Assembly: GCF_007826885.1 (NCBI RefSeq)
Contig: NZ_ML675578.1
Location: 186,001-250,000 of the forward strand
DNA from: Candidatus Nitrosocosmicus arcticus
Lineage (GTDB): Archaea; Thermoproteota; Nitrososphaeria; Nitrososphaerales; Nitrososphaeraceae
Length of the DNA stretch: 64,000 bases
Direction of reading: 5' to 3'
The notes under the pieces were generated by a model. The model had not been told where the DNA came from and searched no databases. It saw only the letters and a list, made by a program, of their open reading frames with translations. How positions within the stretch are numbered: position 1 is the stretch's first letter; each line of letters begins with the position of its first letter. This document shows positions 1 through 64,000 of this stretch, piece by piece. Both the position numbers and the translations under genes were made by a program.

Positions 1-8
1 TTCAATAA

Positions 9-1364
9 ATGTCTGATGTCATCGACCAAATAACTCAAGGATTATCCAAGCCTTACTTTCAGAAAATATTAAGAAATCTAAAAAATAATCATAAGGAAAA
101 TGCAGATACGATATGTAAGTATATTCTGGTCGAACAAGCAGAGATTAATATTAAAAATAGTACCAAGGAAGGAAAAATAAAGGTCCTAATTTGGCTTTCT
201 AACTATTTTAACAATAAGAAAAGATTTCAAAACATGACCAAAGAAGATATCTTAGCATATCTTGACAGCATAAGAAAACCCCAGGGTCAAGGTAATGGTT
301 GGATAAATTCTTACAATGGTCGACAGATGATTTTTCTAAAATTTTTTAAATGGTTATACAACCCGCATGAACCAGATTCTACAAAAAGGATAACTCCTTC
401 CTGCATGAGCGGTATTAAAAGACTGTCTAAAAGAGAAAAAACTTCTTATCGTCCTTCAGATATTTGGGACGAAAGAGATATGTCAGTTTTCTTAAAATAT
501 TGTCCCAATAAAAGAGACAGGTGTTACTACGCTATGGCGTTTGATATGTCGGCCAGGCCCCATGAAATCCTTTCTTTACGTATTCGGGACATAAAGGTTT
601 GTCTTACTGATAATAATAAGCAATATGTGGAAGTAAGAATTCCTGATGGGAAAACGGGTTCTCGTATAGCTGTGCTGATAGATTCCATCCCATATCTAAA
701 AGAATGGCTTTTAGAACACCCTCATTCTTCCAATTCAGACGCATATATTTTCATATTAAAAAATGGGGCCAGACTGACATACGAGGGGTTAGCAAGCAGA
801 CGGACGTATTATGAAAAAATCTATTATCCATCTCTTCTAAGTATTAAATCGAGAGTTCAGGTGGAAGAACCAGATAAGGCAATAATTAGAAATCTTATTA
901 CTAAAAAATGGAACTTATATGTACTAAGACACTCGGCCTTAACTAAAAAGAGTCAGTTTCTTACAGAAGCCAATCTGAGATCACATGCTGGCTGGACGGC
1001 TTCAAGTAAAATGCCGCAGATATATATACACTTAAGTGGGGAATCGAACAATGCCATTCTTGAAAAACATGGTTTAATTTCTAAAGAAGTTAGAGAAAAA
1101 GAAAACATCTTAAACGGAAAAGAATGTCCGAATTGTCAAGAAATTAACAAGCATTTTAGCAAATTTTGTATGAAATGCAGAATGGTTCTTACTTACGATT
1201 CCTACAGGGAAACAAGAGACGATGAAAAGAATAAAATTAAGAAATTGGAGGATGATGCGAAGCAAAAAGATGAGATATTAAGTACACTTCTAGAAAAAGT
1301 TTCGCTTTTGGAAAAGGAAATTAGAGAAGAAAGACAGATAAGATTGTCGTTTGTCCCATTCTGA
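9..1364 (+). CDS. Tyrosine recombinase (phage/plasmid-type integrase) with C-terminal zinc ribbon and coiled coil
   Basis: A site-specific recombinase of the tyrosine (phage integrase) family, 451 residues. Visible active-site elements are R183 in SARPHEILSLR, a lysine in the DGKTGS turn, LRHS with R307 and H308, H326 in SHAGWT, and Y339 in QIYIHL as the probable nucleophile. The first histidine of the usual HxxR box is replaced by Y304. An N-terminal SAM-like core-binding region covers about residues 50-130. After the catalytic domain come a CxxC...CxxC zinc ribbon (CPNC near 375 and CMKC near 389) and a charged coiled coil to the end, a layout often met in thaumarchaeal integrases. It stands at the window edge and is followed by a plasmid-like operon, so it probably belongs to an integrated element reaching left or right. 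No attachment site could be identified. Confidence 0.88.
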   Translation: MSDVIDQITQGLSKPYFQKILRNLKNNHKENADTICKYILVEQAEINIKNSTKEGKIKVLIWLSNYFNNKKRFQNMTKEDILAYLDSIRKPQGQGNGWINSYNGRQMIFLKFFKWLYNPHEPDSTKRITPSCMSGIKRLSKREKTSYRPSDIWDERDMSVFLKYCPNKRDRCYYAMAFDMSARPHEILSLRIRDIKVCLTDNNKQYVEVRIPDGKTGSRIAVLIDSIPYLKEWLLEHPHSSNSDAYIFILKNGARLTYEGLASRRTYYEKIYYPSLLSIKSRVQVEEPDKAIIRNLITKKWNLYVLRHSALTKKSQFLTEANLRSHAGWTASSKMPQIYIHLSGESNNAILEKHGLISKEVREKENILNGKECPNCQEINKHFSKFCMKCRMVLTYDSYRETRDDEKNKIKKLEDDAKQKDEILSTLLEKVSLLEKEIREERQIRLSFVPF

Positions 1365-1766
1365 TTGTCTATACTATAGGATCCGAATGGAGTATTTAGT
1401 ATGGTATGGAATCAAGGCCAGATTTGATACATTGTAATTATGATAGCCTTTGCTATTATTACCACCGGGTTAAAATTATTGCAATTTAATATTCAATGGT
1501 TAAGCATAGACATTCTCATTATTCATAGAATTGGATAGTGAGATTGGTCGGTTGCTACCTTTAATTCAAAAATAATTTTGGACCTTCCTAACACTAGGAA
1601 TAAGAAATAGAAAATAATGAAAGATGCGACTGAAAGGAACTCATGGCTTAACGAAAACTTAGATCATGAATAGATTTACTGGTAGTTTATCTATTTCATT
1701 ATCTCATGTTTGTATAACTATGCAAAAATTGATACATTCTTCTTGATATAGGAATATCTTATGAGC
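1365..1766. other. Non-coding stretch between integrase and palindrome
   Basis: AT-rich with no convincing reading frame on either strand. It separates the integrase from the palindrome and the small-gene operon, and may hold part of an element's origin or control region. Nothing in it is recognisable by eye. Confidence 0.4.
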
Positions 1767-1800
1767 CATTCCTTTAAAGGGATATCCCTTTAAAGGAATG
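1767..1800. promoter_or_regulatory. Perfect 34-bp palindrome upstream of the ribbon-helix-helix operon
   Basis: The 34 bases are identical to their own reverse complement. The core is two copies of CCTTTAAAGG placed symmetrically around GATATC, flanked by CATT and AATG. It lies 62 bases before the TTG start of the ribbon-helix-helix gene at 1863. Between them is a TATA-like stretch (TTAATATAAA near 1828). Ribbon-helix-helix repressors such as CopG and Arc bind paired short palindromes, so an autoregulatory operator or replication-control site is the simplest reading. A cruciform-forming origin is the alternative. Confidence 0.75.
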
Positions 1801-1862
1801 TTATTTCTGAAAAAACGCTACCGAAATTAATATAAACGATCTTTAGATATATATAGTTAATA

Positions 1863-2009
1863 TTGTCAAATTTGCAAAAAGCTACTAATACCAAAACATT
1901 TGGTTTATCAGTTCCAAAAGAAGTCTTCAAACTAATTGAAGAAAATAGAGGCGACATAAGCAGAAGTAAGTATATTGTGAGAGCAATTGAAAGGAGTTTA
2001 ATAAAATGA
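1863..2009 (+). CDS. Small ribbon-helix-helix (CopG/Arc-like) DNA-binding protein
   Basis: 48 residues from a TTG start. The segment TFGLSVPKEVFKLIEENR has the beta-strand then helix pattern of ribbon-helix-helix proteins (alternating polar and hydrophobic strand, then VPKEVFKLIEE), and SRSKYIVRAIERSL makes the second helix. Such proteins act as dimeric repressors, often for plasmid copy number or partition. It is the first gene of a tightly packed operon, overlaps the next start (ATGA overlap at 2006-2009) and lies just downstream of the 34-bp palindrome, its likely operator. The TTG start is chosen because the frame closes just upstream and no ATG precedes the strand region. Confidence 0.72.
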   Translation: MSNLQKATNTKTFGLSVPKEVFKLIEENRGDISRSKYIVRAIERSLIK

Positions 2010-2095
2010 TTAAGCCTGATGAAAAATTATCTGCTATTGGTCAAAGTTTCGACGCCAAGACCAATAGCAGAATTTTAAGTATCGGGAGGAATTAA
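2006..2095 (+). CDS. Very small protein in the ribbon-helix-helix operon
   Basis: 29 residues beginning MIKPDEKLSAIGQSF. The ATG overlaps the stop of the ribbon-helix-helix gene in an ATGA arrangement typical of translational coupling. A GGAGG lies at its own end, serving the next gene. No family is recognised. It could be a real micropeptide or only a translated spacer; the exact overlap is the main argument for it. Confidence 0.4.
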   Translation: MIKPDEKLSAIGQSFDAKTNSRILSIGRN

Positions 2096-2101
2096 ACTCT
2101 C

Positions 2102-2248
2102 ATGATTGACGAGATATTAAGATTCAATCCCAACGCTAGAAGTAACACTTTACAAAGATATAAAGAGTACGATAAAAATATTTTTGTAGATACTTTAGAA
2201 ATAACAGAAAAGGAGATTTTGTCAAGGTCTCCTGTATTGATGACTTGA
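2102..2248 (+). CDS. Small unknown protein of the element operon
   Basis: 48 residues starting MIDEILRFNPNARSNTLQRY. An excellent ribosome-binding site (GGGAGG at 2085-2090) stands before the ATG. The sequence is charged and predicted helical, with no recognised domain. NPNARSNTLQRYKEYDKNIF resembles the N-terminal boundary of recombinase-type SAM domains, but the protein is too short to say more. It is third in the operon leading to the P-loop ATPase. Confidence 0.55.
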   Translation: MIDEILRFNPNARSNTLQRYKEYDKNIFVDTLEITEKEILSRSPVLMT

Positions 2249-2277
2249 TCCTGCCTGAGAGGATGAATGAGTAAGAT

Positions 2278-2538
2278 ATGAAAACTTCGAATTTTTATGC
2301 TGAATTGCAAGATCGCATAATCGATTTCTTATACAATAATGATTCTAACGAAGTAATTTATGTTGAAAAAACGGATCTTGTCTCGGAAGGATTTTCTAGT
2401 GAATCTGATTTTTTCATCGAATATTTACCCAAAGTCTTGGCTACGGTAGAAAAAATAGTACCTTTAGATATAGATTTAATCAAACATCGTTTAAGAGGCA
2501 AGGTAGTTGTAAGTCAAGGAGGTTACTTCCATGGCTAA
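2278..2538 (+). CDS. Unknown acidic 86-residue protein preceding the P-loop ATPase
   Basis: 86 residues starting MKTSNFYAELQDRIIDFLY. The 3' end overlaps the start of the ATPase gene by 8 bases, and a GGAGG at 2519-2523 inside this gene serves that start, so the two are translationally coupled. The protein is predicted to be alpha/beta with no recognised motif. Coupling to a AAA-like ATPase suggests an accessory subunit of the same element function, but this is inference from position only. Confidence 0.68.
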   Translation: MKTSNFYAELQDRIIDFLYNNDSNEVIYVEKTDLVSEGFSSESDFFIEYLPKVLATVEKIVPLDIDLIKHRLRGKVVVSQGGYFHG

Positions 2539-4672
2539 GGAAGATGAAGTGGATTCTTCTGACATTTTCTTAAAACCTCATAAAGATTATGTAAGAAGAG
2601 ATAATACTATTTCTTCTGCCACTAGCAGAGACTTGGACTTTTGTTTCAAAGTGGCCCTTAAAGAAGCAGCAAAAGAAGATAAATTGGTCAAAGAAGTCTT
2701 TTACACCGCACTAAGTGCATACACTAACAACCCAATAAACTTAGCCATAAATGCTCCTTCAGGAGAGGGAAAAACTCATGTTTTGATGAAGGTGAGTGGT
2801 CTATTTCCAGAAAACGATGTTCAGTTTATTGCTGATATGTCCGACAAAGCTATCTTCCACAAGAACGGATATCTCGGAATAAGAAATGAAGATGGAGATT
2901 TTGAAAATATTGAGGGCGAATTATTTGATTTGAAAGAATCTTTAGATTCAAAAATACTTGATTTTCAGAAAACAGGGAAAGGAGATTTGGAGACCGATAA
3001 TGAACTTAAAAAAGAAATTGATGAGATCCAGAAACAGATCAAAACAATTCGAGATAAAGCAGTAAAGGTCATCGATTTAAATCACAAGATTCTGATATTT
3101 CTTGATACACCTAAAAAAGGAATATTTGAAGCTCTAATGTCCTTATTGAGCCATGATAAACTTGCTGTTGAGTATCACTATGTAGATACATCTAGTAAAA
3201 CAGGAATAGTAACAAAAACTAACGTTTTGGTCGGCTGGCCCGCTGTCATCTTTGCACAGGCCACTGACTTTACAAGTCATCCTAGATATCATGAAATTCA
3301 GCGTAGATTTACTGTTACGAATCCTAGGATGGATGGTGAAAAATACCAAAGCGCAGTTAGTTTGATAATAGCGAAAAACTGTGTTCCAGATTTTGCATAT
3401 CAACTAAAGGTCGTAAGTGATGAAGAAAAAGAAAAAGCAAGAGAAATTCTTCTAAACATAAGAGATGATCTCATGTCAGTTTCATCTACTACAAAACCAG
3501 GTAAGAATAACACATTTATTCCATATGGTCACTTGATTAGAAATCTACTAACAAAAAACAACACGGCACAAGATATGACCTTTGTAAATAGACTGCTGAA
3601 TCTCGTAGTGTTACTTACTAGTATTAATATTAAAAAAAGACCGTTCTTAGAGATAAAGCCAATCTTTAGTTCAAATTCATTCCGAAATCCTATGGCTCTA
3701 TATCCAGATCTATTAGAAGCCCTTTCTCTTATTAATAACTCAACTGGAGGAATAAGACCTTACGTTTTAGAATGGTATCAAAACGTCTTCTTGAGTCTAT
3801 ATGGACACAAATCAAATCCAAATTCTAGAGTCAAAAATGGTGAAGTGGTAACGGAGGAGAGAATTGCTGTTACTACTCAAGAGCTAATGGAAAAGACCTG
3901 TGAGGTTATGAATAAACACTATGCATCAAAGAATCTGCTTACGGAATTTCTTTACCCTCTCTTAAACCTTGGATATATTGATAGTATTCGCAGTTTGATA
4001 GATGGAAGGGCATACATCTACTTTCCAGTTCTTGATATAATAAATGAAAAAAGTATTAATTTATTCCTTTTAGGTCAAAAGAATAAATTAGTTGAACATA
4101 CCAAAGATACTAATGTAATTCTTACATCGGATGACGATAGATTACAAATTATTTCTAATATTGATGAGGTTATGAAATATTATTCTGAGAATATGTATTC
4201 AGTCACGTTAAGAATCGCTGATGCAGATACCCCAGGTTCAACAGATAAGGAAGAATATACCAAAACTGAAGAAATCGTTGATAAATACTATTCTAGATTC
4301 GATTTCGATAACTATGATCCAGGTAAAAATAAAGTTGTCAACCAGAATGACCGCTTTACATCGCCTTCGTCGGATGAATATTCTCAAATAGCCCTGGATC
4401 CATGTAATTTGCAAGATAATCAGGTAAGTAATATTAAAAATTCTAATAATAGTTTAGAATCTTCAAATAAATTATTCTCTGAAGAAGAAAAGAATAAAAT
4501 AATATATTCTTGTTATTACTGCAGCTCTACTATAAACATCCAATCAGAGTATGAAAGACACGTAGTTCTCAAGCATCCTGAAAGACTAGTATATCCTGAC
4601 ATGTCCTATATAACAAAAGAAGGGTTGACCCCACAAGGAAAATGCTGGGAGAAGGACGATGGGAATGTCTAG
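2531..4672 (+). CDS. Element-encoded P-loop ATPase with C-terminal C2H2 zinc finger
   Basis: 713 residues. A Walker A motif APSGEGKT lies at residues 75-82 (K81). The segment KILIFLDTP near residue 188 is a plausible Walker B. VIFAQATD near residue 238 looks like a sensor-1 strand, followed by RYHEIQRRFTVTNPR with arginines suitable for an arginine finger. Acidic, low-complexity sequence follows after about residue 570, and then a C2H2 finger with C661, C664, H677 and H682. No well-known family is matched with confidence. The combination suggests a replication, loading or transposition-type AAA ATPase of an integrated plasmid or virus. It is the last gene of an operon begun by the ribbon-helix-helix protein and starts inside the preceding gene. 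DNA binding by the finger is inferred. Confidence 0.8.
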   Translation: MAKEDEVDSSDIFLKPHKDYVRRDNTISSATSRDLDFCFKVALKEAAKEDKLVKEVFYTALSAYTNNPINLAINAPSGEGKTHVLMKVSGLFPENDVQFIADMSDKAIFHKNGYLGIRNEDGDFENIEGELFDLKESLDSKILDFQKTGKGDLETDNELKKEIDEIQKQIKTIRDKAVKVIDLNHKILIFLDTPKKGIFEALMSLLSHDKLAVEYHYVDTSSKTGIVTKTNVLVGWPAVIFAQATDFTSHPRYHEIQRRFTVTNPRMDGEKYQSAVSLIIAKNCVPDFAYQLKVVSDEEKEKAREILLNIRDDLMSVSSTTKPGKNNTFIPYGHLIRNLLTKNNTAQDMTFVNRLLNLVVLLTSINIKKRPFLEIKPIFSSNSFRNPMALYPDLLEALSLINNSTGGIRPYVLEWYQNVFLSLYGHKSNPNSRVKNGEVVTEERIAVTTQELMEKTCEVMNKHYASKNLLTEFLYPLLNLGYIDSIRSLIDGRAYIYFPVLDIINEKSINLFLLGQKNKLVEHTKDTNVILTSDDDRLQIISNIDEVMKYYSENMYSVTLRIADADTPGSTDKEEYTKTEEIVDKYYSRFDFDNYDPGKNKVVNQNDRFTSPSSDEYSQIALDPCNLQDNQVSNIKNSNNSLESSNKLFSEEEKNKIIYSCYYCSSTINIQSEYERHVVLKHPERLVYPDMSYITKEGLTPQGKCWEKDDGNV

Positions 4673-4975
4673 TAAGGGTCTAGGTAACAGAAGAAATCCT
4701 ACAGATGTCTGATGAGGGTAAACCACTTTCATACACGTTATTCCGCAACCGCAGAAGCATTGTGAAATGAGTTTTATGCACAAAAAACGCTTTTAAAAGT
4801 TACAATAGGATAGGATGAATAGATAGAATCCCATACTGCATGGAAATAGATTACCAATATTGCATCTGTTTCATATGTCAGTAAATGTACAAGATTCGAT
4901 CAAATTTGAAGAGTGATTGCATTAGCTATAGGTTGGCTTTTTGAAGAAGCGGTTATTCATTTTTGCACATGGAAA

Positions 4976-5000
4976 GGAATCGCGTTTGAAACGCGGTTCC
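4976..5000. terminator. Strong hairpin downstream of the ATPase operon
   Basis: Inverted repeat GGAATCGCGT...ACGCGGTTCC with one G-T wobble and a short loop, about 300 bases after the ATPase stop. It is GC-rich in an AT-rich setting. It could be a structured RNA end, a terminator or an operator. The rest of 4673-5250 shows no gene. Confidence 0.4.
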
Positions 5001-5251
5001 CTTTAGACTAAATAAACAAACGAATTGGCCAATTTAGTCAAAGAACTGAATACAACTTTTTGCAAATCAATTTTGTTCAAATTACATGCTAGAATTTCTA
5101 ATAACATAATATCTTGCTCATAACTATAGTATTATTACAGCATCTTATATTATGATTCTATTTTATGCACAGAATTTCACATGAAAAAGTTGATGGAATC
5201 AAGGATATCAAAGGTATTCTGTTAACAACAATGGTAATCACTGAATATTAA

Positions 5252-5262
5252 TCTTTTATAGA
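5252..5262 (+). promoter_or_regulatory. TATA box of the paired-HTH gene (leaderless)
   Basis: TCTTTTATAG is centred about 27 bases before the ATG at 5283. This spacing fits a leaderless archaeal transcript beginning at or next to the start codon. Confidence 0.5.
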
Positions 5263-5282
5263 TTATTTATTCATAATAATAT

Positions 5283-5816
5283 ATGGTATTAACAAGGAGT
5301 CAGAAGAAAGAATTGGTAATCAAGCTATACGAAGATGGTAAAACAACCCGACAGATAGCTAAAGAGCTTAGAATGTCTCTTAGAGATATTGGAATCATTC
5401 TAAACGAATACAACAAAGTCCCTGACCCCGAAAAGCCTAAGTCAAATAGGGCCCGATCCATTGAAATGTTTAAAGAAGGAAAAGATACTATTGAAGTCTT
5501 AACATGTCTAGATCTAGAATATAATGAAGTTAGGAAATACTATGGCGAATATTTATCCCTAAAAAATTTGACCGATTTTATCAATTTCTATAGAGAACAT
5601 AAGCAATTTTTACCATTTCTACTTAGAGTAGTAGAGAAAATGAAACAATACGAACTATTCGAAAATGATGTGAATGCACTTATCAATTGTCTAAATCAAT
5701 TCAAAAACTTTAACATTACAAAAAAGCAGTTGCAACATGAGGTAAATTGTTTGGTACTACAGAAAAAATGTCTAGAGGACGAAATTCCGAATGGAAAAAT
5801 TCCTGGTCTTCAGTAA
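5283..5816 (+). CDS. Protein with two N-terminal helix-turn-helix motifs
   Basis: 177 residues. The first HTH is at about residues 10-38 (KLYEDGKTTRQIAKEL then RMSLRDIGIIL). A second, weaker repeat of the same pattern follows (EMFKEGKDTIEVLTCLDLEY then NEVRKYYGEYL). The C-terminal half is helical and probably dimerises, with a coiled coil near residues 140-165. Resolvase- or Sigma70-r4-like HTH proteins of this design are common in Nitrososphaerales accessory DNA. It sits next to the ATPase operon but has its own promoter. DNA binding is likely; the target is unknown. Confidence 0.72.
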   Translation: MVLTRSQKKELVIKLYEDGKTTRQIAKELRMSLRDIGIILNEYNKVPDPEKPKSNRARSIEMFKEGKDTIEVLTCLDLEYNEVRKYYGEYLSLKNLTDFINFYREHKQFLPFLLRVVEKMKQYELFENDVNALINCLNQFKNFNITKKQLQHEVNCLVLQKKCLEDEIPNGKIPGLQ

Positions 5817-6368
5817 TTAAGTACCTGTTTTATTTTGAATATCTTGTGATAAATTTACCTTCATCAATTAAACATCTTTGACAATAATTTGATATTTTGC
5901 AATATCGGTTGGCACCAAGATCCTTTTCAAATCATATTCAAATAATTTATGATCGATGAGTTCTCAAATAGTTCTCAGATTAACCAGGTTATTATTTATT
6001 TTAATAAAAAGGCTATCTACTATATTATACTCACATTAGGTTTAACGCTTTCAGAATGCAAAAAAGCTACGGAGAGGCGATACATCCAATGAAGCCTCAT
6101 TAAAAGGTCAGATGTGAATAGAACAGTCGCATTGCGATCCTAAGAATGGAAATAAAATGTGGCTGAAATTGAGACTAAGCCATTGGTAACAAGAATGGCG
6201 AAAGTCATTAAAGCTGGCTATATCTACCTAAAATAAGATTTCTATATGATTTTCATTATTAGAATTTTGTTTAGATCATTATAAAGTATGTATAATAGAC
6301 TTTATTCTTTATAATCTGACAATATTGAGAAAGAAGACTAGAAATATCCATCCTGGTATCCAAAACTA
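5817..6368. other. Gene-poor stretch
   Basis: No reading frame, repeat or structured RNA that I can support. It separates the element module from a broken metallo-hydrolase remnant. Confidence 0.4.
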
Positions 6369-6779
6369 TCATTTATCGTTTATTACAGATTTAACAAGCT
6401 TATAGAATATATGAGAATTAAATCCAGTTTTTATCAAATTAGAGATTAAGTTCACCTTTTTAATAAAATAAATGTTAAATTCAAGTTGACGAATATTATG
6501 TGAGGTAACTAAACAGTTGTCAAAGTCATTTTCAAAATGAGCTGGCAATATTACAAGATCATTTGATAATTCCATAAATTTTTGTTGTATGGTATTGTAC
6601 AAATTCTCTGCAAATTCTTTAGCAGAATCTCTCAAATCTGGCCTTCCTATTCCGTTTACAAATAAGGTATCGCCTGTAAACAATAATCTTGTATTTTTAT
6701 CGTCATTATCAATATTGTCATCTATTAAAAACGAAATGCTTCCCAATGTGTGACCAGGATTCGTTATACTCTGACCATT
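6369..6779 (-). pseudogene. C-terminal remnant of an ETHE1-like metallo-beta-lactamase-fold hydrolase
   Basis: The open frame begins abruptly after a TGA at 6780-6782 and reads NPGHTLGSISFLIDD, LLFTGDTLFVNGIGRPDLRD and LVILPAHFE. These are the late metal-binding motifs (GHT, GDTLF, PAH) of the persulfide-dioxygenase (ETHE1/BlaB-like) branch of the metallo-beta-lactamase fold. The N-terminal half with the HxHxDH metal motif is absent upstream, where another frame and stops are found. The tail after the PAHF motif is atypical, too. Catalysis is not possible without the first metal motif, so this is a decayed fragment. Confidence 0.75.
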
Positions 6780-7017
6780 TCACATGGTCTATGGAAAGAA
6801 GTTAGCTAAATATTTTAGGAAATAAGGCAATCGTGCAACAAGGCAAATCTAAGACACTCGATTGTTATCTGATTATTGGTTTTGTATAGAAACACAAAGG
6901 GGGCAAATATCTGTGATACAAATCTCTAAATGTATCGTATTTTTACGCACAATTATTTGATCACGTTTTAACATTTGCACCAGAATTACTATATACTTTG
7001 TAGGATTTCTGCTATTT

Positions 7018-7794
7018 ATGGAAAATAAAACCATTATCTTGTTGGCTGTTATTTTGTCAACTAGTTTAGTAACAATGTATATAAACGGACAGGTCACATC
7101 GGCACAAACCCTGGCTTCAGATACGGCAATACCGCTAAAAGAAGCCAAGCTTAACATCGAGCATAATGTGAAGGATAAAGATACAGGATTTCAGGGATTT
7201 ATAGATAGTGAAGGGTGGAACACCATCACAGCCACTGGTCCAGACGGCGTGGTGTTGAATTTTTCAGGGATTGGCAATCTTGGACAACTTGGACTAACTG
7301 AACTCTTCTTTGAAACTGTCGAGCCAGAAAACGCAGATGTTTCTATAGATGAAATTCTAAAAGTTCTACCAGAAGGTGAATATCAATTCAAAGGATCAGC
7401 TATTGAAAATGGTGAAGAACAAGGAGAAACGATAGGTACTGCTTTGCTAACTCATAATATACCACAAGGCCCTGATCTTTTATCTCCTGTTGAAAATGAT
7501 ACCGTCTCGGCTGATGAAGACCTTTTAGTAAGGTGGGGTCAAGTAAACAAAACTATAGATAATTCTGACATCAACATCATCGCCTATCAGCTCATAATTG
7601 AAAAAGACGAAGATCCTCGTACAAATATGATTGGAAAAATGGGACTTAGTATGTATCTACCGTCTAATGTTCAAGAAATAACCATCCCTAGTGAATTTCT
7701 TGAGCCTGGGACCGACTATAAATGGGAAGTACTTGCTATTGAGGAGAGCGGTAATCAATCTCTTAATTCAAGTCAGTTCAGTGTTAGCACCTAG
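7018..7794 (+). CDS. Secreted protein with C-terminal fibronectin type III-like domain
   Basis: 258 residues with an N-terminal signal peptide (hydrophobic IILLAVILSTSLVTMYI, then a polar AQTLAS region). The middle part is an unknown beta-rich domain (FQGFIDSEGWNTITATGPDG). The last 100 residues begin GPDLLSPVENDTVSADEDLLVRW and end YKWEVLAIEESGNQS, the strand pattern of a fibronectin type III domain. It probably acts outside the cell or on the S-layer side. A TATA box (CTATATAC, about 6989) stands 25-29 bases before the ATG, giving a leaderless start. Function is unknown. Confidence 0.75.
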   Translation: MENKTIILLAVILSTSLVTMYINGQVTSAQTLASDTAIPLKEAKLNIEHNVKDKDTGFQGFIDSEGWNTITATGPDGVVLNFSGIGNLGQLGLTELFFETVEPENADVSIDEILKVLPEGEYQFKGSAIENGEEQGETIGTALLTHNIPQGPDLLSPVENDTVSADEDLLVRWGQVNKTIDNSDINIIAYQLIIEKDEDPRTNMIGKMGLSMYLPSNVQEITIPSEFLEPGTDYKWEVLAIEESGNQSLNSSQFSVST

Positions 7795-8253
7795 CACTTC
7801 AAAAGACAAGGCATATGGAGGGAAGATATCGACCTTCTCGTACTCAAATTTTATCCTCCTTTCTTTTACTCCTCAAGAATCTTTTAGATGAATTAGTGTG
7901 ATGGCCATCTTGTAATTGAATTCCTCTTATGGAGAACTGCTCTATATTTTGTTTTTCCTAATTCCTATATAAATGGGGCTAGGACATAATTGCCGACAGA
8001 TAAAGTTAGTCTTATAGAGTACCATATTTTGATTGAAACAGATAATAACTACAAGACAAGCAGATTATAATTCATCATCAATCCTAATTAGCATTTTGTA
8101 TATGATTGGATTAATTGATTGGTCATGTAATTCTGTCAAAAAATACCTTTCTCTAAGTTGATTAAAAATTCATGGAAAAATTCAATTATCAATATATCTT
8201 TAACTACTTAAATTCATTACCAGGATAGAATGGATCTATCGAAAAAAATAAGA
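7795..8253. other. Intergenic stretch
   Basis: AT-rich, with no gene or repeat that I can support. It lies between two convergent genes. Confidence 0.35.
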
Positions 8254-8394
8254 TTAGATACTACTTGAAATAACTCCCAGTAGCCCCAATAGCCACCATA
8301 GCAAATTGCGAAGCAGACTTTTTAGTACAGGATTGATTAAATCAATCCCAATTTCAACCATCAGATCTATTAAAAAATGAATAATTTCTTTCAT
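8254..8394 (-). CDS. Small single-pass membrane protein
   Basis: 46 residues beginning MKEIIHFLIDLMVEIG and ending with the hydrophobic segment LLWWLLGLLGVI, one transmembrane helix. A TATA-like CGTATATAGG lies about 20-25 bases before the ATG on the same strand, supporting a leaderless gene. It has no recognised family. It is not a shadow of any larger frame. Confidence 0.5.
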   Translation of the reverse strand: MKEIIHFLIDLMVEIGIDLINPVLKSLLRNLLWWLLGLLGVISSSI

Positions 8395-9023
8395 TTCCGA
8401 ATATCCTATATACGTGATATTTAAGGCTCAAACTTTGTTAAATTATGAGCACAACTTTATATGAGAAAATTATAAAAACATACGTTTAATCATCAAATAT
8501 ATCACAATATAGGCGCATAAACCAATGCTTCCATGGTTTCTGTTTAAAGTCGTAGCGATGACAGTGCTCATAACAGATATTAAATAAATTCGAAAGGAGA
8601 TTTAATCCGATATTATAGTCAAATTTGACATGGGCGCAAGGAGGTTTGAGTATGGTAGGTAAAGGGGTTCAAGTAATGTTAATACATAAATAAATTATAA
8701 AAACATAGCAGGTCCATTGCTGGCGAAAGGGATTTAAATCCTTATGGCAAAGTTGCTCTAATACATTTTATTTTATTTAACTATAAAGATATAAAAAGAG
8801 ACAAGATCTTTGGCAGTGGGCTCAAGGAGTTGATTAATATAGTAAAGGGTCTAAATTGGTTCTTCCATATCACAAAATAGTTACGGTTTAAATCTAACAC
8901 AATTTCCAATAAATATCATCATAATCGAATTGTCTGCAGAATTATCAAATACCGCATTATTAAAGATTTGTCCCTAATCAATTCTGACACATAAATAGTA
9001 GTTTGAGTATCTATCTGTTACAT
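8395..9023. other. Intergenic stretch with no supported gene
   Basis: Only tiny open frames are present (for example a 20-residue hydrophobic one near 8525). No tRNA, repeat or hairpin was convincing. Confidence 0.35.
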
Positions 9024-9317
9024 TTGTCACAATATGTCTTACTCATAAATTGGACGGATCAAGGGATTAGCAAGGTTAAAGAATCTTATGACCGTTATAG
9101 CTCATTTAAAGCATCGGTCGAAAAAGCAGGTGGAAAATTGATTGGAGGTTACCTTACTTTTGGAGAATACGATTATGTTATAATTATAGAAGCTCCAAAT
9201 GATGATGTAGTAATGTCACTGTTGGTCAAGGTCGGGTCATATGGGAATGTTAGAACCAAAACCTTAAAAGCATTTACAGCTGAGGAAGGAAGGAAGATTA
9301 TAAATGACATTCCATAA
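9024..9317 (+). CDS. GYD-domain protein
   Basis: 97 residues from a TTG start that gives MSQYVLLINWTDQGISKVKES, the standard beginning of GYD-domain (ferredoxin-like fold, Dabb-related) proteins. An upstream TTG at 9003 would add seven residues not typical of the family. The namesake motif appears as GGYLTFGEYDYVIIIEAP. Members are small cytoplasmic proteins of uncertain function, thought to bind ligands as oligomers. No partner gene is adjacent. Confidence 0.85.
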   Translation: MSQYVLLINWTDQGISKVKESYDRYSSFKASVEKAGGKLIGGYLTFGEYDYVIIIEAPNDDVVMSLLVKVGSYGNVRTKTLKAFTAEEGRKIINDIP

Positions 9318-9761
9318 CCTTTTTCAATAAAAACATATTGAGCATTATAATGGATTGCAAATAATAAGACAAAAACTAATTAAATAATTACAAACAATTA
9401 ATTATATTGATATTATAAAAGTGTACTCACTTTATGGTATAAATTTTAATATTATTGAAGTATGTATCAGGGGTGAGAAATAACTTAATTACTAAGTATC
9501 TGTAACATTTTCTAAATACAATTTTAGAAATATTACTAACTGTCGTAGAAAGTTTAGTTGGCAGTTTTAGGTGGACACCTCTTTTTGATTCATTCTATTT
9601 GCTTTTTACCAATTAAATAAAAGAGGCTCAATTATATGAGCCCATGTAATTAATGGGCCCAAGGGGCTTCACACCGATATCGGTTCTCTAAACTAGGTTC
9701 TAATAAATTAGACAACTAGAGAAATATAAAGATTCTATGGAGTATATGGAACAGGCCGAAA
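9318..9761. other. Intergenic stretch with a short hairpin
   Basis: No gene. A small inverted repeat GGCTCA-ATTATA-TGAGCC is at about 9626-9643, followed by GGGCCC. It is between convergent transcription units and could act as a terminator. Confidence 0.4.
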
Positions 9762-10484
9762 TTAAGAAATGGAATCTCGAATAAATAAGTCCAAGAATCC
9801 TTTCGATATCGTTCCAGATACTTCTGCATTTATTAAAAGATATTCATTTTTCACAAGATTTGGGATAGTAACAGCATCTATACGTATCTTATTTCTAAAT
9901 TTATTTGAAATATTAAAATTGAATTTAGCAAGTTCTTCATTAGTCAATTCTTTTATTTTTCTCTCTTGAGCAATTCTGTCCATTTCAACTACGCCCTCTA
10001 TTATGGTAGATCTTGATGGGGACTCTACATTTATGGCATCATTAGAAAGATAATATTCTGATAAGAATTCCATTATTGCTTTTTTTACTTTTCGTTTCTA
10101 ATCGAATATGTCCAAGAAGTATTCTGTAACTGTCCCCTGTTCAGCGTCTTCGACTTCTTTTACGATTTGTTTAAGTTGCTCATCCCTAGTTTCTGATTCC
10201 TTTAAATATTTTTTAAATATGAACCTTTTAATCATACTTGATTTGGCTATACTGAATTCCTGTATGGTTGGCGAACTATATTTTCTACCAAATATTCCAA
10301 TATATATATCCGAAGAACGAACTTCCTTTTCATTAACTTCCTTCATTGATCTAAATTTAGCTGATCGTATCTCAGAACTCACCGGATTTAAAAAGAGAGA
10401 CTTTATTGCCTTTATGACCATCAGGCGTTCACTTTCCAGTTCACCTTCTTTTGAACTAATGAAAACTTTTAATTGATCAGCCAT
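9762..10484 (-). pseudogene. DUF4062 protein interrupted by an in-frame amber codon
   Basis: The first 128 codons (10484 to 10098) encode a DUF4062 domain: KVFISSKEGELESERLMVIKA at the N-terminus and SSDIYIGIFGRKYSSPT in the middle match this TIR/NTPase-associated family. A TAG at 10100-10098 follows FLDIFD. The same frame continues without another stop through KRKVKKAIMEFLSEYYL to a natural end at 9762, and that continuation fits the expected C-terminal helix of the domain. The simplest reading is one gene of about 240 codons with a single nonsense mutation. Two separate genes are less likely because the second would start mid-helix. DUF4062 domains often sit at the N-terminus of defence or signalling STAND proteins, but here no effector follows. 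Confidence 0.75.
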
Positions 10485-10534
10485 AAATGTTCTTAATTAA
10501 CGGAGCATTATATAGATATTCATTTTAATAGGGG

Positions 10535-10576
10535 CTGTTTATACAACCAGGCTTCGAGTCCCACACTTCATCTGGT
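10535..10576 (+). repeat. tRNA-T-arm-like dispersed repeat, copy 1 (family B)
   Basis: CTGTTTATACAACCAGG followed by CTTCGAGTCCCAC and a CTTCATCTGG tail. It is related to copies at 15931, 23081 and 38935, and its tail to 37755 and 47882. The TTCGAGTCCC core resembles a tRNA T-arm. It lies just upstream of the DUF4062 gene. Confidence 0.5.
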
Positions 10577-10646
10577 TGATTACAATTTATACAAGCTAAC
10601 AAATGCTTACTGATCAAATAAGAAGACCCCAAGAAAAGATATAGAA

Positions 10647-10991
10647 TTATCTACTTTTTTTGACTATTGCCAAGAAGAACAATACCAATATACCCAGTGT
10701 CATGGCCGACGTTATGATCGATATAAACTGCATATCAAGAAACTCGATGTTTTCTTCTAATGACTCTATTAGTAGCTGAATTCCAAAAAGAGCAAAGGCT
10801 GCAGCTGCAAATAGTATTTTATTTAGTCGTGTCTTTAGATATGCAGAAATTGATAACCCAAGGAGCAATAGTGAAAAAATCCCCGTAATAGCGAGGATAA
10901 TAGTTTCCGTACTTTCAAATATATCTAATTCTAGCAACATTCCTGAATGAACAAATAACAATGATAATATCGTGTCAAAAATTACATACAT
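10647..10991 (-). CDS. Four-helix membrane protein paired with a wHTH regulator
   Basis: 114 residues with about four predicted transmembrane helices (for example TIILAITGIFSLLLLGLSI and ITSAMTLGILVLFFLAIV) and short loops. Its ATG stands two bases after the stop of the upstream regulator gene, so the two form an operon. Regulator-plus-small-membrane-protein pairs of this type recur in Thaumarchaeota and Halobacteria, where the membrane partner may sense or respond to envelope state. No specific function is known. Confidence 0.72.
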   Translation of the reverse strand: MYVIFDTILSLLFVHSGMLLELDIFESTETIILAITGIFSLLLLGLSISAYLKTRLNKILFAAAAFALFGIQLLIESLEENIEFLDMQFISIITSAMTLGILVLFFLAIVKKSR

Positions 10992-10993
10992 AA

Positions 10994-11566
10994 CTAGGTT
11001 TTATCCTCCTCCTCGTTCTCCAATTTCTCCTCCGCATTGGATAAGGATAAGAATACCTCAATCAGTCTATTACTCCATTTGTTCCAAATAGTAGGATAGT
11101 AATTTCGCATTAAAGTTGTTACATATGTAGAGGTCTTGATATCAAACATACGATATCGTTTGAAATGACCATCTCTTATTTCTTCAATTAATTTAATGGC
11201 CATCATTCGTTTTAGGTGCCAATTAGCAGAGGCTCCAGAAATTTCCACGCTATTCAAAATATCTGTTTGAGTGGGGGTTTGTTTTTCTATTATGGTCATA
11301 AGTATTTCTCTTGCAGTCTCTTGACTTAATACTTGAAGAATCTCCTTTTCATTTTCGTGAAAAATTCCAAGAGGAAAATAATGCTTATATAGACCGTTTC
11401 TAGTAGATGTGATTCTACCACTTTTTTCCAACCTATCAAGATGATATTGAGTTGTACCCATCGAAATATTCATGTCTTTTTTTATCATACGCAAATGGCT
11501 GCCTGGATTAAGCTTTATAATTTGAAGTATCATGTTGGCAGTACCTTCAAGTTCATCTCCACCCAC
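10994..11566 (-). CDS. Transcriptional regulator with two winged-helix domains
   Basis: 190 residues from a GTG start. The first wHTH covers residues 8-60 (NPGSHLRMIKKDMNISMGTTQYHLDRLEKSG). The second covers about 75-140 (TPTQTDILNSVEISGASANWHLKRMM). The SxxTxxxHLxxL-type recognition helices resemble ArsR- and MarR-like archaeal regulators. A linker and a C-terminal acidic tail (NEEEDKT) complete it. It is co-transcribed with the membrane protein that starts two bases after its stop, and its promoter faces the divergent secreted-protein gene at 11775. Confidence 0.82.
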   Translation of the reverse strand: MGGDELEGTANMILQIIKLNPGSHLRMIKKDMNISMGTTQYHLDRLEKSGRITSTRNGLYKHYFPLGIFHENEKEILQVLSQETAREILMTIIEKQTPTQTDILNSVEISGASANWHLKRMMAIKLIEEIRDGHFKRYRMFDIKTSTYVTTLMRNYYPTIWNKWSNRLIEVFLSLSNAEEKLENEEEDKT

Positions 11567-11774
11567 AATCTACCAAACCACCTTGCATGTTCATATGGTC
11601 CAAATAACTGAATCTGACAAATTCCAACTTTATATTAGTATCATGCTTTGAGTATAAAATTATTTATGGTACAAATAGCTAATTCATCTACGTTATACAC
11701 TCAGAATTATTAAACTGTATTTAGTTACTTGTATCATATTTCTTATTAAGTTAATTTGACACAAACTAAATTAA

Positions 11775-12551
11775 ATGAAAATAAATCTATTTTTGTTACC
11801 GATTAGCTTAATTTTGTTGATAATTGGATTAACAAGTATAACAAGCATGGAAGCATTTGGACAACAACCAATAGAATCTACGGAGAATCAAACTAATGGA
11901 TGGAAGAAATCATTCAACCTTGATGAATGTAATTTTTCCTCCATAGGCTCTAACGACTATATGATATTGAAACCAGGACACCAGCTTATCCTAGAAGGTA
12001 AAGAAAATGCAACCGAGGTCCGACTATCAATAACGGTCTTAAATGATACAAAAACAGTAAATGGAGTAGAAACCAGGATTGTAGAAGAGAAAAATACTGA
12101 AGATGGCGAAGTGGACGAAATAGCTAAAAACTATTTTGCTATTTGTAAACCTAGTAACGATATATTCAATTTTGGCGAGGAAGTTGATTACTATGAGAAT
12201 GGAAAGATAATAAGCCATGAAGGAGCTTGGGAAGCTGGTGTCAATGGCTCCAAGCCTGGTATAGTAATGCCTGGGAAAGTTGAACTAAATTCAAAATATT
12301 ATCAAGAAAATGCACCGGGTTTAGCTGAAGATAGATCTGAGATTATTAGTATGACAGAGACAGTAAATACGCCAGCAGGTAACTTCGACAAAGTATTAAA
12401 ATCAAAAGAAACAAATCCACTCGAGCCAGGTTCCAAAGACTATAAATTCTATGTGAAAGGAATAGGGTTTATCAAGGAAGAATCATTCAAATTGATAGAA
12501 TCGCCCGATCCTCAAATAATAACACTCGTTAAATATACCATACCTAATTGA
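11775..12551 (+). CDS. Secreted protein of unknown function
   Basis: 258 residues. There is a clear signal peptide (INLFLLPISLILLIIGL then TSMEAFGQ). The mature part starts around residue 32 and is rich in beta structure, with conserved-looking acidic and tryptophan positions (EGAWEAGVNGSKPGIVMPG) and two cysteines (ECNFSS and FAICKPS) that may form a disulfide. The pattern suggests a lipocalin-like or DUF3108-like beta barrel, but I cannot assign the family. It is divergent from the two-wHTH regulator at 11566, which could control it. Confidence 0.7.
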   Translation: MKINLFLLPISLILLIIGLTSITSMEAFGQQPIESTENQTNGWKKSFNLDECNFSSIGSNDYMILKPGHQLILEGKENATEVRLSITVLNDTKTVNGVETRIVEEKNTEDGEVDEIAKNYFAICKPSNDIFNFGEEVDYYENGKIISHEGAWEAGVNGSKPGIVMPGKVELNSKYYQENAPGLAEDRSEIISMTETVNTPAGNFDKVLKSKETNPLEPGSKDYKFYVKGIGFIKEESFKLIESPDPQIITLVKYTIPN

Positions 12552-13099
12552 AAAATAATAGTATGAACCAAACATCATTTTTTTATTAGCTAAAAAAAAT
12601 TGGATGCAGCTAATCTAAGAAATTAATAATTAGAATAGGGGTAGATCATAACCGATTCTGTAGGCCTTAAATTATAATATTATAGAAATATGATCATTTC
12701 TTATATATGTTATCCCAGATCACGTAACATTACTATTGACATCATTAATAGTTTCAGATATTATATTGTTAAGGAATTTCAAAAATATTTTGTGATTTAG
12801 TCTGTGCAAAAGCTAATCACATGTAGAATTTGCAGTTTATTAATATTATCCATTGGTTGTCTTGCCTGCCTATTGAAAAACAAAATCAAATTTTTAGTCT
12901 TAGTTATTTATAGGATCGGAATGTTCATATTGTTAATACTTTATTTGTTGAGATATTTTTTTATTAGGATTGGAAAGTATAATTGTATTTAATCTGCATT
13001 ATTATTTCAGGTCGCTTTAACTGTGAAAAACAAAAAAAAGATAAATGTATTATATAGTATTTTATTCCTTTTGAATAAACTGACCTAGAATCAATTTTA
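12552..13099. other. Intergenic stretch with one doubtful hydrophobic frame
   Basis: A GTG-started frame at 12804-12992 would encode 62 residues with a hydrophobic stretch (VLVIYRIGMFILLILYLL). In sequence this AT-rich, such frames arise by chance and no ribosome-binding site or TATA box is obvious, so it is not called as a gene. Confidence 0.3.
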
Positions 13100-13459
13100 T
13101 CAGGGAGTATCTTCTTTATCGTTTACGTCAACGTCTCCTTGTTCGTCTTCATCTTCGCCAGATCCTTCTTCTACTTCGTCATCCTCAACCGAGGCAGATC
13201 CTGTCAATATTTCCATTTGCTCATTGGCTAAGTCTAATTGTTGTCCTGCCTGCGTATTATTACCGCTGTCTAAGGCCTGGATAGCTCCATTAAGATAATT
13301 CTTGATTTGTTGTGGATCAGCAGTTTGATCAAGCGGTTGTTGTGAGACCTGTTCAGTATTATTTTGAGCATTTGCATCCATACTAGTAGCAACAGTCAAA
13401 AATAGTGTTGCTAAAATTAATGGTATTAGCCCGAAACTAAAGATTAGTTCTGTTTTCAT
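13100..13459 (-). CDS. Small secreted acidic protein
   Basis: 119 residues from the ATG at 13459 (MKTELIFSFGLIPLILATLF), which places the signal peptide at the very start; an upstream ATG would add 15 residues ahead of it. Signal cleavage is probably after ANAQ. The mature part has one predicted helical hairpin (IKNYLNGAIQALDSGNNTQAGQQLDLANEQM) and ends in a very acidic tail of Glu and Asp. Such proteins are frequent in Nitrosocosmicus-like genomes. Function is unknown. Confidence 0.72.
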   Translation of the reverse strand: MKTELIFSFGLIPLILATLFLTVATSMDANAQNNTEQVSQQPLDQTADPQQIKNYLNGAIQALDSGNNTQAGQQLDLANEQMEILTGSASVEDDEVEEGSGEDEDEQGDVDVNDKEDTP

Positions 13460-13748
13460 TGTAATCAACTTAACATAATATAGATAATAAGTAAATTGAT
13501 ACAAGGACCTAATTGTGTTTGCAGATTTAGGATTGTGAATGTCAATTTACTTTGTCATTTGTACCATAAATGTTTTATAGTTAATGGCCAAAACAAAGAA
13601 CAGATGTAAAAACAGTCATCAAGGATACATTGGGAATAGATTGCCAATCCGTTATTACCGATAATTCTGTTACGTTAATTTTTTAAAAAAAGAAATTTCT
13701 AATTATCTGTGTTTTCATCAATTCAGTTGGGGATTTCTACATTCCTTG

Positions 13749-14296
13749 TTATTTCAATTTTGCGTTTACCTTAATGATATGACTCATACTGTAGATAGCG
13801 GGACATCTCTCTTCGGCCATAGTAACCAGCTGTTGAAGTTTTTGTCCATTTGCAGTATTACCCTCGCCATCTTCATTATTATCAATACCAATTTCAAAAT
13901 TTATCCCTTCGGTAATAGGTTCATCTGAAATATCAAATGTTTTGGCAAAATTAACGTTACATTCTGCATATATCTTAGTTTATTAAGTTTGATGCCATGA
14001 CTTGATAAAATACTTACGAATGTGGTTATAAAACAGGACGCGATTCCTGCCACACAATAGCCCATAGGTCCTAATCTGTTACCGCCGCCTCCTAAGAATG
14101 ATGGCGAATCTATTTCAATTACTTCCTTACCCTTCTCATATGCTAATTCCGTTTTGAATTGGTATCCTTTTTGAGTATCAAAATTCCATTCTCCTTCCAA
14201 TTTTATTGGTTTCTTTAAAAACTGGCTGTCTTTTTGTCCGCTTTCTATTGTTTTTTGTATTTTGTCAAGGTCGATATTATTTATTAGATTTGACAT
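13749..14296 (-). pseudogene. OsmC-family protein with a single frameshift
   Basis: The first frame (14296 to about 13975) encodes the N-terminal two-thirds of an OsmC/YhfA-like protein: FLGGGGNRLGPMGYCVAGIASCF carries the cysteine position of the family. Near 13970-13978 the coding signal moves to another frame that reads ECNVNFAKTFDISDEP and continues through EERCPAIYS, with the second conserved cysteine, to a stop at 13749. One lost base would join them. OsmC proteins are dimeric peroxidases of organic hydroperoxides using those two cysteines. Both are present here, so the shift is either recent inactivation or a sequence error. Confidence 0.8.
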
Positions 14297-14689
14297 ATTG
14301 TATGATGTTATTAATTATTAATTAATGCATGCTACCCTGACAAGTCACTTTTAATAAGGTAATCACTATATCAATAAAATTATGACAATTATAGATTTAC
14401 AGTAGATTGTCATACCTACAAAGAAAAAAATTCCTGTTGGGATTCGGGGGTTGTGAATAGGTAAATGTACTAAGATAAGACTAGAAAGAAAAAACAATTT
14501 ATTTTTCTCATGGAAAACATTGAATAAGTTATTTACACCTTTAATAATAACTAATTTAGAATGGTCATGTGCTATGGTATGCAACTTAAAGAAGGCATTC
14601 ACTTAACCAATCTTGATATACCTTTATTTGTTAAACACCAAGTAAATTTATTTATCCTGTAGTTATAACAATTAAGATTCGTTTCTTTC
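14297..14689. other. Intergenic stretch
   Basis: No supported gene. A 78-codon frame on the minus strand is hydrophobic by composition only and looks like chance. Confidence 0.3.
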
Positions 14690-15187
14690 TTCTGATTCAA
14701 ATAAAAAATTATTCAACATCTTTCTTTTAGGGGTTGTAATATGGATTCAGGGTAGTCTTTGGAACTTGGATATTAAAAACGTAGCAAATAAAAGTTTGGA
14801 TACTCCCAATATGACTGCAGATTTCAACGCCAATTTCACTATGATAAAACCGATGGAAGTTTAATTCATAATCACATAATTGATAATTTCAAATCAAATG
14901 ATGTATTTTTCGCCGGCAATGACATAGTTATCGTTGGAACTTCAGACATTCTTTTTGATAAATGAACGGAGTATTCAAAGGTTCCAATGACAGTTCATCT
15001 AATGGGTAAAAAGGTATTAGGATTGATGATTGACGTGAATAAATCAGGCAGGCATCTCTCAAGTTCAAATGGAATGTTTGGAACACTTATTAGTGGAATA
15101 GGATTGGACAAATCCAACACTATTGACAAAAATAAAAATAAATTAAATGGATTAAACAATTCCACTTCTATGGATTCAATGAGATAA
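14690..15187 (+). pseudogene. Broken secreted-protein gene (frameshift plus in-frame TGA)
   Basis: The first frame reads a hydrophobic start (NIFLLGVVIWIQGSLW) and TADFNANFTMI. Then a shift near 14845 is needed to continue with YDKTDGSLIHNHIIDNF and GNDIVIVGTSDILFDK. A TGA at 14962-14964 interrupts, and the same frame goes on with TEYSKVPMTVHLMGKK and GTLISGIGLD to the end. The DG..HNH.I.NF and beta-rich pattern is that of a secreted thaumarchaeal protein family of unknown function. Two lesions make it a likely pseudogene. Confidence 0.65.
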
Positions 15188-15222
15188 TCTAATTAATTTC
15201 TGTATATCTATCGAAATAGAAA

Positions 15223-15738
15223 TTACAAAAGGGAATTGAAAAAGTCGACAAGAGGTTTTAGTATCGTGTCGGTTTCTGATAGAGGCGCAGGATGAGGAAT
15301 GAGTAAATCAAAAGAACTAACAGTAAAAGGAGTTGTATTCTTATAGAATTGTAAAATTATTCTATGTTCCCCGTCATCGGGAAAAATGTAATTAACAGAA
15401 AATTGTCCATCAGTTACAGGTATGAGTTTATTTTCAAATTTATATAATCGCCCATCGTGATTTGTAATGGTAACTCGAGTGTTCAAGTCTTCAAAAGGTT
15501 TGGAGTTATTAAGGGATGTCACTTCAAATAATATTTTTGTAATTTCATCGATAACCGGAACCATTGGTATAAGTTTTACGGTTACATTCAAATCATCTTG
15601 TTCGCTTATCCAACTATCGTTTTTAATGGTGGACTGGGTATCATTTAATGACAAAGCTTTAGAATGATATTCAAAAAATGCAAATGATATAAAAAATAAA
15701 GAAAAAACTATTATTGTCAGGTTCCTGTGCCTCAGCAT
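15223..15738 (-). CDS. Secreted Ig-like protein
   Basis: 171 residues with an N-terminal signal or anchor (LTIIVFSLFFISFAFFEY). The mature part resembles YtkA-like or similar Ig-fold domains (VPVIDEITKILFEVTSLNNSKP and GQFSVNYIFPDDGEHRIILQF). It is probably exposed on the cell surface. The C-terminus is a short helix (ILKPLVDFFNSLL). There is no operon partner. The family assignment is tentative. Confidence 0.68.
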   Translation of the reverse strand: MLRHRNLTIIVFSLFFISFAFFEYHSKALSLNDTQSTIKNDSWISEQDDLNVTVKLIPMVPVIDEITKILFEVTSLNNSKPFEDLNTRVTITNHDGRLYKFENKLIPVTDGQFSVNYIFPDDGEHRIILQFYKNTTPFTVSSFDLLIPHPAPLSETDTILKPLVDFFNSLL

Positions 15739-16157
15739 ATGTTAAATGACAGTTTAGATTATATAGAAATACGTAAAAATCAACAGATCGGTAACTATGC
15801 AATTGTTATAAAAATCTTATGTCATTTAATGTGGAACTTATGAATGTAACATACAGAATCAGAAATAAAAGCCATGAATTCGTAACATCTAAACAAATTA
15901 ACTCTATCACTTAACACAATGTTCCATATGATTAAATTCCCTATTTTTATAACAAGGCTTGGCACCTCTGTTGAAAATAAAAGCATGTGGAAATACTGTA
16001 ATGAAGTCGTACTTCGCTATCACAAGACAAATGTATAGAATAATCCACACATCCAAGTATAATCCACGAAAGAAATACTAAAATAAAAGTTTCTAATATT
16101 GTTATCTATTGTGTAATACTATTTGGTTATTCCTTCTCGCCATACTATCACATGATA
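15739..16157. other. Intergenic stretch with a partial family-B repeat
   Basis: ATTCCCTATTTTTATAAC then AAGGCTTGG at 15936-15962 matches the left half of the repeats at 23091 and 38938, without the TTCGAATCCC part. A 31-codon frame near 15820 is too short to support. Confidence 0.4.
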
Positions 16158-16772
16158 TCATATCTTAACTTTAAAAAATTTGTTATTTATTCGAAGATAT
16201 AACATCTTTAACCATTTCTCTTTCCATATGAAAACAAAGGATATTCCAACTCCGAGAAGTATTCCACCTAATACATCCAACGGGTAATGGCCACCAACAT
16301 ATACACGTGAAAAACAAACAAGAGCTGCTTCTACTACTAAAAGGACCGATATTGCTAACTCTTTGCGCGAATCTCTAAATAATATTAAAGTAATAGTAGC
16401 ACCCGCCGAGACCATTAGAGCATGACCAGATGGAAAAGAATACTCAGAATCTGCCAGCATTAAAAAATCAGCTTCAGGAACAATTGGTCTCAGTCTTTCA
16501 ATAATCTCTTTTGCCATCATACCTATGGGTACGAGAATAATCATGGTTACTAAAATGAACATTGTCGTTTTTCTACCATTTTCTTTTCCAAATATTAATA
16601 AAAAAAGAATCACCAAAACCCAAAATACCTCACGGCCATACAGGGTCAAATACATCATAAATTGATTAAGGAATTGATAGTGAGAATTATTTATTATTAG
16701 AAAAAGAGTATTATCACTGTCCAACAGGAAATTATTGCTTAGTTGGGTTCTAGGCGACACTAATATGGACAA
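16158..16772 (-). CDS. PAP2-family membrane phosphatase
   Basis: 204 residues from a TTG. All three PAP2 signature motifs are visible: KEIIERLRP (KxxxxxxRP), FPSGH, and SRVYVGGHYPLD (SRxxxxxHxxxD) with the catalytic histidines. About five transmembrane helices surround them. It probably dephosphorylates an isoprenoid or lipid phosphate on the outer membrane face. The frame remains open upstream to about 16840 and would add a first membrane helix (AVISIIVLSTFIVLSIL) that such proteins normally have, but this part has no ATG, GTG or TTG. The true start may lie upstream or the start may be damaged. It overlaps or is coupled to the small gene at 16819. Confidence 0.85.
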   Translation of the reverse strand: MSILVSPRTQLSNNFLLDSDNTLFLIINNSHYQFLNQFMMYLTLYGREVFWVLVILFLLIFGKENGRKTTMFILVTMIILVPIGMMAKEIIERLRPIVPEADFLMLADSEYSFPSGHALMVSAGATITLILFRDSRKELAISVLLVVEAALVCFSRVYVGGHYPLDVLGGILLGVGISFVFIWKEKWLKMLYLRINNKFFKVKI

Positions 16773-16818
16773 AACAATAAAAGTTGATAAAACAATTATT
16801 GAAATTACTGCATATCGC

Positions 16819-16947
16819 TTAGCCAGAAATGATCTCCTTTTCGGTTACAGCTTCACGAAGTAATTCTTTTACAGAGAATCCCATTATTGCAAATACAAGT
16901 GCTATTCCACCGATTATGAGAAATAGTGCGAGTTTTGCAGGAGACAC
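16819..16947 (-). CDS. Small single-pass membrane protein upstream of PAP2
   Basis: 42 residues from a GTG: MSPAKLALFLIIGGIALVF, then FSVKELLREAVTEKE. One transmembrane helix is followed by a charged cytoplasmic tail. Its stop TAA lies inside the extended PAP2 frame, suggesting a two-gene operon with coupling. A TATA-like TTATATTTATA (about 17030-17042, minus strand) stands upstream. Confidence 0.55.
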   Translation of the reverse strand: MSPAKLALFLIIGGIALVFAIMGFSVKELLREAVTEKEIISG

Positions 16948-17114
16948 ATCCTTAATTGAATATCTTATGGATTATTTAAATGGTACCCTGTCCACCAGCA
17001 TAGCTGCCTATTATGAATTATTCATCTAAGTTATAAATATAATTATGGTATCAAATCCATGACAAGAGTAACGAAATCAAATGAGGACAGAAATAAGTTT
17101 AAACAAGTCTTTTT

Positions 17115-17246
17115 ATGATGGCTATCATTATGGAAAAGTACTTATCTTTGTTTTCATTTTTGTTTTTTGCCACGTCCACAAGCTTCCTTTTTAGTAATGT
17201 TTCATTATCGGTTGAGACTTCTTTAGCAATAAACAAAGGGTATTAG
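17115..17246 (+). CDS. Putative tiny secreted or membrane peptide
   Basis: 43 residues with a hydrophobic N-terminal half (YLSLFSFLFFATSTSFLF) resembling a signal peptide and a short tail. Its last codons overlap the end of the convergent cupredoxin-like gene. No homologue is recognised; it may be a remnant signal peptide of a lost gene. Confidence 0.35.
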   Translation: MMAIIMEKYLSLFSFLFFATSTSFLFSNVSLSVETSLAINKGY

Positions 17247-18022
17247 CTGTAAGGCAAATCGTCGGAAACAGCTATTATTGGAGATAAAGCTTGATCTATA
17301 CTATTACTTTGAGTACCCCAAACCAAGATAGTTTGTGTTGGTCCAGTGTCCTTCTGTCCTCCCCTTATATCAGTAAATGTGTAACTGCTTAAAGTCGTAA
17401 TGCCTTCACTTTCCAAAGTAGAAATAATACTTTGAGAATCTTTTGAAGGGACCATTAATATTCCAGCAGTATTGATTGGTTGGGAACTGGCATTAGTATT
17501 CAATTGAGTATTAGTATCAGAATCAACCATGTTGATATTTCCTTCCATAATAAATGCTTCGTCTTCTTGATTTACATTATCTTCAAAATACGAATATTGT
17601 CCAGTTTGATTGAAATTTATTGTTGTATATTCACCTGATGCAAAACTCTCTGTCTCTGCAAGATTTTGAGGATTAGGAGTCTTAAATTTAATCGTATGAT
17701 CGTGGTCTACATCACCATTAAGCCATGTTATTGCTGTGCCCTTTGTAGCAGTTATTGTTTGTGGAATATACGGTTGATTGGCTAGTGGTAATTGGTCAGG
17801 AATATTCATTGACTCGTGCGCTTCGTTTGGAATTAGAATAACAAAATTTTTTATATCATTACCTAAAACAGCATTTTTTTGCTCATATACAGTCTCTGCA
17901 TCCAAAGTAGTAAAATTGTCAGTATTGTTGTCATTGATACCTTGGGCATATAAATTGCCTATACTATTTATTCCTACAAATATAGTCAAAAGTAGCAGAA
18001 ACGAAGTTAATATTTTTATCAT
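17243..18022 (-). CDS. Secreted cupredoxin-like protein lacking the cysteine ligand
   Basis: 259 residues. A signal peptide (ILTSFLLLLTIFVGIN) is followed by a plastocyanin/azurin-like domain around residues 85-165: ITATKGTAITWLNGDVDHDHT, SGEYTTINFNQTGQYSYF, then EGNINMVD. A histidine in the DHDHT segment could be a copper ligand. Where blue copper proteins have Cys-x-x-His after the GxYxY strand, this one reads YFEDNVNQEDEAF, so the cysteine is missing and type-1 copper binding is doubtful. A C-terminal domain of about 75 residues (GILMVPSKDSQSIISTLES) is not recognised. It is extracellular and divergent from the P-type ATPase. Confidence 0.7.
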   Translation of the reverse strand: MIKILTSFLLLLTIFVGINSIGNLYAQGINDNNTDNFTTLDAETVYEQKNAVLGNDIKNFVILIPNEAHESMNIPDQLPLANQPYIPQTITATKGTAITWLNGDVDHDHTIKFKTPNPQNLAETESFASGEYTTINFNQTGQYSYFEDNVNQEDEAFIMEGNINMVDSDTNTQLNTNASSQPINTAGILMVPSKDSQSIISTLESEGITTLSSYTFTDIRGGQKDTGPTQTILVWGTQSNSIDQALSPIIAVSDDLPYS

Positions 18023-18110
18023 TTAGAATCGATCTTTAATTAAAGTATCCGAATATAAAAAGGTACGGTGACTTCATATTAATTGATTAAATTCATCATA
18101 TATATTAGTA

Positions 18111-18143
18111 ATATTTATATCCTATCCCCCTCCAGAGGATAGG
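18111..18143 (+). promoter_or_regulatory. TATA box plus 7-bp-arm palindrome before the P-type ATPase
   Basis: ATATTTATAT at 18111-18120 is a TATA-like element. Directly after it come CCTATCC (18121-18127) and its exact inverse GGATAGG (18137-18143), separated by CCCTCCAGA. A palindrome overlapping the expected transcription start is a classic repressor site, and C/G tracts flanking a short palindrome are also seen in CsoR-family operators. The GGTGA at its end is the likely ribosome-binding site for the TTG at 18154. The CsoR-family protein at 22004 is a candidate ligand, by inference. Confidence 0.6.
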
Positions 18144-18153
18144 TGAGATTAAT

Positions 18154-20328
18154 TTGTCAGGTGCTTGTGAATACGTACCTCAAACAAACGGACAATTAGA
18201 ACATGGTGAAAAGTTATCCGAAAGGAATTTAGACATGGTTAGACTTGCTGGGGTATCAGTAGTCACTATAGTTGTGGCTTGGTTAAATCTAATACCTATC
18301 GAATGGTTAACTAATTCAATAATATTACTCACTGTAATAGTAGGGGGTTTTCCAATCTTTAAAGAGTCATTTATGGCTCTAAGCAAAGGACGTATCAACA
18401 TGGAACTATCCATGGTATTGGCAATCATTGCTTCACTATTCTTATTGGAATTTCTTCCAGCCATCGTAATTACATTATTTGCACTATTATCTGAGTTTTT
18501 GGAGGAATACATAGTACAAAAGGGTCGAAAAAATATCGCGATGCTATATAGTCGTGCTCCTAAAAAGGCATTATTACTGAGAGAATCAACGGGTGATGCG
18601 AATCAATCAGGGTCTGAAACAACCTTTTCCTCGGCACGAGAAATTCCAGTAGAGGATCTGAAGATTGGAGACATTGTTATTATCAGAGAAGGCGATAACG
18701 TTCCTATAGATGGTAGTATTATAGACGGCTCATCTACTATTGACCAATCTACAATAACAGGGGAGAGCTTGCCAATAGAAAAAAGTGTGGGAGATTTTGT
18801 ATATGCGGGGACTACCAACCTTTCCAGTAGATTAGAAGTGCGATGTGAAAAAATCTCTACCCAAACAGCATATGCAAAAATAATTCGCCTAGTAGAAGAA
18901 TCTGAAACAAACAAGGCCCCTATTCAAAAATTAAGTGATAAAATGGCAACAAGATTAATTCAATTTGCAATAGGACTATCTGTACTTACATTTATTGTTA
19001 CTCAAAACTTGGTAACCACCTTATCGGTGATTGTAGTTGCTGGAGCCTGTGGACTGGCAGTAGGAACACCCATTGCCCTTCTTGCTTCAAATAGTAAACT
19101 TGCCAAAAATGGTGTGGTGGTTAAGGGAGGTATTCAAATAGAAAATATAAGTAATGCAGGAACGATTGTTTTTGATAAAACCGGTACTTTAGCAATGGGT
19201 AAACCAGCCGTTATACAGGTAATTTCCTTTTCTAAAGATATACCGCAAAATAAGATTTTAGAATATGCTGCGATAGTGGAGAAAGATGTAAACCACCCAT
19301 TAGCAAAAGCCATTGTAGAAAAAGCTCAGATAGAACAAATTAAGATTGAAGAACAGACTGCTGAGGATTTCAAAAGTGGTGAAACCATACCTAAGGCGAT
19401 TGATACTGCTCGGAGTAAGGAAAACACCATTAAGATGGGAAGAGGTGTTTCGGTAATTTATAAAAGTCGTCGAATCAGTGCAGGTAATATAAAATTTATT
19501 GAAGAACAATTTAGGAATTTATATAAGATGGATGATGATCTGATTGATACAAAATTTTCTTATTTTTCTTCTGATCGATTATCTGTAAAAAATCCAGTTA
19601 ATATCGATACTGATGCAAGCCCCCAGTTAGTTTTAAAGAATCTGAATATAGATGACGCTAATTGTGAATACATTGATAATGTTACTGATAAGGAGAATAT
19701 CGCTACAGTAGCAGAGGCATCGAGCATTGTTGTCATTGCGTTAGATTCTGAAATTATCGGCGCTATATTATTAGAGGATAACCTGAGAGATAATGCAATA
19801 GAAGCAATAACAACAATAAAATCAATGGGGTTACATACGGTTATGCTTACAGGTGATAATGAAAATATTGCAAAAAAAATAGCCAACGAAGTGGGAATCG
19901 AAGAATTTCATGCAAATTTGCTTCCGGAAGATAAAGTTACTAAAATAAGAGAAATAGTTAAAAATCAAGACGTAAAGAGAAAAAAAAGAACCGTAATAAT
20001 GGTGGGGGATGGCATAAATGATGCACCTGCATTAGCTGAATCAGATGTGGGAATCGCAATGGGAAAAACAGGAACAGATATTGTTATAGAGACAGCTGAT
20101 GTTATACTAATGACTGAGAATCTTACTAAAATACCTCATTTAATAAAGACTTCTCAAGGTACCTTATTTACCATAAGACAGAATTTTTTTGGGACCCTAT
20201 CTGTGGATGGTTTAGGATTCATCCTTGCTTTCATTGGCCTACTTAATCCGTTACTAGCTGCCTTCATTCACGTTGGATCAGAACTCCTATTCATGATAAA
20301 TTCAGCTAGACTATTAAAGGGAAATTAA
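18154..20328 (+). CDS. P1B-type heavy-metal-transporting ATPase
   Basis: 724 residues from TTG. It has the phosphorylation motif DKTGT (D341), actuator TITGES, the HP motif of P1B pumps (VNHPLA), TGDN, and the hinge GDGINDAPALAESDVGIAMG. The membrane metal motif reads GACGLAVGTP, so it has a single Cys-Gly rather than the CPC of copper pumps or CPx generally. No N-terminal HMA metal-binding domain is seen. The nucleotide-binding domain carries an unusual low-conservation insert of about 90 residues between the HP motif and TGDN (about residues 440-530). The substrate metal cannot be predicted from the motif. It exports a metal from the cytoplasm or supplies one outside. EamA and CsoR-like genes follow on the same strand. 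Confidence 0.9.
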   Translation: MSGACEYVPQTNGQLEHGEKLSERNLDMVRLAGVSVVTIVVAWLNLIPIEWLTNSIILLTVIVGGFPIFKESFMALSKGRINMELSMVLAIIASLFLLEFLPAIVITLFALLSEFLEEYIVQKGRKNIAMLYSRAPKKALLLRESTGDANQSGSETTFSSAREIPVEDLKIGDIVIIREGDNVPIDGSIIDGSSTIDQSTITGESLPIEKSVGDFVYAGTTNLSSRLEVRCEKISTQTAYAKIIRLVEESETNKAPIQKLSDKMATRLIQFAIGLSVLTFIVTQNLVTTLSVIVVAGACGLAVGTPIALLASNSKLAKNGVVVKGGIQIENISNAGTIVFDKTGTLAMGKPAVIQVISFSKDIPQNKILEYAAIVEKDVNHPLAKAIVEKAQIEQIKIEEQTAEDFKSGETIPKAIDTARSKENTIKMGRGVSVIYKSRRISAGNIKFIEEQFRNLYKMDDDLIDTKFSYFSSDRLSVKNPVNIDTDASPQLVLKNLNIDDANCEYIDNVTDKENIATVAEASSIVVIALDSEIIGAILLEDNLRDNAIEAITTIKSMGLHTVMLTGDNENIAKKIANEVGIEEFHANLLPEDKVTKIREIVKNQDVKRKKRTVIMVGDGINDAPALAESDVGIAMGKTGTDIVIETADVILMTENLTKIPHLIKTSQGTLFTIRQNFFGTLSVDGLGFILAFIGLLNPLLAAFIHVGSELLFMINSARLLKGN

Positions 20329-20350
20329 TATTCAATTTTCTTTCTACAAA

Positions 20351-21274
20351 ATGTATTTTAACTTAACTTCATGGTCAAACAATAGAAATTATGGTTATCT
20401 ATATGCACTCATTTCTGCAATTCTATTTGGTTCAATAACTACAATAGCTAAACCATTACTTTTAACAAATATTACTCCTCTGACCCTTTCATCTCTGACG
20501 TATCTTATAGCCGGTATTTTTGCATTTTTCATTTTTGCAATTAAAAAAGAAAACAAAACAACAACTAAACCATCCCGTAAAGATTACTGGTTCCTATTCT
20601 TAATAGGAATAATAGGTGCAGCTCTTGCACCCTTCCTTTATTTTTCTGGTTTGCAAATGACTTCCGCGTCTAATACTTCTATTTTAACTAATGGGGAAAT
20701 AATTTTTACTGTCTTAATCGCACTACTATTTTTTAAGGAAAAATTAAGTAAAATTGGATACTTTGGCATTGTAGTTTCCATTATAGGGATCATGTTACTT
20801 TCTTTGGAATTTAAAGATTATTTTTATGTTAATTTTAACCTAGGAGACATCTTAATAGTTCTTTCAACATTACTTTGGGGATTGGATAACAACTTGAGTA
20901 AAGTGGTTTCAAAAAGAATTCCTTCATCAATAACTATTGTTATGGTAAAATCACTTATTGGAGGCTCGATTCTTTTACTCATCTCTACGCTGTTAAATGA
21001 AAGTATGAAAATAGATATAATGAATATTCCGTATCTCTTACTTTTGGGAGTAGGAGGCTTTGGTGTATCACTTTATTTTTTTCTGAAAGCTTTGAGAATA
21101 TTGGGAACTCTAAAATCCATAATGATATTCTCCTCATCCTCTATTTTTAGCCTATTTTTTTCATTTGTATTCTTAAAAGAGGTTATAGGCGTACCTGATG
21201 TGTTTGCAATGCTTTTAATGATCTTCGGAATATATTTAGTTACTAGGGATGAAGCGTATAATACACCCGTATAG
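20351..21274 (+). CDS. DMT-superfamily transporter (EamA family)
   Basis: 307 residues and about ten transmembrane helices arranged as two EamA repeats. The first begins YGYLYALISAILFGSITTIAKP. The second begins LGDILIVLSTLLWGLDNNLSK. The charged loop KKENKTTTKPSRKD falls between helices. These proteins export or import small metabolites by exchange; substrates range from amino acids to metals and cannot be told from sequence. It starts 22 bases after the P-type ATPase stop and is probably co-transcribed with it. Confidence 0.88.
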   Translation: MYFNLTSWSNNRNYGYLYALISAILFGSITTIAKPLLLTNITPLTLSSLTYLIAGIFAFFIFAIKKENKTTTKPSRKDYWFLFLIGIIGAALAPFLYFSGLQMTSASNTSILTNGEIIFTVLIALLFFKEKLSKIGYFGIVVSIIGIMLLSLEFKDYFYVNFNLGDILIVLSTLLWGLDNNLSKVVSKRIPSSITIVMVKSLIGGSILLLISTLLNESMKIDIMNIPYLLLLGVGGFGVSLYFFLKALRILGTLKSIMIFSSSSIFSLFFSFVFLKEVIGVPDVFAMLLMIFGIYLVTRDEAYNTPV

Positions 21275-21404
21275 CGAATTGGAAAGGTAACCCTAGCTGG
21301 GAAAGTTGAGGGCATTCAGGAGTATCAAGTCAGGGACAACTACTCTGATATTTTGTTTCCTAGTTTTTGTCTAAATACAATCTCGATGATCCCAGAATGA
21401 AATT

Positions 21405-21599
21405 CTATTTAATATCTTGCAAAGTTTTGAGGCTTCCTAAATACCGCTTCTTTTCTGTTTTCATCAAGTATAGAATTCCTATAACTAGTATTACTTCCAT
21501 GGTTTTGGCTAAAATTCCTGCCAAGTTAACATCTTCAGGGATAGAGTTTGGTGAAAGTGGTGGAGGGAAAGTAACCGAATATATGTACAAAAATACCAA
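21405..21599 (-). CDS. Possible small membrane protein
   Basis: 64 codons. The C-terminal part (NLAGILAKTMEVILVIGILYL, then MKTEKKRYLGSL) looks like a transmembrane helix with a positively charged tail. The start is uncertain; an overlapping plus-strand frame at 21367 has no such pattern. It is convergent with the EamA gene. Weak evidence only. Confidence 0.35.
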   Translation of the reverse strand: MVFLYIYSVTFPPPLSPNSIPEDVNLAGILAKTMEVILVIGILYLMKTEKKRYLGSLKTLQDIK

Positions 21600-21972
21600 C
21601 CTTGCTTCTTAAAAATCAGAAAATGATAAATAGTAACTATATGGAGAAAATTTAGTATTTTTCTACCTATTTGGTAGGAATTGAACAGAAAATCTGATAC
21701 ACTTTATGGAGATACTGTTGCTATAACATTCTTAGAACCTTTGTTTATATATAATCAAAAAAAGCCTTCACTAGAAAAATACCACAACCATATCAAGATG
21801 GTTAAGATAAAATACCAAAATACTAAATTGCAGACTATTTACACTTCAACCCAAATCCAAAAAACCATAATATTGAAAATCAGTACCTATTTAGAATTAA
21901 AGACCGCAAATTAGCACTACATAAATCTAAAAAGATTTAAGGCGACTATATTAATTGGATAATCTGACCAAG
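21600..21972. other. Intergenic stretch with short inverted repeat
   Basis: CTACC-TATTT-GGTAG at 21663-21677 is a small palindrome. It partly recalls the CCTAT...TAGG arms before the P-type ATPase, but the resemblance is short. A 77-codon frame from 21681 is low-complexity AT sequence and is not supported. Confidence 0.35.
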
Positions 21973-21982
21973 TTTTTATAAG
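21973..21982 (+). promoter_or_regulatory. TATA box of the CsoR-family gene
   Basis: TTTTTATAAG is centred about 26 bases before the ATG at 22004, implying a leaderless transcript and a promoter separate from the ATPase operon. Confidence 0.55.
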
Positions 21983-22003
21983 GTATAATACAGAAGTAAA
22001 AAC

Positions 22004-22264
22004 ATGACTCATCATAAAACACCTGAATTAAAGAAAAGAATGGCAAGAATTGAAGGCCATGTAAAGGGCATTAGAAGGATGTTGGATGAAGATAAAAGTT
22101 ATCCAGAAGTAGTTCAGCAAATTTCTGCTGTCCGTGCAGCATTAGATAAAGTTATTGAAGTAATGGTCCAAGATTTGGTTGAGCATTACGTTAGCCAAAC
22201 AACAAATCCTAAAGAAAAAGCTATAATACTCGAGTTAAAAGATACTGTTTCCAGTATTTTATGA
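22004..22264 (+). CDS. CsoR/RcnR/FrmR-family (DUF156) regulator without the copper ligands
   Basis: 86 residues, full length for the family of small all-helical tetrameric repressors. RMARIEGHVKGIRRMLDEDK matches the conserved first helix. In the second helix the family cysteine (Cys36 of CsoR) is replaced by Tyr in SYPEVVQQI. The histidine and second cysteine (His61 and Cys65) are replaced by Leu and Tyr in QDLVEHYVS. Copper sensing as in CsoR is therefore not possible; an alternative effector or a divergent metal set is needed. It lies 730 bases after the EamA gene, on the same strand as the P-type ATPase. It could bind the palindrome at 18121. Confidence 0.85.
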   Translation: MTHHKTPELKKRMARIEGHVKGIRRMLDEDKSYPEVVQQISAVRAALDKVIEVMVQDLVEHYVSQTTNPKEKAIILELKDTVSSIL

Positions 22265-23387
22265 CGTTATTGCTTTTCGACATTACGTCGTACCTCGAAT
22301 TCTGAAAATTTGTTAGATTTCCTCATTTTTTGTAAAATATAAATTATACAATTCCTTGTTGTTATTTTGAATAGCATTTTACTAACAAATTCGTTGTAGT
22401 TTGTATTTTTGTAATAGGACTAATAATACTAATTTCCGCCATATTTTTTTATTTTTTATTATAAGAAAATTTGGAATTTAGATAGTATAGTTATCTATTA
22501 GTATGTTGTTCTCTTTTTACACTTTCAACTGAATTTGTAAAAAGATATGCTATTAAGTCAGTGAGTAGATGAGAACACGAGAAAGCGCGTACAGGATCTT
22601 AGTGGAGGACTGCCAAGAATGCTACTGTAAGACCGCATCATATCCTTTTCTTTAGAAGAAATATACCAGCAAAAGATGATATACTCTAAGCTCATTTAAT
22701 GATTTCCAGGCTATGTTCAGCTCTGACAATGAAATCTACATTACTTGGTAAGGCTATAATTTTACAAACGTAAACCTGTGTTGTTTAATATGAATAATAC
22801 TATCATCACCCCAGTGAGTTAGTTGGGAGGAAAGAAAACTAGAATTAATAACAGCCCTAATAATAGAAAAAAATTAATCAGAAATAATCGAAAAATCCTC
22901 TCTTCTATTTTTGGCCATTGTTAGGATTTGTGTGACTAGGATAAATTCCAAATTTAGATAGAAAAAATGGTCATAAAGGAAAATTTGAATACAAGATAAA
23001 AGATGATCTTTTGTTTTTGTCAACCTCACATGTAAACGAATCCCCATTCCTCTTATTCTTAATTTAAGACATAAAGATATGATTCCCCGTTTTTATAGCA
23101 GGGCTTCGAATCCCACTCCCCGCGCTTCAAACGTGGGTTCTAGATATATAATACATGTAATTTGACAAGGATGAAAAATTAATTTTTCTAATCTTGTTCC
23201 ATCAAACTTGTCTTTGTGAAGCACATTGCTGTTATTGATACATAGGAAAAAATTGAATCCATTTGTGGTGTCATATTTGTTTCACAAACCTATCGATTAA
23301 CCTTATGATTTTTATTATGAAATGTGATCACAAAAATCATTATATTTCAGTACGTTATGATATTGTTATGTTAATCAATCAAGGATC
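22265..23387. other. Long intergenic stretch with remnants of small membrane peptides
   Basis: On the minus strand near 22830-22920 a frame ends FLLLGLLLILVFFPPN but needs a frameshift to reach an ATG (MAKNRRE). On the plus strand near 22390-22460 a hydrophobic segment (VVVCIFVIGLIILI) has no start codon. Both could be decayed one-helix proteins. A family-B repeat lies at 23081. Otherwise nothing. Confidence 0.35.
23081..23127 (+). repeat. tRNA-T-arm-like dispersed repeat, copy 3 (family B)
   Basis: GATTCCCCGTTTTTATAGCA then GGGCTTCGAATCCCACTCCC and CGCGCTT. It is almost identical in layout to 38935-38982. GCTTCGAATCCC looks like a tRNA T-loop with its 3' stem strand. Confidence 0.6.
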
Positions 23388-23900
23388 TCAAACTTTTAAT
23401 TGGTATTTTTTTTCCTTTTGTGCTTTCCTAAATTCATAAGCCGGGCTATTTACCACAAGTTCTTTCAGAAAAACAATAGCCACAGGAAGCTCCAATTTTT
23501 TACGCGCTGAAATGTAGTTGGATAGTTTGACTATTGGAATCTCATTCTGAATGGTTTTTATTTTCTCGTTGATTACTTTATGAGGTTCAGTATTAAGTAA
23601 TGATTCGATTAATGTATCAGATAAGAAATTAACCCTCATTTGTTCTGGAAAAAACCTGACCAGAAACTCCAGCCTTTCAAAGGATGTTACGATGTCATTG
23701 AAAATATCGTAGATAATTTGAGTCTCCAAATCAACTTCTGATTTGTGATTTGTGATTGGTTTCTGCGATGACAACTTTCCTGTTTTCTTATTTAGTGCGA
23801 TTGCAATTCCATTATGGATCAATGTGATATGTCTATTAGCATTTGTTCTCCTTGGGGTTTTATACAAACATGAATTACATTCGTACACGTTCTCACTCAT
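23388..23900 (-). CDS. C2H2 zinc-finger protein
   Basis: 170 residues. The N-terminus is a C2H2 finger: YECNSCLYKTPRRTNANRHI, then LIH, giving C8, C11, H24 and H29 by position. A variable basic linker follows, then a helical domain (TQIIYDIFNDIVTSFERLEFL) to the end. Archaeal one-finger proteins like this are common in mobile elements and act as DNA-binding regulators. The ATPase at 2531 carries the same kind of finger at its C-terminus. The promoter carries a near-perfect inverted repeat (23931-23949), suggesting autoregulation. Confidence 0.75.
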   Translation of the reverse strand: MSENVYECNSCLYKTPRRTNANRHITLIHNGIAIALNKKTGKLSSQKPITNHKSEVDLETQIIYDIFNDIVTSFERLEFLVRFFPEQMRVNFLSDTLIESLLNTEPHKVINEKIKTIQNEIPIVKLSNYISARKKLELPVAIVFLKELVVNSPAYEFRKAQKEKKYQLKV

Positions 23901-23916
23901 GTCATATCCATATTGC

Positions 23917-23949
23917 CCGTATTATATAATGAATCACTCAGAGTGACTC
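23917..23949 (-). promoter_or_regulatory. Promoter and palindromic operator of the zinc-finger gene
   Basis: Read on the minus strand, GAGTCACTC-T-GAGTGATTC (9-bp arms, one mismatch, at 23931-23949) directly precedes ATTATATAATAC, the TATA box, which is about 25 bases from the ATG at 23900. The half-site GAGTGAC recurs twice more at 24025 and 24035, ten bases apart. The arrangement is that of a regulator binding next to the TATA/BRE. Confidence 0.6.
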
Positions 23950-24041
23950 ATACATGTGGAATTGTAACAAATCAAAAATTTATTCAACATATATTAAATG
24001 TCAGTGATCGAAAGCGTTATTTGAGAGTGACTCGGAGTGAC

Positions 24042-25070
24042 GCGCAATGATGCAGTCAACTTCAATCTTAAATAATTATTGAACAGCCAACAAGATTATT
24101 ATCTTATCGTTGTCGTCCGGTGGTTCTTTTAACAGTTATGCAAACACGTCGAGGCTTTCTTCCTGTAAACTGATTGTGCTTGCTTTGATTCTGCGTTTTA
24201 TATTATGAGCATTGTTCTAATCAGACACAACTTTAATTATCAATTGAATATACACTATATAACAATTTCATAGACTCTAAAGCCAACCAAGGAAGGTCTG
24301 AAATATACACAAGAATAACAATATTTCACTTCAAACCACTAGGAGAGGGATCGGAACATTGCTATTAAAAGGGGTCAAGTAATTCAGTATCAATAGGCTA
24401 GTAAACCAAAATCTCAGATTCTTCATAATGACTATAGAGGATGGGTTTGTTTGTATATCAAATAGTCATGATTATAGAATTTAGTGATCTGAAAAAACGG
24501 CTGATATATTTGTCTTAGCATACTCATTATTTAGATAAACGACGCTTGACGCCTATTGAATTCTTGTGAGATTAGATAACTGTTCTCTTTTAACTGGATG
24601 TATCTTTCTTCGTAATTGGAATTTGAGATATTTGATTGTTAAAGCTATCCTATATAAAATATGGAGTATTTGATTCACTGGCTTTAGATATATTGAATAT
24701 AAATCAATATCATGAATTACAAATTAATTCAAACAAAACGAGAGTTTTCCTACTACGTGAGTGATCCTTCTAATTGTTGTTTTTTACCAGACTACAATGA
24801 ACCCGTAAAAGATGTAGATGAGTAGATGTTTGCTTAGGATTAAAAATGAGAGAGGTAAATGCATTATGTATTCTTATGATCCTATCAAAGAGAATGAATA
24901 CTATGAAAGTTGGGATGAAAGTTTTAAGAAATGACAAAATTAAAAACTTTATTATTTTATTGAAGTTGTTGGATAAGAAAGATGAGACTCAATAACAATC
25001 TTCTACTCACTTTTTTAATTATAGATAAGATAGATTTGAAATCTATTTTCCTTTTTATAAATAGAGAAAC
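24042..25070. other. Long gene-free stretch
   Basis: Only short frames, such as 22 codons starting MYSYDPIKENEYYESW at 24867-24935, which reads protein-like but is too short to call. No repeats of the families found elsewhere. Confidence 0.35.
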
Positions 25071-25556
25071 TTATTCAAAAATGAATCTCCAGTTGTAATT
25101 GCTTTCTAATAGATGAACTATGACCGGATCAAACTGTATATATTTTTTAGAATCCTCCATCGCAGATGTTCCTAGTTCTTTGAAAAAGTTTTCCAATCCT
25201 GCAGGAGTGTAAGTTACAAGTAGTTTGCCTTGTTCTTTTCCAATTTTTCTATAAGAATGACTTATGTCTTTTTCAAATCTTAACACCGTGTCTTTATTTC
25301 CTTCTAGTGTTTCTTTTCCATATCTAAAGGAAAAATCGCCTTCAATCACGTGCATTACCAATGCTTCGTTTCCGTGCTTGTGTAAAGGTATTTCTGACTC
25401 TTCACCTGAAGGAAAGGTAATTTCAATTATCGAATATTTATTTTGAGTCTGCTTCCCAGTTACAAGAATTTTATAAATTATTCCATTTAGATTGTATTGT
25501 TCAATCGATTTGTAGTCTTTGGAAAAGACCACATTATCCTTTTCATCGCTCATCAT
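25071..25556 (-). CDS. Cupin-domain protein
   Basis: 161 residues. The double-stranded beta-helix signature is visible: IPLHKHGNEALVMHVIEGDFSF (first cupin motif with the His pair and Glu), and LRFEKDISHSYRK (second motif histidine). A C-terminal helix (GLENFFKELG) is typical of single-domain cupins. It presumably binds a metal through these residues; the reaction is unknown. The gene stands alone. Confidence 0.8.
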   Translation of the reverse strand: MMSDEKDNVVFSKDYKSIEQYNLNGIIYKILVTGKQTQNKYSIIEITFPSGEESEIPLHKHGNEALVMHVIEGDFSFRYGKETLEGNKDTVLRFEKDISHSYRKIGKEQGKLLVTYTPAGLENFFKELGTSAMEDSKKYIQFDPVIVHLLESNYNWRFIFE

Positions 25557-25974
25557 TAATCATTACTTATTAGAGAAAATTTATTAATATTTAAGTAATT
25601 TCCAAATTCTATGATTATCACCACTTAAATTATTATAGTATATGTATGTGCTCCTATTACAATTCTAATAATTTATATCGGCAAAACTGATAGAATCTTC
25701 AAACAGGCCAATAAGTTTTAGAATAATCCAAACATGATGATTTATTCTGCGATGGATATAATACCAGTTTATATTTCGGTATTGAATCGTATCCCCACAG
25801 ATGTATTTAATCGCTTAAAATGCTACGGTTAGTATAAGGAATATTATCCTCATGATATTTCAACTGACAATATAATTACAATCATCAGAACCGCGGGTAG
25901 TAACATGATAACAAAAAATGGTATCTAGACGAGATCTTTCTTCTCTGCGTCTTAGGTTATGTTATTGTTTAATA
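25557..25974. other. Intergenic stretch containing repeat A copy 1
   Basis: No gene. It holds the first copy of the TATCCCCAC repeat and otherwise AT-rich sequence. Confidence 0.4.
25782..25800 (+). repeat. Repeat A copy 1 (TTGAATCGTATCCCCAC family)
   Basis: TTGAATCGTATCCCCACAG, the leftmost of ten copies found. Its left flank lacks the GATTCTATTCAA extension. Confidence 0.7.
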
Positions 25975-26139
25975 TCATGTGGATCGTTTTGTAATCATAT
26001 CGGTCTTTGAGCCACAAATATTGTCACAATTTACTGGATTAATTCTGCGGTCATGGGCATAAGACATCAATGACTCTCCTCCTATTACTTGACTGTCTCG
26101 ATGGAATGCTATTCTCCAATGTCCAGTATTACAGCTCAA
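25975..26139 (-). CDS. Possible small zinc-binding protein
   Basis: 54 residues from TTG, within a frame open further upstream. CLSCNTGHWRIAF and later CDNIC supply two cysteine pairs that could hold zinc. The sequence in between (DSQVIGGESLMSYAHDRRI) is protein-like. It follows immediately after the decayed gene at 26148-27046 in a different frame, so it may be the displaced C-terminus of that protein rather than an independent gene. Confidence 0.42.
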   Translation of the reverse strand: MSCNTGHWRIAFHRDSQVIGGESLMSYAHDRRINPVNCDNICGSKTDMITKRST

Positions 26140-26147
26140 GCAATATG

Positions 26148-27046
26148 CTATAGAAAATGGAGTGGAGCTTTTATTTCTCTTATAGAAACTATAGCATAGT
26201 CAAAATGCCAGAAACCATCAATTCGGGATGTGAACTGTCCTCCCCATATTATAGGTTTGTTATAGGGACCCTCCGTAGTGAACAACTGTTCCTGTAATGG
26301 TTTCCAATTGTTCTCTGGCTTTCCAGAGGGGTCAAATGGATCTGAATCCATATAGTCTCTTGCAGTTGTCGAATTGTTGTCCAAATTGGTCCGCATGATT
26401 GTCTTTCTGCCAATCCATCGACCTTCTGCAGTGTTATTGTCTGCAAATAGCTTGAGTGTGGACTTACCTGGTCCGCCAGGCACATAGCGCGGATGGTTGT
26501 ATTCCATGTTAGATCTAAGTGAATTATTTCCTTGACCGATTTGAACTTCAACTCCACACAACTTGCTTTAAAATTGTTACTGCCGATATGAACTCCGCCT
26601 CTTAATTTTGAGGAGCATTCAGTATGATTGAAGTTTGTCTTACCTGGTTGTCCTTGGAATTTGCCATCAGTTCTAAAATAGTAAGTGAATTCTGCATTTC
26701 GGTTATGTAGTGGGGTCCAAATAAATTGGGGCCCGGGATCGACCTTCCAATCATGTTTTTGGTTTTCGTTTAAACCTCCTCCACCATTAATATTTACTCT
26801 CACAGTTCTTCCCCTAGAACCGTCGCCATATCCAACACTGTTGCTCTTCTCTCCAAAAGGTAACTCCATTTTCACTCATCTTCTGAGCGCTATTGAAATC
26901 AGTACTAATAAAATTACCTTCATTAATATCATCCGAGTCAGAAAGATAAAATGCCGAACCTCCAGCAACTGACTCGCATATCATCTGTACCCTGTCCTTA
27001 TCCAAATTGTCAGATGATACTATAGGCCACCTCGTTTCTTGGACAT
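26148..27046 (-). pseudogene. Unknown protein gene with at least three frameshifts
   Basis: Starting at an ATG at 27046 (MSKKR), the coding signal shifts near 27028 to PIVSSDNLDKDRVQMICESV. It shifts again near 26870 to PFGEKSNSVGYGDGSRGRTV and FIWTPLHNRNAEFTYYFR, and once more near 26550 to CGVEVQIGQGNNSLRSNMEY and RWIGRKTIMRTNLDNNS, ending EIKAPLHFL. Read in order these make one aromatic- and Asn-rich beta protein of about 295 residues, possibly a carbohydrate-binding or lyase-like beta-sandwich. I cannot name the family. It is clearly disrupted. Confidence 0.7.
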
Positions 27047-27285
27047 AGCTATAACTATTTTAGACATGCATTCATAATAAGGTGTGGATATTTAATATTA
27101 TTGGTATAATAGTCCAATATCGCTATAGGGTGTATTTGATAAGACGAAGAAAATAAAATGACAATGGCCTAAAGTCTAAATAATATTTCAAGCAATGGAT
27201 TCGCGTAAAGCTTTCATAACTATTCTGATAGATCGGGTTAGATGTTTAAGTACGCTTATATTCTAATGCATAAATTTCTATTTAA

Positions 27286-28689
27286 TTGGAAAGACTGCGA
27301 CTAAATGAATTTTTTTTTAACAATCGCAAATTAACCATAATCACTGCGGCAGTACTAGTCGTTCTAATAATATTAAATCTATTAGCTACCCGCCAAATCA
27401 TTTATTTGAATAACGCTGGTGAGATCGCTCTTTTTACTCTTACAACAGTTTTAGGATATGGGATTGGATCATTAATCCTTTTGGGCTTTACTAGACATAT
27501 CACTAAATATCTCTTAAACCGGTCGCTTCTAATGCGAATAATGCACATTATGGTTTCCGTTATTCAATTCTCACTACTTGGAATTTTGATCTTTATCTTG
27601 TATAATAATATCACAAATTGTCCAGAATATTTTACCGTATGTGGTGGAAATGAATACTTTGTCATCGCCTTTAATGCAATGGCTTCTTTGACAACTGCTG
27701 CAATTATGGGAATAATTAGCTACAAATTTTTTACATGGTATAGATTACACAAAAGAAATTTTGTTGTATTATTTTATGGTCTAGCCGCCACAGCACTTGC
27801 GATGTCTATAGTAGGAGATGCTTTTGATAAACTTGTCCTTGTCCAAATAGTTAAGGAAGATTCCCCACATGGGGCAATTTCCATGGCCTCTTTCATTTAC
27901 AAGGTTTTTGATGAATATGATGGTGCTATAATGTACAAAACAGTAAATCCTGATTATACGACTCTTTACTTAGTACCTAATTCAAACTTGGCACTATATA
28001 ACCAAATTATTTATCTTACTTCTCTCAGTCCATATATTTTGACTTGGATTGGAACTGCCTTTTTGCTCGGTTACTACTACAAAAAAACTCATAAGCTTGA
28101 TTTCAAATTCTGGATAATTTTAGCTGCACCTTTAGTTCTGTATCTTATAGGAAGCGGACTAATATTTTCTCTTCCAGCAGATTTTCCTTACAAGTACTAT
28201 TTTAGGTTGATATTTCGTGTAGGTACTATAGGAAGCAGTTTATTATTTGGATTGGCTTTTTATCTGATTACTAAAGATTTAAAATCCCAGAAAGTTAGGG
28301 ATTATTTGACTATAGCCGCTATTGGACTTAGTGCGATTGGTATTGCAAATGAGATTTCGGCGTTACAACAGACATATGGAGTAGCTGCCCATTCACTAGT
28401 ATTATTATCCTCTTATCTATTTAGTATTGGATTGTACTCGTCTGCAGTCTCATTATCCCATGATAATGCATTAAGGAACACTGTTAGAAAATCAATGTTA
28501 GAACTTGTTCAGGATATAGGCACTGCGCAAATGGAAAAGGATATACAGGATGCCCGAAACATCGTAATGAAAAAAGCATATGAAAGGGAAACACTAATGC
28601 GAAGTGATACGGGAATTTCGCCTTCTGCTCAAGAGGATGAACTTAAGAAGTATTTAGACGAGATAATCAGCGAGATAAAGACTAAGTGA
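27286..28689 (+). CDS. Polytopic membrane protein with cytoplasmic helical tail
   Basis: 467 residues from TTG. About ten to twelve transmembrane helices (for example LTIITAAVLVVLIILNLL, ALFTLTTVLGYGIGSLILLG and WIILAAPLVLYLIGSGLIF) are followed by a cytoplasmic C-terminal helix of about 70 residues (LRNTVRKSMLELVQDIG and beyond). That helix contains a DIGTAQMEKDIQ stretch. The design resembles membrane sensor proteins without a kinase domain. No known transporter signature is seen. No operon partner. Confidence 0.7.
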   Translation: MERLRLNEFFFNNRKLTIITAAVLVVLIILNLLATRQIIYLNNAGEIALFTLTTVLGYGIGSLILLGFTRHITKYLLNRSLLMRIMHIMVSVIQFSLLGILIFILYNNITNCPEYFTVCGGNEYFVIAFNAMASLTTAAIMGIISYKFFTWYRLHKRNFVVLFYGLAATALAMSIVGDAFDKLVLVQIVKEDSPHGAISMASFIYKVFDEYDGAIMYKTVNPDYTTLYLVPNSNLALYNQIIYLTSLSPYILTWIGTAFLLGYYYKKTHKLDFKFWIILAAPLVLYLIGSGLIFSLPADFPYKYYFRLIFRVGTIGSSLLFGLAFYLITKDLKSQKVRDYLTIAAIGLSAIGIANEISALQQTYGVAAHSLVLLSSYLFSIGLYSSAVSLSHDNALRNTVRKSMLELVQDIGTAQMEKDIQDARNIVMKKAYERETLMRSDTGISPSAQEDELKKYLDEIISEIKTK

Positions 28690-28819
28690 AGATTGCAGTG
28701 ATATATTTATCTATTATAATTTAATCCATCATGTAACAGTATTCTTCACAAGAATTAGAATTGATCTAAAGGTGTATTGATTCTCCATACTTTCTCAATT
28801 GATTCAAAGAAGATATCGT

Positions 28820-29270
28820 AATAGAAAAAATAAAAATAACATCTCAAGTACTCAATTGTAATTGAAATATTGTGAAATATAACAGTGAATCATAACTCGG
28901 TTGGGGTTTAAAGACCAAGATATTCATTTAATCTTCATTATCACACGTTTAATCCTTTCAGGAAGAATCTCCTTTTATGTAAACAAAAAAATGAAAATAG
29001 AGTAAAAATTGGGGTTAGGGAGTCAACCATAGACAATGAACCCTTTATCTCTGATGATGAGATTATAAATATTGATAATTAAATTCATTATCAAAATGCA
29101 GTAGTCGTTCTAAAGCCCACCGATCATAGTCCTAGCACTATGTTCAACTCAACTAACTTGAATCGTTTTCCATAGGATGGAAAATTTGTTATGTCGTTGT
29201 AGTCCACAAATCCTTTATAGGGTTCCAGATCACTAGTCCCGTTATGTTTTAAAATCTTCAACCCCACTCT
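28820..29270. pseudogene. Decayed duplicate of the DUF3892 / zinc-ribbon locus at 58.15-58.6 kb
   Basis: The sequence follows 58150-58604 over its whole length with many substitutions and small indels: matching strings include TTTATAGGGTTCCAGATCAC and GACAATGAA. On the plus strand the DUF3892 frame is broken soon after its GTG by TAA, and later by shifts. On the minus strand the zinc-ribbon tail remains readable (SDLEPYKGFVDYN), but its CPFC has become FPSY, so both metal cysteines are gone. This is a dead copy. Confidence 0.8.
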
Positions 29271-29524
29271 TATTTTTTGTTAGATATGTTCATCACAGCA
29301 TCTCGAAATACTGGAGATACCGAAAATATCCTTTATGTTACTATGAATATAAGTAAATTTATTCAAAATTGTCATTTGACATATTAGTATGTAAGTTTTT
29401 GTAAATATTGAAATTGGTCTTCCAATCTATTGCACAGGAAATAGATTCGCTCTATTCAACAAGGAGAACTGATTAGGAAATATTGCATTCTTTAATATAT
29501 TGTCTATCAACTTGTAGAAACTGG

Positions 29525-29558
29525 ATTCTATTCAATCTTGAATCGTATCCCCACTGAT
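29525..29558 (+). repeat. Repeat A copy 2, full-length form
   Basis: ATTCTATTCAATC precedes TTGAATCGTATCCCCACTG. It shares the whole left flank with copies 4 and 7 and may be closest to the ancestral form. It lies between the decayed DUF3892 copy and a secreted-protein gene. Confidence 0.75.
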
Positions 29559-29932
29559 GTAATCAATCAGAGATAGAAAGTTTAGACCTCACATAAAGTT
29601 CTGACAGTCATGAATTTAATCATCCTGAATATATAGACAATGAGAGTAAACAACAGTATATGTCCTCTTGAAAGTATCATATCAAAGGAAAACCTCTAAA
29701 TTATCATGTTGATTATATAGTCATTCATAATTGACTGAAAAAATGTCAGTTTGGTAATCTTTTCTTTCACATCTTTCTTAGTTACCATTATGATGTTGCC
29801 TTCTAACCTTATATGTTAATATTACTATACAATCTCATATCCATTCATATAGTTAAAAAATTACAAAAAAACACAACAGTTTTATCAATCAAATTTTACA
29901 TAACCTTGTCGTATGCACTAGAATTAATATAT

Positions 29933-30295
29933 ATGAATTCAGATAGTAAAACAATTAAAACAATCTTCTTAGGTTTTCTAGTAGTAACTTTTGCTGGAGT
30001 AGCCAATCTCGCAACAGGGTTATTTCCATTGACGCAATCAGCAAATGCAAACGATATAGATTTGGCCGACTTTAAGTGCTTTGGAATGTTTAACTCTTGT
30101 GACAACAATATAGACAACAACGTCACTGATAACAGCGATAACAGTCAAGATAATGATGTCAACATAACTGATAGTTTTAACCCTACCCAAGTCTGCGGTA
30201 ATAATGTAGAATCAACTTCACAAGGCAGCAATACGACTTGTGTAATTGGAATTGGGGCGCCTGATATCGCTCCAAGCACTATAGGTCTTTCCTGA
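29933..30295 (+). CDS. Small secreted Asn/Asp-rich protein
   Basis: 120 residues from the ATG at 29933 (MNSDSKTIKTIFLGFLVVTF). The earlier in-frame ATG would put 40 residues before the signal peptide. Cleavage is likely near ANAND. The mature part is rich in Asn, Asp and Ser with four cysteines (FKCFGMFNSCDN, QVCGN and TTCVIG), probably forming two disulfides. It resembles the many short secreted proteins of Nitrososphaerales. Function is unknown. Confidence 0.7.
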   Translation: MNSDSKTIKTIFLGFLVVTFAGVANLATGLFPLTQSANANDIDLADFKCFGMFNSCDNNIDNNVTDNSDNSQDNDVNITDSFNPTQVCGNNVESTSQGSNTTCVIGIGAPDIAPSTIGLS

Positions 30296-30584
30296 ATCAA
30301 TTAAGCCTATATTGAAATTTTTTTCATTTTTTTTAAAATTAATTCTATTTCCTAATCTAAAGGCGATGAGGATGTTTACTTGATTGGTAACCAAAATGAT
30401 AAAAATGTATCGATATTAAATAAGGGTAGCCTCAAGTGTATATCGCAGCAATGATGAAGGAAAAACATGCTGTTAAATGGAACAAACAGCAAATCCGCTT
30501 AAAGGCAACACTTTAAACCAATATAACAATTGGGCTCCACATTGGTTGTTGTTCTTTTTAAGATCATCCATAAATTGAGACAAG

Positions 30585-30645
30585 TTGGTCAGGCTAGTTG
30601 GGTTACAAGAAGGAGATTAGCGGGTTCAGATCCCGAACTTCGCAT
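30585..30645 (+). other. tRNA-Leu-like 3' fragment
   Basis: GTTGGTCAGGC resembles a D-arm, and GCGGGTTCAGATCCCG forms a T-arm followed by AACTTCGCA, a plausible 3' acceptor strand. No matching 5' acceptor strand (GCGAAGTT) is present. The same ACTTCGCA end occurs in the fragments at 49588 and 50888. It is therefore a remnant rather than a working tRNA. Confidence 0.4.
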
Positions 30646-30670
30646 GTTTAATGTGCTTATAACATGCGAA
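30639..30670. terminator. Perfect 10-bp hairpin overlapping the tRNA-like end
   Basis: TTCGCATGTT (30639-30648) and AACATGCGAA (30661-30670) are exact inverse complements around the loop TAATGTGCTTAT. It could be a terminator, or an operator for the gene starting at 30706. Confidence 0.6.
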
Positions 30671-30705
30671 TTGTTGACAAAAACCTTATCTATGTATGAT
30701 TTTAT

Positions 30706-31935
30706 TTGGTGTGTAAAGGGTTACTCAATACGGACTTGCAATCACAAAAATACTCATTCATAGCATTTGCTTTATTTAGTATTATTTTTGTGTTGTTATT
30801 GATATTAAACCCCTGTTCGCCCTTTCATGAGGCTTTTGCTGCACCGCCTGCGTTTGATCAAGTCTTGATTTATGATAAAAAAATAAGCAATCAGAAAAAC
30901 GACTGGGTTCAAACCTATGGTAATGATAGTGCTAATTTAAGGTCCGACCATGCAGACCTACTGGCAGTAGATTATTTTAGCGATGGAAAAACCCTAGATA
31001 TAACATTCTGGGTGAAATCAAATTCGGAAAATGCTTCTGTATACAATCAACCTTTCAAAAAGATTAGGTATGGTGTGCTTATTGCCATTGTTTCCTTGCC
31101 TCAAAATTCAGGATATAACGGAGCCAATTTCAACTATTATGTTGAAGCAGTTAATGGAAAATGGAGTGAACATCTTTACCAATTATCATCGACAGGTACT
31201 TCTGCACTTATAGAATCCAAGACAAACTATACTGAACCTTTCGATAATCCCACAATAGGGCCAGGATATGTCAAACTGCGATTGAACCTGGATTCCATAA
31301 ATTCCCCAAGCAATTATGGCTTATCTTTTTATACAGCAGAATCCTTCAACTCAAGCGAAGTCAGGGATTTCACAAGCTGGGTTGCTGTTCCTCCGCCTAT
31401 CATAGACATATTAACACATCCCGAGAGTATAGTCATAAGACAAGGAGAAAAGAAAATAATACCGACTGAGATAGAGACACCCCTCTCTAGTAATGTTACT
31501 AGAATAGCTTTTGAATATGGCACTAATTTCAGCTCTAACGGCTTAAGTGTATCTGCCCAAAGAATCCAGCCCCCATTATTTGAGGTAGAGGTTTCTCCAC
31601 AATCACCAGTAGGTGTGTATACTGTACCGTTTGAGGCTTCAATGTTAGTACAAACAACATCGTCGACATCACCTATGTTTAATGACACCGTAACTGGAAT
31701 TGTGGACCCAGAATTTCAAGTGTCTAAAAAATATCCAACTACCGGCGATATAATAGGTAAAGGTAATTTAACAATAGAGGTAATACCGCCACTAACTGTT
31801 AATGAGGAATTTATGGCCTTTTGGAATACATACGGGACTCCAATAGTGATTCTCGGCAGTGGGGCAGCTGGAGTCTTTGCGACATTTTTTATTGAATACT
31901 TAAAAAGTCTGAAAAGCAGAAGAAAACACAAATAG
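30706..31935 (+). CDS. Cell-surface protein with C-terminal membrane anchor
   Basis: 409 residues. An N-terminal hydrophobic signal (FIAFALFSIIFVLLLIL) is followed by AFAAPPAF at the probable cleavage site. A long beta-rich ectodomain follows, with Asn-Xaa-Ser/Thr sites for N-glycosylation (for example SNVTRIAF and GNLTIEV). A transmembrane helix near the end (PIVILGSGAAGVFATFFI) and a basic cytoplasmic tail (KSLKSRRKHK) complete it. TTG at 30706, GTG at 30709 and TTG at 30736 are all possible starts; the last gives a standard signal peptide. No catalytic motif is seen. Confidence 0.72.
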   Translation: MVCKGLLNTDLQSQKYSFIAFALFSIIFVLLLILNPCSPFHEAFAAPPAFDQVLIYDKKISNQKNDWVQTYGNDSANLRSDHADLLAVDYFSDGKTLDITFWVKSNSENASVYNQPFKKIRYGVLIAIVSLPQNSGYNGANFNYYVEAVNGKWSEHLYQLSSTGTSALIESKTNYTEPFDNPTIGPGYVKLRLNLDSINSPSNYGLSFYTAESFNSSEVRDFTSWVAVPPPIIDILTHPESIVIRQGEKKIIPTEIETPLSSNVTRIAFEYGTNFSSNGLSVSAQRIQPPLFEVEVSPQSPVGVYTVPFEASMLVQTTSSTSPMFNDTVTGIVDPEFQVSKKYPTTGDIIGKGNLTIEVIPPLTVNEEFMAFWNTYGTPIVILGSGAAGVFATFFIEYLKSLKSRRKHK

Positions 31936-31989
31936 ACACAAATCCATTAGTAACCTGACTCCAAGGGACCATAATATCTGGATGATTTG

Positions 31990-32153
31990 CTGAATGCAAT
32001 CATACGTTTAAGGTCAAATTGGAATTACCCCTCTTTCCTTCCTTGGAGAAGAATCTGAAGAGCCAAGTGCATTATGTTGGATGTCAGTTGTCTTCTGTTT
32101 TCTTTCGTGATCCTGATGGTCACCTTATAGAATATTTGGACATGTTAAATTAA
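31990..32153 (+). pseudogene. C-terminal fragment of a VOC (glyoxalase/dioxygenase) family protein
   Basis: An open frame begins just after a TGA and reads LPLFPSLEKNLKSQVHYVG, then VFFRDPDGHLIEYLDMLN and stops. FRDPDGHLIEY is the hallmark last strand of the vicinal-oxygen-chelate fold, with the metal-binding glutamate. The N-terminal two-thirds of the domain are missing. It is a non-functional remnant. Confidence 0.7.
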
Positions 32154-32186
32154 GAGCCAAAGCCCTCTCTTGGGATAATTACTTGG

Positions 32187-32750
32187 TTAAAATGGTTTGA
32201 TCATAGAGGGAATGTACGAAAGAATATGATTGAGAGGATGCTGGATACCAAAGAGAAACACATTTGTATCTGTTTTGCCCCTCCCCACTCTCAATATGGA
32301 GATACCTATTTGCGAACTAGTCCTTTCAATAGCCAGATCATAATTGATTGTGAAGAGTCGAATTGTAGCAACATCTTCGAGATTTAAAATAGGTTCGTAT
32401 AGTTCAATCGCCTTATCGATATCTATTAAAGAACATTTTTTCCTGATAAATTTATAAGTATCATTCAGGATTTTATTGAATTTCGTAGATATTTGTTCGA
32501 TCGTAGATTTGTAGTTTGAAAAATTCAATATTAGAGCAGGGTGGATTCGTAAGCCTTTATATTTATGATCACGCTTATTAAAGTTTCAATAACTAAATTT
32601 TCCTTTCCACCAAGATGGTTCAAATCCTCAAAATATATCTCACTCAATAGATCTTGAACCATTTCTCCTGTAGTTAGCACAACCAAGGGTTCGGAAGATC
32701 ATGCTCCTAATAGTAAAGTGAAGGGATACTTTAGGCTTCAAATAACAGAT
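32187..32750 (-). pseudogene. Broken SIR2-like gene
   Basis: Upstream frame: KYPFTLLLGA, then TGA, then SSEPLVVLTTGEMVQDLL, matching the GAGxS nucleotide-binding start of SIR2-like proteins with the second Gly of the motif turned into a stop. That frame ends at TAA near 32532. Another frame carries on with NYKSTIEQISTKFNKIL and LFTINYDLAIERT, the NYD signature of the SIR2_2 branch, and then loses similarity. Such proteins are NAD-degrading effectors of antiphage defence or chromatin-type deacetylases. This copy has a nonsense codon, a shift and a lost 3' end. Confidence 0.68.
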
Positions 32751-32945
32751 AATATTTAGTTCAGTTATTAATAGATATTATTTAGAGGTAACATAATAAT
32801 GACACCTCTTTAGTACTATTCAACATATTTCAAGGGCCACAAATTTAAAATATTGAATTGTCTAATAGAGCATTTTAAAATTATAGCCTTCCTTATTCTT
32901 CCGTAATCTCCTTTCCACTCTAGCGTTTGAATATTTGGAAATTTA

Positions 32946-32987
32946 AATCATACAATCCCCAAGATAACCTGATGGATTCGAATCCCA
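32946..32987 (+). repeat. Repeat C copy 1 (tRNA-T-arm-like)
   Basis: TACAATCCCCAAGATAACCT then GATGGATTCGAATCCCA, matching 37726-37767 with two differences in 42. GATTCGAATCCC resembles a tRNA T-arm. It lies just downstream of the histidine kinase on its opposite strand. Confidence 0.6.
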
Positions 32988-33033
32988 CTCTCATTTAATA
33001 TTGAAGAATGATCGTGCCTTAGTCATTTGTTCA

Positions 33034-34800
33034 TCATTTCCCAGGAAGACTAAATACAAAAGTAGAGCCAACTCCATCATTATTATTAAAAGCCCAGATT
33101 TTACCCCCGTGAGCTTCGACTAACTTTCTAGTTATGAATAATCCTAGACCAGTTCCAAAATCAGAGTCTGTAACAAACTTTTCGAATAATTTTGGCATTA
33201 TCTTTGAAGATATTCCTTTACCGGTATCAGATATACCGACATATACCATCTCTTGTTTTTCTGTGCTTTTTTCATCATCCCCTTCTTGTATTAAGTGGTC
33301 CGATTTATCATTATTAGAAACACGGTTTGTTGTATCTACTTCTGTTTCACTTAAATTAAATCCAAAATCGTTGTTATCCTTTATCATGATATTGATACTG
33401 TCATCTCTTTTAGAAAACTTAATAGCATTATCTATTAAATTAATTAAAATCTGGTTTAATCTCAACTTGTCTGAATATATCCCACATTGCTCTCCTAAAC
33501 TATTATTTACGAAACTTATTTTGTTGCCCTTTTCTTTAAGTTTATTACTAAACTGAATTTCAATTATTTCATTAATCTCTTTAACTAAATCTACTTTCTC
33601 TTTGTATAATACAATGTTACCATTATTACTATTAGATTCAAATCGCGCTACATCTAATAGGTTATTTATCAGAATGTTTAATCGTGAGGCATTTCTGGAA
33701 ATACTTTCATGGTACTCGTGAAGTTTCGCTATGATATTTGCTTGTTCTTGATCTGTCGCCTTATCTCTATTTCTCAATAAATCGTCAAACAATTCATCGT
33801 TCATTTCTGTATAACCTGTTATGGCCTGAGTTGGAGTTCTCAGTTCATGCGCGGCAGTATTTATGAATTCATCTTTAAGTTCACCCTCATGTTTTAGTTC
33901 TTCCGAAAGAATACTTTGATTATGCATCAATTCGAATATGGAACAATAGGTCAGCACTGTTGGTAAACTATTAGAATAAACAGAAAAGCCAATTATAGTA
34001 ATTAATTCCTGATCTATTAATTCCTTAATTTCCATGACTAGTGATTCGCTTCTGTCTGTTACTAGTGATTTTATTTTAATGTCAATACTTGGGGCTATGT
34101 CTTGGATATGGATATTGTTGTTTTTGGCGTTAGTTAAAGGTCGCAGAGATAAAGATTTCTTAACTAATAAATCTATAGGGACAAGAATGCTAATTTGTAG
34201 ATTTTTTTGTTGGTCCGCCTTTTCTTTTAAAAGTTCAAGTATTCCGCTTTTCTCTTGAAGGTGAAATGCGCCTGGAGTAGAATAAATTATTTGTATTTCT
34301 TTTTCGGCTTTCTCAATCATATCAAACTCTTTTATCTCTGCTTTCTTGTAATCGGTCAAAATAGTTGTAATAGAGGGCACGATTCCTTTTTCTATTTCGG
34401 TGATTCTTTGTTCTGCGGGTACGCCCTTGTCCCAGAAACTATCAAAAATAAACTGTTGTTGTTCTACAATTTCAGGCACATTACTAAATATAAGTTGAGG
34501 TATTGGTTGTGCTTCGTAAAGAGTTGCTACAGCCACGTATTCTTTTTCATCGGCTACTTCAAAGTTTCCCTTAATGCCATCTAAATGTCTAATTTCTGAA
34601 AATTTAAGCATTTCTTTACAATACGCTAAGTTGTCTGCTGTTATCTCAGTAACATATCTAAGTTTTATTCCTCTGTTTTTAACTGAAGCAATTCTTGCAT
34701 CCTTTATCGGTTCCCCCTCTATAATTACCGATGGTGCAGTAGAACTTACGCAAGAGTCAATCTTCTTTTTACATCTGTTAACAAACCCTATAATTGTCAC
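33034..34800 (-). CDS. Soluble sensor histidine kinase
   Basis: 588 residues. The N-terminal part (about 25-125) is a repeat-type sensory domain shared with the 814-residue kinase at 54604 (VTEITADNLAYCKEMLK, then VPAEQRITEIEKG). A second sensory part covers about 150-290. The HisKA box is AAHELRTPTQAITGYTE with H318. The HATPase part shows NLIDNAIKF, DTGKGIS and GTGLGLFITRKLVEAHGG. There are no membrane helices, so it is cytoplasmic. The GTG at 34800 is the only canonical start, but the frame is open and kinase-like for about 40 more codons upstream (DDSILLSSDILTNQQDN), ending at a TGA. A likely partner is the response regulator at 35629. Confidence 0.88.
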   Translation of the reverse strand: MTIIGFVNRCKKKIDSCVSSTAPSVIIEGEPIKDARIASVKNRGIKLRYVTEITADNLAYCKEMLKFSEIRHLDGIKGNFEVADEKEYVAVATLYEAQPIPQLIFSNVPEIVEQQQFIFDSFWDKGVPAEQRITEIEKGIVPSITTILTDYKKAEIKEFDMIEKAEKEIQIIYSTPGAFHLQEKSGILELLKEKADQQKNLQISILVPIDLLVKKSLSLRPLTNAKNNNIHIQDIAPSIDIKIKSLVTDRSESLVMEIKELIDQELITIIGFSVYSNSLPTVLTYCSIFELMHNQSILSEELKHEGELKDEFINTAAHELRTPTQAITGYTEMNDELFDDLLRNRDKATDQEQANIIAKLHEYHESISRNASRLNILINNLLDVARFESNSNNGNIVLYKEKVDLVKEINEIIEIQFSNKLKEKGNKISFVNNSLGEQCGIYSDKLRLNQILINLIDNAIKFSKRDDSINIMIKDNNDFGFNLSETEVDTTNRVSNNDKSDHLIQEGDDEKSTEKQEMVYVGISDTGKGISSKIMPKLFEKFVTDSDFGTGLGLFITRKLVEAHGGKIWAFNNNDGVGSTFVFSLPGK

Positions 34801-34930
34801 GTCTGCTTTTTCCGAACCATGAACGACCTTTGTAAATGTATTGTCTTGTTGATTCGTTAAAATGTCTGAAGAAAGAAGTATGGAGTCATCAAAAGCCTTA
34901 CTGTTTTCGCTTTTCTTAATTATCGGACGA

Positions 34931-35628
34931 CACCCTCAAGTAATTATCAACATTTATTTTCTCAACATGGTTAGCGTAATCGCACACAGTGTCTGATATG
35001 TTTCATACTATAAGTAGGCCATCACCTATCATGAGTTTCCCCATGTTCATATGAATTATATGGTTCAGTTTCGAATATTCTTGAAAGGATTAACAATAGG
35101 TTCATTCGATTATTTGAATCTCATTCAGGCTATTACCTTTTGATGGCACTGACATCTGAAGGGCCTGAGTTAAAAATTATAGTTATCAGAGCAAACCGAA
35201 CGTTATCTTTTTTAATTCTAAAGACTTTCCCAGACACTCCTTATCCCAAATCATCTTCAATGATATAGCTATTACTCAATATATTGGTGGAATGTCTCAT
35301 TCCAATCTGACATGATAATTATAAAAGTGTCTGGCTGGGAGTTGGATTAATACTCTGTTAACAGATTACTAATACACTTTGAAATGCACAGGCGTAATGA
35401 TTTGGAAACTTTTAAAATAAAATTGTTAAATCTACTTCAATGGAATATTATCCAATTTGTTAGATATTATATTAACAATTGATCCCTTGGAACTATTCAT
35501 CGACTAACTATATCCCATCCACTAACAACGTATGACCTAATACAAAAGATGCAAAAATGAGGATTCATTTATAAACTCCTTAAAATTATTTAGTTAAAGT
35601 TATATAATTTCAAAAAAGGAGTTACCTA
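34931..35628. other. Divergent intergenic region between kinase and response regulator
   Basis: No gene. It holds the promoters of the two divergent two-component genes, but no clear TATA box or operator stands out. The response-regulator start has an AAGGAG ribosome-binding site at about 35617. Confidence 0.4.
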
Positions 35629-36015
35629 TTGTCAGCGTTATCTCCACAGTCCATCATTGTAGTAGATGACGAACTAGAACTTGCATCTCTATTCAAAGCA
35701 TTTTTAAAAAATGAAGGGTATGATGTTATCTCCTTCACTGACCCGGTATTGGCTTTGGAGTATTATAAGGAAACTGCTGATAAGCATTCATTGATAATAA
35801 CAGACTTGAGAATGCCAGGGATGTGTGGTATAGATCTTGCGAAGAGGATAAGAAACATCAATAGTAAGGTAAAAATATTCTTGATGACAGCTTTTGAAAC
35901 TAAAGATTTGGAAGATAGAGAAGAATTTAAAATTGCAAGAATTGACAGACTACTCCAAAAACCTATTCGTCTATCTGATCTCCGAGTAATGATAAATGAT
36001 GCCTTGAAAAAGTGA
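35629..36015 (+). CDS. Single-domain response regulator
   Basis: 128 residues, a receiver domain only. IIVVDDELELASLFKAFLK carries the acidic pair, LIITDLRMPG the phospho-accepting D59, and FLMTAFE and LQKPIRL the Thr and Lys positions of the family. There is no output domain, so it probably passes phosphate or acts through protein contacts. It starts at TTG with a good AAGGAG upstream. It is divergent from the kinase at 34800 and closely similar in size to the regulator at 54377. Confidence 0.92.
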   Translation: MSALSPQSIIVVDDELELASLFKAFLKNEGYDVISFTDPVLALEYYKETADKHSLIITDLRMPGMCGIDLAKRIRNINSKVKIFLMTAFETKDLEDREEFKIARIDRLLQKPIRLSDLRVMINDALKK

Positions 36016-36080
36016 TACTTGTCATTTTATTTTATATTTTGTCTCTTGTTATAAAATGAACATATTTGTTTTGAAAAATT

Positions 36081-36850
36081 TTACCTAAAAAGTTTCATAT
36101 TTTTATAGCAATCGGATGATGATTTACCAACTTTTGTTTTTGATCTTGATAATTTATTAAAATCTTTTTTATGAAATAAGCATACCCTCTTCAAATCTAT
36201 ATCGTAATTTGAAGGCAAAGCCAACTCGTAATTTATAAGATCCTGTATCCGATGTCTATAGGGAAAGGCACCCGTATCGGTTAGGATTGAAACACCAGCT
36301 TTTCCATTCGTCTTGGCTTATTTTACTAAATTTTTGTTGAAACTATAATCAGACTCTGAAGAGTCATTATCCGAATATTTCTTTAAAGAATCGACAATAA
36401 TTAAGGATTTATCAATTTTTTCCCACTTTTCTATGTCTATTGATATCGTCCCTTTCGACAGAGATTTTCTGACAGAATCATCCGTCTCATAAAACGGTGC
36501 TAGTTGAATAACTTCGTTTTTTTCTTCAATCCTTTTTTTTACATAAAAAGAATAAAACTCTTAGTTTTTCCAGGTCCTCATAAACAACTAAAGTGTGAGT
36601 CCCATAATCTGATTCTGATATAATCTTTGTTGCATCTTCTACATGCATTGATATAATATCATTTTCAAAAGGAATATAGTAACACCTTTATAAACATATC
36701 CATAAAACTTTAATAACTTCGCCAAAATTGCATGATCTAACGATTGAAAAGTATTCATTCTCGTTTTTCTATCGTTATGTAATCCTCTTTTGTTAAAACA
36801 CATTTGAATAAAATCATCCTGAGAAATGTTGACAAGATTGATTGATCCAA
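36081..36850 (-). pseudogene. Broken MEDS-domain sensor protein
   Basis: Several frames must be joined. An N-terminal part reads NISQDDFIQMCFNKRG and MNTFQSLDHAILAKLLKFYG. After a shift near 36690 comes YYIPFENDIISMHVEDATK and THTLVVYEDLEKLR. After a second shift in an A-run near 36545 comes IEEKNEVIQLAPFYETDDSV. Then a TAA near 36325 interrupts before AKTNGKAGVSILTDTG and DLINYELALPS. THTLVVYEDLE and APFYET are typical of the MEDS (MEthanogen/methylotroph DcmR Sensory) domain. With two shifts and a stop it is not functional. Confidence 0.68.
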
Positions 36851-37000
36851 TTGGCTATTCCAAAATATTTGATTATAGGCTGTTACAGAAATAAAGGGCT
36901 ATTATCAATTAAAAAGGACCTATCTTGTTCTTAAAATTAGTTATGCATAACTAGATGTTTATTATATTTGTGTTAATTTGTGTTACCCTAACTTAGCTAT

Positions 37001-37375
37001 TTATTTATCAGGATACTTTTCTTTTAAATTTATCATAAATTGACTGTATTCATCCTTGGACATTTCTAATTCCAATAGTTTCTCTAGTATCTTTTCCTTT
37101 CTTTCTTCGCCTATTCGGTCTTGCGGAGAAGCAACGGCAAATAAAATCATGAGGCCCCCTATCTGCCATGACAACTGTAAAAATTCAGATTGCCAATTCT
37201 CCATTGTTTGTCTAATAAATTCATTCCAAAAAAGGTTCATTGCAACAAGTTGACCATGTTCGCTCTGTTCTTCTATAAACTGATTATAAGCAGTGATTCC
37301 GTGAATAAGCCATGTAATGGCAAAAAATATAATAGTAACGTACAGATAACCACGTTTTTTGAATTCTCTTTTGTT
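37001..37375 (-). CDS. DUF6766-type membrane protein without a recognisable start codon
   Basis: The ATG at 37240 would give only the last 79 residues (FENWQSEFLQ-like region with MENWQSEFLQLSWQIGGL). The frame is open upstream and reads KREFKKRGYLYVTIIFFAIT and EEQSEHGQLVAMNLFWNEF, the N-terminal helix and HGQ motif expected of this family, back to a TGA near 37388. No ATG, GTG or TTG precedes the KREFKK segment. Either the start codon has been lost or an unusual one is used. Two membrane helices and a charged C-terminal tail are predicted. Function is unknown. Confidence 0.68.
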   Translation of the reverse strand, partial: NKREFKKRGYLYVTIIFFAITWLIHGITAYNQFIEEQSEHGQLVAMNLFWNEFIRQTMENWQSEFLQLSWQIGGLMILFAVASPQDRIGEERKEKILEKLLELEMSKDEYSQFMINLKEKYPDK

Positions 37376-37500
37376 AAATAAATATCAACTTTACAAAAAT
37401 ACCATTATATGAAAAATTATCCTTTATTTCTAAACATTAAACTAGAATAACATTTGAAGGAACAATTCTTACACTCCTTTCAAATATAAGACAATTCGTT

Positions 37501-37641
37501 TTAATATATATTCAATTTTTTACCTATTTCCATAATTTTATATTTATATGTCTCTTGGTAGATTTCCTTAGCAACTTCAGGTCTGTTGACCATCAAGATG
37601 TATAAAGAAGTGTCATTAGTAACGTTATTTCTTGTTCTAGT
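37501..37641 (-). pseudogene. C-terminal fragment of an unrecognised protein
   Basis: An open frame after TAG reads TRTRNNVTNDTSLYILMVNR and PEVAKEIYQETYKYKIMEIG, then ends at TAA. It looks like genuine protein with a helical end but has no start codon, so it is probably a leftover. It may belong to the same decayed sensor family as the neighbouring MEDS gene; that is a guess. Confidence 0.4.
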
Positions 37642-37725
37642 TGTTATCTATATTTAATTCTATCAGATAGAAAAAAATTTTAGATCTTTTCCCGTGTCGC
37701 TAAGGAATGATCGAGAGCATGTTAA

Positions 37726-37767
37726 AATTATACAATCCCCAAGATAACCTAATGGATTCGAATCCCA
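37726..37767 (+). repeat. Repeat C copy 2 (tRNA-T-arm-like)
   Basis: TACAATCCCCAAGATAACCT then AATGGATTCGAATCCCA, followed by AACTTTGTCTG. The tail is shared with the partial copy at 47882-47909 (TTCGAATCCCAAATTTCGTC). Confidence 0.6.
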
Positions 37768-37803
37768 AACTTTGTCTGTGTTGATTATTTGATATGTAAG
37801 GAA

Positions 37804-38670
37804 TCATGGTTTTGCGGTAGCATTCAATCCCACATTAAATGTACCACTATATCCTCCATCGGACTTGGATATATCAAGCGTCAAATGATTTCCAGTATTG
37901 TTTTTTATCAAACCATCGGTAGAAGGTCCCATAAAAATGAAATCTTGCTCATTTGTGTTCGGAACTGGCCCGTGGTTACTATATGGTGGTTGAGTATGAA
38001 CAAGTTCATTTATGGAATTATTAAGGTAGAGTTGAGAAGTCCACTCAAAGATTTTTTCTGGACCTTCAAAATCTCTCACTTTCAAGTGAATGTGTATTGC
38101 TCTATTTTCATACCATCCTGGATAGATTGTTTCAAACTTTGCAGTTCCATTTTCGTCTGTAGTCTGATATCCCCGAAGATACACCAATCCTTTTGTACCT
38201 TCCTCCCTAACCCCAGAATACAGACCTTGAGAATTTGCTTCCCACAGGTCTACTTTAGCACCAGTAAAGGGAACACAAGTTCCTTTTCCATCCCCATCAC
38301 TATCAAGAACTTTATATACGCTAAAATTTATGTTTAGAGGAATACCCTCCTGTATTGAACCATCAGATGGTTCAGAACGGAGGTCGGAACGGTTTGACAT
38401 ACCATCAACAAAATATGGTCCCTCAATCTGTTGTGGCGTACCTTCAATTTCAATTAAAGAAGGTGTTAATGTACAAGTTTTGTTTGTTGATGCAGCTTTT
38501 TGTTGCTCAGATAGTTCATCAAAGGGTGGTGGAGATGTAGACGGTAGTAGGTCTGGAAAAATTAAACTCTGAGCAAAGGATAGTTGATTGGTTATGATTT
38601 TTATATCAAGAGGTATGGCGACTAAGAAGGCAATAGTTAAAAATATCAAAACTTTTTTGTAGGTATTCAA
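37804..38670 (-). CDS. Secreted intradiol ring-cleavage dioxygenase-like protein
   Basis: 288 residues. A signal peptide (KVLIFLTIAFLVAIPLDI) is followed by the intradiol core: QIEGPYFVDGMSNRSDLR with the first iron tyrosine, a central beta sandwich (AKVDLWEANSQGLYSGV and GYQTTDENGTAKFETIYPG), and YPGWYENRAIHIHLKVRD with the second tyrosine and the two histidines. All four iron ligands appear to be present. Family enzymes open catechol-type rings between the hydroxyls. The secreted location and lack of a catabolic operon suggest extracellular aromatic or lignin-like substrates; that is inference. Confidence 0.85.
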   Translation of the reverse strand: MNTYKKVLIFLTIAFLVAIPLDIKIITNQLSFAQSLIFPDLLPSTSPPPFDELSEQQKAASTNKTCTLTPSLIEIEGTPQQIEGPYFVDGMSNRSDLRSEPSDGSIQEGIPLNINFSVYKVLDSDGDGKGTCVPFTGAKVDLWEANSQGLYSGVREEGTKGLVYLRGYQTTDENGTAKFETIYPGWYENRAIHIHLKVRDFEGPEKIFEWTSQLYLNNSINELVHTQPPYSNHGPVPNTNEQDFIFMGPSTDGLIKNNTGNHLTLDISKSDGGYSGTFNVGLNATAKP

Positions 38671-39309
38671 TTCAAAGTACGTATACCTTATTGTATTTAT
38701 ATTAGATATTCTTGCTGGATCAAATCCAAATCATCCACACATATATATGCGAAATTTTGATGAACTAAATATAGTTTTGATTTTCAAAATTCTTAAATGG
38801 TATATCCAGGATTATACAGGATATTTTCAATTCTTATGTGATCGCACATAAGGCCGTGATGCCGAAGTAAGTTTGATTTTCGTCCTATTTCTACCAACAA
38901 AAAACATAGGGTGAAGTATAAAATGAGTATAATTAGATTCCCTGTTTTTAGAACAAGTCTTCGAGTCCCACTCCCCGCGCTTATCTTGGGGATTTATACA
39001 ACAATATATTAAATTCAAGAGAGGAAAAGTTTCTTTTAGAGCAAAGATTTTGACACATCCTGAAAATGCTGAGTGCAACGAAGTACAAGAGAATAAGGAT
39101 ATAATAAATAAAAAGATAATCTCAACCAAAAAATCGTGTTTTAAACCATATTTTGGAACTATTCTCAGCGGCCTTGCTATGGAAAATGAGGAGAATGCGA
39201 ATACCATTTGAAAATAATCCGGTGATTCAAACGAAGAAGGAAATATTTCTAATACAATCAACGTCTAGTTCAAAAAAAAATAGTGATTAAGTACTACGAA
39301 TGAGTCCTC
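38671..39309. other. Intergenic stretch with family-B repeat
   Basis: Contains the repeat at 38935-38982. A plus-strand frame without a start (RGKVSFRAKILTHPEN to FGTILSGLAMENEENAN, about 39010-39210) reads protein-like and could be a remnant. The 144-codon minus-strand frame across the repeat is not supported. Confidence 0.35.
38935..38982 (+). repeat. tRNA-T-arm-like dispersed repeat, copy 4 (family B)
   Basis: GATTCCCTGTTTTTAGAACA, then AGTCTTCGAGTCCCACTCCC and CGCGCTT. It matches 23081-23127 along its full length with a handful of changes. Confidence 0.6.
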
Positions 39310-39468
39310 TTATTTCTCTTTCATTTCAGGAGTCAGGCCCTCATCTTTTATATTGTGATCTTTTTTGGCATGCTCCATTATATTCTTCAATACCTCTTCC
39401 TCAGTTTCACCTTTAACCACGTAGTCACAATCAAATCCTGCTTCTCTGCAGTTTATTGTTTTCGTCAA
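39310..39468 (-). CDS. DUF1059 small protein
   Basis: 52 residues from TTG: MTKTINCREAGFDCDYVVKG, then ETEEEVLKNIMEHAKKDHNI and KDEGLTPEMKEK. The CREAGFDCD start, VKGETEEEVL and the AKKDH motif are the pattern of the DUF1059 family of very small archaeal and bacterial proteins. The two cysteines and histidines could bind a metal. The function of the family is not known. It was missed by length-limited gene calling because of its size. It stands alone. Confidence 0.85.
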   Translation of the reverse strand: MTKTINCREAGFDCDYVVKGETEEEVLKNIMEHAKKDHNIKDEGLTPEMKEK

Positions 39469-40058
39469 ATAATATTTAAGATACTATCTTAAAACTACGA
39501 TAATAGAAACGGTTCTCTTCCCCTCGGGGAAAAAATTATTGCAATTCATGATCTTGCAATATAATAGTTGTTGTACTTGCTGAAACTTCAACTGTATGGT
39601 TAGCGTTACAAATCCGAGTCGACCCACATTACCAATTCAGGGGATTTTGTAAACTATGGGTTGTATTCGACATTGATTGTATCCCCACGGATATATGCAA
39701 CTATAGATAGAATATTTGGACAACCCATTAAACAAACAACTCTAGATTTATTATCCAATAACACTCATTCCATAATTTTTTCATTATGTATTCTTTCTCA
39801 TAAGATTTTTGATTTTCAAATTGAAAATTCCACTATCCAAAAAATCTCAGTTCACATCTAGAGTTATGATTGCAGATAATGTTAACATTTCCACTAGTAT
39901 TCCTTGATTTCGGAGGTTATATGAATATCAAATGCCAACAAATTGTCGTTCTACTTTTTTGAATAACCAAGATCTTATTAAAATAAATAAACACTAAGTA
40001 GATAACAATAGGCTAAATACAAGTCATTTTTATATACCCTTTCTATTACATTTAGTTG
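39469..40058. other. Intergenic stretch with repeat A copy 3 and a promoter
   Basis: Contains the repeat at 39673. A TATA box (TTTTATATAC at 40028-40037) precedes the gene at 40059. A minus-strand frame near 39545-39635 (NANHTVEVSASTTTI) has no start and may be a remnant. Confidence 0.4.
39664..39691 (+). repeat. Repeat A copy 3
   Basis: TATTCGACATTGATTGTATC then CCCACGG. It has drifted in the TTGAATC part but keeps TATCCCCACGG. Confidence 0.7.
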
Positions 40059-40637
40059 ATGAAAAAACAACCAGCGATTTTAGTTTTAATTATGATAGTG
40101 GTAACAACTGTCTGTGCACTTTCATTAGGAAATACAGGTTATTCACAACAACAAGGTGAAAGCAGCATTCTGGATGTGATAGATGTGAAAAATACTAATC
40201 TGACTCTAGGTAAACCTTTCTACACTGAAAAATTTGAATTTCCAATAAGCCAAAATTCCGGAGACTCCGAAAATAATAGTGCTTCTGCCAGATCTGTGTA
40301 CTCTTTTGAGGGTAACGGAATCTTAGACAATTTGCAAATAACTGCCTCTGGAAGAGGTAATGAAGTTTCAAGAGAGGATGGAACCGACTTTCTTACTGGT
40401 AGAGCACTTTTTACCTCGTCTCAAAACGGTACCGCAAGTTATTCATTTGAGGCCATAACAAATACTACTGATGAAGGCATGAGAATAAGTCTAGGGGCGG
40501 CGTTCTTTGATGCTAACGCAACAGGAAATCTAGAATCACTTAAGAGTATTGTAGGAGTTTATGAATCATACATAGACGAGGGTCAAGGAAAAGGGATCTT
40601 TGCAATGTGGCATATTAAAGACCTATTACCCAAATAG
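40059..40637 (+). CDS. Secreted protein of unknown function
   Basis: 192 residues from the ATG at 40059, which lies about 25 bases after a TATA box; a TTG just before it is in frame. The signal peptide is ILVLIMIVVTTVCALSLG. The mature part is predicted all-beta with Asn glycosylation sites (NNSASARS and NGTASYSF) and reads like a small lipocalin-like or allene-oxide-cyclase-like barrel (YSFEGNGILDNLQITASGRG). No catalytic residues are evident. Confidence 0.7.
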   Translation: MKKQPAILVLIMIVVTTVCALSLGNTGYSQQQGESSILDVIDVKNTNLTLGKPFYTEKFEFPISQNSGDSENNSASARSVYSFEGNGILDNLQITASGRGNEVSREDGTDFLTGRALFTSSQNGTASYSFEAITNTTDEGMRISLGAAFFDANATGNLESLKSIVGVYESYIDEGQGKGIFAMWHIKDLLPK

Positions 40638-40904
40638 TAGATTTAAACATTTACTTGAAATATTATATCCTTTTATTTTAAATACGTTACTAATTATTTT
40701 AATTTTTGATAGATCTATTTCTGATTCATTGAAATCATACAATGTTAAATGATATGAATTGATACTTGTTCTTGATTCTGCATCTAAAATATGTGCTCAA
40801 TTTGATGTTTGTAATAGTGCATTGGGTTTCTGTTATCACTTAAAATGGAAACTTAAAATACCGATCAGCACTAATCACTCAGGTCAAGTGATGATATTCA
40901 GATA

Positions 40905-41288
40905 TCATCTTTTGGTAACTATAATTATTGCAGTAATTATAACATATGATATCTGAAATATTTCTATTGCAACGGCCAATTCAGTTATCCCAGGTGGTGT
41001 CGACTGCGGATTCTTAACCGATTCAATAATTACGTAACCAGTTAAACCCACTAATACAGCCGTACCTGCAAATCCGATAATATTCCAAATCCTTCCCCAT
41101 CTTTTTACCATCGGTAAAACCCAAAAGAGCTGTAACAGACCAGAAATCAAAAAAAACGTAGTGTATTGGATACCAGCAATAATCGAGCTTGGAACTAACA
41201 TAAGGTGTAAAATTCCAGCTATACCGGTACATGCTGCAGCCCCCAGATATAGGAGTGTTCTATTAGTATTTGCCATTTCTGATCCCAA
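40905..41288 (-). CDS. Four-helix membrane protein
   Basis: 127 residues, or 123 from the second ATG (MANTNRTLLYLGAAACTG). Four transmembrane helices: LYLGAAACTGIAGILHLML, YTTFFLISGLLQLFWVLPM, IIGFAGTAVLVGLTGYVII and IFQISYVIITAIIIV. The H-L-M-L-V-P motif after the first helix and GLLQLFWVLPMVKRWGR recur in thaumarchaeal DoxX- or DUF-type proteins. Function is unknown. Confidence 0.72.
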   Translation of the reverse strand: MGSEMANTNRTLLYLGAAACTGIAGILHLMLVPSSIIAGIQYTTFFLISGLLQLFWVLPMVKRWGRIWNIIGFAGTAVLVGLTGYVIIESVKNPQSTPPGITELAVAIEIFQISYVIITAIIIVTKR

Positions 41289-41402
41289 TCCACCTAACTA
41301 TGATTTGGATGTTCCTACTAAAGTTATGATATCATCTCTTTGATGCAATAACTACACTTACCGGATAAACTGAATCTATCGATCTACAACAAGACTAGTT
41401 AT

Positions 41403-43772
41403 CTAACTTCCACCTATAGCTGCAGCGGGTTGTGACGCTAACGGCGGTTGTGTTGTTGTTGCTGTTTTAGCACCCTGTTTGAGAGCAGCATCCATATTTA
41501 CTTTGTTGTCTACACTAAGTTGAACATTCTCTCCGCCCAGATTCATTAGAAGTAATGCATTGACATTGCCACCACCGAGATTCACAGGATTTCCACTCAC
41601 AAGATCTAAACCTGTAGATTGTCCGGTCAGGTCTATAAAATATTGTGCTTGACCTGGAGCAGTAGAAGCTATTCTCTGTATTGGGACTATAGCGGATTGT
41701 GTTGTTTGCCCATCTTGTATTTTAGCTCCTACAAGTTGAATTCCTTTTTCGTCTGGTAAATTGAGTAAGACTTTCCCACTAGTAAGAATACATTGATCAA
41801 ATGCTGCAAGTATTCGTGCTTTCCCATTTTCCATTGGGGATGGACCCAAGACAATAGTTGCGGACTGTGGGGGACAATCTGCAGTGGGTGTTACTGCTCC
41901 GTCAAGTGTTCGTACTGTCAATCCTCCATCATTTCTCACAGTGACTTGATCATTGTTAATATTTGTTTTAGTAACGATAACGGTCTTTGTAGTTGTAGCC
42001 GGTGTTGTAGTTGTAGCCGGTGTTGTAGTTGTAGCCGGTGTTGTAGTTGTAGACTGGGTAGTACCCGGACCGACACATATACCTACATTTATGCTTGACT
42101 CAGCAGTTCCAGTTGGACATTTTCCGTCAGGTCCTTTAGTAAAAATTTGTGGTTCTCCTGTAGATGTGGTGCCACCTGTTTGCCCTGTTGGTGTTGTAGT
42201 GGTACCAGGTGTTGTAGTTGTTTTCGCTGATGGATTATCAGAAATGCACTTAGAACCACTTGGAGTAGCGGTTCTAGGAAAAACACTTACGATATGAGAT
42301 CCTGCTGGACATGTTCCATCTGAATTTATAGGTACTTCTACTTCTTTTGGCGCTGGTGTTTGGCTAGGTTGGTTATCTGATACACATTTAGAACCGCTAG
42401 TAGCCCCTGACCCTGTCTTTCCACCAAACCCTACGATATGAGATCCTGCTGGACATGTTCCATCTGAATTTTTAGGTACTTCTACTTCTTTTGATGTTGT
42501 TGTAGTTGTAGGTTCTTTACAAATTGGAAGATTTTGTATTTCGGGAGTAGATGAGCAAATAGCTTTGTTCTTACTATCAGAACTTACAGGGGGGGTAGTA
42601 GTTGGCGCTGGTGCGTTATTTGAAATGCACTTAGAACCGCTAGTAGCCCCTGACCCTGTCTTTCCACCAAACCCTACCTCGGATGATCCTGCTGGGCATG
42701 TTCCATCTAGGTTTTTGGGCACTTCCACTTCTTTTGGTGTTGTTGACGTTGTTGATCCCCCTGGTAATGTAGTTGTAGACTGGGTAGTACCCGGACCGAC
42801 ACATACACCTACGCTTGTTTCAGCAGTTCCAGTTGGACATTTTCCGTCAGGTCCTTTAGGAAAAGTTTGTGGTTCTCCTGCAGATGTGGTGCCATCTGTT
42901 TGCCCTGTTGATGTCGTTGGTGTAGTTGGTGTTGTTTGCCCTGCTGACGTAGTAGGTCCTGTTTTACCTGGTGTTGCAGTTGTACCTGGTGTTGTCGGTG
43001 GTTCACAAGCAGGAGCGGTGGGATTAGATTTGCAAAAAGGACTATTAGCTGAGAAAGATTTTCCATCATTCCCTGTTGTCCCAGATGGTGCTCCTGTTGT
43101 TGTCCCAGACGGTGCTCCTGTTGTTGTCCCAGACGGTGCTCCTGTTGTTGTCCCAGTAGTTGTTGATGATTTACAAAATGGAGCATCGGGAGAAGTCGTA
43201 CAAATATCATTCTTGACCGACCCGGAATCTGCAGGGATGGAACCAGATGGTGCTCCTGTTGTTGTACCACTAGTTGTCGATGATTTACAAGCAGGATCAT
43301 TAGGATTTGTTTTGCAAGGATCAGTATAGAAATAATCTCCCCACAGAACATTTGGTATTTCTGATGGTGGTGTAGGTGCTGTACTTGTACCATTCCCCGT
43401 ACTACATTCTTCCGTTGTAGCTGCCTGACTACCGTCTGGACAATTTACAAGTTCTGTTGGTGCTGTTGGTGCTGTTGGTGCTGTACTGCATTCTTCCGTT
43501 GTAGCTGCCTGACTACCGTCTGGACAATTTACAAGTTCGGGCTCAGTTTCTTCTTCTGGTACTTCAGGTTCTGACTCTACTTCTGGCTGTTCATTTTCTG
43601 ATGAGCTATCATCCCCTTCCGAACTACCTCCATCCGAACTACCTCCATCCGAACTACCTCCATCCGATGAACTAGCAAAGATATTAGATGACATTATCAT
43701 GGCTGGGTTAGCAGATAGCATCATGGCTAGTGTCAAAACTATGGTGAAACTAGCTGCAACTTTTGGATTCAT
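41403..43772 (-). CDS. Large Ser/Thr/Pro-rich repetitive surface protein
   Basis: 789 residues. A signal peptide (VAASFTIVLTLAMMLSANPA) is followed by three SDGGS repeats and a Glu-rich stretch. Then come many Thr/Pro/Gly linkers with small cysteine-paired modules of the type GPDGKCPTGTAETS...VCVGPGT and DGTCPAGSHIVGFGGKTGSG...KC, repeated at least five times. A C-terminal globular domain of about 180 residues ends LASQPAAAIGGS. At DNA level, blocks such as GATGGTGCTCCTGTTGTTGT are tandemly repeated (43084-43155). It is probably an exported, heavily O-glycosylated cell-surface or matrix protein. No membrane anchor is seen at the C-terminus. Confidence 0.8.
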   Translation of the reverse strand: MNPKVAASFTIVLTLAMMLSANPAMIMSSNIFASSSDGGSSDGGSSDGGSSEGDDSSSENEQPEVESEPEVPEEETEPELVNCPDGSQAATTEECSTAPTAPTAPTELVNCPDGSQAATTEECSTGNGTSTAPTPPSEIPNVLWGDYFYTDPCKTNPNDPACKSSTTSGTTTGAPSGSIPADSGSVKNDICTTSPDAPFCKSSTTTGTTTGAPSGTTTGAPSGTTTGAPSGTTGNDGKSFSANSPFCKSNPTAPACEPPTTPGTTATPGKTGPTTSAGQTTPTTPTTSTGQTDGTTSAGEPQTFPKGPDGKCPTGTAETSVGVCVGPGTTQSTTTLPGGSTTSTTPKEVEVPKNLDGTCPAGSSEVGFGGKTGSGATSGSKCISNNAPAPTTTPPVSSDSKNKAICSSTPEIQNLPICKEPTTTTTSKEVEVPKNSDGTCPAGSHIVGFGGKTGSGATSGSKCVSDNQPSQTPAPKEVEVPINSDGTCPAGSHIVSVFPRTATPSGSKCISDNPSAKTTTTPGTTTTPTGQTGGTTSTGEPQIFTKGPDGKCPTGTAESSINVGICVGPGTTQSTTTTPATTTTPATTTTPATTTKTVIVTKTNINNDQVTVRNDGGLTVRTLDGAVTPTADCPPQSATIVLGPSPMENGKARILAAFDQCILTSGKVLLNLPDEKGIQLVGAKIQDGQTTQSAIVPIQRIASTAPGQAQYFIDLTGQSTGLDLVSGNPVNLGGGNVNALLLMNLGGENVQLSVDNKVNMDAALKQGAKTATTTQPPLASQPAAAIGGS

Positions 43773-44597
43773 CTCTATTACTCCTACTCACTGTTGCAGT
43801 CATATTTTAAAATCGACTTAAAGTCACATACTAATTTCACATAATCAAATGAGATGAGTGCATTGTTACTCATATCCTTATTATCTCTTGTTTTTCTAAC
43901 GCCCACGCTTCTATCCATAATTGAGCACGACTTGTACGCATTTTTGCTGTCAAGACACATTATCATGATTGTATACTGGAATCAATATGGTGGCTTCTAT
44001 ATAATCATTTTATCACCTGTATTATCGATATTCTGAAAAAATGCAAAATCTGTACTTCTGTAATACATTTCAGATCGTTGATTATTTTATTGTTATACAT
44101 ATGGCAACTTAATTTAATAGAATAGGAAAGGTTTAGCGTATAATAAAATAACCTGATTCACATACTCTTTTGTTAGTCTAATTATATCCAAGTTTGAGGA
44201 ACGTAAATGCAGTTCATGATAGTAACCAAAGAATATCGTAACCTTTTATATAGTATCGATATATCGATTTGTTAATATATTTTCTAGCTCAGATTCTATT
44301 CAACCTTTAACCGAATCCCCACGGATGAGAACTGTTATCAAGTGATGGTACCATCGTAGTATCGGCATATGGTGATGAATCAAAAATTCAAAAGATATGC
44401 AATTTTCATTATAATATGAGGAAAATGTGGTTGCTATTGCATAACTAAATGCTCCTTTAGAAGAAGGAAATGGTAAAGCCTGTTCGAATGCATTAAGAGA
44501 TATGATGGATTTTGGAACCCGATATCAATGAAATATTTGAACTATAAAGTAAATGTTCTCTCCGCAGAGCTGATTTTATTTGTTCAGACTGAATACT
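43773..44597. other. Divergent intergenic stretch with repeat A copy 4
   Basis: No gene. It carries promoters for the surface protein and the DUF4256 gene and the repeat at 44304. Confidence 0.4.
44292..44327 (+). repeat. Repeat A copy 4
   Basis: GATTCTATTCAACC, then TTTAACCGAATCCCCACGGA and TG. It has the full left flank. The TTGAATCG part is changed to TTTAACCG. Confidence 0.7.
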
Positions 44598-45170
44598 ATG
44601 ACTATGCGTAAACTCACAAAGGAGTTGTCACCAGAACAACATGAAGAACTAATCAGAGTATTGAAAACCCGTTTTGAGAAAAGCAGGAACCGCCATAAAG
44701 GTCTGGAATGGGATAAAGTACACGCAAAGCTGATAGCTAATACTGAAATACTGTATTCTGTAAATGAAATGGAAAGAACTGGCGGTGAACCAGATGTCGT
44801 TAGTCATGACAAAAAGACGGGCGAATTCATTTTTTATGATTGTTCGGCAGAAAGTCCTAAGGGTCGTAGAAATGTTTGTTACGACCGTGAAGGACAGGAG
44901 GCAAGGAAATCTTTCAAACCACAAGATAACGCTATCGATATGGCAGCTGCCATGGGCATTGAGATTTTAACTGAAGAACAATATCGAGAGCTGCAGAAAC
45001 TTGGAAATTTCGATACTAAGACATCCAGCTGGGTGAAAACACCTTCTGATATTAGAAAACTTGGCGGCGCCCTATTTGCTGATCGCCGATACGATAATGT
45101 TTTTGTGTATCATAACAGTGCGCCTTCCTACTATGGCGTTAGAGGATTTCGTGGTTCGTTAAGGGTATAA
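44598..45170 (+). CDS. DUF4256 family protein
   Basis: 190 residues from the ATG at 44598 (MTMRKLTKELSPEQHEELI). TTG at 44580 would add six residues. Conserved features of DUF4256 are all present: MERTGGEPDVV, FYDCSAESPKGRRNVCYDR, MAAAMGIEILTEEQYRELQ, KTSSWVKTPSDIRKLGGALF and the end YNVFVYHNSAPSYY-type with RGFRGSLRV. It is cytoplasmic and present in bacteria and archaea; its function is unknown. It stands alone between two repeat A copies. Confidence 0.88.
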   Translation: MTMRKLTKELSPEQHEELIRVLKTRFEKSRNRHKGLEWDKVHAKLIANTEILYSVNEMERTGGEPDVVSHDKKTGEFIFYDCSAESPKGRRNVCYDREGQEARKSFKPQDNAIDMAAAMGIEILTEEQYRELQKLGNFDTKTSSWVKTPSDIRKLGGALFADRRYDNVFVYHNSAPSYYGVRGFRGSLRV

Positions 45171-45341
45171 ATTTGGGCAATAATATATGGTAAAATGATC
45201 ATGTTTAACAATTTTAATAGATACTATGTGACTCATTTGGACAAGCAAGAAAATATCTGTTACTAAACCCAAAGGGGAAAGCTAATCACATTTGATTCAC
45301 ATCTAAAGCTACATTAAATTGCATTAGAACCCTACTATAGC

Positions 45342-45364
45342 GAGGAACTTAATCCCCACGGATG
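45342..45364 (+). repeat. Repeat A copy 5 (degenerate)
   Basis: GAGGAACTTAATCCCCACGG then ATG. Only the right half (ATCCCCACGGATG) is well kept. Confidence 0.6.
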
Positions 45365-45451
45365 GTGTTCTACATCTATGATACATATTATTTTGGCTCA
45401 TCTTTAGTATACTGCAATTATTAAGTTCTAGTATGATTAATACCTTTTTCT

Positions 45452-45730
45452 ATGCCGCGAATCTTATTTCAACCAGACTCGATAGATGGTTATGAATTTA
45501 ATCCCATCCCTATAGACATACATTTACGAATACTCAAAATCCCTGCTGAAGAGAATCTTGATGATTATGGGATAAATACTAATGAATTTGTGATTGTAGG
45601 AACTGAAAGACTAGAGGTTCTAATAGAATACAATCAGCATTTGCTATGGAATTTGAGCATTAAGGGAAACTTAAAGAACCAGATATTCGACCTATGGAGT
45701 ATAAACCTAACAGCCTTGATCAAGGATTAG
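45452..45730 (+). CDS. Unknown 92-residue protein
   Basis: Starts MPRILFQPDSIDGYEFNPIP. It is predicted beta-rich with aromatic residues and a C-terminal helix (FDLWSINLTALIKD). There is no signal peptide and no recognised family. Coding appearance is good (no low complexity), but the ribosome-binding site is weak. It lies 80 bases after repeat A copy 5. Confidence 0.5.
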   Translation: MPRILFQPDSIDGYEFNPIPIDIHLRILKIPAEENLDDYGINTNEFVIVGTERLEVLIEYNQHLLWNLSIKGNLKNQIFDLWSINLTALIKD

Positions 45731-45863
45731 AAGGCATACTAAGGATACAGAAATGATCAACGGCTAGCACAATATCTGAAAATTTTCAACTGATATAGAC
45801 TCAACATAAGTAGATTGAAAACACTGAAAGTTTTTCTATTGAACTGATCTATTTAAATGAAAC

Positions 45864-46715
45864 TTGACTTTGAATATAGGCTGCTCTGGATGGAGTTATG
45901 AAGGCTGGAAAGATAATTTTTATCCAAAGAAAATGGAAAATAAAGAATACTTATCCTATTACTCGAAATTTTTTAGATTTGTTGAAATCGATTCCACATA
46001 TTATCATATTCCTTCGAGATCTACAGTTAGAGGTTGGAAGGACAAAACACCTACAGATTTTAGATTTTCATTGAAATTTCCCAAGGTAATAACTCATGAG
46101 AAGAAATTAGAAGATGTGACAAAACCACTGTCTATATTATTCTATGCATTAGAACCACTAATTGATAAAACTCTAACATTATTAATACAACTTCCACCCT
46201 TTCTTTCAGAAAGCAAAGGCTTTAATCCTTTGCAAGACATGGTTCGACACCTAGATAAGAGATTCAGATATTCTCTAGAAGTGCGACATTCCTCATGGTT
46301 TATTGATAATGTATATGATTTTTTAAAAGAAAATAACATCTCATTAGTCTGGAGCGTAAGGGATGAATTGGAGCCTCCTTCAATTCTAACTTCTGATCAG
46401 GTTTACATCAGATTCATAGGCGATAGAAGCATTTCAGAGATGGACTTTGGTAAGATCGTAAAAAACAGAAGAAACGAGATGCTTGAATATGTAAAGCAGG
46501 TTAGAGATTTTCAGAATGAAAATTCAAGTATACGTGACGTATTAATAGCATTTAACAACCATTTTGCTGGCTTTGGTCCTCAATCCGTTAACGATTTTTT
46601 GAAACTGATGAATATGTCTGAAATAGATTGGAGGACCGAACTGGAAAGTTATGAAAACAATTCTAGTCGTTCCAATGGGAGATATCAGTCTAGTTTATCT
46701 GATTTCCCTAAATAG
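45864..46715 (+). CDS. DUF72 (YecE-like) TIM-barrel protein
   Basis: 283 residues from TTG: MTLNIGCSGWSYEGWKDNFY is the usual DUF72 opening. Other family marks are YYSKFFRFVEIDSTYYHIPS, FRFSLKFPKVITHEKKL, RYSLEVRHSSWF and the end region FNNHFAGFGPQSVNDF. The length matches the family. DUF72 proteins adopt a TIM-barrel fold with a conserved acidic and aromatic pocket; the reaction is unknown. It is monocistronic. Confidence 0.92.
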   Translation: MTLNIGCSGWSYEGWKDNFYPKKMENKEYLSYYSKFFRFVEIDSTYYHIPSRSTVRGWKDKTPTDFRFSLKFPKVITHEKKLEDVTKPLSILFYALEPLIDKTLTLLIQLPPFLSESKGFNPLQDMVRHLDKRFRYSLEVRHSSWFIDNVYDFLKENNISLVWSVRDELEPPSILTSDQVYIRFIGDRSISEMDFGKIVKNRRNEMLEYVKQVRDFQNENSSIRDVLIAFNNHFAGFGPQSVNDFLKLMNMSEIDWRTELESYENNSSRSNGRYQSSLSDFPK

Positions 46716-47144
46716 ACTTACTCCTTAATCAATTTCCGACAAATAAAACTATCATAATATTATTCTGCTCAATCTAAAAGTCATAATTAACAAAAGTTAC
46801 TATATTTGAAACTCAATTCTAGTTTTTATGACATTAAAAAGATTAAGATTAACCATTTTCTGTATGTATTTGATTAAAACTATTCTCAACCAAACAGTTC
46901 GAGAGAATAGATAAAATTTAACTATATGGGATTTAAAAAAATCAAAATGCAACAATAGCATAAATAATATTAAGAAATATTATATAATTCTAATATACTT
47001 TTGATCCCCTGTATACTTATTAGTCATCTTTATGTCCTATTCCTCATGACTAATCCTTATTTGCAAGAATGTCTTTTTGAGTCATTTACATTAAGCAAGA
47101 AGAAAGCAGGATGTTTTAGATGAGAATGGCAGGGGAGAGAAGAG
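46716..47144. other. Intergenic stretch ending in a duplicated regulatory block
   Basis: The last third (46988-47083) is the 96-bp block also found at 51944-52039. No other feature is supported. Confidence 0.45.
46988..47083 (+). promoter_or_regulatory. Conserved 96-bp upstream block, copy 1
   Basis: Identical to 51944-52039 except for one base, and lying exactly 62 bases before the start codon in both places. It contains a TATA-like TAATATACTTTT and an inverted repeat ATTAGTCAT (47019-47027) / ATGACTAAT (47046-47054) with an 18-base spacer. Its conservation exceeds that of the N-terminal coding parts, so it is likely a promoter and operator or a leader RNA. Confidence 0.7.
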
Positions 47145-47732
47145 ATGAACGATAACAAAAAGGCAATGAGAAAATTAAGACTGCAGGTACAAATGTCAGT
47201 TGATGGCTGTATCGCAGGACCCAACAATGAAATGGACTGGTTAGTTTGGGATGATGACTATTTAAAATACCTAAACGATATAACTGAATCAGTTGATACC
47301 ATCATTATGGGACGAAAAATGGTTAAAGGATTTATTCCATATTGGAGAGAAGTCGCGAACAAACCCGATGACCCCATGTATGAAATCGCTAAAAAAATGA
47401 TAGAAACACCAAAAATTGTTTTTACTAAATCATTGAACAAATCTGAGTGGCCAAATACTGAAATTGCAACAGGTGATCTCAAAGATGAAATTACAAAGTT
47501 AAAGAATCTAGATGGCAGAGATATCATAGTTTATGGTGGGATATCATTTGATTCCTCCTTGATTAAAGAAAAACTAATTGATGAATTTTATTTATTTATT
47601 AATCCTATTATATTGGGAAGCGGAAAAACTATCTTCAAAGACTTTAAAGAGATCCAAAAACTTACATTGATCGAATCAAAGGTGTTTGACTGCGGTTTAG
47701 TTTTGCTCCACTATGCGGTAAAGAAAAATTGA
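47145..47732 (+). CDS. Dihydrofolate-reductase-like (RibD C-terminal family) protein, paralogue 1
   Basis: 195 residues. KLRLQVQMSVDGCIAGPNNE and MDWLVWDDDY form the typical start, with SVDTIIMGRKMV as the NADPH-binding segment, and GRDIIVYGGISF and FYLFINPIILGSGKTIF in the C-terminal half. This is the RibD_C/DHFR-like fold whose members reduce pterins or related substrates with NADPH; the actual substrate of these stand-alone forms is unclear. A GGGGAGA ribosome-binding site precedes the ATG. It is a close paralogue of the gene at 52101, with a 187-bp identical stretch. Confidence 0.88.
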   Translation: MNDNKKAMRKLRLQVQMSVDGCIAGPNNEMDWLVWDDDYLKYLNDITESVDTIIMGRKMVKGFIPYWREVANKPDDPMYEIAKKMIETPKIVFTKSLNKSEWPNTEIATGDLKDEITKLKNLDGRDIIVYGGISFDSSLIKEKLIDEFYLFINPIILGSGKTIFKDFKEIQKLTLIESKVFDCGLVLLHYAVKKN

Positions 47733-47779
47733 AAAGTAAGATATCTTTTGATTTTACAATGTTATCTGCCAGGATTGCA

Positions 47780-47804
47780 CTCAAGCTTGAACCGTATCCC
47801 CACG
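47780..47804 (+). repeat. Repeat A copy 6
   Basis: CTCAAGCTTGAACCGTATCC then CCACG, lying about 50 bases after the stop of the reductase-like gene. Confidence 0.7.
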
Positions 47805-47854
47805 TGCTCGATTCAAGGAGAATAGTCTTTTGAAACACTCTCGATTTATTAACA

Positions 47855-47909
47855 TGCAATCGTCTTCGATGGAACCCACGTCCGAAAGACGTAGATTCGA
47901 ATCCCAAAT
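47855..47909 (+). repeat. tRNA-like repeat with small hairpin
   Basis: ACGTC-CGAAA-GACGT forms a 5-bp hairpin, followed by AGATTCGAATCCCAAATTTC and GTCTGG. The second part matches the tails of the repeats at 37756 and 10548. It looks like the 3' half of a tRNA without an acceptor partner. Confidence 0.45.
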
Positions 47910-48459
47910 TTCGTCTGGTTTTTTGTTGTTCAACTTATCAAGTTATTGTCCCTTAAGAAGAAAATATTATTTTACTTAGGTATAACAGATCGAATGTTTT
48001 TTTCATGGGAGTTTCCCTTATGCTTTACATGACTAGTTTATTCTAACATACAACAGGTTACCGTTAAGTATTATGCTTACCAAAATCTACCCCCCAAATT
48101 TAAAACAAATATGTAAATTCATAAATTAGATCCAATACTAAAATTACCAATTTCTAAATAGATTAAAATGGATTATGTTTTATAATGATTCTTTTTGGTA
48201 AGATGCAAGACAATGTAATCCTAATATAATGCGATAATACGGTAATTTGATCGAATGCTAGTTGTGATATGCATCCTAAGCCGCGTTCTTATTACCTTTC
48301 TGAAAAGTTTAAGTGTACTGATAAATATTAAAATGTGTCCTTTTTTTAGTAGTGAAAATGCACCAGAAACCACGGGGTCGATATTTTCATCCCAATCTCG
48401 TCTTTGAAATTAATCTATTACAACAAACGGAGTGAAAAAAAATTAGAATACTTCCTCAA
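47910..48459. other. Intergenic stretch
   Basis: AT-rich. A fragment at 48390-48410 (CATCCCAATCTCGTC) weakly echoes the repeat just described. No gene is supported. Confidence 0.35.
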
Positions 48460-49512
48460 GTGAAATTGGTTATGTATATTGATAGTAAGATAAGAAAAGA
48501 TTATCTTTTCATTGTAGCAGTTATATCGACTCTAATTTTATCGAGTATGACTGTGGTCAACGGCTTTACTAATCTTACATATGGTCAAACAAATGCTACC
48601 CAGGCCAATCCAACAAGCAATGTTACTACAAACCTGGTAAACATACAAGATATTCCATTACAAAAAGTCCGTGTTGGAGATATTGAAATGGCATACAAGA
48701 TGTTTGGTAAGGGTGACCCCATTATACTTCATAATGGTGCTAATTATGGCATGGATGCATGGGACCCAGCCCTTCTTACTCGTCTAGCGTCAAATCACAC
48801 AGTAATTATATTTGATAGTCGTGGAATAGGAAATACTGCATCGGGTTTCGAACCATATTCAATACAGTTACTTGGTAATGATACTGCTGGTTTAATGGAT
48901 GCTTTGGAAATCCCAGAGGCAAACGTTCTTGGATATTCTATGGGTTCTTACATAACTCAACAATTTGCAATCACGCATCCTGATAAGGTTAGTAGTATTA
49001 TGCTAATTGCTGGAACGTGTGGTGGAAAAGATCATGTACCTCCATCAGATGAGTTTATCCAATTACAAGAGGGTATTTTAAATAAATCTCTAAATAATAT
49101 ACCTCTTTCTCAGGATGAAATGAAGTCTCTTGTAAATGCCTCAGAAGGATCAGGATGGATAAAACTGCATCCTGAATCTCTTGATCTTCCAGAAAACATG
49201 ACATTCCAACAAATGAAACCTGGACTTTCATCTGAAGCAATGAACAATCAGTATAAAGGTGCAAAGGCTTGGGTGGCTTCCGACTGGAATGGTGCCTGTG
49301 ACGACCTTGCAAAGATAGACAAACCCATGCTGGTCATAGCAGGTACAGACGATAATGAATTAGTGCCTCATGAAAGTTCTTTGGTCATTGCAAGTAAAGT
49401 TCCAGGAGCATGGCTAGTACATATAAAAGACGCTGGTCATGCTATTATGAATCAATATCCAGATGAAGTTGGTATGGTATTGCAAACATTCCTATCTACT
49501 ATAAAACAATAG
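48460..49512 (+). CDS. Secreted alpha/beta-hydrolase, tandem paralogue 1
   Basis: 350 residues from GTG (ATG at 48472 also possible). The N-terminal signal (FIVAVISTLILSSMTVVNGF) is followed by a Ser/Thr/Asn linker and an alpha/beta-hydrolase domain: HNGANYGMDAWDPALL, then FDSRGIGNT, nucleophile elbow GYSMGS, acid in GTDDNELVP and histidine in DAGHAIMN. The catalytic triad is complete. It is probably an extracellular esterase or lipase-like enzyme. Its neighbour at 49775 is about 70% similar by eye. The pair arose by a tandem duplication that also copied the tRNA-like 3' flank. Confidence 0.85.
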   Translation: MKLVMYIDSKIRKDYLFIVAVISTLILSSMTVVNGFTNLTYGQTNATQANPTSNVTTNLVNIQDIPLQKVRVGDIEMAYKMFGKGDPIILHNGANYGMDAWDPALLTRLASNHTVIIFDSRGIGNTASGFEPYSIQLLGNDTAGLMDALEIPEANVLGYSMGSYITQQFAITHPDKVSSIMLIAGTCGGKDHVPPSDEFIQLQEGILNKSLNNIPLSQDEMKSLVNASEGSGWIKLHPESLDLPENMTFQQMKPGLSSEAMNNQYKGAKAWVASDWNGACDDLAKIDKPMLVIAGTDDNELVPHESSLVIASKVPGAWLVHIKDAGHAIMNQYPDEVGMVLQTFLSTIKQ

Positions 49513-49587
49513 GTGACCAAGCAGGAAAGAAGAATTCAATATTAATTTTATATGCAACGTAGGTATGTGGGATCGAAACAATCTCAA

Positions 49588-49715
49588 AAAAAGTGCGAAG
49601 TGCGGGATTTGAACCCACTTACTATTATTAGAGTTCAATCCCATTGATTATTGAGGGAGAAAGAGAACCCTTAATTCTGAGTCCTAGAGTTATACGCCAT
49701 TAGATGTGCCTCCTC
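49588..49715 (-). pseudogene. Decayed tRNA-Leu(CAG)-like gene
   Basis: On the minus strand GACTCAGAAT forms a CAG anticodon-loop context, as in archaeal tRNA-Leu. GTGGGTTCAAATCCCGC is a complete T-arm, ACTTCGCA a 3' acceptor strand, and a run of seven T follows as a terminator. A matching GCGAAGT 5' acceptor strand is not present, the anticodon stem pairs poorly and about 50 extra bases separate the anticodon and T arms. A TATA-like TATATAAAG stands upstream at about 49752-49760. It is most likely a tRNA remnant; an unusual intron-containing tRNA is less likely. Confidence 0.42.
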
Positions 49716-49774
49716 CCATTAAATTAAGTCCTCATGCAAATAGCCCCCCTCTTTATATACCCAATTGAGTTAGT

Positions 49775-50812
49775 GTGTTAGTGTATAACGATATACAGAT
49801 AAGAAAAGATTATCTTTTCATTGTAGTATTTATATCAACTTTAATTTTCTCAAGTACAACTTTGATCAACGGTTTTACTAATGTTGTGTATGGTCAAACA
49901 AATGTTACCCAGACCAATTCAAGCAATACTACCAATTTGGTAAATACCCAAGACATCCCATTAGAAAAAGTCCGTGTTGGAGATATTGAAATGGCGTATA
50001 AAATGTTTGGCAAGGGTGATCCTTTGATACTTCATAATGGTGCTTCTGATAATATGGATGCATGGGACCCAGCCCTTTTAAGTAGACTAGCGTCAAATAA
50101 CACTGTAATTGTGTTTGATAGTCGTGGAATAGGAAATACAACTGTTGGTACTGAACCATATTCTATAAAGTTACTTGCAAATGATACTGCTGGTTTAATG
50201 GACGCTTTGAAGATACAACAAGCAAATGTTTTAGGATATTCTTTAGGTACATTTACAACTCAACAATTTGCAATCACGCATCCTGATAAGGTTAGTAGTA
50301 TTACGTTAATTGCAGGATCATGCGGTGGTAAAGATGGGATACCTAAACCACCCGAGTTTTTAAAATTGCAAAAAGATATTGCAAACAAAACTCAAAATAA
50401 TATAACCGTTCCTCAAGAAGATTTCAAAGCTCTTGTAACCGCATCATTAGGATCAGGATGGGTAAAGCTGCATCCTGAATCTGCAAAGATTCCAGAAAAC
50501 AGTTCCCTATTAGGGTCAAAGCCCGGTCTTTCCGCTGAAGCATTGAACAATCAGGCAGATGCTGGATGGGGTTGGGAGGCTCAGAACTGGAGCGGTGTCT
50601 GTGACGACCTCGCAAAGATAGACAAGCCTCTGTTGGTCATAACAGGTACAGATGATAACCAGTACAATCCTCATCAGAATGCTTTAGTCATTGCAAGTAA
50701 AGTTCCAGGAGCCTGGCTAGTACAGATAAAAGACGCTGGTCATGCCGTTCCAAATCAATATCCAGAGGAAGTCGGTAAAATAATAGAAACATTCTTGTCG
50801 ACTGTAAAATAG
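49775..50812 (+). CDS. Secreted alpha/beta-hydrolase, tandem paralogue 2
   Basis: 345 residues from GTG. It has the same layout as the gene at 48460: signal peptide (FIVVFISTLIFSSTTLINGF), linker, then HNGASDNMDAWDPALL, nucleophile elbow GYSLGT, GTDDNQYNP and DAGHAVPN. The catalytic triad is complete. A TATA box (CTTTATATAC at 49751-49760) lies about 20 bases before the start. Compared with the first copy, most changes are in the lid region (about residues 200-270), suggesting different substrates. Confidence 0.85.
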   Translation: MLVYNDIQIRKDYLFIVVFISTLIFSSTTLINGFTNVVYGQTNVTQTNSSNTTNLVNTQDIPLEKVRVGDIEMAYKMFGKGDPLILHNGASDNMDAWDPALLSRLASNNTVIVFDSRGIGNTTVGTEPYSIKLLANDTAGLMDALKIQQANVLGYSLGTFTTQQFAITHPDKVSSITLIAGSCGGKDGIPKPPEFLKLQKDIANKTQNNITVPQEDFKALVTASLGSGWVKLHPESAKIPENSSLLGSKPGLSAEALNNQADAGWGWEAQNWSGVCDDLAKIDKPLLVITGTDDNQYNPHQNALVIASKVPGAWLVQIKDAGHAVPNQYPEEVGKIIETFLSTVK

Positions 50813-50868
50813 TGGGAGACCAAGCGGAAAGAAGAATCCGATATTAATTTTGTACGCAATATAGACAA

Positions 50869-50925
50869 GCGGGTTCAAATCAATCATAAAAAAGTGCGAA
50901 GTGCGGGATTTGGATCCTTCTCTAT
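50869..50925 (-). other. tRNA-Leu-like 3' fragment, duplicated copy
   Basis: On the minus strand GGATCCAAATCCCGCACTTC and GCACTTTTTT repeat the 3' end of the tRNA-like sequence at 49588, without the 5' part. It follows hydrolase copy 2 exactly as the other follows copy 1, so it came along in the tandem duplication. Confidence 0.5.
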
Positions 50926-50949
50926 TGGTTAGTGTCAAAATTAACTTTG

Positions 50950-50982
50950 GATTCTATTCAATCTTGAACCGTATCCCCACGC
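50950..50982 (+). repeat. Repeat A copy 7, full-length form
   Basis: GATTCTATTCAATC then TTGAACCGTATCCCCACG. The left flank matches copies 2 and 4. Confidence 0.75.
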
Positions 50983-51497
50983 GCCCAAACCAGTGATCCC
51001 TTTCATGGCGATATTCTCTATTCTAAAGCCATGTCATAATATACAATGCCCTTCAGGGATCCACAAAATAGATCAAATAAAGAAACTTGTGTCGATAGAG
51101 AGGCTATTATGAGCCAGTTCCGTGTTTGGCCTTTCCTCTCTACCATAATAATGACCTTCGGTGAACGGAACAGAAACCCGGGTCATCCTTTCAAATACTA
51201 TTTTATCAACGTTTTATTTAAACAATGATTATCAATATTCTGTAAATCTTCTTGACTTCTACGGATAAGCTCCATTTTGTATATAGGCTCTCTCAAAACC
51301 GTGTCCAATTCTACTCGAAAATCAACACAATATTTCAGACCCCAATTTTGTGACTATCACAAAAATTTAAATTTAGTAGTGGTAGATATTTTTGGAGAAT
51401 AAAGAGAATTCAAATAGGTATTATAGAAATAGAAAATTATTAATGAATAAGTGTTAAATTAATCAAAAGAGAACTTTGATTGTTTCTTTTTATAGAG
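50983..51497. other. Intergenic stretch
   Basis: Two overlapping frames of about 35-60 codons near 51046-51230 have no start context or family. Nothing else is seen. Confidence 0.35.
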
Positions 51498-51653
51498 TTA
51501 TTCTTTCTCACCCTCTTCCTTTTCCAGGATTTCCTTTTTGATTGATTTTAATATTTTCTTATCCTTTTCTTCTGGAGTATTTTCGGATATTCCCACTATA
51601 TTTGATTCCTCATACGCAAATTCATTTTCTCCGCTGTCATTAATCGACGACAT
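51498..51653 (-). CDS. Small acidic, highly charged protein
   Basis: 51 residues: MSSINDSGENEFAYEESNIV, then SENTPEEKDKKILKSIKKEI and LEKEEGEKE. The composition (Glu, Lys, Asp, Ser) and a predicted C-terminal helix suggest a soluble cytoplasmic protein. Clean ATG start; no family is recognised. Such short acidic proteins occur often in Nitrososphaerales genomes. Confidence 0.58.
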   Translation of the reverse strand: MSSINDSGENEFAYEESNIVGISENTPEEKDKKILKSIKKEILEKEEGEKE

Positions 51654-51737
51654 ATTAGTAACTTTTATACAAAAAAGGTTAACTATCTGTTTCTTTATTT
51701 TCTTGAAACAGAGAAGTCATCACTTTACTGAGATTAT

Positions 51738-51763
51738 ACAACCTTGAATCGTATCCCCACGGA
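51738..51763 (+). repeat. Repeat A copy 8
   Basis: ACAACCTTGAATCGTATCCC then CACGGA. It lies 85 bases upstream of the small acidic gene, in the opposite direction. Confidence 0.72.
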
Positions 51764-51943
51764 CATATTCAAGCAAATATAAGATATTCAGTAATTGGCT
51801 AGAGTTCTACTCTGGTTTATTCTTGACCACCTAGAGATTACAAATCTGACGCATTTCGTAGTTTCAAAGAATTGACATTGAGTATAAGTATTCAGAGATC
51901 AAGATGCAACAATATATAAAGAAAATTAAGGAATAATCTACAC

Positions 51944-52039
51944 TTCTAATATACTTTTGATCCCCTGTATACTTATTAGTCATCTTTATTTCCTATTCCT
52001 CATGACTAATCCTTATTTGCAAGAATGTCTTTTTGAGTC
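51944..52039 (+). promoter_or_regulatory. Conserved 96-bp upstream block, copy 2
   Basis: Differs by one base from 46988-47083 and is placed identically, 62 bases before its start codon. Inverted repeat arms ATTAGTCAT at 51975-51983 and ATGACTAAT at 52002-52010. Confidence 0.7.
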
Positions 52040-52100
52040 GATGAAAATAATCAGAAGGAGAAAGCAAGATCTTCTAAATGAAAATAGTCGGCGAGTATAG

Positions 52101-52694
52101 ATGAATAATAATAATAAAGTAATGAGAAAATTAAAACTGCAGGTACAAATGTCCATAGATGGTTGCATAGCAGGACCAAATAATGAAATGGACTGGATGG
52201 TCTTTTATGGGGATGAAAAACTCAAAGAATATGAAAACAGGTTGCACGAGCCAGTTGATACCATTCTTCTGGGAAGAAAAATGACCAATGAATTTGTTTC
52301 CTATTGGTCTAATGTGATGAACAAACCTGAAGACCCTGAATATGCATTCGCTAAAAAAATGATAGAAACACCAAAAATTGTTTTTACTAAATCATTGAAC
52401 AAATCTGAGTGGCCAAATACTGAAATTGCAACAGGTGATCTCAAAGATGAAATTACAAAGTTAAAGAATCTAGATGGCAGAGATATCATAGTTTATGGTG
52501 GGATATCATTTGATTCCTCCTTGATTAAAGAAAACTTAATCGATGAATTTTATTTGTTTATTAATCCTGTAACAATTGGGAATGGAAAGACCATATTTAA
52601 GGACCTAAAAGAGATCCGTAAGTTCACCCTTATTGAGTCAATAGCGTTTGACTCTGGAATAGTTTTGCTCCACTATGAGGTAAAGAAAAATTGA
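52101..52694 (+). CDS. Dihydrofolate-reductase-like (RibD C-terminal family) protein, paralogue 2
   Basis: 197 residues with the same motifs as the gene at 47145 (MSIDGCIAGPNNEMDWMVFY, then PVDTILLGRKMTNEFVSYW). Residues 83-144 are encoded by DNA identical to the paralogue (52348-52534), whereas the first 80 and last 50 codons have diverged clearly. This uneven identity points to recent gene conversion. The two proteins probably share cofactor use and differ in substrate pocket. Confidence 0.88.
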   Translation: MNNNNKVMRKLKLQVQMSIDGCIAGPNNEMDWMVFYGDEKLKEYENRLHEPVDTILLGRKMTNEFVSYWSNVMNKPEDPEYAFAKKMIETPKIVFTKSLNKSEWPNTEIATGDLKDEITKLKNLDGRDIIVYGGISFDSSLIKENLIDEFYLFINPVTIGNGKTIFKDLKEIRKFTLIESIAFDSGIVLLHYEVKKN

Positions 52695-53225
52695 CAGCAG
52701 GATACATGAATAAATGAATAAAAAAATCCGTTGGTTATTTTTTGTATATTAATTCTTTTTGAGAGTACCGACAATTATGAAATCCTTCCATAAGAATAAA
52801 GAATTAATACTGTTTCAAAATATTTGAGATCATATTAAACATTGATATTATTTATTGGAACACGATACTTGTATTAAACTAAAACTATCTTGTAGCGGTA
52901 TATTGTAGCACCACAAGTAGAAAATGTATTTATACATTGCAAATTTCCTGTACATGAAATACTTAAAGTCCAATATTTTTGAATATGACTCCCAGGGTTT
53001 TTTTGTATATGACTCCATTTAATACGACTCCAGGTAAAGATACCGGTCCCAACTAAATTCTAACGCACTTATCCCTCCAAAGTCTTTTTTTCTTAATTTC
53101 AATCTATATGTATTCTAAATTCAGATTACCAAAATGTCTAGATTCAAGAGTGTTTGATTACGATAATTTGGTGGGATTTTAGTGAAGGCTATTAATCATG
53201 AAGTCTTTAAAGTAACTGGGAATTC
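52695..53225. other. Intergenic stretch with short direct repeats
   Basis: ATATGACTCC occurs at about 52983 and 53005 with a variant (ATACGACTCC) at 53021. No gene is supported. Confidence 0.35.
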
Positions 53226-53588
53226 ATGACTGATTATGAGTTTTATGAAGATGTGACAGTATCTTGTGAAAAGTGTGGTAAGAATGACAAAGCCTATTTA
53301 TGGTTTGATAAAAAAGAGCAGGTGTATTTGATTAGTTGTGATAAATGTGGTGTAAATGAGAAATCGGTGGGGGCGGCGCAGGCTGCTAAGAACAAACAGA
53401 TGTTCTGTTGTGAAGGTTTTAAAGATTTCTTAAATCAAGAATTATATATTGATGAAAATCCAAGAGTGTTTGAGGTTATGGGAAAATTTTTCTACTATTT
53501 TGAAAATAGTCCTAATCCAGTTGTTGAACAGATAAAGTTTTGTCCTTTCTGTGGAATTAAATTGGATCTGGTTGGGATGGCGGGATAA
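53226..53588 (+). CDS. Double zinc-ribbon protein
   Basis: 120 residues. The first ribbon is CEKCGKND...SCDKCGVNE (two CxxC pairs). The second is the C-terminal FCCEGF and FCPFCGIKL pair around a helical insert. The second part is shared with the small proteins at 62101 and 58498 (FCCE-like start and CPFCG/CPYCG end), so this is a local family. A structural zinc role is certain by motif. The cellular function is unknown; nucleic-acid or protein binding is possible. Confidence 0.72.
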   Translation: MTDYEFYEDVTVSCEKCGKNDKAYLWFDKKEQVYLISCDKCGVNEKSVGAAQAAKNKQMFCCEGFKDFLNQELYIDENPRVFEVMGKFFYYFENSPNPVVEQIKFCPFCGIKLDLVGMAG

Positions 53589-53993
53589 CTGGCTGATAAA
53601 ATTTATGTTTTAAACAATATCTCGAATCGTTTGGAGTTTTGAGTATGAAGATGATAGCCCATAACTCTTGATATTTGACGGTGGTTTTTATCCATCGCCC
53701 CCCACCACTTTTTTTGTTGTATTGAGATTGTTTAAGTTAGATTTGTATTATCTCTAATCGTGACCTGTTAGTTTCCAGAATTGCACTACCCCATTAGTTG
53801 TTCAGACATGCAATTGACTTACTATCTATTGTCTGGGCTTGTGATTCTGTTTATGACATTTCTCTAATTTCATCCTCAATATAATCATTCTTGCTCGCAA
53901 TCAGATAAAGGATATATCTTTGACTGTATTCGGTCTCCTAGGAGATCGGCAGTTTTACATATTTTATCAATAATTATTTGTGTCACTGGGGCG
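53589..53993. other. Intergenic stretch
   Basis: A pair of convergent genes ends here. GTCTCCTAGGAGATCGGC near 53931 contains a small palindrome (TCTCCTAGGAGA). No gene. Confidence 0.35.
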
Positions 53994-54377
53994 TTACATA
54001 GAATAACAAAGTTCATGTACGTATCTTTGTAATTCTTTTAGTTTTACGGGCTTGTGCAAAACCTCTGATATTCGTGCTTCTTTAAAATCATCGTTATTGA
54101 GATATTCGTCATCAAAAAATCCAGTAATAAGGAGAATTTTTACAGTTGAACTATTATATCTTATTTTTTTAGCAAGATCGATCCCGTTCAGATTAGGCAT
54201 TTTTAGGTCTGCAATTACTAACCAATACTCTCGAGGATTCTCGTTAAAATACTTCAGTGCTAATAACGGATCGGTAAAAGACACAGTATTAAACCCAGAT
54301 CTTTTTAACAACTCCCCAAAAATATATGCGAGTTCCTCATCATCGTCCACCACCATCACTATCGGGGGTGTGGACAT
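53994..54377 (-). CDS. Single-domain response regulator
   Basis: 127 residues. MVVDDDEELAYIFGELLKRS holds the acidic pocket, WLVIADLKMPN the phospho-accepting D57, LLITGFF the conserved Thr, and LHKPVKL the Lys. There is no output domain. It lies divergently next to the large histidine kinase at 54604, its probable partner. The arrangement mirrors the pair at 33034/35629, indicating duplication of a whole kinase-regulator module. Confidence 0.92.
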   Translation of the reverse strand: MSTPPIVMVVDDDEELAYIFGELLKRSGFNTVSFTDPLLALKYFNENPREYWLVIADLKMPNLNGIDLAKKIRYNSSTVKILLITGFFDDEYLNNDDFKEARISEVLHKPVKLKELQRYVHELCYSM

Positions 54378-54603
54378 AATCAGTTTTAGTGTCCATAGTA
54401 TTTAAGTATAATAACTGTTTACTAATCGCCTTATTTATGGTAAAACTACCTATTAATTCAGTATCAAAAAAAAAGCACGGGAATTCTAATCAGACATTTC
54501 TATTCATTTCATGCGATGTAGGTGCGATCATATTCAATTTTTAATCCGCACGGAGCAAAACCATATGTACATTATATTATGAATTATGCAATTACGATAG
54601 TAA

Positions 54604-57048
54604 ATGGATGAAGGTGGTGACTTTCATAAGGCAACAAGTGATTTATTTAATCAAGATTCATCTTCATCCGAAACGTCGACTATAGGAAATAACATAGAAA
54701 GAGGAGATGATCAACAAGGAAAACAAACCATAGCTACTAGAATTGCTTATGGTGGAGAGACTATACCCATAACTGAAAAATTTGCTGTGAACTGTAAAAG
54801 GGATCTCAATATATGTATTGATAAAAACGGTCCATCTGTAATAATCAATGTTCCTGAGATTAAAAGATTGTATGCGATATTCAAAAGTCACTCTGTAAAG
54901 ATAAGAATAGTTACAGAAATAACTCCAGATAACATGGGATATTGCAAGCAGATAGTCGGGAAATATGGTGTCGAAATAAGACATTTATCAGGTATCAAAG
55001 GCAATCTCGCAATATCCGATCATAGAGAGTATCTTGCAACTGCAGTGTTACTGGAAAGTAAACCACTAACTGGAATAATACACAGCAACGTAAAAGAGAT
55101 TGTAGAACAAAATCAATTGGTATTTGAAACTTTCTGGGAAAAGGCAATACCTGCAGAACAGAGGATAAGAGAAATTGAAGCAGGGGAGTTACCAATTGAA
55201 ACATATCTAATAAACAACAATACGGAAGCGCTCGATTACGCACAAGATTTTATTAGAAATGCTGATACCGGTTTTTCAAATTCAACGTCTATGGGCTATT
55301 TCAAGTTACTTGATCAAAGCCAGACTCTCCTTCATGCATATTTGAATCATCTCTCAAAGTATGAAGAAGGAAAAGTAAAAAGTGGTGTGCGATGGGTTAC
55401 TTATATAGATAACAAAAAAGAGGATATAGAATTAATAAAAAAATTTATTGATATTGGTATTGAAATAAAACATGTCAGAAACTTGCCTCCATTGCATTTC
55501 TCAGTGTCGAGAAAACAATGTGTTACCACTGTAGAAGATATAGAGAATGGAGAGATGCATCAGAGAATTATTATTAGCACAGAGCCACTTTACATTTTGC
55601 ATTATCAGACAGTATTTGCGGAACTGTGGGACATAGGCATAGATGCTCAGGAAAGAATAAGACAAATAGAAACAGGCACTACTTTACAGACAACAAAAGT
55701 TATTGAAAATCCTGTTAAAACAAAACAATACTTTATAGACATGGTACGAAATGCAAAAGAAGAAATTCTGATACTTTTTCCCTCATTAAATGCCGTAAAA
55801 AGAGAAGTTATTATGGGAATCATTGATTTACTGAAAAAAAGGAGCGCCGAAAATATTAGAATTAGAATTCTATCCCCGGTGAATGAAAATATCAAAGAAA
55901 TATTATTTCCAAAGGATGTGGAAGGGAAGAATAAAGTTTTGGAGAGCATTACTAATAGAGAGATTCGAAAGCAGGAGAATTTGATATCTACCATTGTAAT
56001 CGTAGATAGAAAATATGTCTTAGCCACAGAATTAAAGGATGATTCCAAAGAATTATTTGAAGAGGCTATAGGAGTATCAACTTATTCCACAAGTAAACCC
56101 ACTGTATTATCTTACATATCAATATTTGAAGGCCTTTGGGACCAAACGGAGATGTCTGATGATCTGAAAATAGCCAATGAAAAACTAGTACAAAGGGAAC
56201 AATTAGAAAGAGAATTCATTAACACAGCAGCGCATGAACTTAGAACTCCTACCCAAGCAGTAATGGGATATTCGGAATTAGATAAGGAGGTATTTGAGGA
56301 ACTGTTGAGAAACACAAAAGTAACAACCGATAATGAATTAAAAAGAATTATCGAACATCTCAAAGGACACTTTGATGCCATATCTCGAAATTCAACTAGA
56401 TTAAACGAATTAATAAATAATCTATTGGATGTAGCAAGAATTGATTCCAATAGAACTGACAGTTTACAAATACGTGCAGAAAAATTGGATTTAGTTAAGG
56501 AAATTAATGATTCAGTTAATACAGAACTTGGACAAAAAATCAAAAATAAGAATATCGAAATCAACTTAATAAATGAATGTATCAATGAGCAATGTTGGAC
56601 ATATGCAGATAAATTAAGACTTAACCAAATCATTAATAACTTGCTAGGCAATGCAATAAAGTTTACAAATCAAAATGGTAAGATACACATCACAATAAAA
56701 GAGAATATTCCAATTTCAGATAATAGAATCATAGGTGAAAAGAAAAACAATTTGGAATATAGTAAGAGCGGCATTGAGGAAAAGAGAGAAGGTAATAGAG
56801 TAAAGAACGAAATATTTGTTAGTATCTCCGATACTGGTAAAGGAATTTCTCCTCAAATCATGTCAAAACTATTTGAAAAATTTATTACAGGCTCTAATAC
56901 CGGAACAGGCCTTGGGTTATACATTACTCGCAACTTAGTTGAGGCTCATGGTGGTAGAATATGGGCCTTTAACAATAATGACGGCGTTGGCTCCACATTT
57001 GTCTTTAGTTTACCAAAAGCTAACCATGAGAATATCTTAGACAACTAA
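54604..57048 (+). CDS. Large soluble histidine kinase with tandem sensory repeats
   Basis: 814 residues. Two copies of a sensory repeat, about 60-200 (VTEITPDNMGYCKQIVGKYG to IPAEQRIREIEAG) and about 255-365 (VTYIDNKKEDIELIKKFIDI to IDAQERIRQIETG), are followed by a third, PLD-like region (AKEEILILFPSLNAVKREV). The HisKA box is AAHELRTPTQAVMGYSELD with H544. The ATPase part shows NNLLGNAIKF, DTGKGIS and TGLGLYITRNLVEAHGG. There are no transmembrane helices. It shares its C-terminal half closely with the kinase at 33034, which has one sensory repeat fewer. The signal is unknown. Confidence 0.9.
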   Translation: MDEGGDFHKATSDLFNQDSSSSETSTIGNNIERGDDQQGKQTIATRIAYGGETIPITEKFAVNCKRDLNICIDKNGPSVIINVPEIKRLYAIFKSHSVKIRIVTEITPDNMGYCKQIVGKYGVEIRHLSGIKGNLAISDHREYLATAVLLESKPLTGIIHSNVKEIVEQNQLVFETFWEKAIPAEQRIREIEAGELPIETYLINNNTEALDYAQDFIRNADTGFSNSTSMGYFKLLDQSQTLLHAYLNHLSKYEEGKVKSGVRWVTYIDNKKEDIELIKKFIDIGIEIKHVRNLPPLHFSVSRKQCVTTVEDIENGEMHQRIIISTEPLYILHYQTVFAELWDIGIDAQERIRQIETGTTLQTTKVIENPVKTKQYFIDMVRNAKEEILILFPSLNAVKREVIMGIIDLLKKRSAENIRIRILSPVNENIKEILFPKDVEGKNKVLESITNREIRKQENLISTIVIVDRKYVLATELKDDSKELFEEAIGVSTYSTSKPTVLSYISIFEGLWDQTEMSDDLKIANEKLVQREQLEREFINTAAHELRTPTQAVMGYSELDKEVFEELLRNTKVTTDNELKRIIEHLKGHFDAISRNSTRLNELINNLLDVARIDSNRTDSLQIRAEKLDLVKEINDSVNTELGQKIKNKNIEINLINECINEQCWTYADKLRLNQIINNLLGNAIKFTNQNGKIHITIKENIPISDNRIIGEKKNNLEYSKSGIEEKREGNRVKNEIFVSISDTGKGISPQIMSKLFEKFITGSNTGTGLGLYITRNLVEAHGGRIWAFNNNDGVGSTFVFSLPKANHENILDN

Positions 57049-57527
57049 TAGACAATTAAGAAATCTGACTTTCCGTAGGTAGAATTAACAACTTACTGAC
57101 GCTTTTAATGTCCATTATATCTGTTGTAAACCTATTTACTAATTACTCGTTGAAAGTAAAATATTTCCTAGATGTCGAAAAAAGGAAAGGACGAAATTCA
57201 AACCACAGATTCTATCCATTTTATGCTAAATAGGTATGATTGTATTCTATCTTGAACTGTATCCCCACGGGCTTTAGATAAATACTTAGTTTAGTATTTT
57301 CTTAGTAACAATCTTAGTTTCACATCCAAACAAAGGTTTTTCTATAAAAATAAAATTATTATCAGTCCAAAAGGTTTAAGTAAAATAATTATTCGCTTCT
57401 CTACTGTTTAAAAGGTTAGAAGTATTTATACTCGTATAAAATTCTGCATCGGCTTTGCTACAAAGGAGTTTAGTAAATTGAACTAGCGCTTACACCAACA
57501 CAGGTTTTCGGTTTATTGATGTGTCCT
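57049..57527. other. Intergenic stretch with repeat A copy 9
   Basis: Between convergent genes. Contains the repeat at 57243 and no gene. Confidence 0.4.
57243..57270 (+). repeat. Repeat A copy 9
   Basis: TATTCTATCTTGAACTGTAT then CCCCACGG. The left flank is shortened compared with copies 2 and 7. Confidence 0.72.
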
Positions 57528-57764
57528 TTATTTTTTTTTATTCCAGTACATTGGCACTTCTTGTGTTTCATATTCTCTTACTCTTATTATCTCCTTTAGT
57601 ACATTCACTGAATTGTGATCAAACACACTGATCTTACTATCTATTCCTCTATAACTATCATCAAAGTCTCTGAATACTTCGTATCTATCATAGAGTTCTT
57701 TACTTGGAACCAGGTCAAAAAAACTGTTAAACCAATAATATGGTAATATTTTATTATTATTCAT
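57528..57764 (-). CDS. Unknown 78-residue protein
   Basis: From the ATG at 57764 (MNNNKILPYYWFNSFFDLVP), with GGAG seven to ten bases upstream; a GTG three codons earlier is also in frame. The composition is aromatic- and Asp-rich (ELYDRYEVFRDFDDSYRGID), with a predicted alpha/beta fold. No family is recognised. It may bind a partner through the acidic middle. Confidence 0.58.
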   Translation of the reverse strand: MNNNKILPYYWFNSFFDLVPSKELYDRYEVFRDFDDSYRGIDSKISVFDHNSVNVLKEIIRVREYETQEVPMYWNKKK

Positions 57765-57773
57765 TTGTAACAC

Positions 57774-58195
57774 TCTCCTAATATAGTATTACACATAATG
57801 ATATATAAATCATTTAAGGAATTAGTAACAAACAAAGATCTCATTATTTGAAGACAATATAGCAGGTACAATTTCATGAACTACTAATCCTAAAGTTTAT
57901 TACGTAATAATGTTATAACACGAGTTTAGAATTTATTAGCAATCCTAAAATACTGTCCTCATTTATTGGGTGTGTATCGCAAACATTTTGATGTTAATAT
58001 TTTCAAAATACGATGACATAAATATATTGATTATCTCATCTTTTTTAATATCAGGGGGTTTTCAACCTTGAATTGTATCCCTACGAATTATATGATAATT
58101 TGGTTCTCAATACTTTGACAAATTTCTGAAATTAAGATACAGCAATAGAAAAAATAATAACAACCTTTCATTTAATGAATTGTAATTGAAATACT
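57774..58195. other. Intergenic stretch with repeat A copy 10
   Basis: Contains the repeat at 58061 and the start region of the DUF3892 gene. Confidence 0.4.
58061..58085 (+). repeat. Repeat A copy 10
   Basis: TTCAACCTTGAATTGTATCC then CTACG. It is the rightmost copy and has one change in the CCCCAC block. Confidence 0.68.
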
Positions 58196-58480
58196 GTGGA
58201 GGAATATGAAATAAATTGTGTTGTGAAAGACAATAGTGGGATTATAACTCAATTAGGGTTCAAAGACCAAGGTATTCATTCAATCTTCATTCTCACTCGT
58301 TTAATTATTCTTGGAAGAATTTCCTTTTATGCGAACAAAAATGGAAATAGAGTAAAAGTTGTTGTCAGAGACTCAACAATCGACAATGAATCTTTAATAT
58401 CTGACGACGAGTGTATAAATATTGATGATTTGAATTTCTTACCAAAATGCAGTAGTCTTCCTAAAGCCCACCTATCATAG
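58196..58480 (+). CDS. DUF3892-like protein
   Basis: 94 residues from GTG. VVKDNSGIITQLGFKD, the middle YANKNGNRVKVVVRD and the final DDLNFLPKCSS match the DUF3892 pattern (a short beta-rich protein ending NLxxLPxC). The family function is unknown. The downstream minus-strand zinc-ribbon frame and this gene are duplicated together at 28820-29270, where both are ruined. Confidence 0.68.
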   Translation: MEEYEINCVVKDNSGIITQLGFKDQGIHSIFILTRLIILGRISFYANKNGNRVKVVVRDSTIDNESLISDDECINIDDLNFLPKCSSLPKAHLS

Positions 58481-58497
58481 TCCTATCACTGCTCAAA

Positions 58498-58608
58498 TCA
58501 ACTAAGTTGAATCGTTTTTCCACAGAATGGACAAATTGTTATCTCGTTGTAGTCTACAAATCCTTTATAGGGTTCTAGATCACTAATGCCGTTATGTTTT
58601 AAACATCT
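58498..58608 (-). pseudogene. C-terminal zinc-ribbon fragment
   Basis: The frame opens after a TAA and reads RCLKHNGISDLEPYKGF then VDYNEITICPFCGKTIQLS. ICPFCGK is the second half of the zinc ribbon found complete at 53226 and 62101. The N-terminal CC-containing part and start codon are missing, so it is a fragment. Its dead copy is at 29150-29270. Confidence 0.6.
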
Positions 58609-58922
58609 TTATAGTTCTCAAGTTGTTTAATTTACTAGGATCTATTTTAAAGAACCTATATCGGTATGAAGCCCCTTGCACCCAAACTTATTATTGTCGT
58701 TTAAGTTTGTTTACCCTGTTATAAAAATCTCCAACAAAGCATGACTTACTGACGTCCGACAAACTTGAAAAAGGGTTAGGTCTTATGGTAAAGCCGCAAT
58801 TCAAACTATTCCAAATGCCAATCATACATAATAAGGATAGAAATCTGTTGTAGTGCGATAAGAAATAAAAGAAGTTGGTTTAACGGGACCGGCGAAGAGT
58901 GTTCAGCATCGGGAGTTGGTAT
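58609..58922. other. Intergenic stretch
   Basis: No gene or repeat supported. Confidence 0.35.
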
Positions 58923-59132
58923 TCAGCCCGATTGTGGATATACCGTAGAATTATAATTTTCCAAAGCATTACATGCAGTGACATTGTTGATCATGCAATC
59001 ATTGATAAGTTGATTAAAGTGAGAAGTTGCATTCTGTGCAAAAATATCGATGGTCGTGATCGTTGTCAATGTGCCTGTTGCTACACCACCAACTGCAATC
59101 ATAATGACTATAATAGCCAACATAGTATTCAT
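58923..59132 (-). CDS. Small secreted protein with two cysteines
   Basis: 69 residues. The signal peptide is TMLAIIVIMIAVGGVATGTL. The mature part (FAQNATSHFNQLINDCMINN then VTACNALENYN) has two cysteines about ten residues apart and an N-glycosylation site. No family is recognised. It is monocistronic. Confidence 0.65.
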   Translation of the reverse strand: MNTMLAIIVIMIAVGGVATGTLTTITTIDIFAQNATSHFNQLINDCMINNVTACNALENYNSTVYPQSG

Positions 59133-59377
59133 TTAATTGTTTTTGTTCCTTTTTATGTATATAGGTTATGGTATAGGAATTTGGCATTATAATTGGACAA
59201 TTACGATAGACAGTGGGAAATTAAATGATCAACATGGGATTTAACTAACCCTTCCTAAAGCTGATGACAACCATACACTGAGAGCAACCATTAGTCATAC
59301 TTTTAAGCGCCTACTATCACAATGATTTGGATTGTTTCAGACATTAACACAAAACTGTTGTTCTTATAATTATGGAT

Positions 59378-61264
59378 CTACATTCGGCCTTTAATTGCTT
59401 GAATAAACCAGTCGGGCAATGTATTTCTATTCTTTCTTACAAAATAACTAAATGCTGCGTCCAAAACATATGTCCTTGCCCAATCATCTTTCGATCTTAC
59501 TGACCTACCATATGCCTGTATCAATCTTAATGCTGTCTGCCAGTAGTACCATTCCTCATCAACTTCTCTTTTTGCATTAGTCCACCTATCACTTTTATTT
59601 GGATATGGCACCTTAGTTATTATTTGGAATCTTGACAGCTCATCCTTTAGGTCAAGACCTGTGTGAAGTGATGGAGATATAAGGACCGTTGGTGTCGGAC
59701 TTGATGCATGTTGAGATATGATTTCATCCCTCTGTATTTCTGGATCTGTTATTAGAAGCCGTCTTGCATTTTCCTTAGATATATTTTGTTTGATAAAGTT
59801 AAGCTGCTCATACGAAGTGGTATGGATTATACCTTTGTCATTTTTATGAGTAGACATTAGGTTATCAACAGCCATAGAAATCTTAGACATAATATCAGTA
59901 GATTGCAAATTACTATAGTTAAGATATGCAATATTTAGAGGATAAATTGCCCTATGTTCTATTGGAAAATCTGATTTAATCCGAATAAATTTTACATCAT
60001 CTGGATTTAGACCAATACTTTTGCAAAACGCTTTGTTATTTAGGATAGTCGCACTCATTATCAGCGTTTTGGATCCTTTTTCAAAGACCGCTTTACAGTA
60101 AGGTGCAATATCTAGTGGTTTTAATTCCACTTTATCCACTTTGTAATTGTCTTTCTTAATCTCCGATATTATCCAATTTTTTGGATTTGCAAGGATACTG
60201 TTTATTGTTCGAGTCAGTCTTTCTGTATCTTTAATTGCGTCTACAGCAAGATCATCACCAAGGGTGTTTGCATAATTCTTTGACGCGGTATCACCTTCTC
60301 TATATTTTTTAGAGATTTCTTCATCACTTTCAAACAATTCAGCTGCAGAAACGATCCTCTTTTTGGTTTCTTTCCTTTCTGATGATAATTCTCTTGTATT
60401 ATAGTAATCATATCTGACGCTTCTTTCCCGGTCAAGAGATGATGTCAATGAACTATTACCAGTTGCAGAGAGCATTTTGGTCTCAAGTTCAATCAAAAAA
60501 TCGATCCATCTTTCTATGCTGTCATAACCATAATCCACAATATCGAAATTACCAATATATCTTTTCCATCTCCTTTTAGATATTGACAATCCTCTAAACT
60601 TTACTATTTCTGTTTCTAATAGATGGCCTTCGTCTAACACCAAAAGTTCTCTCTCAGATAGGCGTTTATTATTTGGTAAAAATGCAAGGAAAATAGAATA
60701 ATTGAATATAGAATGGCTGGAAGCGAATGCGATATTTAATTGATTAAAGTATTCGCATGGTTTCCACTCTCTTCGCACTTTTAGATTGCTTATAGGTAAC
60801 CATCCAGAATATTGTTTTTGATAGGACTGTTTGGTGTCGTTGTCAATGTATACTTCTTCTTCTTTTGTTCTCTCATTAATTATTTGATAATCTTTTGCAA
60901 AGGTCTTATAGTTACAACCATCATCTTTGTATGATTCATTTGTCATACAATGCCCATATTCAACAGTTGTGTGATAACATTCCTTTGCGTTAGATGAAGC
61001 ACATATTCCACACTGATAGGTACCATTGTCCACAAAGTCTTGTTTTAATAAACAAGGAAAGTTATTTTTCCCCTTGGCTGCCTTAACATATGGATAATCT
61101 TTGAAATATTGAGTTTGCAGATCCTTGGTGGCTGTGCATATATAACTTGAGCCTAGACTCAAAGCAAGTGCTATGGCTACTGCACTTTTTCCGAATCCTG
61201 TCGGAGCCTCTAGTATAACATATCTGTAGTCTGAATCAAATGCAGAACATATATCGCTTAGCAC
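59378..61264 (-). CDS. XPD/DinG-type (Rad3) superfamily 2 DNA helicase
   Basis: 628 residues from GTG. Walker A is EAPTGFGKSAVAIA. A cluster of cysteines between about residues 68 and 105 (FPCLLKQ, YQCGICASS, KECYH, HCMTN) could bind an iron-sulfur cluster as in XPD. Walker B is LVLDEGHLLE. Later motifs include LIMSATIL, GIIHTTSY, ISPSLHTGLDLKD and RLIQAYGRSVRS. The frame is open upstream to about 61375 and reads LARNFPFLTQRDNQRRVLSD, the Q-motif region these helicases need, with no start codon. A different frame just upstream (DPKWITFSNAYWKFIIPK, to about 61434) looks like the missing N-terminus, so a frameshift at about 61372 is likely. The expected role is DNA repair or recombination, 5' to 3' unwinding. 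Confidence 0.85.
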   Translation of the reverse strand: MLSDICSAFDSDYRYVILEAPTGFGKSAVAIALALSLGSSYICTATKDLQTQYFKDYPYVKAAKGKNNFPCLLKQDFVDNGTYQCGICASSNAKECYHTTVEYGHCMTNESYKDDGCNYKTFAKDYQIINERTKEEEVYIDNDTKQSYQKQYSGWLPISNLKVRREWKPCEYFNQLNIAFASSHSIFNYSIFLAFLPNNKRLSERELLVLDEGHLLETEIVKFRGLSISKRRWKRYIGNFDIVDYGYDSIERWIDFLIELETKMLSATGNSSLTSSLDRERSVRYDYYNTRELSSERKETKKRIVSAAELFESDEEISKKYREGDTASKNYANTLGDDLAVDAIKDTERLTRTINSILANPKNWIISEIKKDNYKVDKVELKPLDIAPYCKAVFEKGSKTLIMSATILNNKAFCKSIGLNPDDVKFIRIKSDFPIEHRAIYPLNIAYLNYSNLQSTDIMSKISMAVDNLMSTHKNDKGIIHTTSYEQLNFIKQNISKENARRLLITDPEIQRDEIISQHASSPTPTVLISPSLHTGLDLKDELSRFQIITKVPYPNKSDRWTNAKREVDEEWYYWQTALRLIQAYGRSVRSKDDWARTYVLDAAFSYFVRKNRNTLPDWFIQAIKGRM

Positions 61265-61526
61265 CCTTCTCTGATTATCTCGCTGCGTTAAAAATGGAAA
61301 GTTCCTTGCCAGTTCGGTTTTTGAAATGGGTTGAGTTATGTTATTCAGGTAAGGTCGTTTTATATTATCACTTCGGTATTATAAATTTCCAATAAGCATT
61401 AGAGAATGTAATCCACTTAGGATCCTTCCAAAACACGGCAAATACAGTCCCGCAATTCTAGAATTGACACCAGTGTCATTAATGACAGCAATATATAACA
61501 CCATTTAACTATCGGTCTTCTTTTTT

Positions 61527-61856
61527 CTATGTAAGTTTATCTGCTAAAAATCTAATTAATTCTTCATCAACATTCCCAATGATATTGTATTGTAATATTC
61601 TTAATAGTATTTCTTTTTGTTGAGAGTCCGAGTATTCTGAATTTATATGATCTAAAAGTTCTTGATTTTTTTGCCTATAATCGATCGTCAATTTTTTTAT
61701 ATGTTGTTTTCTCTTAATCGATTCGTCGTCTAGTCCTTTGAATACGTTTCTAAGTAGTTCAAGATTTCTCTTAATCTCAGGCTGATCATTCAGTATCATC
61801 TCAGGTTCATAAAGATGTGCTGTCGAATTATTTAAAGTCTTGTAAATTCTTCCCAA
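61527..61856 (-). CDS. Unknown helical 109-residue protein
   Basis: From TTG (MGRIYKTLNNSTAHLYEPEM). It is largely helical and charged, with a coiled-coil-like middle (ESIKRKQHIKKLTIDYRQKN). No family is recognised. It lies upstream of the helicase on the same strand, 93 bases before its probable N-terminal part, and could be co-transcribed. Confidence 0.55.
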   Translation of the reverse strand: MGRIYKTLNNSTAHLYEPEMILNDQPEIKRNLELLRNVFKGLDDESIKRKQHIKKLTIDYRQKNQELLDHINSEYSDSQQKEILLRILQYNIIGNVDEELIRFLADKLT

Positions 61857-62100
61857 TATCGTTAGAATTTTGCAATAATGTTAATTCGTTAAGTAAATTA
61901 ATTTGTTTCCTAGAACTATTCTACTTATAGGTGTTCACCTGTTAGACGGGGCACGCAACTCAAGAAAAAACCGGCGGCAAACAAGTTGTTCTTGGACTTT
62001 AAATACGAAATGGAGGATCTGGACATATTGATCATGATAGTTTTGGTGGCGATTTGAGAATATTTATGAGCCATTGAGCGTATGATTTAATGCCGATGAA

Positions 62101-62361
62101 ATGGGTGCATCATGTCATAGAAAGAAATTGTTTTTTCCTTGGTTTGGGAGTACGTATGGAGTAATGACTGAACGGTTTTGTTGTGAGAAATTTAAAGAAG
62201 AATATGAATGTGAATGTATTAGACGTGATACAGAGATTTTTAAGTATTCTGGAGATCACAAAGGGGTTTACTATCTGATGTTTGAAGGTTGTATTGCGAG
62301 TGCGCCTTTAGTATATTGTCCATATTGTGGTAAAAGGTTGATTGTGGGACCAAAGTCCTAG
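62101..62361 (+). CDS. Small zinc-ribbon protein
   Basis: 86 residues from ATG 62101, or 65 from ATG 62164 (MTERFCCEKFKEEYECECIR), which starts right before the conserved FCCE. The C-terminus has YCPYCGKRL. CC...CxxC gives one zinc site. It belongs with 53226 and 58498 to a family with pattern FCCE-x-F then CPFCG. Function is unknown. Confidence 0.62.
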   Translation: MGASCHRKKLFFPWFGSTYGVMTERFCCEKFKEEYECECIRRDTEIFKYSGDHKGVYYLMFEGCIASAPLVYCPYCGKRLIVGPKS

Positions 62362-62805
62362 AATCTTAGTCATTAATACTATACTCATCTCCATCAAAAA
62401 TTCTGATCTATGCAAATAATTCCTTAGAAGCATTCCAAAGAAATAATGAAGTTCAACAAGAATATAATCTAGTTGACAAATAATGAACCTAAATTAGCTA
62501 TGATATTTTTATGCATTTTAGGATCAATTAAAACTGAAAGATTTGATGACATTACATAGGCTAGTTTCATAAGTAGTGAGTAACCAGATTATATTTGAAT
62601 TATAAATGAGAAAACTTGCATAGTCAGACTTGTGATAAATATATTACTAAACCCTTTGCCCATTTATTACATGGGTTCATACACCTGAGCGTAAAAATTT
62701 TATTTAGATCATGACTCAAAGCTATGCTGAGATAAACTCGCAAAAACTCTTTATAGATTTGGTCATGATTGCCAATATTAGGCATCAAAAACCGTTTAAT
62801 ACCAG
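62362..62805. other. Intergenic stretch
   Basis: No supported gene. A 42-codon in-frame extension upstream of the phasin-like gene (from 62711) crosses the TATA box and so is probably untranslated. Confidence 0.4.
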
Positions 62806-62817
62806 TATTTATATAGT
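62806..62817 (+). promoter_or_regulatory. TATA box of the phasin-like gene
   Basis: TATTTATATAGT is centred about 26 bases before the ATG at 62837, indicating leaderless transcription and arguing for that start rather than 62711. Confidence 0.65.
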
Positions 62818-62836
62818 ATGGTACCTAATAGATACT

Positions 62837-63427
62837 ATGTCAAAGAAGATAGAAACTAACCAAAATTCAAATAATACCAATGAACAAAATAATTTCAATG
62901 AATCAGTTAACCAATCATTAGATGAAACCAAAGATAATATCAAAAAATCAATAGATGAATCAAGAAAACAAATTCCACGAATTAATGATATTGTAAATAG
63001 TTATCAAGAAGAATCACTACAAACCGCAAAAGAGATTTCAGAGGAATATATTGATTCTCAAAAAGAAGTTGTTAATTCACTCCAATCAGCATGGAGACCA
63101 TATAATGAGGCCTTTAGTGGATTAGTTACCAACTTCTGTTCTCCTGATGCAGCAGCTAAAGCATATACAACATTTGTAAGTAATGTTGCAGACAACACGG
63201 TATCAGCTATTAGACTTTCAAACAACGTTATTTTCTCTACCCTTGATGCATGGAAACCAGTACTACAACAAACAAAAGACGCTGCAAGACACATATCAAA
63301 CATGGGAGTAAACACCGCAAGAGTGTTTGAACAAAATTCAAGACAATTAGCAGCAGAAGTTAAAGATGCAGCCAATTCAAACGTAAACGCATCTACTACA
63401 TCCACTACAAACTCCACACAACATTAA
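62837..63427 (+). CDS. Phasin-like helical protein
   Basis: 196 residues from the ATG at 62837 (MSKKIETNQNSNNTNEQNNF). A low-complexity Asn/Gln N-terminus is followed by long amphipathic helices (DETKDNIKKSIDESRKQIP, TAKEISEEYIDSQKEVVNSL, WKPVLQQTKDAARHISNMGV) and a Thr/Ser/Asn tail. Size, helicity, an aromatic FSTLDAWKP segment and the absence of a signal or membrane segment resemble phasins, the coat proteins of polyhydroxyalkanoate granules, which these archaea can make. A chaperone-like or envelope-stress coiled-coil protein is the alternative. Confidence 0.6.
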   Translation: MSKKIETNQNSNNTNEQNNFNESVNQSLDETKDNIKKSIDESRKQIPRINDIVNSYQEESLQTAKEISEEYIDSQKEVVNSLQSAWRPYNEAFSGLVTNFCSPDAAAKAYTTFVSNVADNTVSAIRLSNNVIFSTLDAWKPVLQQTKDAARHISNMGVNTARVFEQNSRQLAAEVKDAANSNVNASTTSTTNSTQH

Positions 63428-64000
63428 CAAAGCGAAAAGAGAAATTAGAAAATACTAAATAAATTCATCCTTTAGTTTTTCCTTTTGGGGTTAAATAAAC
63501 TCAAGAATTTCTAAATTTATCAATACTTAATTAGATTCACTTTTCTCACCTTTGTCTTTTTCATCATTATAAGGAACCTTGATTTAAAAAATAAACTCAA
63601 ATTAAGGCTTGACTCATGTGAATATCCCCATGATTTCCACCTAACCCGCGCTTTATACCGGGCTATCTACTTGTTATTATTAATATTATCTCCTATCATA
63701 TGATCGATTTCATTCACTTTTGAATTAGATCCTTTCTTGCCCGCATTAAAATTGAGAACGCATACTTATGGTAGTTAATCATAATCGAATCACCAGAACC
63801 CATCTCCTATCCGGAACCTAATCTTAGCATCCAATCTTCATTAATCATTAGTAATTTTTCCCAACAATTAAATCCTAAATAATCAAAGTTTAAGCCGGTT
63901 CCCATGACAATCACTATTCGATGATCACATTACTAAAATAAGAAATGATTGATATAGGCAATTTGATAAGTGGGTTTGGGGTTCAATATTGAGGTTAGAA
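63428..64000. other. Intergenic end of window
   Basis: No gene. CCCGCGCTTTATACCGGGC near 63645 forms a weak inverted repeat and recalls the CCCGCGCTT end of repeat family B. Otherwise AT-rich and featureless. Confidence 0.35.

Follow-up and report, generated by a model that had tools for sequence, protein, structure and literature searches.

Two reductase genes with shared patches

In the 64-kb window analysed here (the whole 64,000-nt stretch of DNA from Candidatus Nitrosocosmicus arcticus, a soil ammonia-oxidizing archaeon), two paralogous genes lie about 5 kb apart on the plus strand, reductase A at 47145–47732 (195 aa) and reductase B at 52101–52694 (197 aa), with protein identity of 78%. 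The original prediction held that they share a coding tract homogenised by gene conversion and a conserved upstream block with an inverted repeat that keeps their regulation in step. The locus raises the question of how these two patches became so alike, and what the upstream patch does.

Both proteins gave a full-length match to the RibD_C domain (PF01872) in Pfam, and their nearest PDB structure is 2gd9, the YyaP protein of B. subtilis. They resemble YyaP-like proteins in domain and nearest structure and are unlike a riboflavin-pathway reductase (RibD or archaeal rib_reduct), an assignment ruled out by scores that fall short of the cut-offs of TIGR01508 (37 against the 186 bits needed) and TIGR00227. 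Because the scores lie far under these cut-offs, ‘DHFR-family reductase’ is the safe name for A and B.

The DNA between the reductases holds two alpha/beta hydrolase paralogs (Pfam; 48460–49512 and 49775–50812), a secreted-looking tandem duplicate whose unit of approximately 1.3 kb includes a tRNA-like end. This tRNA-like sequence, with a GGGTTCAAATCCCGCACTTCGCAC end and a possible intron, lies on the minus strand at 49587–49715, 3′ of the first hydrolase gene, and a truncated second copy lies at 50888–50917, 3′ of the second; ARAGORN made zero tRNA calls on the whole window, despite these visible tRNA-like pieces.

A separate intergenic repeat, GATTnTATTCAACCTTGAAYCGTATCCCCACG (core CAACCTTGAAYCGTATCCCCACG), occurs on the plus strand at 29533, 44301, 47782, 50959, 51739, 57247 and 58063 of the window. 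The genome holds 20 copies, against none for a reversed control, and nearly all fall in two clusters, one at 215–244 kb of contig C1 with all copies on the plus strand and one at 76–123 kb of contig C9 with all on the minus strand. The repeat is also one-directional in two complete relatives (27 of 28 and 19 of 19 copies), where it is mostly gathered in one region of approximately 100–120 kb overlapping the reductase paralogs. No clear integrase was found beside the arrays, and the repeat may be a cassette-like or polarised element.

Gene conversion from reductase B to reductase A

Pairwise comparison and comparison with relatives placed the shared coding tract at 47386–47572 in reductase A and 52348–52534 in reductase B. 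The claimed identity over 187 nt was exact and the flanks were clearly diverged: in 60-nt sliding windows, identity was 0.56–0.85 on the 5′ side, 1.00 in the tract and 0.67–0.89 on the 3′ side. Measured against the background of full-length paralogs of the genus, A and B agreed at 59 consecutive polymorphic third codon positions, whereas 20,000 permutations gave concordant runs with a mean of 12 and a maximum of 32 (P ≤ 5e-5). An assembler would not turn diverged copies into identical ones, which makes assembly error an unlikely source of the tract.

Comparison with other species, using one genome per species, revealed the direction of transfer. The gene A tract was at a distance of 0.113–0.145 from clade-B genes and 0.172–0.247 from its own clade-A orthologs, whereas the gene A flanks were at 0.108–0.159 from clade-A orthologs and 0.255–0.290 from clade B; in bootstrap replicates the A tract was nearer to clade B in 98% and the A flanks in 0%. 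By their flanks, A grouped with G013_238, G003_C11 and G007_646, and B with G011_C353, G006_C471 and G011_C171. The tract is B-like in both copies and the conflict between tract and flank phylogeny is confined to gene A, whose flanks are of clade A; B was therefore the donor and A the recipient. The predicted gene conversion is thus borne out by the identical run and by the distances to relatives, with donor and recipient now nameable, and we regard the B-to-A event in the coding tract as well supported, real and ordinary in kind.

Other within-genome pairs gave a similar signal in few cases, namely one species with 98 nt (P = 0.011) and another pair with an 18-position concordant run (P = 0.001). 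Patchy homogenisation of diverged paralogs within one genome is known in archaea from mtrA-1 and mtrA-2 of methanogens (PMC4632066). In contrast to that pair, the genes studied here, approximately 5 kb apart, carry one recent 187-nt tract and a promoter patch, and the homogenisation is not long-lasting across lineages, with little of it in the other within-genome pairs.

The upstream blocks

The 96-nt upstream blocks, at 46988–47083 for reductase A and 51944–52039 for reductase B, differ at a single base, as had been claimed, the sole mismatch lying at 47034/51990. The distance between blocks A and B was 0.049, in comparison with 0.147–0.43 for other within-genome paralog pairs and at least 0.087 from either block to any ortholog. 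The same block stands 5′ of almost every member of the reductase family in Nitrosocosmicus (one to five per genome where present); constraint therefore contributes to the likeness of A and B, and the one-mismatch identity could partly reflect strong constraint and not conversion. The stretch between the patches (47084–47385) was not homogenised. The simplest account is that the block was probably also converted from B to A, as a second patch or as part of one patchy event. A search of 46700–52900 against Rfam returned chance matches only, with no credible match in the block, which is therefore not a described riboswitch.

A probable promoter motif restricted to Nitrososphaeraceae

Six bases into the block begins a 27-nt motif, TATACTTTTGATCCCTTGYATACTTAT, that we found with at most 3 mismatches in 26 of 70 Nitrososphaeraceae genomes, at 68 distinct places, with 0 matches for the reversed-pattern control. 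A relaxed form of the motif gave about 86 matches against 1 in the control, and a stricter form, run on 250 genomes of the order, was present in 21 of the 70 genomes within the family and in 0 of the 180 genomes of other families. In the window, motif searches placed the copies at 46994–47020 (reductase A, TATACTTTTGATCCCCTGTATACTTAT) and 51950–51976 (reductase B), both on the plus strand, copy A spanning approximately −52 to −26 relative to the ATG of a leader open reading frame (ORF) described below.

Stacking of 99 distinct sites revealed information outside the search pattern, with AAC on its immediate 5′ side and A/T-A/T-A on its immediate 3′ side, the latter completing a TATA box. For copy A, column information and ATG spacing placed the TATA-box-like element ACTTATTAG at 47015–47023 on the plus strand, centred approximately 27 nt before the leader ATG. 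An ATG followed the motif by 24–28 nt at 90 of the 99 sites, in comparison with a mean of 12.7 in control windows. Leaderless archaeal promoters have a TATA box approximately 27 nt before the start codon together with an upstream factor site, and a TATA element centred at this distance from the ATG is what a leaderless transcript requires. The fixed spacing of motif and TATA box to the ATG thus points to mRNAs that probably start leaderless, their predicted start positions being taken from the TATA-to-ATG spacing only. Haloarchaeal transcripts reported to have been mapped by dRNA-seq (PMC4983044) are an example of leaderless archaeal mRNAs.

In the open-licence full texts searched, we found no description of the motif, its target set or its restriction to Nitrososphaeraceae, which sets it apart from known leaderless archaeal promoters, and literature searches of the same kind for promoter or regulon work in these archaea gave nothing relevant. 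We read the upstream block as a lineage-specific promoter unit, apparently undescribed within the papers searched.

A leader ORF between promoter and reductase

At the reductase loci, the ATG 3′ of the motif is not the reductase start but that of a short leader ORF. Leader ORF A (47046–47123, plus strand) has 25 codons, MTNPYLQECLFESFTLSKKKAGCFR followed by a stop, and a predicted leaderless start; leader ORF B (52002–52100, plus strand) has 32 codons, MTNPYLQECLFESMKIIRRRKQDLLNENSRRV followed by a stop that abuts the reductase ATG. Across the genus, intact copies encode MTNPYLQE(C/Y)xFESxxLxRRRKQ... in 24–35 codons, and each of the 20 genus sequences in the analysis keeps this frame open, starting with an ATG at +25 to +27. 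Codons 2–17 contained no stops in 15 indel-free sequences, in comparison with a mean of 18 in column shuffles, of which 0.7% had none. Internal indels occur at two sites, with gaps of 6 or 9 nt that keep the frame; the remaining gaps (2 nt) lie only at variable downstream positions.

Wherever an intact copy in the genus has a leader, the leader stop falls −8 to +27 nt from the reductase ATG, and the reductase ATG is mostly preceded by a G-rich Shine–Dalgarno-like sequence, GGGGAG just 5′ of the start in the case of reductase A. The placement of the stop near or overlapping the reductase start suggests translational coupling, which we consider likely from the sequences at hand, with the leader ORF itself presumably translated. 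Two reductase copies in relatives are decayed (L124 on G012:C44 and L128 on G003:C40); their stop-to-ATG distances are +58 and +63 and their leader ORFs are broken too. A relative has one further paralog (L040, on G012:C43) in which ATA replaces the leader ATG.

The leader ORF could instead be a non-functional by-product, a leftover 5′ coding end that persists only because the promoter unit was recruited, with its start codon, before another gene. Short leaders 5′ of VOC genes (MSKSNVTEMEKERCQQ followed by a stop) do resemble the N-termini of DUF1428 proteins under the same promoter (MNKSDVMEMEKEIGNQ...), and the leader pN/pS is not reduced, its value of 0.78 giving P = 0.34 against column shuffles, so that the conserved part could be a DNA or RNA signal. 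The leader indels, however, preserve the frame, and the short distance between leader stop and reductase ATG fails only in the decayed copies. On this balance we regard a by-product as somewhat unlikely and favour a leader coupled to the reductase. Its nearest counterparts are leader peptides and coupled upstream ORFs of resistance and biosynthesis operons in bacteria, such as peTrpL, likewise short ORFs between promoter and enzyme gene that end at the enzyme start, going by an excerpt of PMC7298713; in contrast to leaders of the type presented there, the one described here is archaeal and has a predicted leaderless initiation.

Target genes and the nature of the recognition site

RibD_C, DUF1428, VOC/glyoxalase or PhnB-type genes follow 83 of the 97 usable sites; a further 9 precede genes for DrrA-like ABC ATPases, cupins, DoxX, a methyltransferase or a PNPOx-like protein, and 5 have no recognisable target. 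As the BLAST representatives were taken from the same sites, these counts are a classification of sites and not an enrichment test. The seven sites in the genome of Ca. N. arcticus precede reductases A and B (both RibD_C), two DUF1428 genes, two VOC genes and one PhnB gene. Families of this kind are characteristic of gene sets for small-molecule detoxification, and we infer such a role for the targets. Pfam scanning of 10 ORFs near the other sites of this genome revealed no HTH domain that would mark an adjacent regulator.

The relaxed motif lies 5′ of a gene for a DrrA-like ABC transporter ATPase at G007:C1:2810567, G005:C1:1747603, G003:C12:217159 and G009:C31:36843, that is, in four Nitrosocosmicus genomes; the relaxed motif search found no such site in the genome of Ca. 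N. arcticus. Unrelated families under the same promoter also share the start M(S/N)KSNxxxMEKE, seen in the L178 leader ORF (about 104–151) and in the N-termini of L132 and L185, which suggests that the promoter and the first codons moved between genes as one unit.

Which protein would read the motif bears on its interpretation. The motif is asymmetric, has no dyad, adjoins the TATA box and keeps a fixed spacing, features that would suit an extended BRE/TATA promoter for a specialised basal factor, a TFB paralog, in place of a classical activator or repressor, and ammonia-oxidizing archaea encode several TFBs. But the strongest part of the motif, TATACTTTTGATCCC, covers the stretch from approximately 21 to approximately 6 bp 5′ of the TATA-like element and so extends beyond the usual 6–7 bp of a BRE. 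We consider a TFB paralog unlikely and prefer a dedicated regulator, a putative activator, that would bind the motif.

The inverted repeat

The repeat on which the original prediction had based shared regulation, ATTAGTCAT-N18-ATGACTAAT, is present in both blocks, at 47019–47054 (plus strand) and 51975–52010, whereas shuffled windows with 3 mismatches allowed gave an expectation of 0.15. It would be an operator or an RNA hairpin controlling both genes, and its 9-bp arms are perfect in both copies; when the block was shuffled by mononucleotides, 0.3% of the shuffles contained such a repeat. The repeat is perfect only in its own genome, however, and is not conserved as a dyad in relatives. The left arm, ATTAGTCAT, overlaps the end of the TATA-like element, and the right arm, ATGACTAAT, is the start-codon region of the leader ORF. 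In a comparison of 22 sequences from the genus, most retain the outer four to five pairs, owing to the retention of both the TATA end and the leader start; position 6 pairs in 2 of 22 and positions 7–9 in 10–12 of 22, with no compensating changes, and in about half of the sequences ACC or a similar sequence takes the place of the left arm's TCAT half. The repeat is absent at motif sites in other genera, and the block has no credible Rfam match. We therefore reject the dyad as a conserved operator, its pairing being lost across the genus, and a hairpin or operator role is very improbable. Of the proposal that regulation is kept in step, the shared promoter and the unusually close blocks stand and the repeat as regulatory element falls.

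Equally improbable is that conversion and ordinary duplication suffice, with copying by itself explaining the likeness of the blocks and no special regulatory unit involved: conversion is clear and the blocks of this genome are unusually alike, but most Nitrosocosmicus genomes carry the same block 5′ of reductase paralogs, and the 27-nt core precedes unrelated families in other genera at a fixed distance from the ATG, which refutes this as a full account.

Proposed model

We propose, with a probability of about 0.8, that the locus combines a Nitrososphaeraceae-specific regulon promoter unit with a leaderless, coupled leader ORF, overlaid by a recent conversion from B to A. Of this, the analysis shows the motif with its target families, its spacing to the ATG and its taxonomic range, as well as the conversion of the coding tract and the direction it took. 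In the model, a regulator, most likely an activator, would bind (C/T)NAAC-TATACTTTTGATCCCTT directly 5′ of the TATA box, A[CT]TT[AT]T[AT][AT]A, centred at approximately −27, and would control genes for RibD_C/DHFR-like, VOC, PhnB and DUF1428 proteins together with a few for ABC exporter, cupin, DoxX and PNPOx-like proteins. For most targets, the predicted mRNA start coincides with or adjoins the coding ATG, whereas at the Nitrosocosmicus reductases that ATG opens the leader, whose stop overlaps or adjoins the Shine–Dalgarno sequence and reductase start, so that reductase translation would probably depend on, or be tuned by, translation of the leader. The recent conversion from B to A replaced a 187-nt coding tract and most likely also the 96-nt block with promoter and leader.

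A more far-reaching version, which we offer tentatively and hold to be possible, is a dedicated stress and detoxification regulon of Nitrososphaeraceae (DHFR-like reductases, VOC/PhnB, DUF1428 and a drug-type ABC exporter) that uses a promoter code of its own; in Nitrosocosmicus, a conserved leader peptide with leaderless initiation would act as a sensing device that controls the reductase branch at the level of translation.

Judging by the papers searched, the control of transcription in ammonia-oxidizing archaea has been charted only sparsely, and genetic tools for these organisms are still lacking (PMC11897584). The 27-nt motif with its exact spacing and target set provides a hypothesis for a stress or xenobiotic response of abundant soil nitrifiers and a candidate for an inducible promoter. 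Through the leader ORF, translational coupling in archaea becomes testable at one repeated gene type, and the conversion patches illustrate a partial re-homogenisation of paralogs that can extend to the promoter.

What the first reader, a model, noticed from the sequence alone, without database searches (positions are those of the whole stretch)
48460..50925. Tandem duplication of a secreted hydrolase together with a tRNA-Leu-like end
Each hydrolase gene is followed by the same GTGCGAAGTGCGGGATTT segment. The first copy retains most of a tRNA-Leu(CAG)-like sequence, with T-run terminator and an upstream TATATAAAG, but without a matching 5' acceptor strand. It may be an integration scar that seeded the duplication.
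Basis: partly seen in the sequence, partly recalled or inferred. Interest (0 to 1): 0.5.

Follow-up and report, generated by a model that had tools for sequence, protein, structure and literature searches.

The report
Archaeal gene cassettes on tRNA ends
In an ammonia-oxidising archaeon, two neighbouring genes for a secreted enzyme are not a local duplicate pair but separate members of a cassette array whose joints are copies of the end of a glycine tRNA gene; a related genome lacks exactly one of them, which suggests that single genes move in and out of these joints much as bacterial integron cassettes do.

Summary
The shared segment after each hydrolase gene is real, but it is the 3' end of tRNA-Gly(CCC), not tRNA-Leu(CAG); the intact gene is at G000:C2:65977-66051. 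No tRNA gene was found in the window, and the TATA box fits hydrolase 2. Relatives place the genome in Candidatus Nitrosocosmicus.

All 15 genomes of the genus carry this tRNA end, 12 of 15 more than once, in one-directional arrays (65 of 66 sites on the majority strand of their contig), headed by the intact tRNA in six genomes. Homology between arrays breaks at these sites far more often than in shifted controls. A related contig lacks exactly hydrolase 2 plus one site (1301 bp), and the switch falls at the tRNA core. The two hydrolases are not sisters in a tree, so tandem duplication is rejected. An SSV-type integrase sits beside this tRNA end at 7 of 8 loci of its close clade; that it mobilises integrase-less cassettes in trans is inferred.

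The pair lies within a second one-directional repeat array (TTGAAYCGTATCCCCAC; 114 of 116 hits on the majority strand) with unknown recombinase. Closest known: Dehalococcoides ssrA island arrays with cis-mobilizable elements. It works like an integron but was not shown to be one.

The parts
48460..49512 (+). hydrolase 1 (H1), alpha/beta-hydrolase, 350 aa from GTG (an in-frame ATG lies at 48473 or nearby)
   Evidence: sister to G012 C169 and G004 3358667 copies
49593..49616 (-). left type-1 site: 3' end of tRNA-Gly(CCC), core GGGTTCAAATCCCGCACTTCGCAC on the minus strand
49751..49759 (+). CTTTATATA, probable TATA box of hydrolase 2 (inference)
49775..50812 (+). hydrolase 2 (H2), alpha/beta-hydrolase, 345 aa
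49617..50917 (.). H2 cassette, 1301 bp including one core, absent from the G012 C169 allele
50894..50917 (-). right type-1 site (two differences from the tRNA core)
47772..47811 (+). type-2 repeat site before the hydrolase pair
50949..50990 (+). type-2 repeat site behind the hydrolase pair

Best explanation
The two hydrolase genes are cargo of small gene cassettes whose ends are attachment sites made from the 3' end of tRNA-Gly(CCC). A tyrosine recombinase of the SSV type, encoded directly behind the tRNA-Gly gene (G000:C2:66205-67302), most likely acts in trans: it recombines a cassette with the tRNA end or with any copy of it, the tRNA keeps an intact 3' end, and cassettes stack in one direction. 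Shown: the core equals the tRNA-Gly(CCC) 3' end; one-directional arrays in the genus, headed by the intact tRNA in six genomes; homology breaks at the sites; a precise 1301-bp presence/absence of the H2 cassette with the switch at the core; H1 and H2 are not sisters; the close integrase clade keeps company with the tRNA end. Inferred: that this integrase does the work, that it works in trans, that a circle is the intermediate, and whether the window gained the cassette or G012 lost it. In this window the pair sits between two sites of a second array (type 2) whose recombinase is unknown.
For: Source tRNA. Copies: 15 of 15 genomes of the genus match the 241-bp query, mostly through the tRNA end; by pattern with up to 1 mismatch 12 of 15 have two to nine copies, while of 55 other genomes of the family 37 have it, 35 exactly once. 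Strand: 65 of 66 sites in 17 contigs. Spacing: 45 same-strand spacings, median 1799 bp. Homologous blocks of at least 300 bp begin (20) or end (31) at a site in both partners, of 241, against means of 0.07 and 0.25 and maxima of 3 and 4 in 2000 shifts. Allele without H2. Tree. Same cassettes in another order in G004 and G012. Integrase PF16795 at 3.1e-8; 7 of 8 loci at 48% identity or more lie just behind a type-1 site. Part-copies of the core around 62 cassette-type sites: 23, 16 and 29 sites against 2.1%, 0.3% and 4.6% in random stretches.
Against: Six genomes (G003, G004, G007, G008, G010, G014) have no match to this integrase at 1e-5, G003 and G004 among them with clear arrays. The G012 allele comes from a draft metagenome bin. 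The window sites lie on another contig than the tRNA-Gly gene. 39 of 62 cassette-type sites lack the upstream inverted motif at 2 mismatches. Part of the 31 block ends is the conserved flank upstream of the tRNA, and blocks are not independent. One of three type-1 sites in the window, at 30615, is on the other strand. No solved integrase was found by sequence at E up to 1.
Confidence: 0.72

Rival explanations
1. Local tandem duplication of hydrolase plus tRNA-end remnant, as first proposed.
For: The copies are 79% identical over 1154 bp in direct order, flanks and core included.
Against: H1 is sister to G012 and G004 copies with supports 100/98 and 98/100, and H2 is elsewhere; the G012 contig has H1, core and right flank but no H2.
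Confidence: 0.05
2. The cassettes are relics of old integrations, and today's order changes by homologous recombination between cassettes, not by site-specific recombination.
For: H cassettes share long homology; the G004 copy at 3358667 has a leader most like that before H2 (93%) and a gene closer to H1, which looks like homologous exchange; several genomes lack the integrase.
Against: The switch between the window and G012 lies in the A-run and core of under 30 bp although 1.1 kb of homology was on offer; breaks at sites also join cassettes that share no homology.
Confidence: 0.17
3. The intergenic stretch is a functional unusual tRNA or tRNA-like RNA gene on the minus strand.
For: T-run behind the 3' end and a TATA-like box upstream; 93% conserved in G004.
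Against: No tRNA by ARAGORN, with and without introns, or cmscan; an intact tRNA-Gly(CCC) exists; the G004 copy is beside a homologous hydrolase.
Confidence: 0.02
4. The repeats are a transposable element with a tRNA-like end that inserts with a strand preference.
For: Sites also occur away from the tRNA-Gly gene (window, C8, G003 1385-1391 kb).
Against: Sites cluster behind the tRNA gene on its strand, and what differs between alleles is a gene plus one site, not the repeat alone.
Confidence: 0.04

Closest known systems
Dehalococcoides ssrA genomic-island arrays, with islands lacking the integration module read as cis-mobilizable elements (PMC3146451; passages read)
   Same: Direct repeats of an RNA gene's 3' end (20 bp) follow that gene over up to 100 kb; islands stack in tandem; 15 of them have no integration module and are held to be mobilised by accretion.
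   Different: Bacterium, tmRNA gene and serine recombinase there; here an archaeon, tRNA-Gly(CCC), an SSV-type integrase, and many units of about 1-2 kb.
Integrons, including archaeal ones (PMC9668308; passages read)
   Same: Gene cassettes, one site per cassette, one-directional arrays, many arrays without a neighbouring integrase.
   Different: Integrons use IntI and folded attC sites; here the core is a tRNA end and the nearby integrase matches PF16795; no attC-like partner box was found at the type-2 sites. Formal attC and IntI models were not run.
Thaumarchaeal integrated elements in tRNA genes (PMC6563490; abstract, outline and passages read)
   Same: Integrase elements in tRNA genes, short att sites (median 17 bp), tandem integrations.
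   Different: That survey of 21 genomes has no mention of Nitrosocosmicus, gives 2.6 kb as its smallest element, and lists mobile integrons among classes not detected in archaea. I saw no arrays of single-gene integrase-less units in the passages.
SSV-type archaeal integrases (PMC8371274; passages read)
   Same: PF16795 domain, integrase gene next to the tRNA target.
   Different: The integrase gene is one open frame of 365 aa behind the tRNA, not split by integration; the cassettes carry none.

Membership tests
Integron | IntI integrase next to the array | tested here: inconclusive
   The integrase beside tRNA-Gly matches PF16795; PF00589 is not listed for it at E up to 1. The IntI-specific domain model was not run.
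Integron | attC sites that fold through paired R''/L'' and L'/R' boxes | tested here: inconclusive
   At type-2 sites an RYYYAAC word occurs at one place in 47 of 79 cores, but no GTTRRRY partner recurs at a fixed place nearby and no enriched partner word was found within 200 bp. No attC covariance model was run.
Integron | one-directional array of cassettes, one site each | tested here: met
   65 of 66 type-1 sites and 114 of 116 type-2 hits on the majority strand.
Tandem accretion / cis-mobilizable elements at an RNA gene | direct repeats of the RNA gene's 3' end behind the intact gene on its strand | tested here: met
   Six genomes: G000, G001, G002, G003, G004, G005.
Tandem accretion / cis-mobilizable elements at an RNA gene | units bounded by att sites without their own integrase | tested here: met
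   H cassettes of about 1.3 kb hold one hydrolase gene.
Tandem accretion / cis-mobilizable elements at an RNA gene | mobilisation by an integrase supplied in cis or trans | not testable with these tools
   Needs an experiment; only the company of integrase and tRNA end was tested.
SSV-type integrative element | SSV-type integrase adjacent to the target tRNA | tested here: met
   PF16795, 3.1e-8, gene start 153 bp behind the site.
SSV-type integrative element | integrase gene split by integration (recalled trait of SSV1) | tested here: not met
   Open frame of 365 aa.
tRNA gene (Leu CAG, intact or intron-containing) | recognised by a tRNA finder or the tRNA covariance model | tested here: not met

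The most novel reading that the evidence does not exclude
Candidatus Nitrosocosmicus has an integron-like capacity of its own that arose apart from IntI/attC: one cassette platform at tRNA-Gly(CCC) served by an SSV-type integrase, and a second chromosomal super-array of about 100-120 kb on a 33-bp dyad repeat (GATTCTATTCAACCTTGAACCGTATCCCCACG) with its own still unknown recombinase, the second able to hold pieces of the first.
Probability: 0.4. Interest if true: 0.85.

Novelty: new variant of a known kind. Interest (0 to 1): 0.7.

Why it matters
Counterparts of mobile integrons were listed as not detected in archaea in the thaumarchaeal survey (PMC6563490), and the archaeal integrons described since are IntI/attC systems in metagenome-assembled genomes (PMC9668308). 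A cassette platform built from a tRNA end and an SSV-type integrase would show that integron-like gene shuffling arose more than once. It would help explain how ammonia oxidisers of this genus vary their secreted enzymes, and it offers a defined integrase and sites to test.

Tried and rejected
tRNA-Leu(CAG), intron-containing tRNA: not supported. Local alignment of the site with the own tRNA loci gave as best hits 3' ends (Met, then tRNA-Gly with 27 identical bases) and otherwise scattered matches. attC reading of type 2: no partner box found, though an RYYYAAC word is in 47 of 79 cores. Integrase near the type-2 heads (G004:323964, G003:514324, G000:C9:133177) as the type-2 enzyme: inconclusive, since its family is in 14 of 15 genomes, including the five without a type-2 match, and is missing in G014, which has type-2 sites. 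Cross-genus transfer: G059 (another genus by the tool's label) shares 2.9 kb at 91.6% with G005, starting at a site, and the tree joins their hydrolases (100/99); but the G059 contig is 5 kb, the genome is listed with 4% contamination, and it gave no match to the gene upstream of the tRNA, so mis-binning is not excluded and nothing rests on it.

Rows dropped: 3 of 14 hydrolase hits were left out of the tree as under 250 aa aligned; type-1 sites under nhmmer score 20 or 22; type-2 hits with E of 0.01 or more in the break test, while hits up to E 1 are in the strand counts. Break tests skip alignments under 300 bp (type 1) or 400 bp (type 2) and opposite-strand ones. The shift null keeps site spacing but not gene structure, and blocks are not independent. 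The array regions were chosen because they hold sites.

Full report
What was claimed. Two secreted hydrolases, each followed by the same GTGCGAAGTGCGGGATTT segment, with a tRNA-Leu(CAG)-like remnant between them that may have seeded a tandem duplication.

The observation. Both genes (48460-49512, 49775-50812, plus strand) and both segments are there. They are alpha/beta-hydrolases (PF00561); among solved structures the best sequence relatives of H2 are called Est1 / Esterase 1 (1.5e-33). The segment is the reverse complement of the 3' end of tRNA-Gly(CCC), whose intact gene lies at G000:C2:65977-66051. ARAGORN finds no tRNA in the window, and cmscan of 46000-54000 lists none at E up to 5. The rest of the supposed tRNA has no tRNA counterpart in the genome. 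The upstream TATA box fits the second hydrolase gene (inference from position).

The wider pattern. A search with 241 bases around the site matched in 15 of 15 genomes of the genus, mostly through the tRNA end and often in clusters. By DNA pattern (21 nt, up to 1 mismatch) 12 of 15 genomes of the genus have it two to nine times and 3 once; of 55 further genomes of the family 37 have it, 35 exactly once, G054 twice and G059 six times. The genus is Candidatus Nitrosocosmicus by its relatives: an exact scan of the named collection with the type-2 word returned 30 stretches, 27 titled Nitrosocosmicus and 3 from one Nitrososphaerales bin (the tool warns that the window's own records may be left out). 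G012 C169 agrees in length and match position with JARFXS010000049.1 (isolate WA-bin7), and G014 C64 in length with JAPSGR010000023.1.

Arrays. In G000, G001, G002, G003, G004 and G005 the intact tRNA-Gly(CCC) is followed on its own strand by further copies of its 3' end. In 17 contigs with at least two sites 65 of 66 sites are on the majority strand of their contig; the exception is window 30615. The 45 same-strand spacings have a median of 1799 bp, 29 of them up to 3 kb; several are near 1.3 kb, the size of a hydrolase cassette, though not all of those hold a hydrolase. Around the core lie inverted and direct part-copies of it (GGGATTTGAAC and CGGGTTCTC on one side, GATTTGAACC on the other), at 23, 16 and 29 of 62 cassette-type sites against 2.1%, 0.3% and 4.6% in random stretches. 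I read these as arm sites of an attP; that is inference.

Cassettes move as units. Blocks of homology between array regions begin at a site in both partners 20 times and end there 31 times, of 241, against means of 0.07 and 0.25 and maxima of 3 and 4 in 2000 shifts. Part of the 31 is the conserved flank upstream of the tRNA, whose likeness between genomes stops at the tRNA's 3' end, as expected for an integration point. The cassettes G004_3386584 and G004_3369498 are, at 92% and 91%, two neighbouring cassettes of G012 C52, there in the other order; in G004 about 16 kb lie between them.

The allele. Window 48448-49616 (H1, its 3' flank and the left core) is 95.1% identical to G012 C169, where the core is joined directly to what in the window follows the right core; the public record L186 shows the same junction. 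Compared without gaps, 52 of 60 bases left of the core agree between the left copy and G012 (right copy 19, lowered by a one-base shift), and 53 of 56 right of the core agree between the right copy and G012 (left copy 21). The difference is 1301 bp: H2 plus one core. A C/T difference near the end of the core and the differences before the A-run put the switch in a stretch of under 30 bp made of the A-run and the first 21 bases of the core. With 1.1 kb of homology between H1 and H2 on offer, a switch there speaks for site-specific recombination. Whether the window gained or G012 lost the cassette is open.

Not a local duplication. In a tree of 11 hydrolases H1 groups with the G012 C169 and G004 3358667 copies (100/98, 98/100). 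H2 is 70% identical to H1; its nearest row by identity is G004 3370853 (79%), and its place beside G014 C92 is weakly supported (84/80). The G004 3358667 copy has a leader most like that before H2 and a gene closer to H1, so homologous exchange between cassettes also happens.

Which recombinase. Directly behind tRNA-Gly(CCC) in G000 lies a 365-aa protein with an archaeal phage integrase domain (PF16795, 3.1e-8). Matches of 48% identity or more lie at 8 loci, 7 of them just behind a type-1 site (G000, G013 twice, G012, G006, and broken copies in G002 and G001); the eighth is a fragment at G002:355198. The other matches, at 42% or less and outside the two broken loci, are at places without a type-1 match. 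Six genomes have no match at 1e-5, G003 and G004 with clear arrays among them. Five integrases of the clade align with 74% mean column identity, with arginine, lysine and histidine residues and the SAKHYLIH tyrosine kept where the sequence is complete (their catalytic role is recalled and inferred). No relative with a solved structure was found by sequence.

The second array. Within the window the pair sits between two copies of another repeat, core TTGAAYCGTATCCCCAC; a profile gives nine sites, all on the plus strand. In five regions of four genomes 114 of 116 hits at E up to 1 lie on the majority strand of their region (39 of 39 in G004 over about 120 kb, 40 of 41 in G003); the other two are weak (E 0.5 and 0.7); reversed sequence gave 1 hit at E below 1 and none below 0.01. 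The profile was built from 53 words found on either strand of the same regions. Of 87 homologous blocks 12 begin and 5 end at such sites in both partners, against 0.02 each in shifts, maxima 3 and 1; among 63 pairs between genomes it is 8 and 4. Ten of 15 genomes of the genus have the word; G002, G007, G009, G010 and G011 have none; the reversed word gave 0 in all 15. The consensus is a dyad (GAT-N4-TTCAA-CC-TTGAA-N4-ATC), a form seen in tyrosine-recombinase cores (recalled). I did not find its enzyme. In both the window and G012 the type-1 core next to the right flank lies about 31 bp from a type-2 site.

What is known. The Dehalococcoides ssrA arrays (PMC3146451, passages) are the closest described case I found, and cis-mobilizable elements with accretion are the general concept. 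Thaumarchaeal elements in tRNA genes are surveyed in PMC6563490 (outline, abstract, passages). The review of archaeal tyrosine recombinases notes tandem integration and integrase-less elements (PMC8371274, passages). A 2026 paper on skin Nitrosocosmicus mentions islands flanked by integrases, and in the passages seen not these arrays (PMC13245735). I found no description of these arrays in an open-licence library with searches; most subscription papers and bioRxiv preprints are not in it.

Verdict. The finding is real but misread. It is one clean example of a genus-wide cassette array on tRNA-Gly ends, a new archaeal variant of a known kind, beside an unexplained second array.

Noticed in passing
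window 25776-58089 (nine sites); G004:C1:197211-317277; G003:C1:531257-633745; G000:C9:75904-122901; G014:C64: Second repeat family, core TTGAAYCGTATCCCCAC, in one-directional arrays of up to about 120 kb with homology breaks at the sites; recombinase unknown.
   Followed up: partly
window 47862-47925 and 37755-37778; G000:C15:1127, C16:10943, C16:12061, C9:69587: Third dispersed repeat with a tRNA-like T-loop (ATTCGAATCCCAAACTTTCGTCTGG-like); no intact tRNA source was found in the own genome.
   Followed up: partly
G000:C2:84128-84421; G004:C1:3378086: Copy of the upstream flank and 5' part of tRNA-Gly(CCC) in which the anticodon arm is replaced so that CGAAGTGCGGG-TTCAAAT-CCCGCACTTCG forms a perfect hairpin; it passes the tRNA model's cut-off in G000 but ARAGORN does not call it.
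   Followed up: no
window 9-1364, + strand: Tyrosine integrase (451 aa, PF00589 at 5.1e-5, below the curated cut-off) that starts 65 bp behind tRNA-Ser(GCT) at G000:C1:185860-185943, a further tRNA-associated element.
   Followed up: no
window 46941-47732 and 51898-52694: Two RibD_C-domain genes, 83% identical at DNA level, flank the hydrolase pair; homology of the first with G004 and G003 ends at a type-2 site.
   Followed up: partly
window 41403-43772, - strand: Repeat-rich 789-aa protein without a Pfam match at E up to 0.01.
   Followed up: no
G000:C2:66052-66200: Several TTGTTGAC words directly behind tRNA-Gly(CCC), before the integrase gene, perhaps arm sites.
   Followed up: no
G004:C1:3328301-3328967 and 3349116-3349782: 667-bp perfect inverted repeat inside the type-1 array region, perhaps an insertion sequence.
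   Followed up: no
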